Source of the DNA: a virus
Virus record (IMG/VR): IMGVR_UViG_3300030399_000059
Location: 1 to 32,120 of that record
DNA: 32,120 nucleotides
Direction: 5' to 3' (one strand)
Shown here: one piece after another, positions 1 to 32,120 of the stretch
How positions within the stretch are numbered: the stretch's first letter is position 1
Layout: each line of letters begins with the position of its first letter
Notes under the pieces: model-generated
Database searches by the model: none
The model's input: the letters and a program-made list of their open reading frames with translations, nothing else
Told to the model about the DNA's origin: nothing
Position numbers and translations under genes: made by a program

Positions 1-31
1 GCGTCCAAAGAAATCCGTAGATGCTAACCAT
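1..31 (-). CDS. First codons of a minus-strand gene, cut by window start
   Basis: An ATG at 31-29 opens a frame reading MVSIYGFLWT before the window ends. It lies just downstream, in the minus direction, of a strong terminator, and a perfect -7 box (TACATTTG) stands 4 bases before the ATG, so a new transcription unit probably begins here after the head operon. Too little is visible to name the product. Confidence 0.35.
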   Translation of the reverse strand, partial: MVSIYGFLWT

Positions 32-35
32 TGAC

Positions 36-43
36 CAAATGTA
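36..43 (-). promoter_or_regulatory. Bacteroidetes-type -7 box next to a start codon
   Basis: On the minus strand TACATTTG fits TAnnTTTG exactly and is followed by GTCA and then ATG. A TTG lies 13 bases upstream, closer than the usual 19-21, so the -33 element is poor. If used, the transcript would be leaderless or nearly so. Confidence 0.4.
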
Positions 44-61
44 GTGAAATAATGCGCAAAT

Positions 62-89
62 AAAAAAGCGGGGTAACCAGCCCCGCTTT
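62..89 (-). terminator. Rho-independent terminator of the head operon
   Basis: A 9-bp stem (65-73 AAAGCGGGG with 81-89 CCCCGCTTT) has a 7-base loop. On the minus strand it runs into a T stretch made by the A run at 62-67. It lies about 25 bases past the stop of the 397-residue gene, so it closes that operon. Confidence 0.85.
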
Positions 90-113
90 AATCAAATAAA
101 AAACAATATAAAC

Positions 114-1307
114 CTAAACCAATTCTTCTACAGGGTACTTATCCGGATGTGTCGCCTTATACGCTGCGATATACTCCTTATTTTCCGTCCTTTCAAGGGC
201 CTGTTTTGTCGCCGGATGAATATTCGGATCGGTCAAATCTTCAATAGCAGCCCATTTAGCTACTTTTCCTTCAAGACCTTCTTTCTTCCGTATCTTCTCC
301 ATTATCAAAATGGCAAGTTCCATATTCATGGGCTTTGGCGGATTAAGGTCGTTTTTAATGACCTGTTTTATCTGCGAGGTGTCAACCGGCTTTTCTATCC
401 GGTCGCTTTCAAATGCCTCGTCATTCTGAGCGTTATCAAGTTTTGACTTTAAGTCGATGCCCTGCAACGCTTCGTTTACCTGGTCGGCATACAGATACCA
501 TTTTTCTGCCAAATGGTTCTTTATCTCTGCTGTCGGGTCCTGCCCAAACTGAATAGGCAATATTTCGTTTTTCAGCAAATACCACCGCTGCATACCGTTC
601 AGGTTCTTTAACACCAAAATGCCTTTGTCGATACATTGCTGTACTTTGCCGGAGAACACAATTTCCCGCGATTGGGCCTTGTTAAAAAATCCTGTGGGAT
701 CTGCATGAGCCAACGTTTTCAGATGTTTCTTCACCAGCGCCGGGGTCATATCATCCACACCCGCTATACCTAATCCTTTTGCAAGCGTTGCCAGCTGACT
801 GTCTGATTTTGCGTTGTTGCCCACGATAATACTCATGGCATTGATAACCTTTTCCTCACGATCCAGTTCCTCAACAGCCTCTGCGTTTTTATCCTGGTAA
901 CCATAAGCCTGCGACGCTCCTTCAACTTTGAAGGGACTATGCCGGCAAAGGGGATTTAAATACCAGTAAAGGAATTTAGAATCGTCGTTTTCTTCAAACT
1001 CTCCGTTTTCGGCGGGAAGCATCCAAATGGTTTTCGGCGTGTATAGCCATACGTTGTCCTTCACCTTCTTTTGGCTCATAGCCCAGCGTATCTCTACGTG
1101 CCTGCCAAGATGGGGGACATATATATTGTAAACAGCCTTTCCGCCTAAACTCTTATTGCTTCTTTTCGTGCCTTGCTTGTCGATGACAGCCACGTTCATT
1201 TGAAATTTCTTCCTGCGGGGAGCAGGGATTGAATGGGGATCAATTTTGAGGAACTCGCAAACAGCTTTTTTGCCGTTCATAACCTCGTTGTCTATATAAA
1301 TTGACAT
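114..1307 (-). CDS. Hypothetical phage protein downstream of the capsid gene
   Basis: A 397-residue soluble protein with no signal peptide or membrane segment. I do not recognise a family. The N-terminal third (about 1-130) is rich in aromatic and basic residues, the middle (about 140-215) is helical and charged, and the C-terminus is very Lys/Glu-rich. It is the last gene before a strong terminator and directly follows the capsid-like gene, so a head-associated or early morphogenesis role is likely from position only. A hairpin in the 75-base gap may set its level relative to the capsid gene. The ATG at 1307 is the first start in the frame. Confidence 0.8.
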   Translation of the reverse strand: MSIYIDNEVMNGKKAVCEFLKIDPHSIPAPRRKKFQMNVAVIDKQGTKRSNKSLGGKAVYNIYVPHLGRHVEIRWAMSQKKVKDNVWLYTPKTIWMLPAENGEFEENDDSKFLYWYLNPLCRHSPFKVEGASQAYGYQDKNAEAVEELDREEKVINAMSIIVGNNAKSDSQLATLAKGLGIAGVDDMTPALVKKHLKTLAHADPTGFFNKAQSREIVFSGKVQQCIDKGILVLKNLNGMQRWYLLKNEILPIQFGQDPTAEIKNHLAEKWYLYADQVNEALQGIDLKSKLDNAQNDEAFESDRIEKPVDTSQIKQVIKNDLNPPKPMNMELAILIMEKIRKKEGLEGKVAKWAAIEDLTDPNIHPATKQALERTENKEYIAAYKATHPDKYPVEELV

Positions 1308-1333
1308 GTTTTTATGTTTTAGTTGGAAATAAT

Positions 1334-1364
1334 GCCCGTAGCGTTGATTAATTCCGCTACGGGC
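1334..1364 (-). other. Perfect 10-bp intercistronic hairpin
   Basis: 1334-1343 (GCCCGTAGCG) pairs perfectly with 1355-1364 around an 11-base loop. It sits between the capsid-like gene and the 397-residue gene. The minus-strand sequence after the stem (ATTATTTCC) is only weakly T-rich, so it may be a partial terminator or an mRNA-stabilising structure that keeps capsid message above the downstream gene. Confidence 0.6.
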
Positions 1365-1382
1365 TTAAATTGGGTTAATGAT

Positions 1383-2852
1383 TTATTGCGGCACTATCTT
1401 TATCATCTGGTTGCCGAGACTAAAGTCGCCGCCAAGTTCCGACGTGATATCCATCTGGTAGGCGTCAAGCGAGCTTGTCGCCCTTGCCTTCACCGGCGCA
1501 CCACCTGTCCAGCTTACAGACATTTCGCGGGAATACCCCTGTAATGCCTTGTACTTGTAACCGATGGTTGGAGCCATGTTATTCTCATAACCTTCCGGGT
1601 TGTTATACGCTTCGACAGGCAGGGCAAAACCGGTGTTTATCCAGCTATAGCCGATTGTACCAGCTCCCTGAATTTCATCAAGTTCCTGCTGGTGCTTCAT
1701 CAGGAAGTGATAGCTGTTTTTAGACAGTCCGGAGAACTGCAGCCACAGGAAGAAGTCTTTCGGGTCGTTCATCCCCATGCTGGCCGCGTCAAACTTAAAC
1801 GGCCATGTTTCAGACGCGTATTTGAACGAGGTGTAATCCATATAATCCTTTAGCGTATTATCAATCTGCGAATGCAGGTTATATGCCATTGGCATAAGGA
1901 TGTTTTTGGAGGCAATCATTTCCCGGTTGAAAATCTCTCCCAAAGCATCAAAGTCGTCCATATCGAACTGGCCTACAGGATAAGGCAACTGGTTACCATA
2001 GGTGGTAACATAATTGTCCAGGCCCTGTGTGGTGCCGATAGGGGTATTGATGCCTGTGGCATCTGAAATTGCAAGCAGGTTGTTATTTTGCTGACCAAAG
2101 AACAAGGCTTTGGAGATGCGGGAAAAATGCAACTTATCGGTAGCGTCGCCGCCTAAGATAAGCAATGAACCCTCGTCACCCTCCACATTGCGGAAAGGCA
2201 TTTTGTTGGTTGCCGATGTACCCGATTCACCAAAGTTTGATTTGATGATTTGGGTGTTGTTGGACCAGCGGTAAACGCGGGGGATTTTGGGTTTCGCGCC
2301 GTATGTTCCTTCCGCAAATGCGTTGTCAGAAATCCAGTAACGACCGCCCGCTAATAACCTTGTTGCAAGGTCAACGGTGGTTTGTAACGGCTGTACGGTA
2401 ACAAGGAACGGATTGGCGGTCATATTCACACCACCTTTTATCACCTGCGCTTTGGTATTATCGGGGAAGGTGATAATATCCATTTCGGCAAGGTACGAGA
2501 ACACCCCGGTAACATTCCCCGGCATGGTGTTGGTGTACATGGAGGTGGGATCGAGGCTGAAAGTCACATTTGTACCCGGGCCTGTTGAGGCGGTTGTAAT
2601 AGCGCCGACAAGGAAGTTATTGATGATCCAATCTAATTCCCAGTGGGCGAAGGTAGGGCCGATCAGTGGGCTTCCGAGGCCGAGTTCACGGAGCATGTGA
2701 TAAAAGTTCTTCTGGTAATTATGCCGGGACATCAAATCCTTACGGACTTGCGGAATATCTGCGGCGAGTTGCCACGCCGTAAATAACCCCTGGCTGGCCT
2801 CCGCCTGTATGGCGGTAGGGCTGGTTGCGTATTGATATGCTGGAGCAGACAT
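1383..2852 (-). CDS. Probable major capsid protein
   Basis: 489 residues, within the usual size for a HK97-fold or crAss-like capsid subunit. It is rich in Gly, Asn, Thr and aromatics and has no membrane segment, as expected of a shell protein. It follows a scaffold-like gene by 33 bases, with portal and terminase genes upstream on the same strand, which is the classic head-gene order. Visible landmarks are GPTFAHWELDWIINN near residue 65 and many short Gly-rich turns. I identify it from size, composition and position, not from a diagnostic motif; a different major virion protein remains possible. Confidence 0.7.
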   Translation of the reverse strand: MSAPAYQYATSPTAIQAEASQGLFTAWQLAADIPQVRKDLMSRHNYQKNFYHMLRELGLGSPLIGPTFAHWELDWIINNFLVGAITTASTGPGTNVTFSLDPTSMYTNTMPGNVTGVFSYLAEMDIITFPDNTKAQVIKGGVNMTANPFLVTVQPLQTTVDLATRLLAGGRYWISDNAFAEGTYGAKPKIPRVYRWSNNTQIIKSNFGESGTSATNKMPFRNVEGDEGSLLILGGDATDKLHFSRISKALFFGQQNNNLLAISDATGINTPIGTTQGLDNYVTTYGNQLPYPVGQFDMDDFDALGEIFNREMIASKNILMPMAYNLHSQIDNTLKDYMDYTSFKYASETWPFKFDAASMGMNDPKDFFLWLQFSGLSKNSYHFLMKHQQELDEIQGAGTIGYSWINTGFALPVEAYNNPEGYENNMAPTIGYKYKALQGYSREMSVSWTGGAPVKARATSSLDAYQMDITSELGGDFSLGNQMIKIVPQ

Positions 2853-2885
2853 TTGTTAATTTTTTAAATAAGGTTAATAATTCTG

Positions 2886-4043
2886 TTATAACCCAAGTGT
2901 TGACCGGATATTGGCGGCTCGCTTTTCCTGTGAGGTTGTCGCAACATTCGGATTGTTTTTACCCCTGTCAGGATTGCCTGTTGACGGGTTGTCATAAGAC
3001 GCCCGTACTTGCAGTTCCCGTTGGTTTGCCGCCTCAATTACCCACTTCTCTCCGTTTTGTATCCATGCCGAATTTTTGATGAAGGCAGCTATTTTAGCCT
3101 TGCCATCTTCATTCGGCTTAATGTCAAAGTTGCGAACATAGTCGAGGGTCGCGTTTGTAAGGGCAATCTTTTGCTCGTCGCTGATTGGAAGATCAATCTT
3201 AACGGCCTTGTCACCTTCCTGCCCGTTTATGGAGAAACCTTTAAACGCTAAGGCAAGCACTTCGGTGGCCACATTTTTTGCTATGGGTTCTACCTGGGCT
3301 ATACGCTGCGCGTTTTGCTGCTCAAACAACTGCTGTTGCTGTGCCGCTTTGTCCTCTGGTGTCGCTGAAACTTCGGCTTTATAAGTCTTTAAAAACTCAC
3401 GGTCTACTGTGCTGTCAACCTTCAAGGCGATTTTAGCAGATGGAGAAAGTTCAGCGGTTGGGTTTTCGGGGTCTACCTCATACTTGTCGTACAGATACTG
3501 TTTCGCTTCTTCAGGTGTCAGGCCGTGTTTGAGTTGCAGGGCAAGAGAACTTGCGTCAAGCGCCTCAAGCGTGTCCAACGACGGAATACGGTTTAAAAGT
3601 GTGAAAGCGCTGATTTGGCTTTCGGAAGCGCCGGAACGGGTTAAGTCATTGAGTTTTTGAATGTACTCGTTGGCGAACGGATTGGCTTCTGCCTTACTCT
3701 TTAATTCGGCGTTTTCTCTTTCAAAGGTCTGTATCCGGCTTTCCAAGTCGGGCAGAACTTTAGCGCGATCTAAAAGAGCCACAAGCTCGTCTTTACTCTT
3801 TACTGCTCCACCTGTACTCCGTACAAGTTCTTCGTCAAGATTAAATTGAGGTTGTGCCGCTGCACCCGTTGGTGCTGGGGTATTTTCGGCGGCTGGCGCT
3901 GCTGCGCCGGGGGCCGGGGTATTGGGTTGTTGTTCGGTTGGTGCCGGCGTGTTGGCGGCGGGAGTATTGGGGTTATTAGGTAGTTCAATGGCGTTTTCTG
4001 TACCTTCCATTGTCTTAGCATACTGCTCTGCGGTTAAAGCCAT
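2886..4043 (-). CDS. Probable capsid scaffold / head assembly protein
   Basis: I place the start at the ATG at 4043 (MALTAEQYAKTMEG), giving 385 residues. A longer frame reaches 4100, but its first 19 residues overlap regulatory DNA. Residues about 20-70 form an Ala/Pro/Thr/Asn-rich linker with repeated NTPAP and TPAPT motifs. This is followed by a predicted coiled coil (about 85-135, with DLESRIQTFERENAELKSK) and a mixed C-terminal domain ending in STLGL. An acidic, disordered and coiled-coil protein immediately before the capsid gene is typical of scaffolds. No protease motif is visible, so scaffold processing, if any, is unassigned. Confidence 0.6.
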   Translation of the reverse strand: MALTAEQYAKTMEGTENAIELPNNPNTPAANTPAPTEQQPNTPAPGAAAPAAENTPAPTGAAAQPQFNLDEELVRSTGGAVKSKDELVALLDRAKVLPDLESRIQTFERENAELKSKAEANPFANEYIQKLNDLTRSGASESQISAFTLLNRIPSLDTLEALDASSLALQLKHGLTPEEAKQYLYDKYEVDPENPTAELSPSAKIALKVDSTVDREFLKTYKAEVSATPEDKAAQQQQLFEQQNAQRIAQVEPIAKNVATEVLALAFKGFSINGQEGDKAVKIDLPISDEQKIALTNATLDYVRNFDIKPNEDGKAKIAAFIKNSAWIQNGEKWVIEAANQRELQVRASYDNPSTGNPDRGKNNPNVATTSQEKRAANIRSTLGL

Positions 4044-4097
4044 AAGTCGATTTTTTTCTACCGTAAAATTAATTGGATAGTACCATTTTAGTTTACA

Positions 4098-4122
4098 CAA
4101 TTAGGTTATACCAATTAGGTTA
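4098..4122 (+). repeat. Two direct repeats CAATTAGGTTA, candidate operator
   Basis: CAATTAGGTTA occurs at 4098-4108 and again at 4112-4122, 14 bp centre to centre. The pair lies between the divergent scaffold gene (start 4043) and the XRE gene (start 4142). A half-good -7 box (TATTTTCG) follows at about 4124-4131. Paired direct repeats here fit a binding site for the neighbouring XRE protein. Confidence 0.5.
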
Positions 4123-4141
4123 CATATTTTCGTTTCCCAAT

Positions 4142-4339
4142 ATGGACATGAAACTTATTGGAACCCAAATTCGTGAGGCAAGAATAGCGCACGGGTTTAA
4201 AAATCAGGCTCAATTGGCCGTAAAACTCAATATGTCAGTCAATACTTTATCGGGCATTGAAAGTGGCCGAAAAAAAGGAACAAGAACTGAAATATTGCGC
4301 GTAATTGGCGAAGAACTTAATATAAAGTTTGAAATATGA
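4142..4339 (+). CDS. XRE/Cro-type helix-turn-helix regulator
   Basis: Start chosen at the ATG at 4142 (MDMKLIG; the ATG at 4148 is equally possible), giving 65 residues. It is almost all one HTH_3 domain: QIREARIAHGFKNQAQLA holds the first helices, and VKLNMSVNTLSGIESGRKK is the recognition turn with the usual S..T.SxIExGR pattern. It probably binds the direct repeats just upstream, controlling its own cassette and perhaps the divergent scaffold-capsid promoter. Its stop overlaps the next start as ATGA. Confidence 0.85.
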   Translation: MDMKLIGTQIREARIAHGFKNQAQLAVKLNMSVNTLSGIESGRKKGTRTEILRVIGEELNIKFEI

Positions 4340-4464
4340 AATCACTTTTCTGTATTTTTTTCAACCACAACTGGCTTATTTACCGCTTCGCCAAACGGCG
4401 TATCTGCGCAAGGTGCGGTAAAAAGGAAATATTGGTTAAGGGTATATGGGTTATAACACGATAA
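4336..4464 (+). CDS. 42-residue zinc-knuckle-like miniprotein
   Basis: The ATG overlaps the stop of the XRE gene (ATGA), showing translational coupling. The product MKSLFCIFFNHNW... carries a C-x2-C pair (ICARCGKKE), an upstream His-Asn-Trp and a C-terminal Trp, the layout of many tiny phage zinc-ribbon proteins. Function unknown; binding of nucleic acid or protein is plausible. Confidence 0.65.
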   Translation: MKSLFCIFFNHNWLIYRFAKRRICARCGKKEILVKGIWVITR

Positions 4465-4468
4465 AATT

Positions 4469-4678
4469 ATGAATGCTGAAAAACACATCGTAACAATCCC
4501 GATAGCGGATTATATGGAACTTTTAAAAGCGGGTGACCTAATAGGTCTTATTAAAATGGATACCACAAGCGACATGTGGCACCTACTTGACGGTGCTATA
4601 CGCAAGGATAATCTATTAAGACATGGGAAAGATACTGGTTTATCACCAAGAGTCGAGTTTTACTATAGATATATATGA
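4469..4678 (+). CDS. Small hypothetical protein
   Basis: 69 residues starting 4 bases after the zinc-knuckle gene. It opens MNAEKHIVTIPIADYMELLKAGD, which resembles an amphipathic strand-helix start, and the rest is polar. Its stop overlaps the next ATG (ATGA). I recognise no family. It belongs to the tightly packed plus-strand cassette. Confidence 0.7.
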   Translation: MNAEKHIVTIPIADYMELLKAGDLIGLIKMDTTSDMWHLLDGAIRKDNLLRHGKDTGLSPRVEFYYRYI

Positions 4679-4938
4679 ACACACAAAAAACCTTTAAATA
4701 CGTTGAAAGGCTTACTAATCTTTTTCCGTTAATTGAAAAAATAGCCTATTGCGGATTTCTTAACATCAAAATAAGTCACCCAAATGTTTTCATTTACATT
4801 CCGTTCAAGGAAATACCGATAGCGGAAAAAGAAATATCAGAATATTGGGTTGAATCACATAAACAATTTAAAATGTTCGGATATACCGTAAAATTTTTAC
4901 CAATAGAAACAATGTATGAACACCAAACAAATATTTAA
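4675..4938 (+). CDS. Small hypothetical protein
   Basis: 87 residues, Lys/Ile/Phe-rich, no signal or membrane segment. An alternating hydrophobic stretch (LNIKISHPNVFIYIPF) suggests a small beta sheet. Coupled to the gene before by an ATGA overlap, it overlaps the next gene by 23 bases. Function unknown. Confidence 0.7.
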   Translation: MNTQKTFKYVERLTNLFPLIEKIAYCGFLNIKISHPNVFIYIPFKEIPIAEKEISEYWVESHKQFKMFGYTVKFLPIETMYEHQTNI

Positions 4939-5608
4939 AAACCAGGATTTATTTTCATGGGTGTACCTTGACGAACCGATAACAGCGCCCTATCAGCTAC
5001 AGGTAGCCTTTAACAGCGATTTTCGGAACGAGATAAGACGCGACATCGAAAGCCGTCCCGAAGTCCGTATAGACCCGGAAAAATATGCTGAATACCAATT
5101 AAGCATTGAAGTTGGTAAACAGTTTTTCTATACAGCCTTTATCCGGGTGATGCCCTATAAAACCCGTATAGCGTTTTTGGATTGGCAACTTGAGCAATGT
5201 GACCAAAAAACAACTTTTTTATACAGGGTTGAAAGTTTATCACAAGTTGACTACTGGTACAGTTTCGGCGAACACTCTTTTTACAATCCAGCCGTAGAAG
5301 AAATAATTGGCGATTGGTGCGTGGCTAAACATTTGGGCAAAGAACCAAAACAACGCCCTGTTATGGAAGTAATAAAAGGCGACATGGCTATGCCTGCTCC
5401 GGAAATAATTAAACCAAAGCCCAATAAAAAACAACTTATTGCGCTGGTGAAACTGATAACCAATAAAATTCCTATTTCGGCTTGTGAAGAATTTGAAACT
5501 ACCGGGCTTATGCGTTATGAGGGCCCTAACCAATACGCATTTAACACTTTCGCCCTTGAAGAAAAAACAGAAGAAGAATTAACCGCCCTTTATGAAAAAT
5601 ATAAATAA
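4916..5608 (+). CDS. Hypothetical cassette protein, 230 residues
   Basis: The largest gene of the plus-strand cassette. The N-terminal part (about 1-150) is rich in aromatic residues and looks like a compact alpha/beta domain. A Lys/Pro linker (IIKPKPNKK, about 162-170) leads to a short helical C-terminal domain ending in a Glu-rich helix. I recognise no family. Its start overlaps the previous gene by 23 bases and its last base is the first base of the next start codon, so it is translated as part of the operon. Confidence 0.75.
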   Translation: MNTKQIFKNQDLFSWVYLDEPITAPYQLQVAFNSDFRNEIRRDIESRPEVRIDPEKYAEYQLSIEVGKQFFYTAFIRVMPYKTRIAFLDWQLEQCDQKTTFLYRVESLSQVDYWYSFGEHSFYNPAVEEIIGDWCVAKHLGKEPKQRPVMEVIKGDMAMPAPEIIKPKPNKKQLIALVKLITNKIPISACEEFETTGLMRYEGPNQYAFNTFALEEKTEEELTALYEKYK

Positions 5609-5892
5609 TGGCACAAAAAATATTCCCCGAATTTATTGAGCAAGATGGGTTTTTTGAAACCGATTTACGCTTTTTGTCCGAAGATGGATGGTATTTTTCT
5701 AAAGTAAAATACAGAGGTGACATAACTGGATTTATTAAGGAAGTTTACATTGTAATTATCATGCACAAATATTCCCCAGAGTTAAAATCGGTAATTGGAC
5801 AACCGATTTACACTATCGACACTAATCAAGAGTCCGAAATAAGTAGATTAATAAATACCTATTTCCCTTTACTAAAAGCAATCGACAAATGA
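5608..5892 (+). CDS. Small hypothetical protein next to groES-like gene
   Basis: 94 residues. Begins MAQKIFPEFIEQDGFFETDLRF. The middle has a strand-rich stretch (WYFSKVKYRGDITGFIKEVYIVII). Not recognised. Overlaps the stop of the previous gene and runs into the GroES-like gene with an ATGA overlap, so the two are probably co-translated. Confidence 0.7.
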   Translation: MAQKIFPEFIEQDGFFETDLRFLSEDGWYFSKVKYRGDITGFIKEVYIVIIMHKYSPELKSVIGQPIYTIDTNQESEISRLINTYFPLLKAIDK

Positions 5893-6143
5893 TTAAATTA
5901 ATAGGTAACCGCGTAATTATAGCAAGAGAACGCCCCATTGAAAAAACACTTCACGGCGTGTATCTGCCGGAGCAGTCACAGGACACGCGCAACGTGGGCC
6001 TTGTGATTGAAATAGGTGATACCGTGCCGGTAAAATACCTTCACCAACGGGTAATATTTCCCCCTATGGTTGGCGAGGAAATGATTTATGAAGGTGTAGA
6101 ATCTGTTCTTTTGTTTTATCCCGAGATAATTGCACTTTTGTAA
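5889..6143 (+). CDS. Single-domain GroES/Cpn10-like co-chaperonin
   Basis: 84 residues, slightly shorter than the 95 or so of host GroES, and readable along its whole length as a Cpn10 domain. It has the opening strand IGNRVIIARE, then GVYLPEQSQ where the mobile loop ends, then the central NVGLVIEIGD strand, HQRVIFPP as the vG-D-Vlf strand, and the closing SVLLFYPEIIALL that matches the family ending YLI.reddIlAii. Cpn10 caps GroEL; T4 gp31 is a phage example needed for capsid folding. A second, two-domain GroES-like protein is encoded at 11941-12732. The mobile loop is short, so binding to host GroEL is an inference. Confidence 0.8.
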   Translation: MIKLIGNRVIIARERPIEKTLHGVYLPEQSQDTRNVGLVIEIGDTVPVKYLHQRVIFPPMVGEEMIYEGVESVLLFYPEIIALL

Positions 6144-6172
6144 ATCAATTCACTTCTTTAAAAATTAAAAAC

Positions 6173-6688
6173 ATGCCCGACGAAAACGGCAACCTGCTAC
6201 CCGGTGATGAAGGGTATGTTGCACCAGCTGAAGAAAATCCGCCTATTGAAGGTGATGAAACCAATCCGCCGAACAATCCCGATATAGTTAATGAAGCGGC
6301 GACGGTTCCCGAACAAAACCAGGAAGTATCGGAATACGATGCGGCAAAATCGAAGTTTGCCGAATTATTCGCAACATGGAACACCATTGACCTTAACGAG
6401 CGAGAAACAGATGCGTTCCTGTCCCTACGCGAAGAATTAACCCGGCTATATGAAATTATTCAACGTTACGAAAACCCCCAACCGGAGCAACCGGTCGTTG
6501 ATAACGCGGCGTCCGTTGAAACCGAACAACCGCTTGTTGAAACGCCTGTAGTAAAAACCTTCAGGACTGAAAAACCGGGAAATATCAATGTTTTTGGAAA
6601 TGAAAGGTATTTTGGCAGCGATGTCGTTAACCCGGATAATCCATTAATGACGGTTGGAGAGCGGAATCACGAAAGAGAAAATCATTAA
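6173..6688 (+). CDS. Acidic low-complexity protein, end of cassette
   Basis: 171 residues, rich in Glu, Pro and Asn and probably largely disordered. There is one helical stretch (about 65-105, AKSKFAELFATWNTIDLNERETDAF and following). No signal peptide. It ends the plus-strand cassette about 100 bases before a strong terminator. The composition recalls the N-terminal linker of the scaffold-like protein at 2886, but I see no clear homology. Function unknown. Confidence 0.65.
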   Translation: MPDENGNLLPGDEGYVAPAEENPPIEGDETNPPNNPDIVNEAATVPEQNQEVSEYDAAKSKFAELFATWNTIDLNERETDAFLSLREELTRLYEIIQRYENPQPEQPVVDNAASVETEQPLVETPVVKTFRTEKPGNINVFGNERYFGSDVVNPDNPLMTVGERNHERENH

Positions 6689-6711
6689 GATTATAAAACG
6701 CCCGGACTGAT

Positions 6712-6726
6712 TGGTTCGAATCCACT
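6712..6726 (+). other. tRNA T-arm-like remnant (15-base match to the tRNA at 30137)
   Basis: TGGTTCGAATCCACT is identical to the T-arm of the tRNA gene at 30243-30257. Here the flanks do not form an acceptor or D arm, and the T stem has one mismatch, so this is at most a decayed tRNA end or recombination scar between the cassette's last gene and its terminator. Confidence 0.35.
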
Positions 6727-6793
6727 AATACAAAGATGGTATCTTGGAAAGGTGTAGGGCTGGCAGGATAGGATACTCAAAACTGCACATTTT

Positions 6794-6818
6794 ACCCGGC
6801 TAATAACCGGGTTTTTTT
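6794..6818 (+). terminator. Rho-independent terminator of the plus-strand cassette
   Basis: ACCCGG (6794-6799) pairs with CCGGGT (6807-6812) around a 7-base loop and is followed by seven T. It ends the 4142-6688 operon and touches the 3' end of the convergent portal gene. It has no T run on the minus strand, so minus-strand readthrough is not blocked. Confidence 0.85.
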
Positions 6819-9231
6819 ATGCACTTTTCTTATGATTGCCATACACATTATTTATCGCAGCCTCCCGCATAGCATTCATGTGACGCTCTCTTTCTAAAGC
6901 CAATTCATTCCGAAGTTTAAGATTTAACTCGTTGGTCTTGTTGCCCTGTTCGATCTGTCCAATCTGCTGCTCTGATTTAGCCTGATTGTCGGAACTTTGC
7001 TGTTCTGATTTACGCTGTTCTTCCCCGTTGGCTTGTAACATAGCCTGTTGCTGCTGTTGATCCTCCTGTTTGCGAACCGTGATTATTTGAGATAAAGCCA
7101 ATTGTGCCTGTACCATTTTACCCGACCTAACCATATTAACCAAAAGCATGTAATCAGCTTCATTAATACCTCCGGAACCGGACTGCAGGCGAACCTGGCG
7201 CATCTGCTTGATGTCTTGTAAAAATTCTGCCTTTTCCTCATCGGTAATAGCGGCGTGTACCTGAATATCAAAATCAAAGTCGTTAAGGTCAGAACCCATT
7301 TTAACGGTTTTCAGCGCACGATTAATTGACATTGGCTTCCGTTCTTCTTCTGTCATGTTAGACGCCACCACCTGCCATTTCTTAACCTGTATCTTTTTAC
7401 TTTGCTCTAAAAGCGTCCTATACCCCACCACTTCATCGGTAAGTGAATTCTGCGTTCCGGCAATAAGGTTGTTGGACACACCCACCGCTTCTTTACGTTG
7501 CGGATTTGACGCGGAAAACATATCATTGATGCCGGTTAGCTTATCAATCATGGCTATGCTATTATCCCGGTCATTTACCCAGGCAGCTATAATACCAATC
7601 ATATCGGTGCCTATGGGCTGCACAGCGCGGCTTTGCGTCCCGTTCTTTCCCCACTGGTCTTTACTGTCGCCGATTAAGAAACCCTCATCCTGTAATAGCC
7701 GCATAAGCTGGTGCGGCTTGTAATTCACTCCGTCGATCATTATACCCCCCTCAAGCGCCGCTTTATCAATATAAAGATTCGGCGGAGCGGGCATCTTCTG
7801 ACGTGCAATACGCAATTTGTAATTGGCAAGGTTAGCATCATCAACAAATTCAATACACCGTTCCACAAGGGACATATTGCCTATTTTAACGATCTTGATC
7901 GGGAATATCGGTGTCATCTTCCCGGTGTCGCTTTTCTGCCATCCTATATCGTTATCCTCCCCATAGTCAAAAACATGGCCGGTGCCTAAAATAAGTTTAG
8001 CCTTATAGACTGTTTGATTTTTGTAGTTGTAAACTTTTTTCCCTTCACGTTCGTCTTTATCCGAAATTTCGTAATCCCCCTCAACATCATTTATAACCAG
8101 GTTTCCGCTGTTCTTATTTCTGATAACGGTAAAGTCAACCCCTTTCATCCCCAGCCACCGGCAATCAGCAACATCGACCTGTATCTGGTCCATCATGTTC
8201 ATGCCGAAACTTGGATTGTTGCGCTCATGCTGACGGTTCATGTAAAAATTGTCCATGCCCATGTCATTGGCGTACATCTTCGCAATTTTTATGAGCTCGT
8301 TTTCGTCAATCTTTAGTTCTTTTCGCAACTGGCCAATGGTCATTTTACGGTATTCCGTGAACCAGGTCATATCGCGGTGATCGAGATATTGCGACCACGG
8401 ATACGCGCAATTTTCAAGGTCTATCCAATCATTGACAACTATTTTACTATTTTCATTAGTGGCGACGCGGACACCCGACGTTCCTATGGTAAGAAAGTCA
8501 TCCTTGCATTGATCGAAGATTACAGGTTCTACCCCTTCTTCGGCTGATTTAGTGAGTAATGTTTGCAGGGCCGCTTCCTGTTCAAGGAAGAAAACACCAA
8601 CGGCGGCGGCAGTATCTACAGATTTAGGATCATTAAATGCCATTCCTCCGGGCATTTCAGACGGGTCTTTTGGCTGAATAACCTGTCTGCCGGCCGCCTG
8701 GTTAACTTGTTGGGCTGACCACTTGGTGCGGTCGTCGGCGTACAGCTTTGCAAGGTTGACCATAGTTTTTTTGCTGATCAGAGCCTCGTAGTCTATGGCG
8801 CTGGTCTGTACGTCATAGTTTATCTTTTTCATGTAACCCAGCGCATCTGAGCCAATTTTCTTGGGCAAGATAGGTATTACACCCCATGAAATATTAATCG
8901 TTGTTTTCCGGGCGCGGGATTCAGGGATGGAAAGCCCCTTGTTTATTGCGGCATTTACCTCTTTTTGGAGAGGGACGAAGTATGATTTGTATTTATTGGG
9001 GCTGTTTAAGCCTTTACGGTACAATCGCAACTCCCGTATTGACCTTCGACCCTCTATAACACCGTCATAGGGTTGTGCGCAGAGGTTGTTGACAAAACGA
9101 GAGGTCATTGCCTGGCAGCAAGAACGAAAGTATGCTTCGCTGCGCCTTTTGGATTGAGTTAATTTTTCCTCGTCCGGGAAAGGATATGCGGATTTTCCAA
9201 TGTAATCAGCGGCCTTGACGAGTTTTTCCAT
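6817..9231 (-). CDS. Phage portal protein
   Basis: 804 residues, the size of crAss-like and other large podovirus portals. The dodecameric portal forms the DNA entry vertex. Supporting features are the position directly after the large terminase, the long mixed N-terminal body, and a conserved-looking helix-rich region (KLTGINDMFSASNPQRKEA and NNLIAGTQNSLTDEVVG, about 570-610) of the type seen in the portal clip and crown. A Gln/Glu-rich coiled-coil tail covers about 720-790 (QEDQQQQQAM and repeated EQQ). The ATG at 9231 is the first in the frame. Called from size, context and tail composition; confidence is good but not absolute. Confidence 0.8.
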   Translation of the reverse strand: MEKLVKAADYIGKSAYPFPDEEKLTQSKRRSEAYFRSCCQAMTSRFVNNLCAQPYDGVIEGRRSIRELRLYRKGLNSPNKYKSYFVPLQKEVNAAINKGLSIPESRARKTTINISWGVIPILPKKIGSDALGYMKKINYDVQTSAIDYEALISKKTMVNLAKLYADDRTKWSAQQVNQAAGRQVIQPKDPSEMPGGMAFNDPKSVDTAAAVGVFFLEQEAALQTLLTKSAEEGVEPVIFDQCKDDFLTIGTSGVRVATNENSKIVVNDWIDLENCAYPWSQYLDHRDMTWFTEYRKMTIGQLRKELKIDENELIKIAKMYANDMGMDNFYMNRQHERNNPSFGMNMMDQIQVDVADCRWLGMKGVDFTVIRNKNSGNLVINDVEGDYEISDKDEREGKKVYNYKNQTVYKAKLILGTGHVFDYGEDNDIGWQKSDTGKMTPIFPIKIVKIGNMSLVERCIEFVDDANLANYKLRIARQKMPAPPNLYIDKAALEGGIMIDGVNYKPHQLMRLLQDEGFLIGDSKDQWGKNGTQSRAVQPIGTDMIGIIAAWVNDRDNSIAMIDKLTGINDMFSASNPQRKEAVGVSNNLIAGTQNSLTDEVVGYRTLLEQSKKIQVKKWQVVASNMTEEERKPMSINRALKTVKMGSDLNDFDFDIQVHAAITDEEKAEFLQDIKQMRQVRLQSGSGGINEADYMLLVNMVRSGKMVQAQLALSQIITVRKQEDQQQQQAMLQANGEEQRKSEQQSSDNQAKSEQQIGQIEQGNKTNELNLKLRNELALERERHMNAMREAAINNVYGNHKKSA

Positions 9232-9265
9232 TTAGGCGATAAAGTTATATAATATTTTTTGATAT

Positions 9266-11383
9266 TTAAATTTCGTGAAACTCAAACCAGTCTGCTTCTT
9301 GTTCCGGATCATAAGTATATTCGGTTGGTTGTCTGTCATATTTCTTTTCGCATGCTAAAAGAAAGAACCCAAAAGCAACTGAAAGATCATATTTGGTTCT
9401 GTTTTTCTTATTAGTTTTTTCAAGTTGGTCAACCAGCCTTTTATGCTTAATAGCATTACAGTAAACAGAAACGTAATGCGCAATTGCATCAAAATATTGA
9501 TTGATAACATCCGTAGTGGCTGGTGTGCCTATTTGTTTAACATTGTTGGACTTATAATCAGAATCCATTGTACTTTCAGGTCGTCCCATTAAATATTCAC
9601 TATAGCCCCTGCGCCTGAAATGCTTTTTGATAGACGTTTTATTATTTTCCACATTCATCTGTGTTCCGTAGTAAACGTGAGCCATAAGCATATCTTCAAA
9701 GAAAACTTCGGGATCTTCCTCCCTTGCCAAATAATCGCAAACCGGCTGTTTTGATAACCATTCCCAGGCGTATTCAATCGGCGAACCTTCATTTATTTTA
9801 GCCCCATCCACGTTATCATCATACATTCTCCCTATAATCATACCACCTTTAGACGCTTTTGCCAAATCCACAACTTCACTATGCTCATACGGGTCAACCC
9901 CTCCCCTAAACCTAAGAACATTCATCGGATACCGGATACCACCAACCATAAGCTGCGCGTTATCTTCGCCATCTTTTAAGTCCTGCGACATAAAGAATTT
10001 CCCGTTTACCTCATCACTCTCAATAAAGATAACTTTTGTGTCGGGGGTGCCATTGGCCCATGCGAAGTTTCCGAATTTGCCGTGTTTTACTTCCGGCAGG
10101 CCAAATGATTCCGGAAAGTCAAGGCGCTTGGATATTTCCGTAATCCTGTCTTTACTAAATGCCGATTGTTCTCCGGAAGAAGCAAGCGCATCTTCAAGAG
10201 TTTCCGGTTCTTTTCTCAATAGGTTAGATATTTCCTTGAATTTTTTCTGTGCTCTTAATGCAGCGATTTTATTGTCGTGAAAAAGTTTGGCCTCATTTGT
10301 CAATCCAAAACCCCATGCGTCCGGCTTGGCAGCATCGAGATAATTTATAAATAACAGGTAAAGCCCAGATAATGTTCTGCCGTTAGCATCACGTTTTGTA
10401 GGATCGGGGTTGCTATCCTTGCAAAGCGAAACGACTTCCTCGATTTGGTCGTCGTCAATTTCCTCTATAGTGCTTTCAGCAAAACATTTCCCTACTATTT
10501 CAGCACCATCGTAATAGTGATAACATGGTTTCGTTTTATCCCACCATTCTAAAAGGCTCATACCAGTAAGTTTGCCGGCCTCGTTCAAAATACCTCTGTT
10601 TAATTCCTCGTTGTCATAAGCTAACGGGTCACAGGCGCGAAAATCTATTTCGGAACCCATTTCAAGTTCAGAATACACTACGTCTTCCTCAACTCCGGAT
10701 TCGGCAAGGTCTTTAAGGCTTTTGGCGGTTGTAATCTCCCGGGGATAACGAAACTCCAAAATTTCATCCGGGTCATCAGAACCTTTTTGAATTGGTCGCA
10801 TAAACCAAATAACTTTTTTGTTCCCCCTGGTTAACCGCTTGAAGTTTTTAAAGATAGTTTTTTCATCTTTAGACTGCATACCCCCTTTTGTGTTCCGTAC
10901 GCGGGTTATATACTCCCACATCAGGAAAAGAGTAAATTCGGTTCCCCCCATACGCCTGGGTTTGACAAGGAAACAACCATAACTATTTTCGTCCCTGACA
11001 ACCATATCCCAAAACTGGAATATCAGGCATTGGATATAACGAAATTCGGGCTGTATGCCTTTTATAGTCCACCAGTAATTCAGATATGTGTAAAATGGGC
11101 CGGTGAAGTAGATCTGGATTCCTTTTATGATGTACCATACACCGTTTTTTCGCTTATGGTGTTCATTCTTTATAAATTCAGTTTCTTCGGGCGTTAAATT
11201 CTTTTTTCGGTTTAAAAGAGTAGTTGGAATAACTGTTCGCCTGAATTTCTGCTGTTCAATCGGCAGTCCGTAGTTCTCCATATCCTTTAGCGGAGGCATG
11301 GCCGGAACCGGAACATCGTACTTATAGAGCTTATTATACCCGGAAGGTTTAGAATAATTTAAGGTGTAAAGTTTTGTGGCCAT
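9266..11383 (-). CDS. Large terminase subunit (TerL), ATPase-nuclease
   Basis: 705 residues. It packages DNA into the prohead and cuts it. The ATPase domain shows the deviant Walker A typical of TerL (KPRRMGGTE, residues 141-149) and a Walker B-like segment with catalytic-type Glu (ILNEAGKL, 265-272). A coupling motif follows (ESTIEE, about 303-308). The C-terminal RNase-H-fold nuclease begins with RFRGGVDPYE (491-500), containing the metal-binding Asp. It lies 34 bases before the portal gene and 3 bases after the 191-residue gene. The long N-terminal extension before Walker A is larger than in many TerL proteins and fits crAss-like relatives. Confidence 0.92.
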   Translation of the reverse strand: MATKLYTLNYSKPSGYNKLYKYDVPVPAMPPLKDMENYGLPIEQQKFRRTVIPTTLLNRKKNLTPEETEFIKNEHHKRKNGVWYIIKGIQIYFTGPFYTYLNYWWTIKGIQPEFRYIQCLIFQFWDMVVRDENSYGCFLVKPRRMGGTEFTLFLMWEYITRVRNTKGGMQSKDEKTIFKNFKRLTRGNKKVIWFMRPIQKGSDDPDEILEFRYPREITTAKSLKDLAESGVEEDVVYSELEMGSEIDFRACDPLAYDNEELNRGILNEAGKLTGMSLLEWWDKTKPCYHYYDGAEIVGKCFAESTIEEIDDDQIEEVVSLCKDSNPDPTKRDANGRTLSGLYLLFINYLDAAKPDAWGFGLTNEAKLFHDNKIAALRAQKKFKEISNLLRKEPETLEDALASSGEQSAFSKDRITEISKRLDFPESFGLPEVKHGKFGNFAWANGTPDTKVIFIESDEVNGKFFMSQDLKDGEDNAQLMVGGIRYPMNVLRFRGGVDPYEHSEVVDLAKASKGGMIIGRMYDDNVDGAKINEGSPIEYAWEWLSKQPVCDYLAREEDPEVFFEDMLMAHVYYGTQMNVENNKTSIKKHFRRRGYSEYLMGRPESTMDSDYKSNNVKQIGTPATTDVINQYFDAIAHYVSVYCNAIKHKRLVDQLEKTNKKNRTKYDLSVAFGFFLLACEKKYDRQPTEYTYDPEQEADWFEFHEI

Positions 11384-11386
11384 AGC

Positions 11387-11962
11387 TTAAATTACCTGCT
11401 TTTCCTGACTATACTGTTCTGCAGGCTGTATCAACTTGGCGACCTGTTTGCGTACCTTCATACGCGTTGGGACATCGGTAAATATTTGGGCCTCATAATC
11501 GAGAAGGGTGGAGTAGATAAGTTCCCTTTGCTTATCAAGCGTAACCCGTTTATTCATATCGGTGTCCGCGTCAATAGGGCTTCGTAATATCTCGCCAACT
11601 TGGTGAAACATGCGTAGCTTATCATACCACATGATGTATGCTAAGCTATCGCATTGCATCAGGTATTTTGTTACCATAGCCTCATAAATAGGATTATCAC
11701 CTTTTACAAGGTGTTTAAGCATCGACTTATCGACAATATTTAGGTATTCTAATATTTTGACAAGACGCTTTTCGTAGTCGTCGCGCTCTGATTTTACAAA
11801 TGGGCTGTTTTCATCGGTGGCAAGGATGCAGATTTGGAGAAGATCGTTATGCTTAGGATTAGAAAACTCTTTGTGATCTGCCAGTTCAGGAAAATAACTT
11901 ATTACTGGCTCTTTTGCCGAAACTTTACTAATGTCATATCTTAATTTTGAGAGGTCAAGCAT
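11387..11962 (-). CDS. Hypothetical protein just upstream of terL
   Basis: 191 residues, helical and charged, no membrane segment. It sits where a small terminase subunit is often found, directly before terL with a 3-base gap, and overlaps the double-GroES gene by 22 bases. I see no clear DNA-binding helix-turn-helix, so small terminase is only a positional guess. The C-terminus is Gln/Lys-rich. Confidence 0.75.
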   Translation of the reverse strand: MLDLSKLRYDISKVSAKEPVISYFPELADHKEFSNPKHNDLLQICILATDENSPFVKSERDDYEKRLVKILEYLNIVDKSMLKHLVKGDNPIYEAMVTKYLMQCDSLAYIMWYDKLRMFHQVGEILRSPIDADTDMNKRVTLDKQRELIYSTLLDYEAQIFTDVPTRMKVRKQVAKLIQPAEQYSQEKQVI

Positions 11963-12732
11963 TCGTCAAATATAGCAAGCAAATAATTCCTTTTTACACA
12001 TTCAAGGCCAAAAAGTTTACCTGCATGTACATCATGGGCAATCCTATAACCGAATTTTGGCTGCACAATGATACGCTGCCCCTTTGGCAAATCCCAATCG
12101 GTATCGCGGTGTTTTGGGTTAAGATAGTCCCTGACCGGCTTATCAGCCGCGACAACCGTGCCTTTTAAAAAGCCGTACTTATCAACTTTTTCACATATCC
12201 ACAACCCGGATGGCAGCTGATATTCACTTGGCTTTTGGTCACGAATAAAGAACACCCAACCGTTAAGAGGAACAATTTCGTCATTTACCTCTTTGGCGTA
12301 TAACATGTCGTAACGCATGAGCATGACATACCCGTACTTTTCGTCTTTTAATAATCTACCTTCCGGCTCTGCGTTCAAGCCTGTGAGGTGAGAAAATAGT
12401 ACCTTATCGCCTTCTGCCACGTCCAGGTCAACGTCAAATGGCATAGACGAGCGGTTGAGGGCGTTGTATTCCTCGCTGGCAATTGTTTTTCCTTTTTGGT
12501 GTGTCTTTAGTTCCCCGTGGAACGATAGGGCCTCACAGGTCTTTAAAATAGTTCCTGTAATAGCGACGTTCTGGGCGGTGGCGTGGAAGTCTTTGGCGAA
12601 GTCGCCTATGTATAATTCGACTTTTGTGCCGTTGGGCCCGGGGATCTCCCGGAAGTCGTGATTTGGGCTTACTTTTACAAGCACCTGGCTTGAAAGCAAT
12701 TCAATGGTTTCGACATTAATCTTTTCAATCAT
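11941..12732 (-). CDS. Tandem double GroES/Cpn10-like protein
   Basis: Start chosen at the ATG at 12732, which overlaps the upstream stop as ATGA (an in-frame TTG lies 6 bases before). 263 residues with two Cpn10-like halves. The first (about 10-140) opens SSQVLVKVSPN, has DVAEGDKVLFSHLTG and closes YGYVMLMRYDMLYAKE, matching the family's VkvGDrVLf.kyaG and YLimReddiLai. The second (about 143-255) opens VPLNGWVFFIRD, has a KGTVVAAD strand and LPKGQRIIVQPKFGYRI, and closes ECVKRNYLLAIFDE. A duplicated GroES in one chain is unusual; three chains would give pseudo-six-fold rings, and a seven-fold cap would need another arrangement. Position beside terL and portal suggests capsid-protein folding. 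Confidence 0.75.
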   Translation of the reverse strand: MIEKINVETIELLSSQVLVKVSPNHDFREIPGPNGTKVELYIGDFAKDFHATAQNVAITGTILKTCEALSFHGELKTHQKGKTIASEEYNALNRSSMPFDVDLDVAEGDKVLFSHLTGLNAEPEGRLLKDEKYGYVMLMRYDMLYAKEVNDEIVPLNGWVFFIRDQKPSEYQLPSGLWICEKVDKYGFLKGTVVAADKPVRDYLNPKHRDTDWDLPKGQRIIVQPKFGYRIAHDVHAGKLFGLECVKRNYLLAIFDECLTSQN

Positions 12733-13076
12733 GCCCAAAGTTTTAATTTTGCTTCTATGGATTTACATACGTCGCGGTTTATATGTTTGGGTCGTGGCGG
12801 TGCGTATCCACCGGTATTATAATTAAAAAGATCGTCAAGCGTCTTATTGAGTCCCCAACTCAAAAACTCCTTTTTATAATAATTTTCAGTATGTAATTCT
12901 GATGGGTCAATATAATTTCCGAAAATTTCAAATGTTTTACCCAATGCTTTTACTTTCACAAAAAAAGCGTTGGCGCCTTTCAATGGTTTTTTTGTGACAA
13001 TCACTTCACCATTTGTATAAGCCAAAAAGTGTTTTAATTTTTGCCTATCAATGGGTGCCAATCTTAGTTCGCTCAT
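12729..13076 (-). CDS. Small hypothetical protein
   Basis: 115 residues, basic, no membrane segment. Mixed strands in the first half (NGEVIVTKKPLKG, FVKVKALGKTFEIFG) and a helical C-terminus. Linked to both neighbours by ATGA overlaps, so it is translated between the GT4-like enzyme and the double GroES protein. Not recognised. Confidence 0.75.
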   Translation of the reverse strand: MSELRLAPIDRQKLKHFLAYTNGEVIVTKKPLKGANAFFVKVKALGKTFEIFGNYIDPSELHTENYYKKEFLSWGLNKTLDDLFNYNTGGYAPPRPKHINRDVCKSIEAKLKLWA

Positions 13077-14050
13077 TTTAAAAGCCTTTCTATTCTTAAT
13101 TTATTTATCTCACTCAAAAATAGATTCTTTTTAATGTATTGCCATGCCTCCTCGTTGCATTTTTTCAACCGGGTAGTCAGGTTTCCATGAAGGGTGTCCC
13201 CCAAAGCGCTCATTGGTAAAATGCAGTCAAGGTTAAATTCAGGCAGTTTTTTATTGGCGAAAAAGGCTGACCCCGCGTAGACTGCTTCAATGAAGCAGAT
13301 GTTGCTCTTTCCCCTGTTCAAAACAGTGTTTTCCAAAGGGCAAATCGCTACCATAGCGTTTAAAAACCGCAAGTGTGCTATATACTGTATAAAAGGGATG
13401 CCATTTGTCACAGACACGTTTTTATTATCCGCCTCTTGGTTTGCCCTGAAAAATTCTTCGTTGTAGTCGGCCCCTATGTACATAAACGCCCAATCATGGT
13501 TTTCTTTGGCGGTCTTTACCAACTGTTCCCGGTAGCTATACAAATCGAACCTGTGAGTGTGCCCTCCACGGTACACCACCATTTTATTTTCAGGGTTAAA
13601 TGGTTTTTTGTCTTTTAAAACAAAGTTGTTATGGGCGTTGGGGATAATGTGAATGTTGCGGTTGAATGGCGCAAAACTTTCGGATATTGACTTTGTGCTT
13701 ACCCAAACTTCATCGGCTATCCGAATTATCTGCTTTATAAACTTTATTTGTGGGTGATAAATGCCATAGGCAGGATTATGTTCCGGGATATTTAAAATAT
13801 CGTCATCAAAATCTACAATAACTTTCATAAAAAACTGCTGCGCCTGCTTGATAATCATCAAATGAAATTCAGTTGAGGGCCGCTGTATTACCAAAATATT
13901 CGCGTTAAGACAATTTACCCATGATTCGATTTTAGTTGAACTTATATCGGTAAACTTTAAATCCTCGTGTTTGATGTAAGGGAATACCCCCTGCGATCTG
14001 TACCAGGAAGAAGCATCATCGGCAAATGAAATATATTTTACGTGTATCAT
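13073..14050 (-). CDS. GT4-like (GT-B fold) glycosyltransferase
   Basis: 325 residues. It probably moves a sugar from a nucleotide donor to a glycan or protein. The N-terminal half holds a conserved acidic turn (VDFDDD, 79-84) and ADEVWVSTKSISESF with IHIIPNAHN, the classic linker between the two Rossmann domains. The C-terminal half has VVYRGGHTHRFD, WAFMYIGAD and a donor-site segment (PLENTVLNRGKSNICFIEA) resembling the GT4 P.......G....K..EA pattern. It overlaps the methyltransferase gene by ATGA. Donor and acceptor are unknown; virion glycosylation or host-surface change are both possible. Confidence 0.75.
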   Translation of the reverse strand: MIHVKYISFADDASSWYRSQGVFPYIKHEDLKFTDISSTKIESWVNCLNANILVIQRPSTEFHLMIIKQAQQFFMKVIVDFDDDILNIPEHNPAYGIYHPQIKFIKQIIRIADEVWVSTKSISESFAPFNRNIHIIPNAHNNFVLKDKKPFNPENKMVVYRGGHTHRFDLYSYREQLVKTAKENHDWAFMYIGADYNEEFFRANQEADNKNVSVTNGIPFIQYIAHLRFLNAMVAICPLENTVLNRGKSNICFIEAVYAGSAFFANKKLPEFNLDCILPMSALGDTLHGNLTTRLKKCNEEAWQYIKKNLFLSEINKLRIERLLK

Positions 14051-14700
14051 CGTGCGTCTTTCAGCAAAGTGTCGCCAGGAAGTGTGTCGAGATCAACCCA
14101 TTTGTGAGGGCTGTTAAAAGATTTTGGCGTTACCGGTGAAAACTTAATTGGGGTTTCATGATATTCTTTCGTCAGTTGCTCACCTGTTTTCACCGCAACC
14201 TTTTCGCAAATCACAACGAAACTATGATTTGCGTCACAACCGCCAACGAAAACTTTGTGGCCCAATTTAGTCAGGTATGTTTCAATCTCAAAGCCCGAAA
14301 AAAAATAGAGATGTTTACGATTATTTTCCGGCCTCCAATAAAGTTGTGTGCTGTGGGGCAGGTAAAGAAATAAAATACCTCCAACCTTTATTGCAGATAA
14401 CCAGTAATCAAGCACGTTGTACCAGTTCTCTTTTACGTGTTCCAAACAATGTGAACTGAAGATATAATCCCAGCCAAAGCGGTGAAAAGGCAGGTTCATG
14501 GCGTGGTATTCCGGGTCAACGGTTGGTTCAACACCATATGCCTCTGGCAACTTCCATTCAGGCTTTGAGTAACCAATGTCGAGTCCGTTTTCGCCTTTGC
14601 AGTAAAATTTTGCAAGAGCGTGTATCCACAGCGCAGCACCCCATACAGATTCATGGGATGGGTATTTTTGACCATTAAATTCTATAAATTCCAATCCCAT
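14047..14700 (-). CDS. Class I SAM-dependent methyltransferase
   Basis: 217 residues. Motif I is slightly variant (NGLDIGYSKPEW, 38-49), an acidic segment near YGVEPTVDPEYH probably holds the adenosine-binding Asp or Glu, and motif IV reads WDYIFSSHCLEHV (77-89), the D.i.s.h.lEHv form of the Methyltransf_11/23 type. VGGILFLYLPH (107-117) is motif VI. Between two glycosyltransferases, it probably methylates a sugar or sugar-linked product rather than DNA. Start ATG at 14700 is 2 bases after the previous stop. Confidence 0.8.
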   Translation of the reverse strand: MGLEFIEFNGQKYPSHESVWGAALWIHALAKFYCKGENGLDIGYSKPEWKLPEAYGVEPTVDPEYHAMNLPFHRFGWDYIFSSHCLEHVKENWYNVLDYWLSAIKVGGILFLYLPHSTQLYWRPENNRKHLYFFSGFEIETYLTKLGHKVFVGGCDANHSFVVICEKVAVKTGEQLTKEYHETPIKFSPVTPKSFNSPHKWVDLDTLPGDTLLKDAR

Positions 14701-14702
14701 AA

Positions 14703-15443
14703 TTACTTCTTTCTTAAAACAGTTAAAACTTCGTCAACGGTAATACGGGGGATATAGGTTTGTAGCAATACCCCATCAGGATTTTGACCCCACAAACCTC
14801 CCTGGTTGCTTAAAACATAGTTTTTAACTCCCAAATGGAAGCAAAGCTGGCTTATACCTGTAACAATTGACACGCAGCCGTAACGTGCCTTTTTCAAAAT
14901 GTTCATCACTTCCACCATTGGCCGCGACATTTCAGGCACATAGGCATACGACATTCCCATATAAGGCCGATCCAACTTGCCGTTGCCAATTACAGCGACC
15001 GAATAACCTGAATTTTGTAATTGTTTTGCCAGTAAATACCAATTTTTTAAATCCCACTTCTGATCATCCGGCGCGCTGCGCCCGAACGGGGCAAATACCC
15101 AATCGTAAACAGGCACGTCAATATCAGGTATTTTTAAGTCGGCCTTTATCGGGTGTTCGGGGGTGAGCATGTCACATTGATGGTGCCAGCACTGCGTCAT
15201 TTGAAGATCGTCAATGTGGCTAAAAGCAAAGGCTTCGCTTATATCCGGCTCAAAAAATGGCTGCGCCTCGTCCATATAGTCAACCAGTTCAATGCCTTGG
15301 TGCGCTATAAATGGATATATCCACTTGCCCTCATCAAGAGACTGATATACTTTCAATCCACCTTCGCGTTTTGAAAGGTCAATTAACATCGGGGCCATCC
15401 CGAGCAAGTCGCCTATGAGATTGTTATTGGATTTTAGCTGCAT
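14703..15443 (-). CDS. GT9-like (heptosyltransferase-type) glycosyltransferase
   Basis: 246 residues. The C-terminal half reads as a heptosyltransferase/GT9 donor domain: YDWVFAPFGRSAPDDQKWDLKNW is the entry strand plus ligand loop, then LLAKQLQNSGYSVAVIGN, and GCVSIVTGISQLCFHLGV is the s.DsG..Hla..lg-like donor-binding loop. In GT9 the loop usually has a D-[TS]-G; here it is V-T-G, so activity should be treated with care. It is short for the family (usually over 300), so the acceptor domain is reduced. First gene of the minus-strand late operon, with a promoter just upstream. Confidence 0.65.
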   Translation of the reverse strand: MQLKSNNNLIGDLLGMAPMLIDLSKREGGLKVYQSLDEGKWIYPFIAHQGIELVDYMDEAQPFFEPDISEAFAFSHIDDLQMTQCWHHQCDMLTPEHPIKADLKIPDIDVPVYDWVFAPFGRSAPDDQKWDLKNWYLLAKQLQNSGYSVAVIGNGKLDRPYMGMSYAYVPEMSRPMVEVMNILKKARYGCVSIVTGISQLCFHLGVKNYVLSNQGGLWGQNPDGVLLQTYIPRITVDEVLTVLRKK

Positions 15444-15469
15444 GATTTAAAGAACGGGCACCCCAAATG

Positions 15470-15497
15470 AAAAGATAGCGCGAACAGTCGTAAACAA
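15470..15497 (-). promoter_or_regulatory. Candidate promoter of the glycan-terminase-portal operon
   Basis: On the minus strand a TTG (15497-15495) is followed after about 17 bases by TATCTTTT (15477-15470), one base off the TAnnTTTG consensus. Transcription would start near 15463, about 20 bases before the first gene's ATG. Confidence 0.45.
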
Positions 15498-15635
15498 GTG
15501 AGGATACCCGAATATTTTTGATTTTTATTGTTCACTGTGTCTGTTCGCTTCACAAATATTCAAAAATTAAAATCGTAAATCCAAATGTTTTTTTCTGATA
15601 TTTGAATCGTATTGCAACTTTAAGCAATTAAAAAA

Positions 15636-15920
15636 ATGGCAAATCGAATATCACTACTTTGCTTAGGTGGCACATTAGCCCCCTACTCCACCGCAAACAT
15701 AGCAGCACCACAACTCCCCAATGGTGGCGTTTCTGAATATATCAGCTTTGGCGTGGACCAGCTTCAAAGGAATTACGACACCACCACGGCGCAGCAAACC
15801 GCGTTTCCATTTGCCCTTTCTGGCATCACTGTCAAGTTTGTTGATGCCAACCATTTCAGAACGGCGTTCTACTTTCTGGGGCAAAATCAGACAGAAGTAA
15901 ATAACCTTGCAAATGCTTAA
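15636..15920 (+). CDS. Small paralogue A of a tandem plus-strand pair
   Basis: 94 residues. Shares with its downstream neighbour the layout MA.RI.L..LGG..APY, then APQL..G.VSE, DTT.A, PFAL..I.VK.V and a closing VN.LA, so the two are tandem duplicates. It has a clear A-rich leader before the ATG. Gly/Ser/Thr/Asn-rich and without a membrane segment, it could be a small virion decoration protein, but I recognise no family. It lies on the opposite strand to all late genes around it. Confidence 0.7.
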   Translation: MANRISLLCLGGTLAPYSTANIAAPQLPNGGVSEYISFGVDQLQRNYDTTTAQQTAFPFALSGITVKFVDANHFRTAFYFLGQNQTEVNNLANA

Positions 15921-15921
15921 A

Positions 15922-15972
15922 GTTTATTTACCTTTGTTAGAGCCCGATGCAATGTCGCAAAGGGTAAATAAC
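15922..15972 (+). repeat. Inverted repeat between the tandem paralogues
   Basis: GTTTATTTACCTTTG (15922-15936) is the near-perfect inverse of CAAAGGGTAAATAAC (15958-15972), with a single inserted G in the second arm and 21 bases between. The structure ends 7 bases before the TTG start of the second gene and could control its translation or processing. Confidence 0.5.
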
Positions 15973-15979
15973 TACTACA

Positions 15980-16261
15980 TTGGCACAAAGGATCACCTTA
16001 CCCGTCTTAGGCGGCGCGATGGCGCCATACGGGTCACACGCACCACAGTTACAAACCGGAAACGTATCTGAAAATTGGCATTACGACGTAACGGACGTTG
16101 GAAAGGCTGTCGATACTACAGCCGCCGTCCGGGCCCAGTATCCGTTCGCTCTTTGCTCCATCAGGGTTAAAAATGTGGCTACTACGGTATCTACCCACTA
16201 CAAAGGGCAGATGTTGTATTTGTCAATCAACTCCGCTGCGGTGGATGCTTTGGCAGGGTAA
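15980..16261 (+). CDS. Small paralogue B of a tandem plus-strand pair
   Basis: 93 residues with a TTG start at 15980. No ATG is available: the frame has a stop at 15965-15967 and only ACT/ACA codons in between, and the MAQRITLPVLGG start matches paralogue A's MANRISLLCLGG. It keeps the APQL..GNVSE, DTTAA and PFAL..IRVK positions but differs strongly in the last third. A terminator follows within 25 bases. Function unknown; see paralogue A. Confidence 0.65.
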   Translation: MAQRITLPVLGGAMAPYGSHAPQLQTGNVSENWHYDVTDVGKAVDTTAAVRAQYPFALCSIRVKNVATTVSTHYKGQMLYLSINSAAVDALAG

Positions 16262-16285
16262 ATAGCCCCCACACCAAAAATTAAT

Positions 16286-16310
16286 GCCTCGCCAACAGCG
16301 GGGCTTTTTT
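16286..16310 (+). terminator. Rho-independent terminator after the paralogue pair
   Basis: GCCTCGC (16286-16292) pairs with GCGGGGC (16298-16304), one G-T wobble, 5-base loop, followed by six T. It closes the two-gene plus-strand unit. Confidence 0.8.
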
Positions 16311-16423
16311 ATGCCCGTAGAGACACGATAATGTTTTTTGGCACCAATATACCTTTTGCAGGAGATAATGGCTGTAATAGCTTATTATACGGTCACAAGG
16401 GCAAATTTGAGCGAGTATTGCCT

Positions 16424-16906
16424 TTAATTACATTCAATTACTGTTTTTCCAAGATCTGAAAGCATTAAGATATTTAAATTTTCTGGACCATAAGCAACCA
16501 GGCAAATTGTACAACCGCTGTTCGCCTTAGCCCTTGTTCCATCAATGTAATAAAAATGGGGTCTCGCCTCCAAAAATAAAATTCCTGCACACTTGCCCCA
16601 AACATATTTATAAGCGTTTTCTGTTTCAAGGGCAGCTGGAATTAACATTATCCCATTGTTGTGTTCGGCCATTTTTTCCATCCATAAGCCACGTTGATAA
16701 CGGTTAAAAGGTGGATTAAGCCACACGCGGCCAGCCCATTTTTGCATAAGTCCATCTTCTTTGGGAGTAAAACTTTTGTGAGCTGTTTTAAATGGGGAAC
16801 TTATGGAATCAGCTGGATCAAGATCAAACTGACAAAGTTTTGACAAAATTTCCGGCGGAGTAAACCACTCATCGCTTTTACCGACTGTGCTTTGGTGTTT
16901 CTTCAT
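16424..16906 (-). CDS. Phage DNA N6-adenine methyltransferase (Dam, PF05869 type)
   Basis: Start moved to the ATG at 16906, which overlaps the previous stop as ATGA; this gives 160 residues. Family landmarks are DEWFTPPEIL near residue 12, FDLDPA at 27-32, and the catalytic NPPF motif at 64-67 within WAGRVWLNPPF. Such enzymes methylate adenine in phage DNA and protect it from host nucleases. The C-terminal half has the usual GIMLIPA strand and GCTICLVAYG. It is co-translated with the D12-class methylase just upstream, giving two unrelated adenine methylases in a row. Confidence 0.88.
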   Translation of the reverse strand: MKKHQSTVGKSDEWFTPPEILSKLCQFDLDPADSISSPFKTAHKSFTPKEDGLMQKWAGRVWLNPPFNRYQRGLWMEKMAEHNNGIMLIPAALETENAYKYVWGKCAGILFLEARPHFYYIDGTRAKANSGCTICLVAYGPENLNILMLSDLGKTVIECN

Positions 16907-17613
16907 ACTAAAATTAGTTTTTGTTGAATATTGTTGAAGTGCGTATGATAATTTGTCCAAATACATTCAGCAGACCTTCCAGAAAGTACGTTTTGGCTAA
17001 CCATTGGTAAAAACGGCAACCATGTTGCTTTACTATTTTCACAAACCATTGTCTGCCCTTTTCGAGACTTGCACCAATATGACAAACTATTAAAATCAAT
17101 TTTTTTATTACTATGAATATATGCATGTCCACCAAACTGATAAGGTGGGTCAATAAACCATGTGGCTACCTCGTTTTCTATTTCGTCAAAGGATCCACAA
17201 CGTATTTCCCAATGTCTGATTTTATATAATTGCGAGGCTATTTTTTTGATTTTATAGTTTTGTGAATTTGGCCTATGTCTGGCTCTTGGTGAAGCTATTT
17301 TTCTCGGATTAGTAGATCCAAACCCAACCAAAAAACCGACAAGATAACGCTGTGCATCGCAATCATAAACATGGTTGTTAATATTTTCATTCTCCTTAAA
17401 ACGAGGTAGTCCTAAAATATCTTTTTCGCTACATTGTTGTAACCACTTCCAAATTTCAGTAATCACCGGATATTTATCAACTAATAAAACTTCCTTTTCC
17501 CAATATTTTAGAGCATAACGCGCGGTCCCTGCAAATGGCTCAATAATTTTATCGTGAACCGGCGCTGGGTACAAGTCAATGATATTTGTTTTGGACCCGT
17601 AATAGGAAAACAT
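16903..17613 (-). CDS. D12-class DNA adenine methylase
   Basis: Start set at the ATG at 17613 (MFSYYGSK); an in-frame TTG lies 9 bases upstream. 236 residues. The SAM-binding FSYYGSK start and IIEPFAGTARYAL (23-35) correspond to the PF-GSG motif, and the catalytic motif is DPPY (155-158) in WFIDPPYQFGGH. It is somewhat short for the family (about 260-280). The target sequence cannot be read off. No restriction enzyme lies nearby, so it probably serves DNA protection. Confidence 0.88.
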   Translation of the reverse strand: MFSYYGSKTNIIDLYPAPVHDKIIEPFAGTARYALKYWEKEVLLVDKYPVITEIWKWLQQCSEKDILGLPRFKENENINNHVYDCDAQRYLVGFLVGFGSTNPRKIASPRARHRPNSQNYKIKKIASQLYKIRHWEIRCGSFDEIENEVATWFIDPPYQFGGHAYIHSNKKIDFNSLSYWCKSRKGQTMVCENSKATWLPFLPMVSQNVLSGRSAECIWTNYHTHFNNIQQKLILV

Positions 17614-17711
17614 ACTATTCAAATTTTATTATTCTGCGCACGTTTAAAGTGGGTAAACTCGTCGGCGGGCGCGGGGTAAAATAATGTTGTTAGGGTCTAT
17701 TTTCATGTGGT

Positions 17712-17981
17712 TTAAAATAAGTCTTTTTTATATACCGCGTCAAAGAATTTCCAATATTGCTTAATAACTTTGATCGTCAGTTTTTTTCCATCAAAAAATT
17801 CATCCATTATGTTACAAAAAAAAGATAGTTTTTTTGTGGGCTCCCGTTCAGCGATTGTGACCCAACCAAAAGTATTCGGCTCATGAGTAAAATTATCAGC
17901 ATGCCATACCCGTTGTTTTTCATTATATTCCAATCTGAAATATAACTCATCTGTTCCTGGTTCAAAGATTGATTTTGACAT
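17712..17981 (-). CDS. Small hypothetical protein
   Basis: 89 residues, aromatic-rich (YFRLEYNEKQRVWHADNF), no membrane segment. Ends in a basic helix. Located between the replication ATPase operon and the methylases with a 12-base gap to the gene upstream. Not recognised. Confidence 0.65.
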   Translation of the reverse strand: MSKSIFEPGTDELYFRLEYNEKQRVWHADNFTHEPNTFGWVTIAEREPTKKLSFFCNIMDEFFDGKKLTIKVIKQYWKFFDAVYKKDLF

Positions 17982-17993
17982 ATTTTTATAATT

Positions 17994-18383
17994 TTAAAAT
18001 TGTTCTGCTGCGATAATATTATCAATTTTGGTCTGTAGCGCCTGTTTTTCGGCGCGAAGTTTATAAATCATCTGCCAAAGCTCGCGATTGTCTGTTTTTA
18101 ACTTTGCCATATTCCCGGTTACTTTATCAAACTTACAAATTAATTCAAGCAGCCTGGTTAAGCGTTTTGCTGATTTACCCGCCCTGTCCGACTGACCACG
18201 GAGTTTAATATGTTCAGCCAACTCGATAAGCATCTGTAAAACCAATTGAGTAGCTTCCATTGAAATTACCGATGGCTCAAGTGTATCAATAATTTCCGAC
18301 GACATCTGCTGCAACTCAATATCATAAAACTGAAACAACTGCTCATGCAATGCTTGTTTTGGTGATCCGAAGGGTGTGCTCAT
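17994..18383 (-). CDS. Helical hypothetical protein next to the replicative ATPase
   Basis: 129 residues, almost wholly alpha-helical, with a heptad-like C-terminal region (LKTDNRELWQMIYKLRAEKQALQTK) that predicts a coiled coil. It starts 2 bases after the stop of the DnaB-like gene, so it is probably co-translated with it; a helicase partner or loader is a possible role but nothing in the sequence proves it. Confidence 0.7.
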   Translation of the reverse strand: MSTPFGSPKQALHEQLFQFYDIELQQMSSEIIDTLEPSVISMEATQLVLQMLIELAEHIKLRGQSDRAGKSAKRLTRLLELICKFDKVTGNMAKLKTDNRELWQMIYKLRAEKQALQTKIDNIIAAEQF

Positions 18384-18385
18384 AG

Positions 18386-19396
18386 TTAAAAAGGTATTTC
18401 TTCTTGCGTTTCTTCGGGTTTAAAATCTATTTGCTGTTCTGCATCGGGCATTTGTTCGGGTGTATCAGAACCCTTTGGTTGCTCAAAGGCATAAAAATTA
18501 GCTCCCCATTCCTGCTCGAAGTATCTGTTTTTCTTCCAATCGAAAAATATTTTACAATCACCCCTGAACGACACTCCTTTTGGTTTAGCTTTATCAATGT
18601 AAACCAAGCAGACGTTATCTCCGTGAGGCTGTCCATACTCGTTTCTTAACTTTGAAGGCGGTCGCCATAAAGTAATCCATGTCATAGCCTTACGATATAG
18701 GGCCTGTCCTCCTGCAGCTTGCCTGGGAAGTGGCTTAGGGTAGTAAGTTAACCCATCTTTTGTAATCGGCGTTGCTGATCCGCTTGGATGTATCGTCAAA
18801 ATAAAGTGCCTGTTTCTCTTTCGACACAACCGGCGCATACCTCCCATCAAATCTTCAATGTATAAATCCTGCCTGGTTCCGAAAAAAGCCATAGCTGAGT
18901 GATCGAGTTCATTGTACGGTTCACCTACAATAATATCAATCCTTTCGCCGGGATGATCTTTTTCCCATTGATCAGCCAATTTAAATAACTCCGGTATAGA
19001 ATAAGATTTATCGTCGGTATCAACGATAACGAATAGGTGGTTAAGCCATTCAAGGGCTTTTATAAAATCTTTATCTTCAAGATGGTTGTATTCTGTAAGG
19101 TAAATTTTCTTTCCAGTAATCTTATGTACCAACTCGGCTATTATTTCCTCTACCGTTCCGGTTTCCGGGGAGCAGATCAGCGAACGCTTACCGAATTTTT
19201 CAGCCTGGTTAATACACAATTCAAAAGTAAACTCTGATTTACCGTGTGTAGGCTCTGAATAAATAATGGTGAAAGTGCCCTGTTTTACGGAATAAAGTTT
19301 ATCCAGGCAGCGGAAGCCGGTATCTTCACCCCTTACAATACCCGATTTCCTTAGTTTTTCAAGGCCGGGGAGCATATCCATTATTGACTTTATCAT
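18386..19396 (-). CDS. DnaB/RecA-fold replicative ATPase (helicase-like)
   Basis: 336 residues. A DnaB-type core: GFRCLDKLYSVKQGTFTIIYSEPTHGKSEF (27-56) has the Walker A SEPTHGKSE. RIDIIVGEPYNEL near 152-164 is the Walker B strand and RHFILTIHPSG (196-206) the sensor strand. An Arg-rich segment precedes the last strands (KAMTWITLWRPPSK). There is no primase domain. The Glu/Gln-rich tail ends EETQEEIPF, like the acidic tip of SSB proteins. The start overlaps the initiator gene's stop by one base (TGATG), so the two are co-translated. Likely unwinds DNA at the origin in the gene upstream. Confidence 0.85.
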   Translation of the reverse strand: MIKSIMDMLPGLEKLRKSGIVRGEDTGFRCLDKLYSVKQGTFTIIYSEPTHGKSEFTFELCINQAEKFGKRSLICSPETGTVEEIIAELVHKITGKKIYLTEYNHLEDKDFIKALEWLNHLFVIVDTDDKSYSIPELFKLADQWEKDHPGERIDIIVGEPYNELDHSAMAFFGTRQDLYIEDLMGGMRRLCRKRNRHFILTIHPSGSATPITKDGLTYYPKPLPRQAAGGQALYRKAMTWITLWRPPSKLRNEYGQPHGDNVCLVYIDKAKPKGVSFRGDCKIFFDWKKNRYFEQEWGANFYAFEQPKGSDTPEQMPDAEQQIDFKPEETQEEIPF

Positions 19397-20118
19397 CAGT
19401 TACTCGGGTTTGAATCAATAATTTGTTTTGGCCCCATAGTAATATATTTCTCAAATTCATCCATCCTCGTAATAAATTCCGGAGTTAAATATTCTTGAGT
19501 GTTTCGCTCGGTCATTTCTAAAAGGGCCGTTTGTGCGGCCCTTTTTATATCGTGTCGGGTATACTTAAGTTTTACTAATTCGTTAAACTGTCGCCTTGTT
19601 TTATCACTTAAAACTTTAAACTTTTTTCCAGTCACCTCTACCATAATATTTAAAAAAATCTGCTCCTTTTCGCTTAATGGTAGTTTACTACCATTCTTCT
19701 TAACCTTCTTTACTTTATTGTCTGTGTTCACTGGCTGTTCACTGGCTGTTCGCTGGCTGTTCACTGGCTGTTCATCATATTCTAATTCATTATTGTAAGT
19801 TTCAAAATTACAGATAGTTATGATTGAATATTGGTTGTTCGATTTTACAATAATAGACCCATCGGTCTCAAAAATCTTTAAAACTCGATAAATCATTGAT
19901 GCATCAATATCGAGTTCCTCCTCCGCTTTATTTCTACCGAAAACAAATTGACCTATTTCGAGTTCAACATTAGTATATCCAGGGCCGATTTTTAATGATA
20001 CAACCCGCTGCTTGTGGCTTGCCTTTAATAACATCCATATCCAAACTTTCAAGTGATTAGGGTTTCTGAATTGCTGACTATCGAGCAACTGACGATGTAG
20101 TTTAATATATCCAGGCAT
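19396..20118 (-). CDS. Phage replisome organiser / DnaD-like replication initiator
   Basis: 240 residues. The N-terminal part (GYIKLHRQLLDSQQFRN and LKVWIWMLLKASHK, then ASMIYRVLKIFETDGSI) is the winged-helix domain of phage replisome organisers. The C-terminal part (about 160-225, TGKKFKVLSDKTRRQFNEL with YTRHDIKRAAQ and EYLTPEFITRMDEFEKYI) matches the phage conserved C-terminal (Phg_2220_C-like) pattern. The linker between them is encoded by an 11-bp tandem repeat that is probably the replication origin. The helicase-like gene follows with overlapping codons. Confidence 0.85.
   Translation of the reverse strand: MPGYIKLHRQLLDSQQFRNPNHLKVWIWMLLKASHKQRVVSLKIGPGYTNVELEIGQFVFGRNKAEEELDIDASMIYRVLKIFETDGSIIVKSNNQYSIITICNFETYNNELEYDEQPVNSQRTASEQPVNTDNKVKKVKKNGSKLPLSEKEQIFLNIMVEVTGKKFKVLSDKTRRQFNELVKLKYTRHDIKRAAQTALLEMTERNTQEYLTPEFITRMDEFEKYITMGPKQIIDSNPSN
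19726..19774. repeat. Iteron array: four 11-bp tandem repeats, candidate origin
   Basis: GTTCACTGGCT repeats at 19726, 19737, 19748 (with one A to G change) and 19759, followed by a partial copy to 19774. The 11-bp period equals about one helix turn and is not a multiple of three, so the protein reads EQPVNSQRTASEQPVNT and the repeat is kept at the DNA level. An AT-rich stretch follows at about 19775-19860. This is the arrangement of an origin inside its initiator gene (as in lambda O). Confidence 0.75.
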
Positions 20119-20149
20119 TGGTTACAACTATTTTAGTTGTTGTATTTTA

Positions 20150-20278
20150 TTATAATGCCTTAGTAGAGAATCTTCGCCAACTGCAGTAACCAAACCCATC
20201 TCGTTGAAATATTTCTAACCTTTTCTTTTGCCAGCGCGGATCAAGTAGTTTGTTCTGATAGGTAATTTGAGTATCCAT
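20150..20278 (-). pseudogene. HNH-endonuclease N-terminal fragment, 42 residues
   Basis: An ATG at 20278 opens MDTQITYQNKLLDPRWQKK followed by RLEIFQRDGFGYCSWRRFSTKAL and a stop. The LDPRWQKKRLEIFqRDGF core is typical of the start of phage and bacterial HNH proteins, which continue with CxxC and an HH motif. Those parts are missing, so this looks like a truncated or decayed endonuclease gene, though a functional mini-gene cannot be excluded. Confidence 0.55.
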
Positions 20279-20333
20279 AAGTGTAATTATTAGAGGTTTG
20301 TACTTTCAAATTGTATAGAGCCAAAAAAAGAGG

Positions 20334-20480
20334 TTAAACTACCTTAACAAATTTTACTTTATCGATCTCTACGATCTTTATGGTTCCCTTTTTAGCCAGG
20401 TCATAAACATGGGTTGTGCTTTTACGAATAGTGTCGGCGTAGGTCTTAACGCGGACAAGGTCGGTACGTATTTCATTCAT
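20334..20480 (-). CDS. Small helix-turn-helix protein, 48 residues
   Basis: Starts at the ATG at 20480. MNEIRTDLVRVKTYADTIR followed by KSTTHVYDLAKKGTIKIVEID and KVKFVKVV reads as an excisionase/MerR-like mini HTH: the tYAdtirkSttHVYdLAKkG core, then a small wing carrying K.V.iD..kFV. Such proteins usually regulate or bend DNA. It sits 28 bases after the terminator of the gene upstream, in a gap before the initiator operon. Confidence 0.65.
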   Translation of the reverse strand: MNEIRTDLVRVKTYADTIRKSTTHVYDLAKKGTIKIVEIDKVKFVKVV

Positions 20481-20526
20481 GGTTCAAATATATTGATTAG
20501 TTTCAAACTTCCAAATAATGTGAATA

Positions 20527-20551
20527 AAAAAAGGTGGGAACCACCCCACCC
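20527..20551 (-). terminator. Rho-independent terminator on the minus strand
   Basis: GGTGGG (20534-20539) pairs with CCCACC (20546-20551) around a 6-base loop, and minus-strand reading ends in seven T (A run at 20527-20533). It ends the unit that contains the 212-residue gene. Confidence 0.8.
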
Positions 20552-20619
20552 TTTTAAACGCTATGCACCATCCAAAGACTACAAAGCAGTGTTCGGGTGT
20601 TATGGCGCAAAGATATAAA

Positions 20620-21258
20620 TTATCCCTCTTTTATAGGGGCAAAAATATCATCTTCCGGCAGTTCGGGTTCCTCCGCGTCGCGGCCATGGTTCGGGTGAAG
20701 GTTATCCTTCGGAGTGGGTTTTCCCCTTTTACCGATCTTCTTTGCAAGGATCACACCGTCCAGCGCGTCGAGGTTCTGTTCCTCCCCTTCCGCGTACATG
20801 CCGGCACGGTTATTTTCATCGATCTGCTGCTGCCTGGCTTCATCTTCCAACCGTAGGCGCTCATACTCTGCTTCAAACTCCAATTTCTTTTGGTAGTCGG
20901 AAGGGTGAAAAGGTTCTTCCCGGACGAAAATTCCGCTTTGCTTGTCGAAATAAACTCTTTTGGCGGCTTTCCAGTCCCGGTACATCTCACAGGATTTGTC
21001 AACATAGGTAAAGCCGTGTGTGAGGTTTGAAGCGTGCAGCTTGATGTCGGCGTCAAACGTCTCGATCTTGTTTTTAAAGACCGTCATGGCCACCTTTTTG
21101 TTATTTTCCTCGTGGATCTTGTCATTGACGGATTGGGCCAGCATCTGGCTTTCCTGCGCCAGTTCTTCCGGCGTGAAGTCGTGCCGGAGGTTGATGGTTA
21201 CGAGGTCGGCAAACTTTTCCAGTTCGGGACAGTCGTCTACATGTGTGTAATTGCTCAT
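20620..21258 (-). CDS. Charged coiled-coil-rich hypothetical protein
   Basis: 212 residues, strongly Glu/Lys/Gln-rich. A helical segment around 118-148 (YQKKLEFEAEYERLRLEDEARQQQ) looks like a coiled coil, and the tail is acidic and proline-rich (EEPELPEDDIFAPIKEG). No membrane segment and no family recognised. Last gene before the terminator at 20527. Confidence 0.75.
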   Translation of the reverse strand: MSNYTHVDDCPELEKFADLVTINLRHDFTPEELAQESQMLAQSVNDKIHEENNKKVAMTVFKNKIETFDADIKLHASNLTHGFTYVDKSCEMYRDWKAAKRVYFDKQSGIFVREEPFHPSDYQKKLEFEAEYERLRLEDEARQQQIDENNRAGMYAEGEEQNLDALDGVILAKKIGKRGKPTPKDNLHPNHGRDAEEPELPEDDIFAPIKEG

Positions 21259-21303
21259 GTTGATTTTTATTTGATTAAATTATTTGAGAGGTAAACGGAT
21301 ATA

Positions 21304-21666
21304 TTAAAAATCATCCTCCGGATCGTCATAGTCCTCGGCGGCGATTTTATCTACATGAGAGGGCAACTCTTTTAAAGCGGCTTCATATTTGTCAATAGCC
21401 GCTTTGAGATTCCAGGCGTTTACTGGAGCAATCTTTAAAGAACGGGCCGTCGCTTCTGCCGTTTCCTGATCTACCGGATTAATGGCGTAAATAGCCGTTC
21501 CTCCGTAGAACTTCGTAAATGCTGGTTGACTATCGTTTTCGGGTACATCTACCCGTAGCATATTAACCCCGGCAATGCTTTTTTCTGTGCATTTTCCGGC
21601 GATTCGTTGGTGTCCCATTAACTCAACGATAGCCCATACTTCAAATTTTTCTGATTCTGTTGTCAT
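21304..21666 (-). CDS. Conserved-type phage protein with acidic tail
   Basis: 120 residues. The first part reads FEVWAIVELMGHQRIAGKCTE with AGVNMLRVDVPEN and FTKFYGGTAIYAINPV, a strand-rich pattern I have seen in small phage and bacterial hypothetical proteins without a settled function. The C-terminal tail DYDDPEDDF is acidic and ends in Phe. In a DNA-metabolism operon this resembles, but does not prove, an SSB-like interaction tip. Confidence 0.65.
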   Translation of the reverse strand: MTTESEKFEVWAIVELMGHQRIAGKCTEKSIAGVNMLRVDVPENDSQPAFTKFYGGTAIYAINPVDQETAEATARSLKIAPVNAWNLKAAIDKYEAALKELPSHVDKIAAEDYDDPEDDF

Positions 21667-21681
21667 ATTATGTTTTTTAAA

Positions 21682-22140
21682 TTATTTGAATTTTAAAGGA
21701 ATCTGTTTTTCCGGATACGGTATTTCCCACTCAAAATTCATCCTAAACCATTGGCGAATATCATCAAGTTTAAACTCAAACTCAACCGTGCTTAGTTTTG
21801 CCGATGACCCCGGTAGGCGAACAATTTCCCCGGTGGATTCAATGACCTTAGTATCGCCTAAGAAATTTTGTTTGTTCCAATCATGTATTTGCTTTTTATC
21901 GTATACCTCTCCCCAAAACTCTTTAAAACAATCTATTTCAAATTGTAAGAAGTACCCCCAATAAAAATCGTTCTGTTGTAAGCTACGCGGTTTACTGCGG
22001 CTTTTAACCGTAACGGTGATATTAGCGCCATTGTCAAACGCTTGTTTTAAATCACGATACACATAAGCCTCATTGACATATTTAATGCTGCAGTCATTGT
22101 CACCGGTGTGGATTAGCTTCGCGTCGTAGGATTTGGTCAT
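21682..22140 (-). CDS. Hypothetical protein with NinB-like motif
   Basis: 152 residues. The segment KPRSLQQNDFYWGYFLQFE (about 50-68) resembles the R(S/T)..QN..yW motif of NinB and related phage recombination-mediator proteins, but the rest is not diagnostic. The start overlaps the stop of the Gp37/Gp68-type gene (ATGA), so the two are co-translated. Assignment as NinB-like is tentative. Confidence 0.6.
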   Translation of the reverse strand: MTKSYDAKLIHTGDNDCSIKYVNEAYVYRDLKQAFDNGANITVTVKSRSKPRSLQQNDFYWGYFLQFEIDCFKEFWGEVYDKKQIHDWNKQNFLGDTKVIESTGEIVRLPGSSAKLSTVEFEFKLDDIRQWFRMNFEWEIPYPEKQIPLKFK

Positions 22141-23000
22141 CTTTTAGGTGGCTTTGGAAATTCTCTAAACTTTATAGAAGCTGGAAACTCGTCGAAGTTG
22201 CCGCCATGCCGGTCGCTTATTCCGAGTTCCTTTGCAAGGTGGGTGCCAACCTGCTTAACGAAAACGGGGATATGAACATACTTACAGGCGGCAATAATGT
22301 CCTCTATCCACTTTATTTCGCACGGACGGTATTTATATTTACCAACATCGTTGCCGCTCTCTCCGCCGACGATTACCCAATCTATGCCGTGAATAATCGG
22401 CGGTTCGATGGGTTGACCCATACAGCCACACATAAACCCATTACAACACATTGGCGGCCCCTGCGGCCACACATCTAACGGATACATTAAATCAAGCGGG
22501 CCGTGTAGCGGCTCTAATGAAAGAAACTTAACTGTTGCCTTTGGTGCGCGTAGTAGATCATCAAGGCGCTGGATCCCGGCCTCACTGCCTATCGACGTGC
22601 CCAGCCACACGTTATTCCATCCGTTACCCCAATCGACCGGCAGATGGTCGGCGATGCGTTCAGGGCGTTTAGTGAGTATCTGGAACGTTAAGTGCGGACA
22701 CTTGCGAATAATATCCCACGCCTCATTTCTGAAACCATCGATATCCTCATGGAAGAAGTCAGTTAGCGACGAAGTAAATATCAAAGGGTTTCCCTCCCAG
22801 CAGGCTGATTTTGTTTCCTTGTAGTGAAGCGGCAGCATGAACACGGTCTTTGTCTTCAAGACCTGGTCAGGTTTATAGCGGGTAGCGTTTAGCGACTGCC
22901 GGTACATATAGCAGTATTTGCAATCGGCGTCAACCTTAGTGCAGCCACGGGCCACATTCCAGGTTCCATCCGTCCATTGAATTTCAGATATATTTCCCAT
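22137..23000 (-). CDS. Phage Gp37/Gp68-type three-cysteine protein (DUF5131)
   Basis: 287 residues. The start MGNISEIQWTDGTWNVARGC, with GCTKVDADCKYCYMYR, is the family signature: C20, C27 and C30 could hold an iron-sulfur cluster in a radical-SAM-like TIM barrel. FQILTKRPERI (106-116), FLSLEPLHGPLD (159-170) and DWVIVGGESG (207-216) are the other conserved blocks. An extra four-cysteine insert (PMCCNGFMCGCMG, 183-195) may add a second metal site. The substrate is not known; modification of nucleic acid or of a small molecule has been suggested for radical-SAM relatives. Confidence 0.85.
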   Translation of the reverse strand: MGNISEIQWTDGTWNVARGCTKVDADCKYCYMYRQSLNATRYKPDQVLKTKTVFMLPLHYKETKSACWEGNPLIFTSSLTDFFHEDIDGFRNEAWDIIRKCPHLTFQILTKRPERIADHLPVDWGNGWNNVWLGTSIGSEAGIQRLDDLLRAPKATVKFLSLEPLHGPLDLMYPLDVWPQGPPMCCNGFMCGCMGQPIEPPIIHGIDWVIVGGESGNDVGKYKYRPCEIKWIEDIIAACKYVHIPVFVKQVGTHLAKELGISDRHGGNFDEFPASIKFREFPKPPKR

Positions 23001-23284
23001 TACACACCTGCAGCCTCCAACTGTTCGCGTAATTGTGCGTTTATAGCCTCTATACGACGCGCAAACTCTTGCAGGCCCACAACATCATCACTATTAGCAA
23101 TCTCCTCTCTACAGAGCCGTAGCGCGGCAGTAGATAGTTTTGTGAACCACCCTAACTCTTTGGTTGTCTCTTTCCCGAAGTTTTTACCTTCGGACTGATT
23201 TATACCGTACTTAATAGCCACATAGCTATTGCTCTCAACCACAATGGCGTACTTGTTTCCGTTCAATACAATTTCTATTTTCAT
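23000..23284 (-). CDS. Small hypothetical protein with helical C-terminus
   Basis: 94 residues. The N-terminal strands (MKIEIVLNGNKYAIVVES) are followed by a helical half (RRIEAINAQLREQLEAAGV) that looks like a short coiled coil. The last base of its stop coincides with the start codon region of the Gp37/Gp68-type gene. It overlaps the small gene upstream by 50 bases, which casts some doubt on the latter's tail. Function unknown. Confidence 0.65.
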   Translation of the reverse strand: MKIEIVLNGNKYAIVVESNSYVAIKYGINQSEGKNFGKETTKELGWFTKLSTAALRLCREEIANSDDVVGLQEFARRIEAINAQLREQLEAAGV

Positions 23285-23420
23285 TTTTCCTATTTTTAAA
23301 GTCAGTTAATGATCTGTAAACTTTTACTACGCCGGCGGCGATCAACTCATTTATACGCTCCGGCAACGCGAAATCAGGACTGTCGTCTGTTTCTTTAAAT
23401 TTAAAGATCTTGTATTTCAT
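23235..23420 (-). CDS. Small hypothetical protein, overlapping gene
   Basis: 61 residues, MKYKIFKFKETDDSPDF onward; the first 40 residues look protein-like (an amphipathic LPERINELIAAGVVKVY), while the last 15 lie in the start of the next gene. The 50-base overlap is longer than others here, so either the next gene starts later or this tail is tolerated. Not recognised. Confidence 0.45.
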   Translation of the reverse strand: MKYKIFKFKETDDSPDFALPERINELIAAGVVKVYRSLTDFKNRKNENRNCIERKQVRHCG

Positions 23421-23437
23421 CGTTTGAATATTGAAGG

Positions 23438-23935
23438 TTATTTTACTTTAACAGTTGCCTTTACGATCACATTTTCGGGGTACTTAATCAACCTGGAACC
23501 CTTAAAAATGTGCTTTGGATTTATCCAGTAAACCTCTTTATACAACGGATTAGCATGTGCGTAGATGTAATTATTGTCGCACAGCACCTGTATAGCCCTT
23601 TTATAAGTGTTCAGAGACTTTATCTCCATCATCTTCATGTAAGATACCCGGTCAACCCAAATAATGTCCTGAGCGGGCTTAATCGTGTGAATGAGCCATA
23701 GGTAGAACTCCTTGCACCTGATCGGTAATTCGTTCACCTGTTTTTTATCGCCGGCATGCTCAAAAACTTTTGTATATGGCGTTTTTTCCAGTTCATATTC
23801 CTTGACATCTTCCTGCTCAAACTTATTGAGAACCTTGAAACTCTTTTTTACCACCGCAATTTCAAGACCCGCCGTAAAAGGGTTTTTACCTATTTTTTCC
23901 GGACTTAAATCAGGTTTGCTTATCGCTTTTGCCAT
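23438..23935 (-). CDS. RepL-like winged-helix protein
   Basis: 165 residues. The segment SLNTYKRAIQVLCDNNYIYA (about 108-127) is a helix-turn-helix, and YWINPKHIFKGSRL (135-148) is the y.iNP..iF.G.R wing pattern known from RepL-type plasmid initiators and phage replication regulators. The N-terminal 50 residues are Lys-rich and probably disordered. It is the first gene of the minus-strand DNA-metabolism operon and is divergent from the D12 methylase, across a 67-base gap with a palindromic operator. Initiator, repressor or activator are all possible. Confidence 0.65.
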   Translation of the reverse strand: MAKAISKPDLSPEKIGKNPFTAGLEIAVVKKSFKVLNKFEQEDVKEYELEKTPYTKVFEHAGDKKQVNELPIRCKEFYLWLIHTIKPAQDIIWVDRVSYMKMMEIKSLNTYKRAIQVLCDNNYIYAHANPLYKEVYWINPKHIFKGSRLIKYPENVIVKATVKVK

Positions 23936-23939
23936 TAAT

Positions 23940-23947
23940 CAAAGATA
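23940..23947 (-). promoter_or_regulatory. -7 box of the minus-strand DNA-metabolism operon
   Basis: TATCTTTG on the minus strand matches TAnnTTTG exactly and ends 4 bases before the ATG of the RepL-like gene. No TTG lies at the usual -33 distance. The message would be leaderless or nearly so. Confidence 0.55.
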
Positions 23948-23964
23948 GAAATAATTATTTTTAT

Positions 23965-23998
23965 TTTGTTAATACATTGACAAAATAATTTACTTTTG
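23965..23998 (+). promoter_or_regulatory. Promoter of the D12 methylase at 24003
   Basis: TTTG (23965-23968) is followed after 22 bases by TACTTTTG (23991-23998), a perfect -7 box. The ATG follows after 4 bases, so translation would be leaderless. The palindrome at 23967-23982 occupies the spacer, so a bound protein would block this promoter. Confidence 0.6.
23967..23982 (+). promoter_or_regulatory. Palindromic operator, site 1
   Basis: TGTTAATACATTGACA, core of a longer inverted repeat TTTTGT...ACAAAA (23964-23985). It fits TGTnAATryATTnACA and lies between the two divergent -7 boxes. Confidence 0.6.
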
Positions 23999-24002
23999 GC
24001 TT

Positions 24003-24890
24003 ATGAGTTTAGGTATTCCATACATGGGTAGTAAGCGAAAGTTAGCACCCGACATTTTAAGTTTCATCACCTCAAGGCATATCGGCATCACAGATTTTTA
24101 CGACCTATTTGGCGGTGGAGGGTCTGTTTCATTCTGTGCTATTAAAGATCATAGGTTTAAGACCCATTACAATGAATTAAATGACCACATTTACCATCTT
24201 GTTAAGTATCTGAAAAGCAACAGGGAGCTGGGGGCTAAATTTTATGAATGGGTAACGCGTGAAGAATTTTTTAAACAGTGCGCCCGAACCGATGCCGACT
24301 GGTATAGTGGTTTTGTTATGAGTTGCTGGAGTTTTGGGAATAAACAATCATCTTACATTTACGGGGCCGATATTGAGGAACTAAAAAGACTTGCCCATCA
24401 ATTTGTTGTTTTCGGTTGCTTAGATAGCATGAAGAAGCTCGGGCTTGATATACCAACACTACTCGACATTAAAGATATTCAAAAGCGAAGGATTGTCTTT
24501 TGTGATTATGTGGGAAATAGGATACAGAATTTAGAAAGAGTTTCCATGATTGAGCACCTCTCGCGTATTCAAAACCTACAAAACCTACAAATTACGAATT
24601 TATCCTATGAAAACGTAATTATCAGCGGAGAAAATCCGATAATTTATTGCGATATTCCATATAAAGGAACTGTAGTGTATCACGGCGATGCGTTCCATTA
24701 TGACAGGTTTTATCAATGGTTTGGCGATTTAGAATACCCAGCTTATCTTTCAGAGTATGCCGCGCCATTTAAGGAGGTTACAGCGTTTAGGCATAGATCA
24801 TCCTTATCGGCAACTAATAACGGAAAGAAAACTATCGAAAAACTTTTTTGGAATGGAAAAGGAAATATTACCCACTTTAAACTTTTCTAA
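24003..24890 (+). CDS. D12-class DNA adenine methylase (second copy type)
   Basis: 295 residues. Typical D12 start PYMGSKRKLAPDIL (6-19), SAM motif FYDLFGGGGSVS (32-43), and catalytic motif DIPY (217-220) in PIIYCDIPYKGT. It is longer than and only distantly similar to the D12 enzyme at 16903. It stands alone on the plus strand, behind a strong leaderless promoter with an operator inside, and further copies of that operator lie 60-120 bases after its stop, so its expression is probably tightly controlled. No partner endonuclease is visible; DNA protection or gene regulation is likely. Confidence 0.9.
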   Translation: MSLGIPYMGSKRKLAPDILSFITSRHIGITDFYDLFGGGGSVSFCAIKDHRFKTHYNELNDHIYHLVKYLKSNRELGAKFYEWVTREEFFKQCARTDADWYSGFVMSCWSFGNKQSSYIYGADIEELKRLAHQFVVFGCLDSMKKLGLDIPTLLDIKDIQKRRIVFCDYVGNRIQNLERVSMIEHLSRIQNLQNLQITNLSYENVIISGENPIIYCDIPYKGTVVYHGDAFHYDRFYQWFGDLEYPAYLSEYAAPFKEVTAFRHRSSLSATNNGKKTIEKLFWNGKGNITHFKLF

Positions 24891-24949
24891 AATTAATCCT
24901 TGACATTCTCACTTCTTTTCATTATCCTATCAAAACACTAAAAAATCAA

Positions 24950-24965
24950 TGTAAATGTATTGACA
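24950..24965 (-). promoter_or_regulatory. Palindromic operator, site 2
   Basis: TGTAAATGTATTGACA, on the minus strand TGTCAATACATTTACA, fits TGTnAATryATTnACA in full. It stands about 60 bases after the stop of the D12 methylase and pairs as an inverted repeat with the half site at 24994. Confidence 0.55.
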
Positions 24966-24993
24966 GGCTAAGTATAAATCAAAACCCCTATTT

Positions 24994-25009
24994 TGTCAAT
25001 ACATTAATT
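24994..25009 (+). promoter_or_regulatory. Palindromic operator, site 3 (half-degenerate)
   Basis: TGTCAATACATTAATT keeps the left arm and centre of the palindrome but lost the final ACA. Read on the minus strand over 25007-24989 it matches the DNA at 23969-23987 at 17 of 19 positions. Confidence 0.5.
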
Positions 25010-25450
25010 TTCAAAAAACAACCTAACTCATTATCACCTAACCACTTACAAAGCTTTTTTTAAGAATAAGAAACTTGCAATAATATAGAACAGTTTTTTA
25101 TCCTTTAAAAACACCCACCATTTACCCCTCCCTCTTTTATATTTCGCCTCCAGCCTTTACCTGTTTATACCTTCCCTTTTGCCAGTATATAACTCTCTTG
25201 TCGGGGTATGGAGTTCTGTTCCGGGGGTAACGACCCCAAACACCCACCCCTGTCAACCCTGCCGTCAAAGTCAAAATGGTGCAATGGGGTGGGCCTGGTC
25301 CAAAAAGGATTTCAGCACCTCATTATAACTTTTGATACCCTTAGTCCAGGTTAACATAATACCGGTTATCGTCCATTATAACTTTTTGTAGTGCTAATAG
25401 CCATCTTGACCAGCCTAATAGGTGATCATCTTCGCCAGGCAACCACCCTG

Positions 25451-25480
25451 TTGCTATTAGCTATTTTCCTGTTAACTTTG
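25451..25480 (+). promoter_or_regulatory. Consensus promoter of the 139-residue gene
   Basis: TTG (25451-25453), exactly 19 bases, then TAACTTTG (25473-25480): a complete Bacteroidetes-type promoter. ATG follows after 5 bases. GCTATTAGC lies at the -33/spacer junction and its inverse is 52 bases upstream, a possible looping operator. Confidence 0.75.
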
Positions 25481-25485
25481 GGGTT

Positions 25486-25905
25486 ATGAAGGATCATACA
25501 TTACGTACAAATGACGGTATGAGGGTAGTAACCAACCCTGAACAGGGGGAAATAGATACAAAAGTATTGAACGTAATAACAGAATCTATAGATCGGTTGT
25601 TATCGCTTACCACAAGCCATATAAGCCTGTATATGCCATTAACAGATAAACATAGGGGTAAACACCTTCTAAAGGTTTTATTGTCTATACGAGCTTTAAA
25701 ACAGGTAAATAAGACTAACCTTATATTACGTTATAATTACCATGCCACCATAATTAAAGATTTAAAGTACCTGCACGAGTTGGGTTTAATAGCATTAAAG
25801 GAAAAACCCAGACTGGTCCCTTGTTTTGGGAGGCACATAGTTACTAACAACTATGTAATTACGGCAAAAGGGGAAAAGGTGTTGATGGACATATTTTGTT
25901 CTTAG
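25486..25905 (+). CDS. Winged-helix-like DNA-binding protein
   Basis: 139 residues. A helical N-terminal half leads to LRYNYHATIIKDLKYLHELGLI (about 82-103) and NNYVITAKGEKVLMDIF (121-137), the helix-then-wing order of MarR/PadR-like and related domains (..L..lgli......yviTakG..vl..i). Probably a transcription regulator. It has the best promoter in the window, with inverted repeats that it may bind itself. Not assigned to a family. Confidence 0.7.
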   Translation: MKDHTLRTNDGMRVVTNPEQGEIDTKVLNVITESIDRLLSLTTSHISLYMPLTDKHRGKHLLKVLLSIRALKQVNKTNLILRYNYHATIIKDLKYLHELGLIALKEKPRLVPCFGRHIVTNNYVITAKGEKVLMDIFCS

Positions 25906-26043
25906 CCTTGTCGCCTGGTTAGGAACAGCCTTCGGCAGATGGGCAGCGCTACGCGCGTTGTTTTATTTATGTTTACGAGAGTACGAGAGGTGGATGGGCG
26001 GGGAGTATGACGGGAAGCTATTCCTTTGATAGTATAAAAGCAC

Positions 26044-26051
26044 TATATTTG
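26044..26051 (+). promoter_or_regulatory. -7 box upstream of the HNH gene
   Basis: TATATTTG matches TAnnTTTG exactly; a TTTG lies only 15 bases before it. Transcripts would have a leader of about 90 bases with two hairpins. Confidence 0.45.
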
Positions 26052-26093
26052 TAGGGTAATTAATCTCCATGCCGGGAGAAGTGAAAATATTTT

Positions 26094-26145
26094 AGTCCTG
26101 TTTGGGGGATTGCGCGGCATCGCATGAACCTGAACAGGACTTTTT
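26094..26145 (+). terminator. Terminator-like hairpin in the HNH gene leader
   Basis: AGTCCTGTT (26094-26102) pairs perfectly with AACAGGACT (26133-26141) and is followed by a T run (26141-26145), 4 bases before the HNH start codon. A smaller stem TCTCC/GGAGA lies just before it (about 26064-26079). This could be an attenuator or simply the terminator of the unit upstream. Confidence 0.55.
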
Positions 26146-26149
26146 AATT

Positions 26150-26650
26150 ATGGGAATTATCTATCCAAAAGGTATTACACCGGCAGAGCGGTTTCTGTCG
26201 GGAATAAAGATCAATGATCTTAACGGTTGCTGGGAATGGCAGCGGGCATTAACATTAAAAGGATATGGCCAATTTGGTTATAATGGTAAAAATATTGGTG
26301 CCCATGTTTATTCTTACACCTATCATAAGGGCGAGATTTCGCCGGGGCTTGAGGTTTGTCATACCTGTGATAATCCTAAGTGCGTTAACCCTGATCACCT
26401 GTTTTTAGGTACCCACTTAGAGAATATGGCCGACATGATGAAAAAAGGAAGAAAGAACAGCGCAGCACATCCAAGCTATAGAACGTATATTGTTAATGGA
26501 TGCCGGTGTGATGAATGTAAATTAGCCTATACCGCTTACTATAGAAAAAATAATGAGAGATATTTGGCCAGTAATCGGGCTCTATATGCTAAGTACGCTA
26601 AAAATGCCGCTATCAGGGTAAAAGGTATTCCAAAAGGTAATAGTGAATAG
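26150..26650 (+). CDS. HNH endonuclease, homing type
   Basis: Start taken at the ATG at 26150 (MGIIYPKG), after the leader hairpin; a longer TTG-started frame would run through the hairpin. 166 residues. [17 protein letters not shown] and AHVYSY lead into the catalytic block [22 protein letters not shown] (68-89), with zinc-type cysteines C70/C73/C78, His71, Asn80 and His83, then [11 protein letters not shown]. The C-terminus has a second CxC..C knuckle (GCRCDEC, 117-123) and a basic helix that likely binds DNA. A free-standing homing-like nuclease; it could cut competitor phage DNA or act as a mobile gene. Confidence 0.9.
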
Positions 26651-26713
26651 AGGTGAATTATGCTTAATGCCTATTAATTTAGTTATAATGATAAATATAT
26701 GATATACATTATA

Positions 26714-26721
26714 TACATTTG
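26714..26721 (+). promoter_or_regulatory. -7 box upstream of the 70-residue gene
   Basis: TACATTTG matches TAnnTTTG; no -33 element at the usual distance. A stem TTATTGG/CCAATAA follows at 26724-26743 in the leader. Confidence 0.35.
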
Positions 26722-26759
26722 TCTTATTGGAATTAACCAATAAAAAAAGCTTAGCAGCC

Positions 26760-26972
26760 ATGACAAAATTAGAAATAGGTAAAAAATATCTTCTTACAAA
26801 CGGAAAGATTTTCACACCAGATGAATTAAATACTTCTCATTATCCTATTGGCGGAATTATAACCAATCCCGATGGAAGTAAAGATAGAATAGCATATTAT
26901 ACCTTTAACGGCATTTATGATATGTTTAATATTCAATCAAAATATAACGTAGTATCAGAATTAAAAAATTAG
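26760..26972 (+). CDS. Small hypothetical protein
   Basis: 70 residues from the ATG at 26760 (MTKLEIGKKYLLTNGKIFTP); a TTG start 33 bases upstream lies in a hairpin and is less likely. A strand-rich little domain with TNPDGSKDRIAYYTFNG. Not recognised. It is followed by a structured RNA-like region. Confidence 0.65.
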   Translation: MTKLEIGKKYLLTNGKIFTPDELNTSHYPIGGIITNPDGSKDRIAYYTFNGIYDMFNIQSKYNVVSELKN

Positions 26973-26982
26973 TCCGTTGTTA

Positions 26983-27046
26983 CCGCTAAGCTCAGCGGGC
27001 GGCATCCCTGCAAAAAGAAAACGATTATGCCGCGCATAAGGCAGGG
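26983..27046 (+). ncRNA. Candidate structured RNA with interleaved stems
   Basis: Three stems overlap: CCGCT/AGCGG (26983-26987 with 26994-26998), GCGGCAT/ATGCCGC (26999-27005 with 27027-27033) and CCCTGC/GCAGGG (27006-27011 with 27041-27046). The last two are interleaved, so they form a pseudoknot or exclude each other as a switch. A-rich loop at 27012-27026. It lies 29 bases before the next ATG and could regulate it. No known family recognised. Confidence 0.4.
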
Positions 27047-27074
27047 AGCAAATAATTCACACTTTAATCTATTT

Positions 27075-27242
27075 ATGGAAACGATTACAGTAAATGGCAT
27101 AAAATACACAGTTGAAAATGACTGTGTACGGATTTCGGGATATGTTGAAATACGTTTACGGCGGGAAATAAGGAAGGAACTGAATAAGTTTTTAACCTCA
27201 AAATATTCAATAATTCACACTTTAAAAAACGATCAGAAATGA
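27075..27242 (+). CDS. Small hypothetical protein preceding the polyvalent-type gene
   Basis: 55 residues from the ATG at 27075 (METITVNGIKYTVENDC). An upstream ATG at 27027 in the same frame is buried in a predicted stem, so the later start is preferred. Strands at the N-terminus, then a basic helix (RLRREIRKELNKFL). The stop overlaps the next ATG (ATGA). Not recognised. Confidence 0.6.
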   Translation: METITVNGIKYTVENDCVRISGYVEIRLRREIRKELNKFLTSKYSIIHTLKNDQK

Positions 27243-28141
27243 TACAATTAAGCGAATTTAAAGAACTTGCGTACAGGGCCCATACCGGAACATCGTTCAG
27301 CCCTGAAAAACGCCGTGACGACATTATATCGTCGTCAGAACAAGAGTTAAACGGCGATCTTGAAACAATGCCCGAAACGGAACACGCTGGGTATATAGCA
27401 GGGTATAAAAAACACCTGTCCGCATGGCTGGGTGCAAAATCCAGATGCATTTCTACAATGATAACAGGTGGTTCAAATTTCCCCGTTAGAAGGGCTGAAA
27501 AGGCTAATCAATCAGAGCACCATAGATTGAATGAGTTCATAGATTGGAGGGAAAATGCTCTAAAATCCATTGCCAAACGTAAAGAGGCCAGCAAGCCACA
27601 GGCGCAAAAAGATAACGAGGTTTTTGAGTACACCAAAAAGCAAATACTAAGCAGCTGCGCAACTATTATCGGTATAGATAACGGCACTGTTCGCGGCAGC
27701 TCCCGCCCTTTATTTGTTAGCAACCTGACAGGCCGTATAACACGCATAGCCAACAGCGGCAACACTGATCTATTGATAAAATGCCTTGACTTGATCAAAG
27801 AGGTTAATTCAAAAATTGAAAAGCCTGTTATCTCTGCAAGTAATTCGATTTGGAAACTGGCCGAGGCCGCCGAGGCTAAAAGAGAAGCGCAATACGACCA
27901 GGCTAATAAAGCATCGAGGGAGTACACTATTAGCAACGGCAAAATATTGTTCAATTACGAGGCCGACAGGTTGCAAATAATATTTGACGGCAAGCCTGAG
28001 AGACAAGTAATTGAACTGCTGAAAAGAAACGCTTTTAAATGGGCCCCTTCTAACATGGCATGGCAACGCCAGTTAACCAACAACGCTATACACGGCGCTG
28101 TTAACGTTGTGGGTGAATTTAGGCCTGTTAAGCTCAATTAA
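27239..28141 (+). CDS. Polyvalent-type conserved protein, 300 residues
   Basis: Two blocks typical of large polyvalent proteins of Bacteroidetes phages and conjugative elements are visible. One is AGYIAGYKKHLSAWLGAKSR with ISTMITGGSNFPVRRAEKAN (about 50-90), the other the C-terminal RLQIIFDGKPERQVIELLKR and FKWAPSNMAWQRQLTNNA (about 245-287). Polyvalent proteins are thought to enter the cell with mobile DNA and counter host defences. Here the domains stand alone without an obvious enzyme. The middle holds GIDNGTVRGSSRPLFVSNL. It is coupled to the small gene before it. Confidence 0.7.
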   Translation: MIQLSEFKELAYRAHTGTSFSPEKRRDDIISSSEQELNGDLETMPETEHAGYIAGYKKHLSAWLGAKSRCISTMITGGSNFPVRRAEKANQSEHHRLNEFIDWRENALKSIAKRKEASKPQAQKDNEVFEYTKKQILSSCATIIGIDNGTVRGSSRPLFVSNLTGRITRIANSGNTDLLIKCLDLIKEVNSKIEKPVISASNSIWKLAEAAEAKREAQYDQANKASREYTISNGKILFNYEADRLQIIFDGKPERQVIELLKRNAFKWAPSNMAWQRQLTNNAIHGAVNVVGEFRPVKLN

Positions 28142-28183
28142 AGACCTTGCCTGTTTTCTTGATCGTTTCAGGTCAAGCCCTTG

Positions 28184-28213
28184 CCCCCACGCCATCAACC
28201 GGCTGGGGGTTTT
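28184..28213 (+). terminator. Rho-independent terminator after the 300-residue gene
   Basis: CCCCCA.GCC (28184-28193, one bulged C) pairs with GGCTGGGGG (28201-28209) around a 7-base loop, followed by TTTT. Confidence 0.6.
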
Positions 28214-28248
28214 GAGGTGCCGGATGTCCGGTAATTAAAAAATGATCA

Positions 28249-28464
28249 ATGAAAACCGTAAAAATCCTTAACGCTATTAGTATGGCGTTACTAATCGTAT
28301 GGATGGTATCCGTATTTGGCCTAATGGCGTCCGAGTTGTTTAAACCAGTCAACCAGTTATTCCTAAACATCAACTTAATCGTTTTCGTGTTTGCATGGCT
28401 ACTGGCCTTCTGCATCGGGATGATAGCCACCGAAAAAGAGTGCAAAATAATTAGAGGGTACTAA
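28249..28464 (+). CDS. Small membrane protein, two membrane segments
   Basis: 71 residues: a first membrane helix at about 7-28 (LNAISMALLIVWMVSVFGLM) and a second at about 40-60 (NINLIVFVFAWLLAFCIGMI), with a short loop and a basic C-terminal tail. Probably in the inner membrane. Holin or superinfection-exclusion roles are possible but unsupported by any motif. Confidence 0.7.
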   Translation: MKTVKILNAISMALLIVWMVSVFGLMASELFKPVNQLFLNINLIVFVFAWLLAFCIGMIATEKECKIIRGY

Positions 28465-28518
28465 CAATATTCAGCGGAAATAGTTTAACTTGAAAACACT
28501 TTAAAAAACTTTCTAAAA

Positions 28519-28800
28519 ATGGAATCAAACGAAATTAAAGCAAGTGCAACCTCAAAGTTGATTGCTGGCAACTACGCAAAAACTACTACCGTTTACTTGG
28601 CTTACAATGGCAGGTTAAGAAAAGAATCTGAAAAGGCTATTTGCTGGGTTGGTTATACTGAAAGGCTTAATGGTGATTGCGGCCATAGAGATTTTTGGAT
28701 GCCTAAATCAATAATCAAAATCGAGGACGATAAATTAATTGTTCCTTCTTGGTTTTTTAACAAGCTTTTGACAGAAACGGGATTTACTAACATCTATTAA
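28519..28800 (+). CDS. Small hypothetical protein
   Basis: 93 residues from MESNEIKASATSKLIAGNY. Strand-rich, Lys-rich, with CWVGYTERLNGDCGHRDFWMP in the middle and SWFFNKLL near the end. No membrane segment, no family recognised. 12 bases before the next gene, so probably co-transcribed. Confidence 0.7.
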   Translation: MESNEIKASATSKLIAGNYAKTTTVYLAYNGRLRKESEKAICWVGYTERLNGDCGHRDFWMPKSIIKIEDDKLIVPSWFFNKLLTETGFTNIY

Positions 28801-28812
28801 TCTTATAAAACC

Positions 28813-29025
28813 ATGCAAAACGAATATTTAAACGGCGAAAGAACATCTACTCCTGAAATTGGCGATAGGGTTGAATTTTATTCAGATGGTGATTTATGTA
28901 TAGGTGTTATTACCTCTGAAATCACGTACGGGATAGAATATTGTGTTGATGAGGACGGCGGCAAAAATGGACAATACATCCACTGGAATGGTCAAGACGA
29001 ACAGTTTAATAAGATATTTAACTAA
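28813..29025 (+). CDS. Small acidic SH3-like hypothetical protein
   Basis: 70 residues, acidic. IGDRVEFYSDGDLCIGVITSE and YCVDEDGG look like an SH3-like small barrel, a fold often used in phage anti-defence or regulatory proteins. This is inferred from pattern only. Confidence 0.65.
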   Translation: MQNEYLNGERTSTPEIGDRVEFYSDGDLCIGVITSEITYGIEYCVDEDGGKNGQYIHWNGQDEQFNKIFN

Positions 29026-29038
29026 GAACCTGTGTTTT

Positions 29039-29058
29039 CCGTGAGAAAGTTTTCACGG
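29039..29058 (+). other. Hairpin before the RHH gene
   Basis: CCGTGA pairs with TCACGG around 8 bases; a second small stem CCCC/GGGG follows near 29069-29082. Neither has a good T run, so a leader or mRNA-stability role is more likely than termination. Confidence 0.35.
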
Positions 29059-29107
29059 GTTGTCTTAGCCCCTTCAATGGGGATTTGGCAGTAAAAGACC
29101 ACGAACA

Positions 29108-29266
29108 ATGAGTATAAAAAGAAAGAATATCGACCTCGACGAAAAGATCATAGAGGAATTAACCGTCCAGGCGGCAAGGTCGCCGCAGAAAAACTTTAAG
29201 CGCTATGTTGAACAGCTGCTGGCGGACAAGGCAATGTTTAAACAGCTTAAGGAAGTACAGAAATAA
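29108..29266 (+). CDS. Small ribbon-helix-helix-like protein, 52 residues
   Basis: ATG at 29108, stop at 29266. MSIKRKNIDLDEKIIEELT then VQAARSPQKNFKRYVEQLLADK: a basic strand R.NIDLDE followed by two helices with an N-capping SPQKNFKRYVEQLL, the Arc/MetJ/CopG pattern. Likely a dimeric DNA-binding regulator. Coding character is clear although the gene is short. Confidence 0.7.
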   Translation: MSIKRKNIDLDEKIIEELTVQAARSPQKNFKRYVEQLLADKAMFKQLKEVQK

Positions 29267-29285
29267 ACCACTAAAACCCATAATT

Positions 29286-29567
29286 ATGAACAACACCGAC
29301 ACCCCGCTTCGCGATGCCCGGCGGACAATTAAAGCCCTCTGGGGTGCAGTAGTCATTTTAGCCGTCCTGTGCGGTTGTCTGCTCGTACGGGCAGGTAATG
29401 CTGATGACGTGCAGATCATTGACGTACGGACAGATTACCACGGCTACAACACTGTGACGGTTCGCAAGGTTGACACGATCGTGTACAGCGACATACCGGA
29501 CAGCATGTTGAACCGGCTTATTAGCCACATCGACGAGGTGAGTAACATTGACACGACGGCCGATTAG
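29286..29567 (+). CDS. Membrane-anchored or exported small protein
   Basis: 93 residues from the ATG at 29286. A basic N-terminus (RDARR) precedes one hydrophobic helix (IKALWGAVVILAVLCGCLLV, about 15-34), then a polar domain of about 58 residues that would face the periplasm. The LCGC stretch resembles a lipobox but has a poor -2 residue, so a simple membrane anchor is equally likely. Function unknown; cell-envelope action is inferred. Confidence 0.6.
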   Translation: MNNTDTPLRDARRTIKALWGAVVILAVLCGCLLVRAGNADDVQIIDVRTDYHGYNTVTVRKVDTIVYSDIPDSMLNRLISHIDEVSNIDTTAD

Positions 29568-29636
29568 CCAGCCCAAGCCCCCGGCCCATAGCTCGACACC
29601 TTAACACGGTTCGGGCATTTGCCGGTAAAATACATT

Positions 29637-29801
29637 ATGATTATGAAACGCTATCATTTAACTTACATGCACACTTCGGGTGTGCGCCTATTGGCCACAA
29701 CCGACATTGAAGAGTTTAGTCGCTGGTTGGATAAAGCGATCGAGGACGAATATGTTGCTACGCAAAGTATTAACGTTTACGTGGAGGATTTGCCCCTATG
29801 A
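29637..29801 (+). CDS. Small hypothetical protein
   Basis: 54 residues from the ATG at 29637 (MIMKRYHLTYMHTSGVRLL). A strand-helix-strand pattern with an acidic helix (FSRWLDKAIEDEYV). The stop overlaps the next ATG (ATGA), so it is coupled to the membrane protein. Confidence 0.6.
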   Translation: MIMKRYHLTYMHTSGVRLLATTDIEEFSRWLDKAIEDEYVATQSINVYVEDLPL

Positions 29802-30007
29802 ATAGAACCATCAAGGGCCACATCGCCGTGCTGATCACCCTGTGGGTGTTTTTCACCATGCTTCTAATCTCCGCCCTGATGACCCCGCCGGACGCGGAGA
29901 CCTGGGCTATCGCAATCGCGTGCGCCCTTATTATACTCATAGGATCGGGAAGCCTTGTCGCGAAGATCAGGGAGGAAAAACGCCGGATGCAGATGGGGAG
30001 TAAATAA
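29798..30007 (+). CDS. Small membrane protein, two membrane segments
   Basis: 69 residues: first helix about 8-28 (HIAVLITLWVFFTMLLISAL), loop TPPDAET, second helix about 36-54 (AIAIACALIILIGSGSLV), then a strongly basic tail (KIREEKRRMQ). The layout fits a small class II holin, but no lysin gene is near and no diagnostic motif exists. An operator pair follows its stop. Confidence 0.65.
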   Translation: MNRTIKGHIAVLITLWVFFTMLLISALMTPPDAETWAIAIACALIILIGSGSLVAKIREEKRRMQMGSK

Positions 30008-30011
30008 ATAC

Positions 30012-30027
30012 AGGTAACTATATACAT
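30012..30027 (+). promoter_or_regulatory. AGGTA-type operator, copy B
   Basis: AGGTAACTATATACAT: left arm AGGTA, 6-base centre, right arm TACAT (one change from TACCT). It shares AGGTAACTATATA with the two copies at 30052 and 30958. Confidence 0.55.
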
Positions 30028-30051
30028 ATTTTATTTTCATTTAATAAAGAA

Positions 30052-30067
30052 AGGTAACTATATATCT
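30052..30067 (+). promoter_or_regulatory. AGGTA-type operator, copy A
   Basis: AGGTAACTATATATCT, followed by ATTGGGACAA. The whole 27-base stretch 30053-30079 matches copy C (30958 region, opposite strand) at 25 of 27 positions. It lies about 60 bases before the tRNA promoter. Confidence 0.6.
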
Positions 30068-30112
30068 ATTGGGACAAAGATAAAAATTACAATCAGCTAA
30101 AAAAATTAGTAC

Positions 30113-30120
30113 TACTTTTG
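30113..30120 (+). promoter_or_regulatory. -7 box of the tRNA gene
   Basis: TACTTTTG matches TAnnTTTG; transcription would begin about 10 bases before the mature tRNA 5' end at 30137. No clear -33 box. Confidence 0.45.
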
Positions 30121-30136
30121 TAGAAATAAAATAAAT

Positions 30137-30265
30137 GGCGGGGTATATCAGATGGTTAGATAATTTGAATAGAGAAAGTTTATATTAAAGACAGTAGACG
30201 TATTGTCATATAGATTTACAAAGCGTATATTCAAAAGGTCAGTGGTTCGAATCCACTCCCCGGTA
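30137..30265 (+). tRNA. tRNA with a 55-nt insertion in the anticodon loop
   Basis: Acceptor GGCGGGG (30137-30143) pairs five bases with CCCCGGT (30258-30264); the outer two pairs are a G-T wobble and a G-G mismatch. TA (8-9), D stem TATC/GATA with a GG loop, base 26 A, and anticodon stem TTTGA/TCAAA (30164-30168, 30231-30235). Variable loop AGGTC, T arm AGTGG-TTCGAAT-CCACT. The anticodon loop is 62 nt (30169-30230) where 7 is normal. The insert folds into its own hairpin, GTTTATAT with ATATAGAT and GACA with TGTC (30178-30215). No CCA is encoded. Spliced readings give anticodon TAT (Ile) or AGA (Ser), so the identity is open. It may also be a decayed gene. Confidence 0.6.
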
Positions 30266-30516
30266 CAAGTAAAACACTAAAGAAGCATCCGAACCCCAAT
30301 GACCGAAATTAGTACGGTTGCAAACGGAAAAAAGTAGCGAGGGGCTCAGGTGGATTTCAAAGTACCCATCGTTTCATTTACAAAAGTCATAACCGTAATT
30401 ATTCTGTCTATAATACGTTCAAATTCCTTTTTTGAGTATTTAATTACAGTAGTTGAGTTTCTATACTCAATTAATACGATAACCGAATCAGCACTTTTAT
30501 TTTCAAAAAAATCAAT
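30266..30516. other. Gap after the tRNA; one open frame without a start
   Basis: No gene on the plus strand. On the minus strand a frame of about 66 codons (30545 to a stop at 30346) reads protein-like (IDFFENKSADSVIVLIEYR onward) but has no ATG, GTG or TTG at a useful place, so it may be a broken gene. A stem TTGAGT/ACTCAA occurs near 30456-30473. Confidence 0.4.
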
Positions 30517-30699
30517 ATGGAAACAATAGAAAAAAAACCCTTAGAAATTATTAAGGAGAAGTTTGAATTAACCCCAAACGAAAACACAAACATACTTTCA
30601 ATTAAGGGCGTTAATCCTCTGGATATTTTGGAACTACTGCGTAAATGTGGTTATCATCAACTGGGATGTTATCAGAATAGGTTACCGCAAGATGGGTAA
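30517..30699 (+). CDS. Doubtful small plus-strand gene
   Basis: 60 residues, METIEKKPLEIIKEKFELTPN onward; the first 47 residues look like a helix-strand protein, but the last 29 codons overlap the convergent minus-strand gene at 30611. The A-rich leader before the ATG is good for Bacteroidetes. I give it low weight because no neighbour supports it. Confidence 0.35.
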   Translation: METIEKKPLEIIKEKFELTPNENTNILSIKGVNPLDILELLRKCGYHQLGCYQNRLPQDG

Positions 30700-30904
30700 T
30701 ACGCTTGTTGTTGATTAATACAAATTCCAAGTCGTTTAACACAGCAAACAGCGTTACAGATTCATGTTTTTCCCGGGTATAAATAAGGATAGTTAGTTGT
30801 AATTGCTTTAGTGATAAATATAGGTCAAAAGCACCAAGCATCCCCTCTATATATTCACTGTCCTTGCGGTTATTGAAGATTAAGTACAGCCAGCTATAAC
30901 GCAT
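30611..30904 (-). CDS. Small hypothetical minus-strand gene in the operator island
   Basis: 97 residues, MRYSWLYLIFNNRKDSEYI onward, strand-rich with several hydrophobic stretches (LQLTILIYTREKHESVTLFAVL) but no clear membrane helix. It is the only likely minus-strand gene after 24003. Its start is 43 bases from operator copy C, which also lies upstream of the divergent Cro/CI-type gene, so both could answer to the same regulator. Function unknown. Confidence 0.6.
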   Translation of the reverse strand: MRYSWLYLIFNNRKDSEYIEGMLGAFDLYLSLKQLQLTILIYTREKHESVTLFAVLNDLEFVLINNKRITHLAVTYSDNIPVDDNHIYAVVPKYPED

Positions 30905-30957
30905 TATTTAAAGAAGAGGATAGTTATTTAGAAGCAAATTAATTACCTTGTCCCAAT

Positions 30958-30973
30958 AGGTATATAGTTACCT
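30958..30973 (-). promoter_or_regulatory. AGGTA-N6-TACCT operator, copy C
   Basis: AGGTATATAGTTACCT: 5-bp arms pair perfectly about a 6-base centre. On the minus strand it continues as ATTGGGACAAGG like copy A. It lies 10 bases upstream of the -33 box of the Cro/CI-type gene. Confidence 0.65.
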
Positions 30974-30982
30974 AAAGAGATA

Positions 30983-31015
30983 TTTGTTTCATTCAAAATA
31001 ACTTTTGTATCTTTG
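30983..31015 (+). promoter_or_regulatory. Promoter of the Cro/CI-type gene
   Basis: TTTG (30983-30986), 21 bases, TATCTTTG (31008-31015): full Bacteroidetes-type promoter. The ATG lies 17 bases downstream. Confidence 0.65.
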
Positions 31016-31032
31016 ATTAAATTATTTTATCA

Positions 31033-31257
31033 ATGGCATTACAGAAAAAAGAGTTACTCACAGCATTGAACGATAAGATGTTTTTTGAAATGGGAGAAAG
31101 GCAAAAGAAATTGGGGTTAAGACATTTTGCCAGCGAAGTAGGTATCAGCACCTCCACACTTTCAAGGGTCGTAAACGGAGGCGATGTTGAACTTAACACC
31201 CTTGAGTTAATTTGTAGTTGGCTCAAAAAACCAATTACTGATTTCTTAAAAGCTTGA
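31033..31257 (+). CDS. Cro/CI-type helix-turn-helix regulator
   Basis: 74 residues. The core GLRHFASEVGISTSTLSRVVNG (about 34-55) is a standard HTH_3: helix, A..vGIStsTLSR..nG turn and recognition helix, followed by the usual LELICSWLKKP helix. No C-terminal sensor or cleavage domain, so it is Cro-sized rather than CI-sized. Operator copy C in its own promoter region and copies A and B near the tRNA suggest it binds the AGGTA-N6-TACCT dyad. It probably governs early genes or its own level. Confidence 0.85.
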   Translation: MALQKKELLTALNDKMFFEMGERQKKLGLRHFASEVGISTSTLSRVVNGGDVELNTLELICSWLKKPITDFLKA

Positions 31258-31276
31258 AATAAAAAAAATAAACGCT

Positions 31277-31486
31277 ATGACCAACCAACCACAACCAATT
31301 GACACCCATCCGCAACTTATTCCGATGCTGGAGCAGCTGAAAGACAATGCCCGCATTGAGGGCTCAATCATCCGCACGAAGGATATCGCCATGCAAATGA
31401 GCGAGGACTACGACCGGCGGGAACTGGCCGCAGAGCGGCAATCATCCTTTGAAAGACTTTCCGAGCAGTTGTATCTTTGCCATTAA
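31277..31486 (+). CDS. Small acidic hypothetical protein
   Basis: 69 residues, MTNQPQPIDTHPQLIPMLEQ onward, helical and polar. No family recognised. 19 bases after the regulator gene with an A-rich leader, and 5 bases before the next ATG, so probably part of the same operon. Confidence 0.65.
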   Translation: MTNQPQPIDTHPQLIPMLEQLKDNARIEGSIIRTKDIAMQMSEDYDRRELAAERQSSFERLSEQLYLCH

Positions 31487-31491
31487 TACCA

Positions 31492-31695
31492 ATGGACTTA
31501 TTAACCTGGATGGCACTTGATGCCCGCAGAACGTATGTAGCAAGCAAACAGGCTGCAAATAGCTGGTTCTTATATTATGGCAGTAGTACAAAGCCGATGT
31601 TTGGGCCCGCGCCGTGGGGACACTGTGTAAGCGAACGCGATAAGTTAATAGGTTTTAATCCAAGATTACAAAAACATTTCTTTAAAATCAAATAA
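31492..31695 (+). CDS. Small hypothetical protein
   Basis: 67 residues from the ATG at 31492 (MDLLTWMALDARRTYVASKQ); a TTG at 31477 would overlap the previous gene. Aromatic and Gly-rich middle (SWFLYYGSSTKPMFGPAPWG). Not recognised. 5 bases to the DUF6948-type gene. Confidence 0.6.
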   Translation: MDLLTWMALDARRTYVASKQAANSWFLYYGSSTKPMFGPAPWGHCVSERDKLIGFNPRLQKHFFKIK

Positions 31696-31700
31696 ATCTC

Positions 31701-32000
31701 ATGGACAAAAACAAATTCTACATTATCAGAACCCATTCCGCCGGTGTGTGGTTTGGAAACATCCAAAAACTGGACGGAACAATCGCTATCGTAACAAACG
31801 CGAGGCGTTTATGGTATTGGGCAGGCGCCGCGTCATTGAGCCAGTTGGCGGTTGACGGAACGAAAAACCCATCCGACTGCAAATTCACCGTGACGATCAC
31901 CGACGAAGACGGTGTTTATCTACCACAGGTGATAGAGGTATTGCCATGCACAGACGAGGCTGTTACAAATATTAAATCAGTGAAAGTATGGAAAATGTAA
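31701..32000 (+). CDS. DUF6948-type phage protein
   Basis: 99 residues. FYIIRTHSAGVWFGNI, then VTNARRLWYWAGAASLSQLAVDGT and CKFTVTI, and a closing VIEVLPCTDEAVTNI and VKVWKM match what I remember of DUF6948, a small family common in Bacteroidetes phages. The biochemical role is not known. Its 3' end overlaps the following repeat gene by 13 bases, an arrangement in which the two are probably co-translated. Confidence 0.8.
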   Translation: MDKNKFYIIRTHSAGVWFGNIQKLDGTIAIVTNARRLWYWAGAASLSQLAVDGTKNPSDCKFTVTITDEDGVYLPQVIEVLPCTDEAVTNIKSVKVWKM

Positions 32001-32120
32001 TAAAAAAATTTCTATATATTGATCCGATAAGCTCCGGCGACGGCTCCGGCGACGGCTCCGGCTACGGCTCCGGCGACGGCTCCGGCTACGGCTCCGGCTA
32101 CAGCGACGGCTCCGGCGACG
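31988..32120 (+). CDS. Start of a GSGD/GSGY repeat protein, cut by window end
   Basis: Begins MENVIKKFLYIDPISSGD at 31988, then runs into repeats of a 12-bp unit (GGC TCC GGC plus GAC or TAC) encoding GSGD or GSGY; one unit is broken (GYSDGSG). Related phage genes carry such flexible repeats before a globular DUF7666-type domain, but that part lies outside the window. The repeat is conserved in DNA as well as protein, so copy number may vary by slippage. Confidence 0.7.
   Translation, partial: MENVIKKFLYIDPISSGDGSGDGSGYGSGDGSGYGSGYSDGSGD

Follow-up and report, generated by a model that had tools for sequence, protein, structure and literature searches.

That a phage replication origin can lie within the gene of its initiator is already known. 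In phage lambda, the O protein binds iterons that lie inside O, and an AT-rich tract beside them opens (PMC7466680, PMC5043065, PMC3985674); these 18-bp iterons are known to be the origin (PMC7466680). In phage SPP1, oriL comprises direct repeats and an AT-rich unwinding element inside the initiator gene and is bound by the product of that gene, gp38 (PMC6316719). Repeats of 11 bp within initiator genes have also been marked 'putative ori' in the records of Sf6 and phage L. To our knowledge, the origins of most phages are unmapped. A literature search, mostly of papers outside subscription, returned nothing on point about 11-bp iterons in phage initiator genes; conservation across the family, the AAGAATG array that comes second and the residue-base rules presented below were likewise not found described there.

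The stretch of DNA analysed here (the window) is a full virus record of 32,120 bases, which may be an incomplete genome. A first-pass annotation of it proposed that four head-to-tail 11-bp copies, one of them changed, and a partial fifth form a phage origin embedded in the linker of an initiator gene. Sequence comparison leads us to a similar reading: with a probability of roughly 0.87, the array is the initiator-binding half of a replication origin, built into the linker-coding part of the initiator gene.

The initiator gene and its repeat array

On the plus strand, 19726-19774 reads GTTCACTGGCT, GTTCACTGGCT, GTTCGCTGGCT, GTTCACTGGCT, GTTCA. Read on the coding (minus) strand from 19774 to 19720, the array consists of four copies of TGAACAGCCAG, the third in the form CGAACAGCCAG (C for T), and a diverged fifth unit, TGAACACAGAC (Table 1). 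TRF places it at 19725-19774 with a period of 11, 4.5 copies, 94% matches and a score of 93, the second highest among the 13 arrays of the window, so that the copies noticed at first pass are there by direct reading and by program alike. The strongest TRF array of the window lies at the extreme end of the record (32031-32116) and is a tandem repeat of period 12 with 7.2 copies (GCTCCGGCTACG). Exact copies of GAACAGCCAG number four in the window, all of them within 19726-19774, and allowing up to one mismatch gives five against 1.18 expected. The 11-bp repeat is real and no product of chance. Because 11 is not a multiple of 3, each copy is translated in a different frame from the one before, and all three are used (EQPVNSQRTASEQPVNT).

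Table 1. Positions of the initiator gene, its repeats and the neighbouring helicase-like gene in the window.
Feature	Position	Strand	Basis
Replication initiator ORF, 240 aa	19396..20118	minus	phrog_2514, Phg_2220_C, tblastn relatives
N-terminal winged-helix domain, residues 1-110, proposed iteron reader	19789..20118	minus	AlphaFold
Codon of Arg62, which opens HTH helix 62-69 and is coupled to iteron column 4	19933..19935	minus	
Codon of Ser74, second in recognition helix 73-85 and coupled to iteron column 3	19897..19899	minus	
Iteron 1, TGAACAGCCAG	19764..19774	minus	direct reading, TRF, register alignment
Iteron 2, TGAACAGCCAG	19753..19763	minus	direct reading, TRF, register alignment
Iteron 3, CGAACAGCCAG	19742..19752	minus	direct reading, TRF, register alignment
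Iteron 4, TGAACAGCCAG	19731..19741	minus	direct reading, TRF, register alignment
Terminal diverged iteron, TGAACACAGAC	19720..19730	minus	junction list
Purine-rich stretch AATAAAGTAAAGAAGGTTAAGAAGAATGG, proposed unwinding element	19691..19719	minus	weaker version of relatives' AAGAA(TG) array
Helical C-terminal domain (residues 158-226, Phg_2220_C-like), proposed to recruit the helicase	19441..19647	minus	Pfam, AlphaFold
DnaB-like ATPase/helicase gene, immediately downstream of initiator	18386..19396	minus	PF03796, phrog_5482/239/19

The array occupies codons of about residues 115-133, between the N-terminal winged helix and the C-terminal helical domain. AlphaFold models most of residues 20-100 with a pLDDT of about 96-98 (helices 62-69 and 73-85, wing strands 89-93/98-102), leaves the array-containing linker (residues 110-149, approximately) disordered and gives a helical C-domain, which agrees with the earlier placement of the repeats in a linker. 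The adjoining stretch is AT-rich, as had been noted, and the adjacent 50-nt tail is also 72% purine. GC skew across the window, suggested earlier as a check, tracks gene strand (with a switch near 24 kb) and is uninformative on the array site.

The label 'DnaD-like' for the initiator is that of PHROG names: phrog_2514 ('DnaD-like helicase loader') matches residues 1-155, the N-terminal half, at E=9.6e-28. A Pfam search of the protein found no DnaD/DnaB_2 (PF07261) domain, and its N-domain gave no match to PF04492. The C-terminal part resembles Phg_2220_C (PF09524) at 26.1 bits (E=9.2e-6), just short of the gathering cut-off of 27. The N-domain is related to initiators of Staphylococcus, Listeria, Enterococcus and Lactobacillus phages and to P22-type and lambdoid O proteins, with tblastn matches to the Staphylococcus, Listeria, P22-type and lambdoid members, and its fold matches an ECP1 O protein fragment with a TM of 0.85 on the target. 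PDB sequence and fold searches returned generic winged helices at E>0.05 (best E=0.07) and no significant solved structure, and a direct search of viral contigs with the window protein found no close relative.

The helicase-like gene reported next to the initiator is indeed there: its product matches the DnaB-like ATPase family PF03796 at E=1.6e-4, below the curated cut-off, and also phrog_5482/239/19. A search of genome contigs with this helicase gave no match. A possible second replication-related gene lies at 23438-23935 (-), and its 165-aa product matches RepL weakly (E=0.014, below cut-off). Elsewhere the record holds genes for three proteins that resemble DNA adenine methyltransferases, one matching Dam and two MethyltransfD12, at 16424-17622 (-) and 24003-24890 (+), a DUF5131 protein (22137-23000, -; E=1e-52) adjoining a NinB-like recombination mediator at 21682-22140, and two adjacent similar-looking proteins of 94 and 93 aa, apparently paralogues, at 15636-15920 and 15980-16261 (+) between minus-strand genes.

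Arrays in related initiators

All eight distant relatives compared (from Staphylococcus, Enterococcus, Listeria, Pseudomonas, Lactobacillus, Klebsiella, Salmonella and Vibrio phages) carry a period-11 array directly after the winged helix, with a unit that differs from phage to phage. An initial alignment of relatives was too diverse for pattern search. The survey drew on viral contigs, on phage records and on bacterial genomes, Bacteroidota and a second phylum among them, and comprised 345 initiator loci, three of them the window itself, in 126 clusters at 70% N-domain identity, and 123 of these clusters had enough linker to be scored. A strong 11-bp array (lag-11 score of at least 14) lies at the equivalent place in 87 of the 123, and in 90 the lag-11 score exceeds that of all 100 synonymous recodings of the same peptide. 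Such arrays are nearly absent from control sequence: one among 2019 180-nt windows taken elsewhere in these loci, none in the N-domain coding sequence of 126 clusters and none in the C-terminal coding sequence of 111. The remaining 39 of the 126 clusters fall below the threshold, three of them through lack of sequence; many carry the motif at mixed 11/12-bp spacing and a few show none. The comparison across related phages that had been proposed thus extends the repeat well beyond the window, and initiators with no repeat in the linker, named at the outset as the observation that would speak against an origin here, are limited to a few outliers. One locus, L080, has an array of period 22 (TGGAACGATAGCCGAACGCAAA), possibly a two-turn variant of the 11-bp iteron.

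The array appears to be a property of the N-domain rather than of its neighbours. The closest relatives of the window's helicase (64% identity, two loci with the same match) stand beside an initiator of similar length that has an unrelated N-domain, HTH_36, and no 11-bp array; conversely, array-bearing initiators vary in their C-domain, which is DnaB_2 in Staphylococcus and another in the P22 type, and in the gene downstream, from which it follows that the array goes with the N-domain. In the HTH_36 initiators at L010:3321-3995 and L011, the linker peptide CENDKGVCENDKHS forms a 7-residue repeat, which may hint at another iteron type.

In most relatives the array ends in a half unit, ACACA[AGT]AC, after which there usually come repeats of the AAGAATG type at intervals of 9 bp and sometimes 8 bp, so that this downstream array also breaks the reading frame. 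At least two AAGAA motifs lie within 50 nt in 74 of the 87 arrays, against 25 of 973 background control windows, and Lys-Asn is written AAGAAT in 180 of 206 instances downstream of the array, against 29 of 137 elsewhere in the genes. The second element of the window is weaker than that of most relatives. One possible role for the AAGAATG array is that of a reiterated single-strand or unwinding signal, to which the DnaA-trio would be a parallel. Stretches of period 8 occur in the downstream arrays of L303, L103, L340, L126 and L121.

Constraint on the DNA of the linker

When the 87 arrays are aligned in register they share the consensus YGAMCARCAAR (columns 0-10), with A at column 5 in 98% and C at column 7 in 96%. 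Iterons start in all three codon phases (104, 99 and 125 starts). Variation within the arrays tracks the iteron column and not the codon position: mismatches to each array's own consensus are distributed very unequally among iteron columns (p=6e-27), whereas their rates at codon positions 1, 2 and 3 are 8.3, 6.3 and 8.1% (p=0.10), in arrays that were picked by lag-11 DNA self-similarity, which may favour flat codon-position rates. Over 50 nearest-neighbour pairs filtered for overall similarity, third-position change is 0.20 in the array and 0.41 in the folded N-domain. The claim that selection here acts on DNA is therefore backed by a period that is kept while units differ, by its absence from background sequence and by independence from codon position.

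Covariation between initiator residues and iteron bases

Among all pairs of N-domain position and iteron column, the strongest couplings join residue 62 to column 4 and residue 74 to column 3. Initiators with R62 have C at column 4 in 97 of 99 cases, and those with another residue mostly have A or T, also G; where residue 74 is R, Q, K, N or D, column 3 is mostly C, and where it is S, A, T, G, I or V, column 3 is A in all but two. The corresponding phi values are 0.83 and 0.80, and neither was reached in any of 4000 simulations of the base trait on an N-domain tree built without columns 61, 62 and 74; by this measure the tree does not account for the covariation. Strongly supported branches provide only 5-6 independent pairs, with which a sign test cannot reach 0.05, and because this strict test is underpowered we relied on the tree simulations and on a hold-out. 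The hold-out comprised 41 unseen initiators, all below 85% identity, whose register was set without regard to columns 3 and 4. It upheld the residue-62 rule (p=0.001) and the residue-74 rule marginally (p=0.048), and some of the exceptions resemble errors of register. Both rules are followed by the window (R62, S74, unit TGAACAGCCAG). The starts of HTH helices are the usual sites of DNA contact in winged helices, and in the AlphaFold model R62 begins one such helix and S74 is the second residue of the recognition helix. Recognition of the iterons by the initiator's own N-domain is thus a prediction that the covariation strongly supports.

Discussion

We read the locus from results obtained by computation, namely the array, its conservation as DNA and the covariation of HTH residues with iteron bases, and from these we infer binding stoichiometry, melting, helicase loading and origin firing, with lambda and SPP1 oriL in gene 38 (PMC6316719) as the models for melting and firing. 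The N-terminal winged helices would bind the 11-bp iterons side by side, and since there is one iteron per helical turn, adjacent protomers would sit on nearly the same face of the DNA. The iteron-bound complex, which would correspond to the O-some of lambda, would then destabilise the purine-rich AAGAA stretch just downstream, and the C-terminal domain would recruit the DnaB-like helicase encoded next door. The earlier suggestion of an origin layout embedded in the initiator gene thus gains comparative backing, and a start of replication at this place is suggested by homology to the lambda and P22 types.

Other explanations of the repeat fit less well. Linkers often hold repeats, and this one is disordered, so slippage could have multiplied an 11-bp unit where any hydrophilic peptide (here EQPVNSQRTAS) is tolerated, with no function in the DNA. 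We consider this very improbable, since gain or loss of an 11-bp copy shifts the frame, dozens of lineages with differing units retain the period, which is nearly absent elsewhere, variation follows iteron column and not codon position, third positions change less in the array than in the folded domain (0.20 versus 0.41, in pairs filtered for similarity), and the iteron bases covary with HTH residues. Covariation of this sort shows recognition and not purpose, and iteron initiators often autoregulate; the iterons might then mainly regulate their own gene as an intragenic operator, or copy number through handcuffing, with replication starting elsewhere. This is unlikely, although less so than a repeat without function: a fixed second element beside the iterons matches the layout of an origin, no comparable repeat cluster occurs elsewhere in the window, and the 18-bp lambda iterons inside O, annotated as ori iterons, belong to a known origin (PMC7466680). 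Least probable of all is service in another phage process such as packaging or recombination. Clustered repeats can be sites for either, but these arrays accompany the initiator's N-domain while C-terminal families and neighbours vary from phage to phage, and they covary with that same domain.

A wider proposal is one that we hold to be probable, with less confidence than the reading of this locus: a single, very widespread class of origin, in which an N-terminal winged-helix module and a two-part in-gene origin (11-bp iterons whose bases are read by a simple code in residues 62 and 74, then AAGAATG every 8-9 bp) travel as a portable cassette that is combined with differing helicase-recruiting C-domains in phages and prophages of several bacterial phyla, and whose origins could be located, and their specificity partly predicted, from the initiator. 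The pattern would offer a sequence-only route to origins in a large initiator superfamily, because the same layout recurs in more than 100 distantly related phage genes and makes origins of this type findable and partly readable. Since single amino acids are linked to single origin bases, origin specificity becomes directly testable. The linker is also an example of a coding region under heavy constraint at the DNA level, which would mislead a reading of it based on the protein.

Comparison with known systems

TP901-1 orf13 is, like the initiator of the window, called DnaD-like, and its record marks an experimentally shown replication protein; its N-domain looks unrelated and its repeats are of about 15 bp, with none of 11 bp. 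The origins of TP901-1 and A2 were rejected as verified homologues because their repeats differ. SPP1 oriL is likened to the window by its published layout, and SPP1 differs in having a second origin, oriR.

The best N-domain relatives are the 'DnaD-like helicase loaders' of Staphylococcus, Listeria and Enterococcus phages (phrog_186/2514; 40% in Staphylococcus phage HSA84), which likewise carry 11-bp arrays and also AAGAATG arrays, in the examined records without an origin annotation; at the C-terminus, the Staphylococcus member carries DnaB_2 (PF07261) where the window has a domain like Phg_2220_C. The gp18/O initiators of the P22/Sf6/HK022 type also have a related N-domain (E ~1e-7 for the P22 type) and 11-bp repeats (TGTCCAACGGA, TACCAGCAAAT) in the same register as the window, and it is at these repeats that the Sf6 and phage L records annotate rep_origin. 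They differ from the window in having two separated clusters of 2-3 copies in place of one run of 4-5, and in the C-terminal domain.

The resemblance to lambda O and ori-lambda extends to several features. The winged-helix N-domains are related (tblastn E 1e-5 to 1e-7, with E=1e-5 to phage HK630, and cross-matches of phrog_345/phrog_2514), the iterons lie within the initiator gene, in the part that separates the N-domain from the C-domain, and an AT-rich, purine-biased tract stands beside them in the window as in lambda. The lambda origin has the same order, iterons, GACACAAAAGACAC and an A/G-rich tract, and the GACACAAAAGACACTATTACAAAAGAAAAAAGAAAAG that follows its fourth iteron agrees in order and character with the second element of the window. 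The iterons themselves differ: those of lambda are imperfect inverted repeats of 18-19 bp, to which O binds as a dimer, with starts every 20-24 bp, whereas those of the window are contiguous, direct, non-palindromic 11-bp units. Given these differences in size, symmetry and spacing, the locus would work like ori-lambda while falling outside its iteron definition, and it is best read as an origin of the lambda O/ori kind within the gene, in which direct iterons of 11 bp take the place of the 18-19-bp palindromes of lambda.

Follow-up and report, generated by a model that had tools for sequence, protein, structure and literature searches.

The window, i.e. the whole stretch of 32,120 bases of a virus record analysed here, contains at positions 30137-30265 of its plus strand a predicted gene for a tRNA-bodied RNA. 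The parts of this gene and the features around it are collected in Table 1.

Table 1 Features of the predicted tRNA-bodied RNA gene and of its surroundings, in window coordinates
Feature	Positions	Strand	Basis
Operator-like repeat, copy 1 (AGGTAACTATATA..)	30012..30027	+	
37-nt inverted repeat, left arm, upstream of the RNA	30052..30088	+	
Promoter-like element TACTTTTG	30113..30120	+	Sequence; inferred
Acceptor stem, 5' strand GGCGGGG	30137..30143	+	Read from sequence, drawn by ARAGORN
D arm TATC / AGATGGTTA / GATA	30146..30162	+	Sequence, ARAGORN
Anticodon stem, 5' strand TTTGA, with ATA extending it to 8 bp	30164..30171	+	ARAGORN, folding
55-nt insert as placed by ARAGORN	30171..30225	+	ARAGORN
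Insert hairpin: 10 bp, 4-nt bulge, 7 bp, loop GACG	30176..30217	+	Folding
Anticodon stem, 3' strand TATTCAAA, 8 bp	30228..30235	+	Folding
Variable loop AGGTC	30236..30240	+	Sequence
T arm AGTGG / TTCGAAT / CCACT	30241..30257	+	Sequence, arm detector
Acceptor stem, 3' strand CCCCGGT, and discriminator A (30265); CCA not encoded	30258..30265	+	Sequence
37-nt inverted repeat, right arm, with a leftward 97-aa ORF on one side and the regulator gene on the other	30937..30973	-	
Cro/C1-type HTH regulator (PF13443)	31033..31257	+	

The original prediction described the D arm, anticodon stem, AGGTC variable loop and T arm as being in register, and both the sequence and the ARAGORN drawing bear this out. 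The D stem pairs 30146-30149 with 30159-30162 (4 bp) around the loop AGATGGTTA, and ARAGORN draws an anticodon stem of 5 bp (30164-30168 / 30231-30235). The acceptor stem (30137-30143 / 30258-30264) is paired at six of seven positions and does contain the two imperfect pairs noted earlier, which are a G1.U72 wobble and a G2xG71 mismatch. Of the features expected of a decoding tRNA, the three arms (acceptor, D and T) and their conserved loop letters are present (acceptor 6/7); an anticodon loop of 7 nt on a stem of 5 bp is obtained only once 55 nt are removed. The presence of an insert in the anticodon loop is confirmed. The loop was also described as 62 nt long and holding its own hairpin; the hairpin is recovered but an open loop of 62 nt is not, because in the minimum-energy fold the anticodon stem extends to 8 bp (30164-30171 / 30228-30235), leaving the bases that flank the insert paired.

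Run without introns, ARAGORN finds no tRNA anywhere in the window. With introns allowed and at default score, it makes a single call in the whole window, at 30137-30266 with a 55-nt insert, and none in any of 60 dinucleotide shuffles. The body also passes as a tRNA with the insert taken out: on the sequence minus 55 nt, default-score ARAGORN reports a tRNA-Ile(tat) of 75 bases. The Rfam tRNA model did not reach its threshold on the intact sequence, where it scored 13.5 bits and matched the T arm only, and tmRNA models (ARAGORN, Rfam) did not match the RNA. An arm detector, which requires acceptor, D and T arms and accepts any interior, gives the window RNA a score of 36, reached by 1 of 400 shuffles. 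The core of the RNA folds at -14.6 kcal/mol (z -3.35, with 1/300 shuffles equally good) and the 58-nt insert region has a folding z of -4.1, which none of 200 shuffles equalled.

The promoter-like element ends 17 nt 5' of the RNA gene. The -7 element of Bacteroidota has the consensus TAnnTTTG, to which we take TACTTTTG to be a match; no clear -33 element was seen near it, and a sigma-70 and terminator scan gave matches no more frequent than chance. The AGGTAACTATATA-like repeat is present in three copies, at 30012, at 30052 and, inverted, ending at 30973, and the two arms of the 37-nt inverted repeat are 84% complementary. Through these repeats, the RNA and the regulator gene may be under putative common control, of which the Cro/C1-type protein is, by its position, a possible agent. 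Further downstream, a DUF6948 gene (31701-32000, +) stands next to the window end, where it is directly followed by GGCTCCGG-type repeats. Its product is 84-85% identical to proteins of two related records (G003 and G008) and, as this is far above the 54-57% identity of the terminases, recent exchange of the gene is likely.

Related phages were collected through the window terminase, which retrieved seven viral loci at 53-60% identity, and an alignment search with the same protein added three further records at 54, 33 and 26%. The arm detector was applied, with a cut-off of 35, to nine records, i.e. the window, five of the first seven loci and all three further records; the short G002 and G005 were covered by blastn or RF00005 only. 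Because the permitted D-loop range was widened after G007 had been read by eye, the count over these nine records is not blind. Seven hits scored at least 35. Besides two ordinary tRNAs and the window RNA, they comprise four RNAs whose interiors are enlarged to 136 nt (G001), 110 nt (G004), 50 nt (G006) and 107 nt (G007), each of the four having 7/7 acceptor pairs counting G-U. The top score in reversed or complemented sequence was 31, versus 36-37. In G003, G008, G009 and G010, four of the nine records, the detector found no enlarged tRNA-headed RNA. Heads and interiors differ among the relatives, the interiors being unrelated even between kin. In G004, folding without constraints gives a minimum-energy structure made up of a tRNA head and an inner domain. 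The RNA is upstream of the terminase gene and divergent from it in the window (18.75 kb away), G004 (18.76 kb), G001 (23.2 kb) and G007 (23.3 kb), G006 being an exception with 33.8 kb and the same strand. The gene neighbourhood of the RNA is not conserved among the related records, with which the window shares mainly the structural block. Default ARAGORN misses all three of the relatives' RNAs submitted to it (L175, L178 and L179). G007 also carries, at 50453 (+, T arm), a shortened tRNA-like sequence (GGTGGAATTGGTAGACAC...GGTTCGATCCCC) with scant space for an anticodon arm.

The window RNA stands alone in its sequence, though not in its arrangement: a pattern modelled exactly on the window RNA matches 0 viral contigs, and blastn of the locus against phage records gave no match. 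The neighbouring 300-aa protein led to no relatives, and blast of the RNA alone gave short partial matches only, the annotated ones being mostly ordinary tRNAs. Among annotated phages, the nearest terminases are 26-28% identical and include those of Flavobacterium and Maribacter phages (Cellulophaga ~24-25%). Taken together with the TAnnTTTG-like element before the RNA, these terminases make Bacteroidota the likely host group. No tRNA-headed RNA with an enlarged interior was found in a 50-kb stretch of each of three distant isolates, Flavobacterium phage elemoF, Cellulophaga phage phi19:3 and Tenacibaculum phage Gundel_1. An isolated phage, Maribacter phage Panino (PP540027; L270), has an unannotated candidate tRNA-headed RNA at 4941-5031 (+) with 7/7 acceptor pairs, a core of 41 nt and a hairpin interior; elsewhere in the same genome (27513-27899), the annotations of a tRNA-Asp, a tmRNA and a tRNA-Thr overlap.

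A second group of RNAs came from a tight pattern for a Leu-like head, to which a loose pattern, written for tRNAs whose interiors are long, had led. Among the loose-pattern matches listed, many are intact tRNAs standing beside chance matches; 24 of the 118 examined have 7/7 acceptor pairs (2 more, at a locus end, were skipped) and at least one (L102) is an artefact. The tight pattern matches 58 viral stretches, with 45 distinct sequences among the loci examined. Although the pattern fixes only two acceptor letters, 43 of these 45 have 7/7 acceptor pairs; 37 start with AGTCAGG and 41 carry A73. Their interiors measure 48-76 nt, and a conventional 5-of-5 anticodon arm is present in none of the 45. 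With a mean z of -0.69, the 39 distinct interiors are little better folded than shuffles, so that in this set it is the head, not the interior, that looks maintained. ARAGORN finds 1 to 26 ordinary tRNAs in 10 of 13 such loci, and L095 additionally carries GOLLD and a tmRNA; 9 of the 173 ARAGORN calls in these loci start with AGTCAGG. Some of the Leu-headed RNAs pass the Rfam tRNA threshold, and blast of one of them against phages returned short matches only. In another viral contig (IMGVR_UViG_3300017658_000249; L107:3730-3868), the long anticodon stem of a tRNA body continues into another tRNA body, which is circularly permuted and whose acceptor stem is closed, i.e. a two-headed tRNA-like RNA on one common stem; folding supports the common 9-bp stem and both T arms.

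Based on the sequence, we predict, with a probability of about 0.6, that 30137-30265 encodes a tRNA-headed RNA, about 130 nt long, that does not decode. Reading of codons would be impossible for it in its present form, because a long hairpin on an 8-bp stem replaces the anticodon arm. The original prediction had offered a small intron, an RNA that mimics tRNA and a decayed gene as possibilities; the mimic is the best supported of the three and the other two fit less well, since unrelated interiors of 50-136 nt in four of the eight related records suit neither one shared intron nor random decay. In such an RNA, the acceptor, D and T arms would fold into a tRNA elbow, and the long hairpin would stack on the 8-bp anticodon stem, thereby taking the place of the anticodon arm. 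Transcription would probably start from the promoter-like element directly upstream; as the head resembles tRNA, host RNase P and tRNase Z could trim the transcript and CCA could be added, and the product may accumulate as a stable RNA. The G.G mismatch and the terminal G.U pair of the acceptor stem are a hint of decay or of poor processing.

What would such an RNA do? Tentatively, its head may be a decoy, with which translation can dispense, for host factors whose targets are the ends or elbows of tRNAs. Such factors could be nucleases, modifying enzymes or the toxins of defence systems. The hairpin would remove the anticodon and might stiffen the molecule. Defences that recognise the acceptor stem, the tail or the T arm are described in the available parts of PMC11559606 and PMC12851939; in the former, FaRel2 recognises the acceptor stem and modifies minihelices. 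By analogy, a head lacking an anticodon would suit factors that read the acceptor or T arm. A different division of labour within the same structural reading appears slightly less probable still: the hairpin would do the work, for instance by binding a protein or acting as antisense, and the head would see to it that the RNA is processed and stable. The well-folded hairpin of the window RNA (z -3.35) and the interior of G004 (z -2.44) are what such a natural scaffold would look like, and engineered RNAs of this build have been produced in E. coli, as stated in the available part of PMC3753655. Against it, the interiors of kin are unrelated and several fold no better than shuffles: given G001 (z +0.77), G006 (z -0.72) and the mean of the Leu-headed set, a structured payload is not general.

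We regard it as improbable that the gene is that of a real tRNA from which a small anticodon-loop intron or insertion is cut out to give tRNA-Ile(UAU) or a similar product, even though the sequence minus 55 nt is called as a tRNA at default score. Archaeal tRNA introns are the natural comparison, as they too interrupt the anticodon loop of a body that is normal in other respects, and a similar pattern scan recovers them. A control pattern, TAGCTCAGNNGGTTAGAGCN{45,75}GGTTCGAATCC, matched 16 viral and 25 cellular stretches, with at least 6 acceptor pairs in 10 and 17 of them, respectively; 11 of these 17 are archaeal, an origin that was checked by name for three and for others follows the record title. 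Among RNAs with an intact 5-bp anticodon stem, C/U32-U33-anticodon-purine37 is kept by 11/11 archaeal inserts and missing in seven of nine viral or bacterial ones, the two that keep it being L088 and L110. The window RNA, read by hand, has U33 and G37, which fit this rule, but also A32, which breaks it, and the edges of its loop are paired in the 8-bp stem. Excision at the canonical 37/38 site would moreover leave the anticodon AGA (Ser) in a body with a short variable loop. A search for the bulge-helix-bulge shape does not discriminate, with one match (shuffle mean 1.06) and matches in 3/11 true archaeal introns. Families of tRNA splicing endonuclease, RtcB and RNA_ligase are absent from all nine phage records searched, although the host could supply such enzymes; the RNA matches no Rfam intron family, and heads as well as interiors differ in the relatives. 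The intron-like loops of L088 and L110 do imply that intron-bearing viral tRNAs may exist. In these two viral tRNAs (L088:14498, repeated as an identical RNA at L131:3279, and L110:911), the inserts are archaeal-like in position and the anticodon-loop letters normal, and the inserts are possibly genuine small introns. Four bacterial contigs (L135, L143, L147 and L154, from Chryseobacterium aurantiacum, a Clostridiaceae MAG, a Cyclobacteriaceae MAG and a Planctomycetales MAG) likewise hold tRNA bodies with long interiors and 7/7 acceptor pairs.

Decay of a tRNA gene after a chance insertion is just as improbable. The two imperfect acceptor pairs would be expected of it, as would the lack of close relatives (blastn of the locus, exact pattern) and of any other tRNA in the window (default ARAGORN). 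Yet no pair is missing from the D, T and anticodon stems, the insert folds far better than shuffles, a promoter-like element ends 17 nt upstream, and complete heads around enlarged interiors are kept in four related phages. A group I intron, for which the insert had been judged too short, is not supported, given its 55-nt size and the absence of an Rfam match or catalytic core.

Phage tRNAs are commonly viewed as codon helpers or as replacements that resist nucleases. If the prediction of a non-decoding, tRNA-headed RNA is true, anticodon-less RNAs would separate codon reading from the roles of a tRNA in processing, CCA addition and recognition by acceptor-reading toxins, and would allow tRNA mimicry in the conflict between phage and host to be tested directly. 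Genes of this kind are easily overlooked: default ARAGORN skips the window RNA as well as the three RNAs from relatives, and the Rfam tRNA model calls only some of the others. A search of the open-licence literature found no description of such a class of tRNA-headed RNAs.

Several known systems resemble the window RNA in part. tmRNA also joins a tRNA-like end to a non-tRNA interior, but the window RNA matches no tmRNA model, has a 4-bp D stem and is far shorter. The anticodon-nuclease-resistant phage tRNAs of PMC10264068 are likewise phage tRNA bodies with altered anticodon loops; they are still functional and differ by point changes, and the available part of that text contains neither "insertion" nor "intron". 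The engineered tRNA scaffold, as described in the available part of PMC3753655, retains acceptor, D and T arms around another hairpin in place of the anticodon loop, and is man-made whereas the window RNA is natural. The nearest known case is a small phage RNA, RNAC of T4 (species 1 RNA, AF158101 70908-71046), reported to be expressed late and confirmed by Northern blot (PMC9697503, available part), whose role is given as unknown in the available parts of PMC3014915 and PMC9697503. In its 3' part, the detector recognises a tRNA head with a CGGAACG/CGTTTCG acceptor, a perfect T arm and an enlarged interior, at a score of 32, which is below the cut-off of 35 used elsewhere. Unlike the window RNA, T4 RNAC has a weak D arm, a different body and an extra 5' part, and it sits in a tRNA cluster; what the two share is a tRNA head without a decoding anticodon arm, a likeness of structure only. 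It is a rather doubtful, wider proposal that phages widely encode non-decoding RNAs in which a maintained tRNA head surrounds a fast-changing interior and absorbs tRNA-targeting immunity, with the window RNA, its relatives, the Leu-headed set, L107 and T4 RNAC as members. If true, the long-unexplained T4 RNAC would join a wider group.
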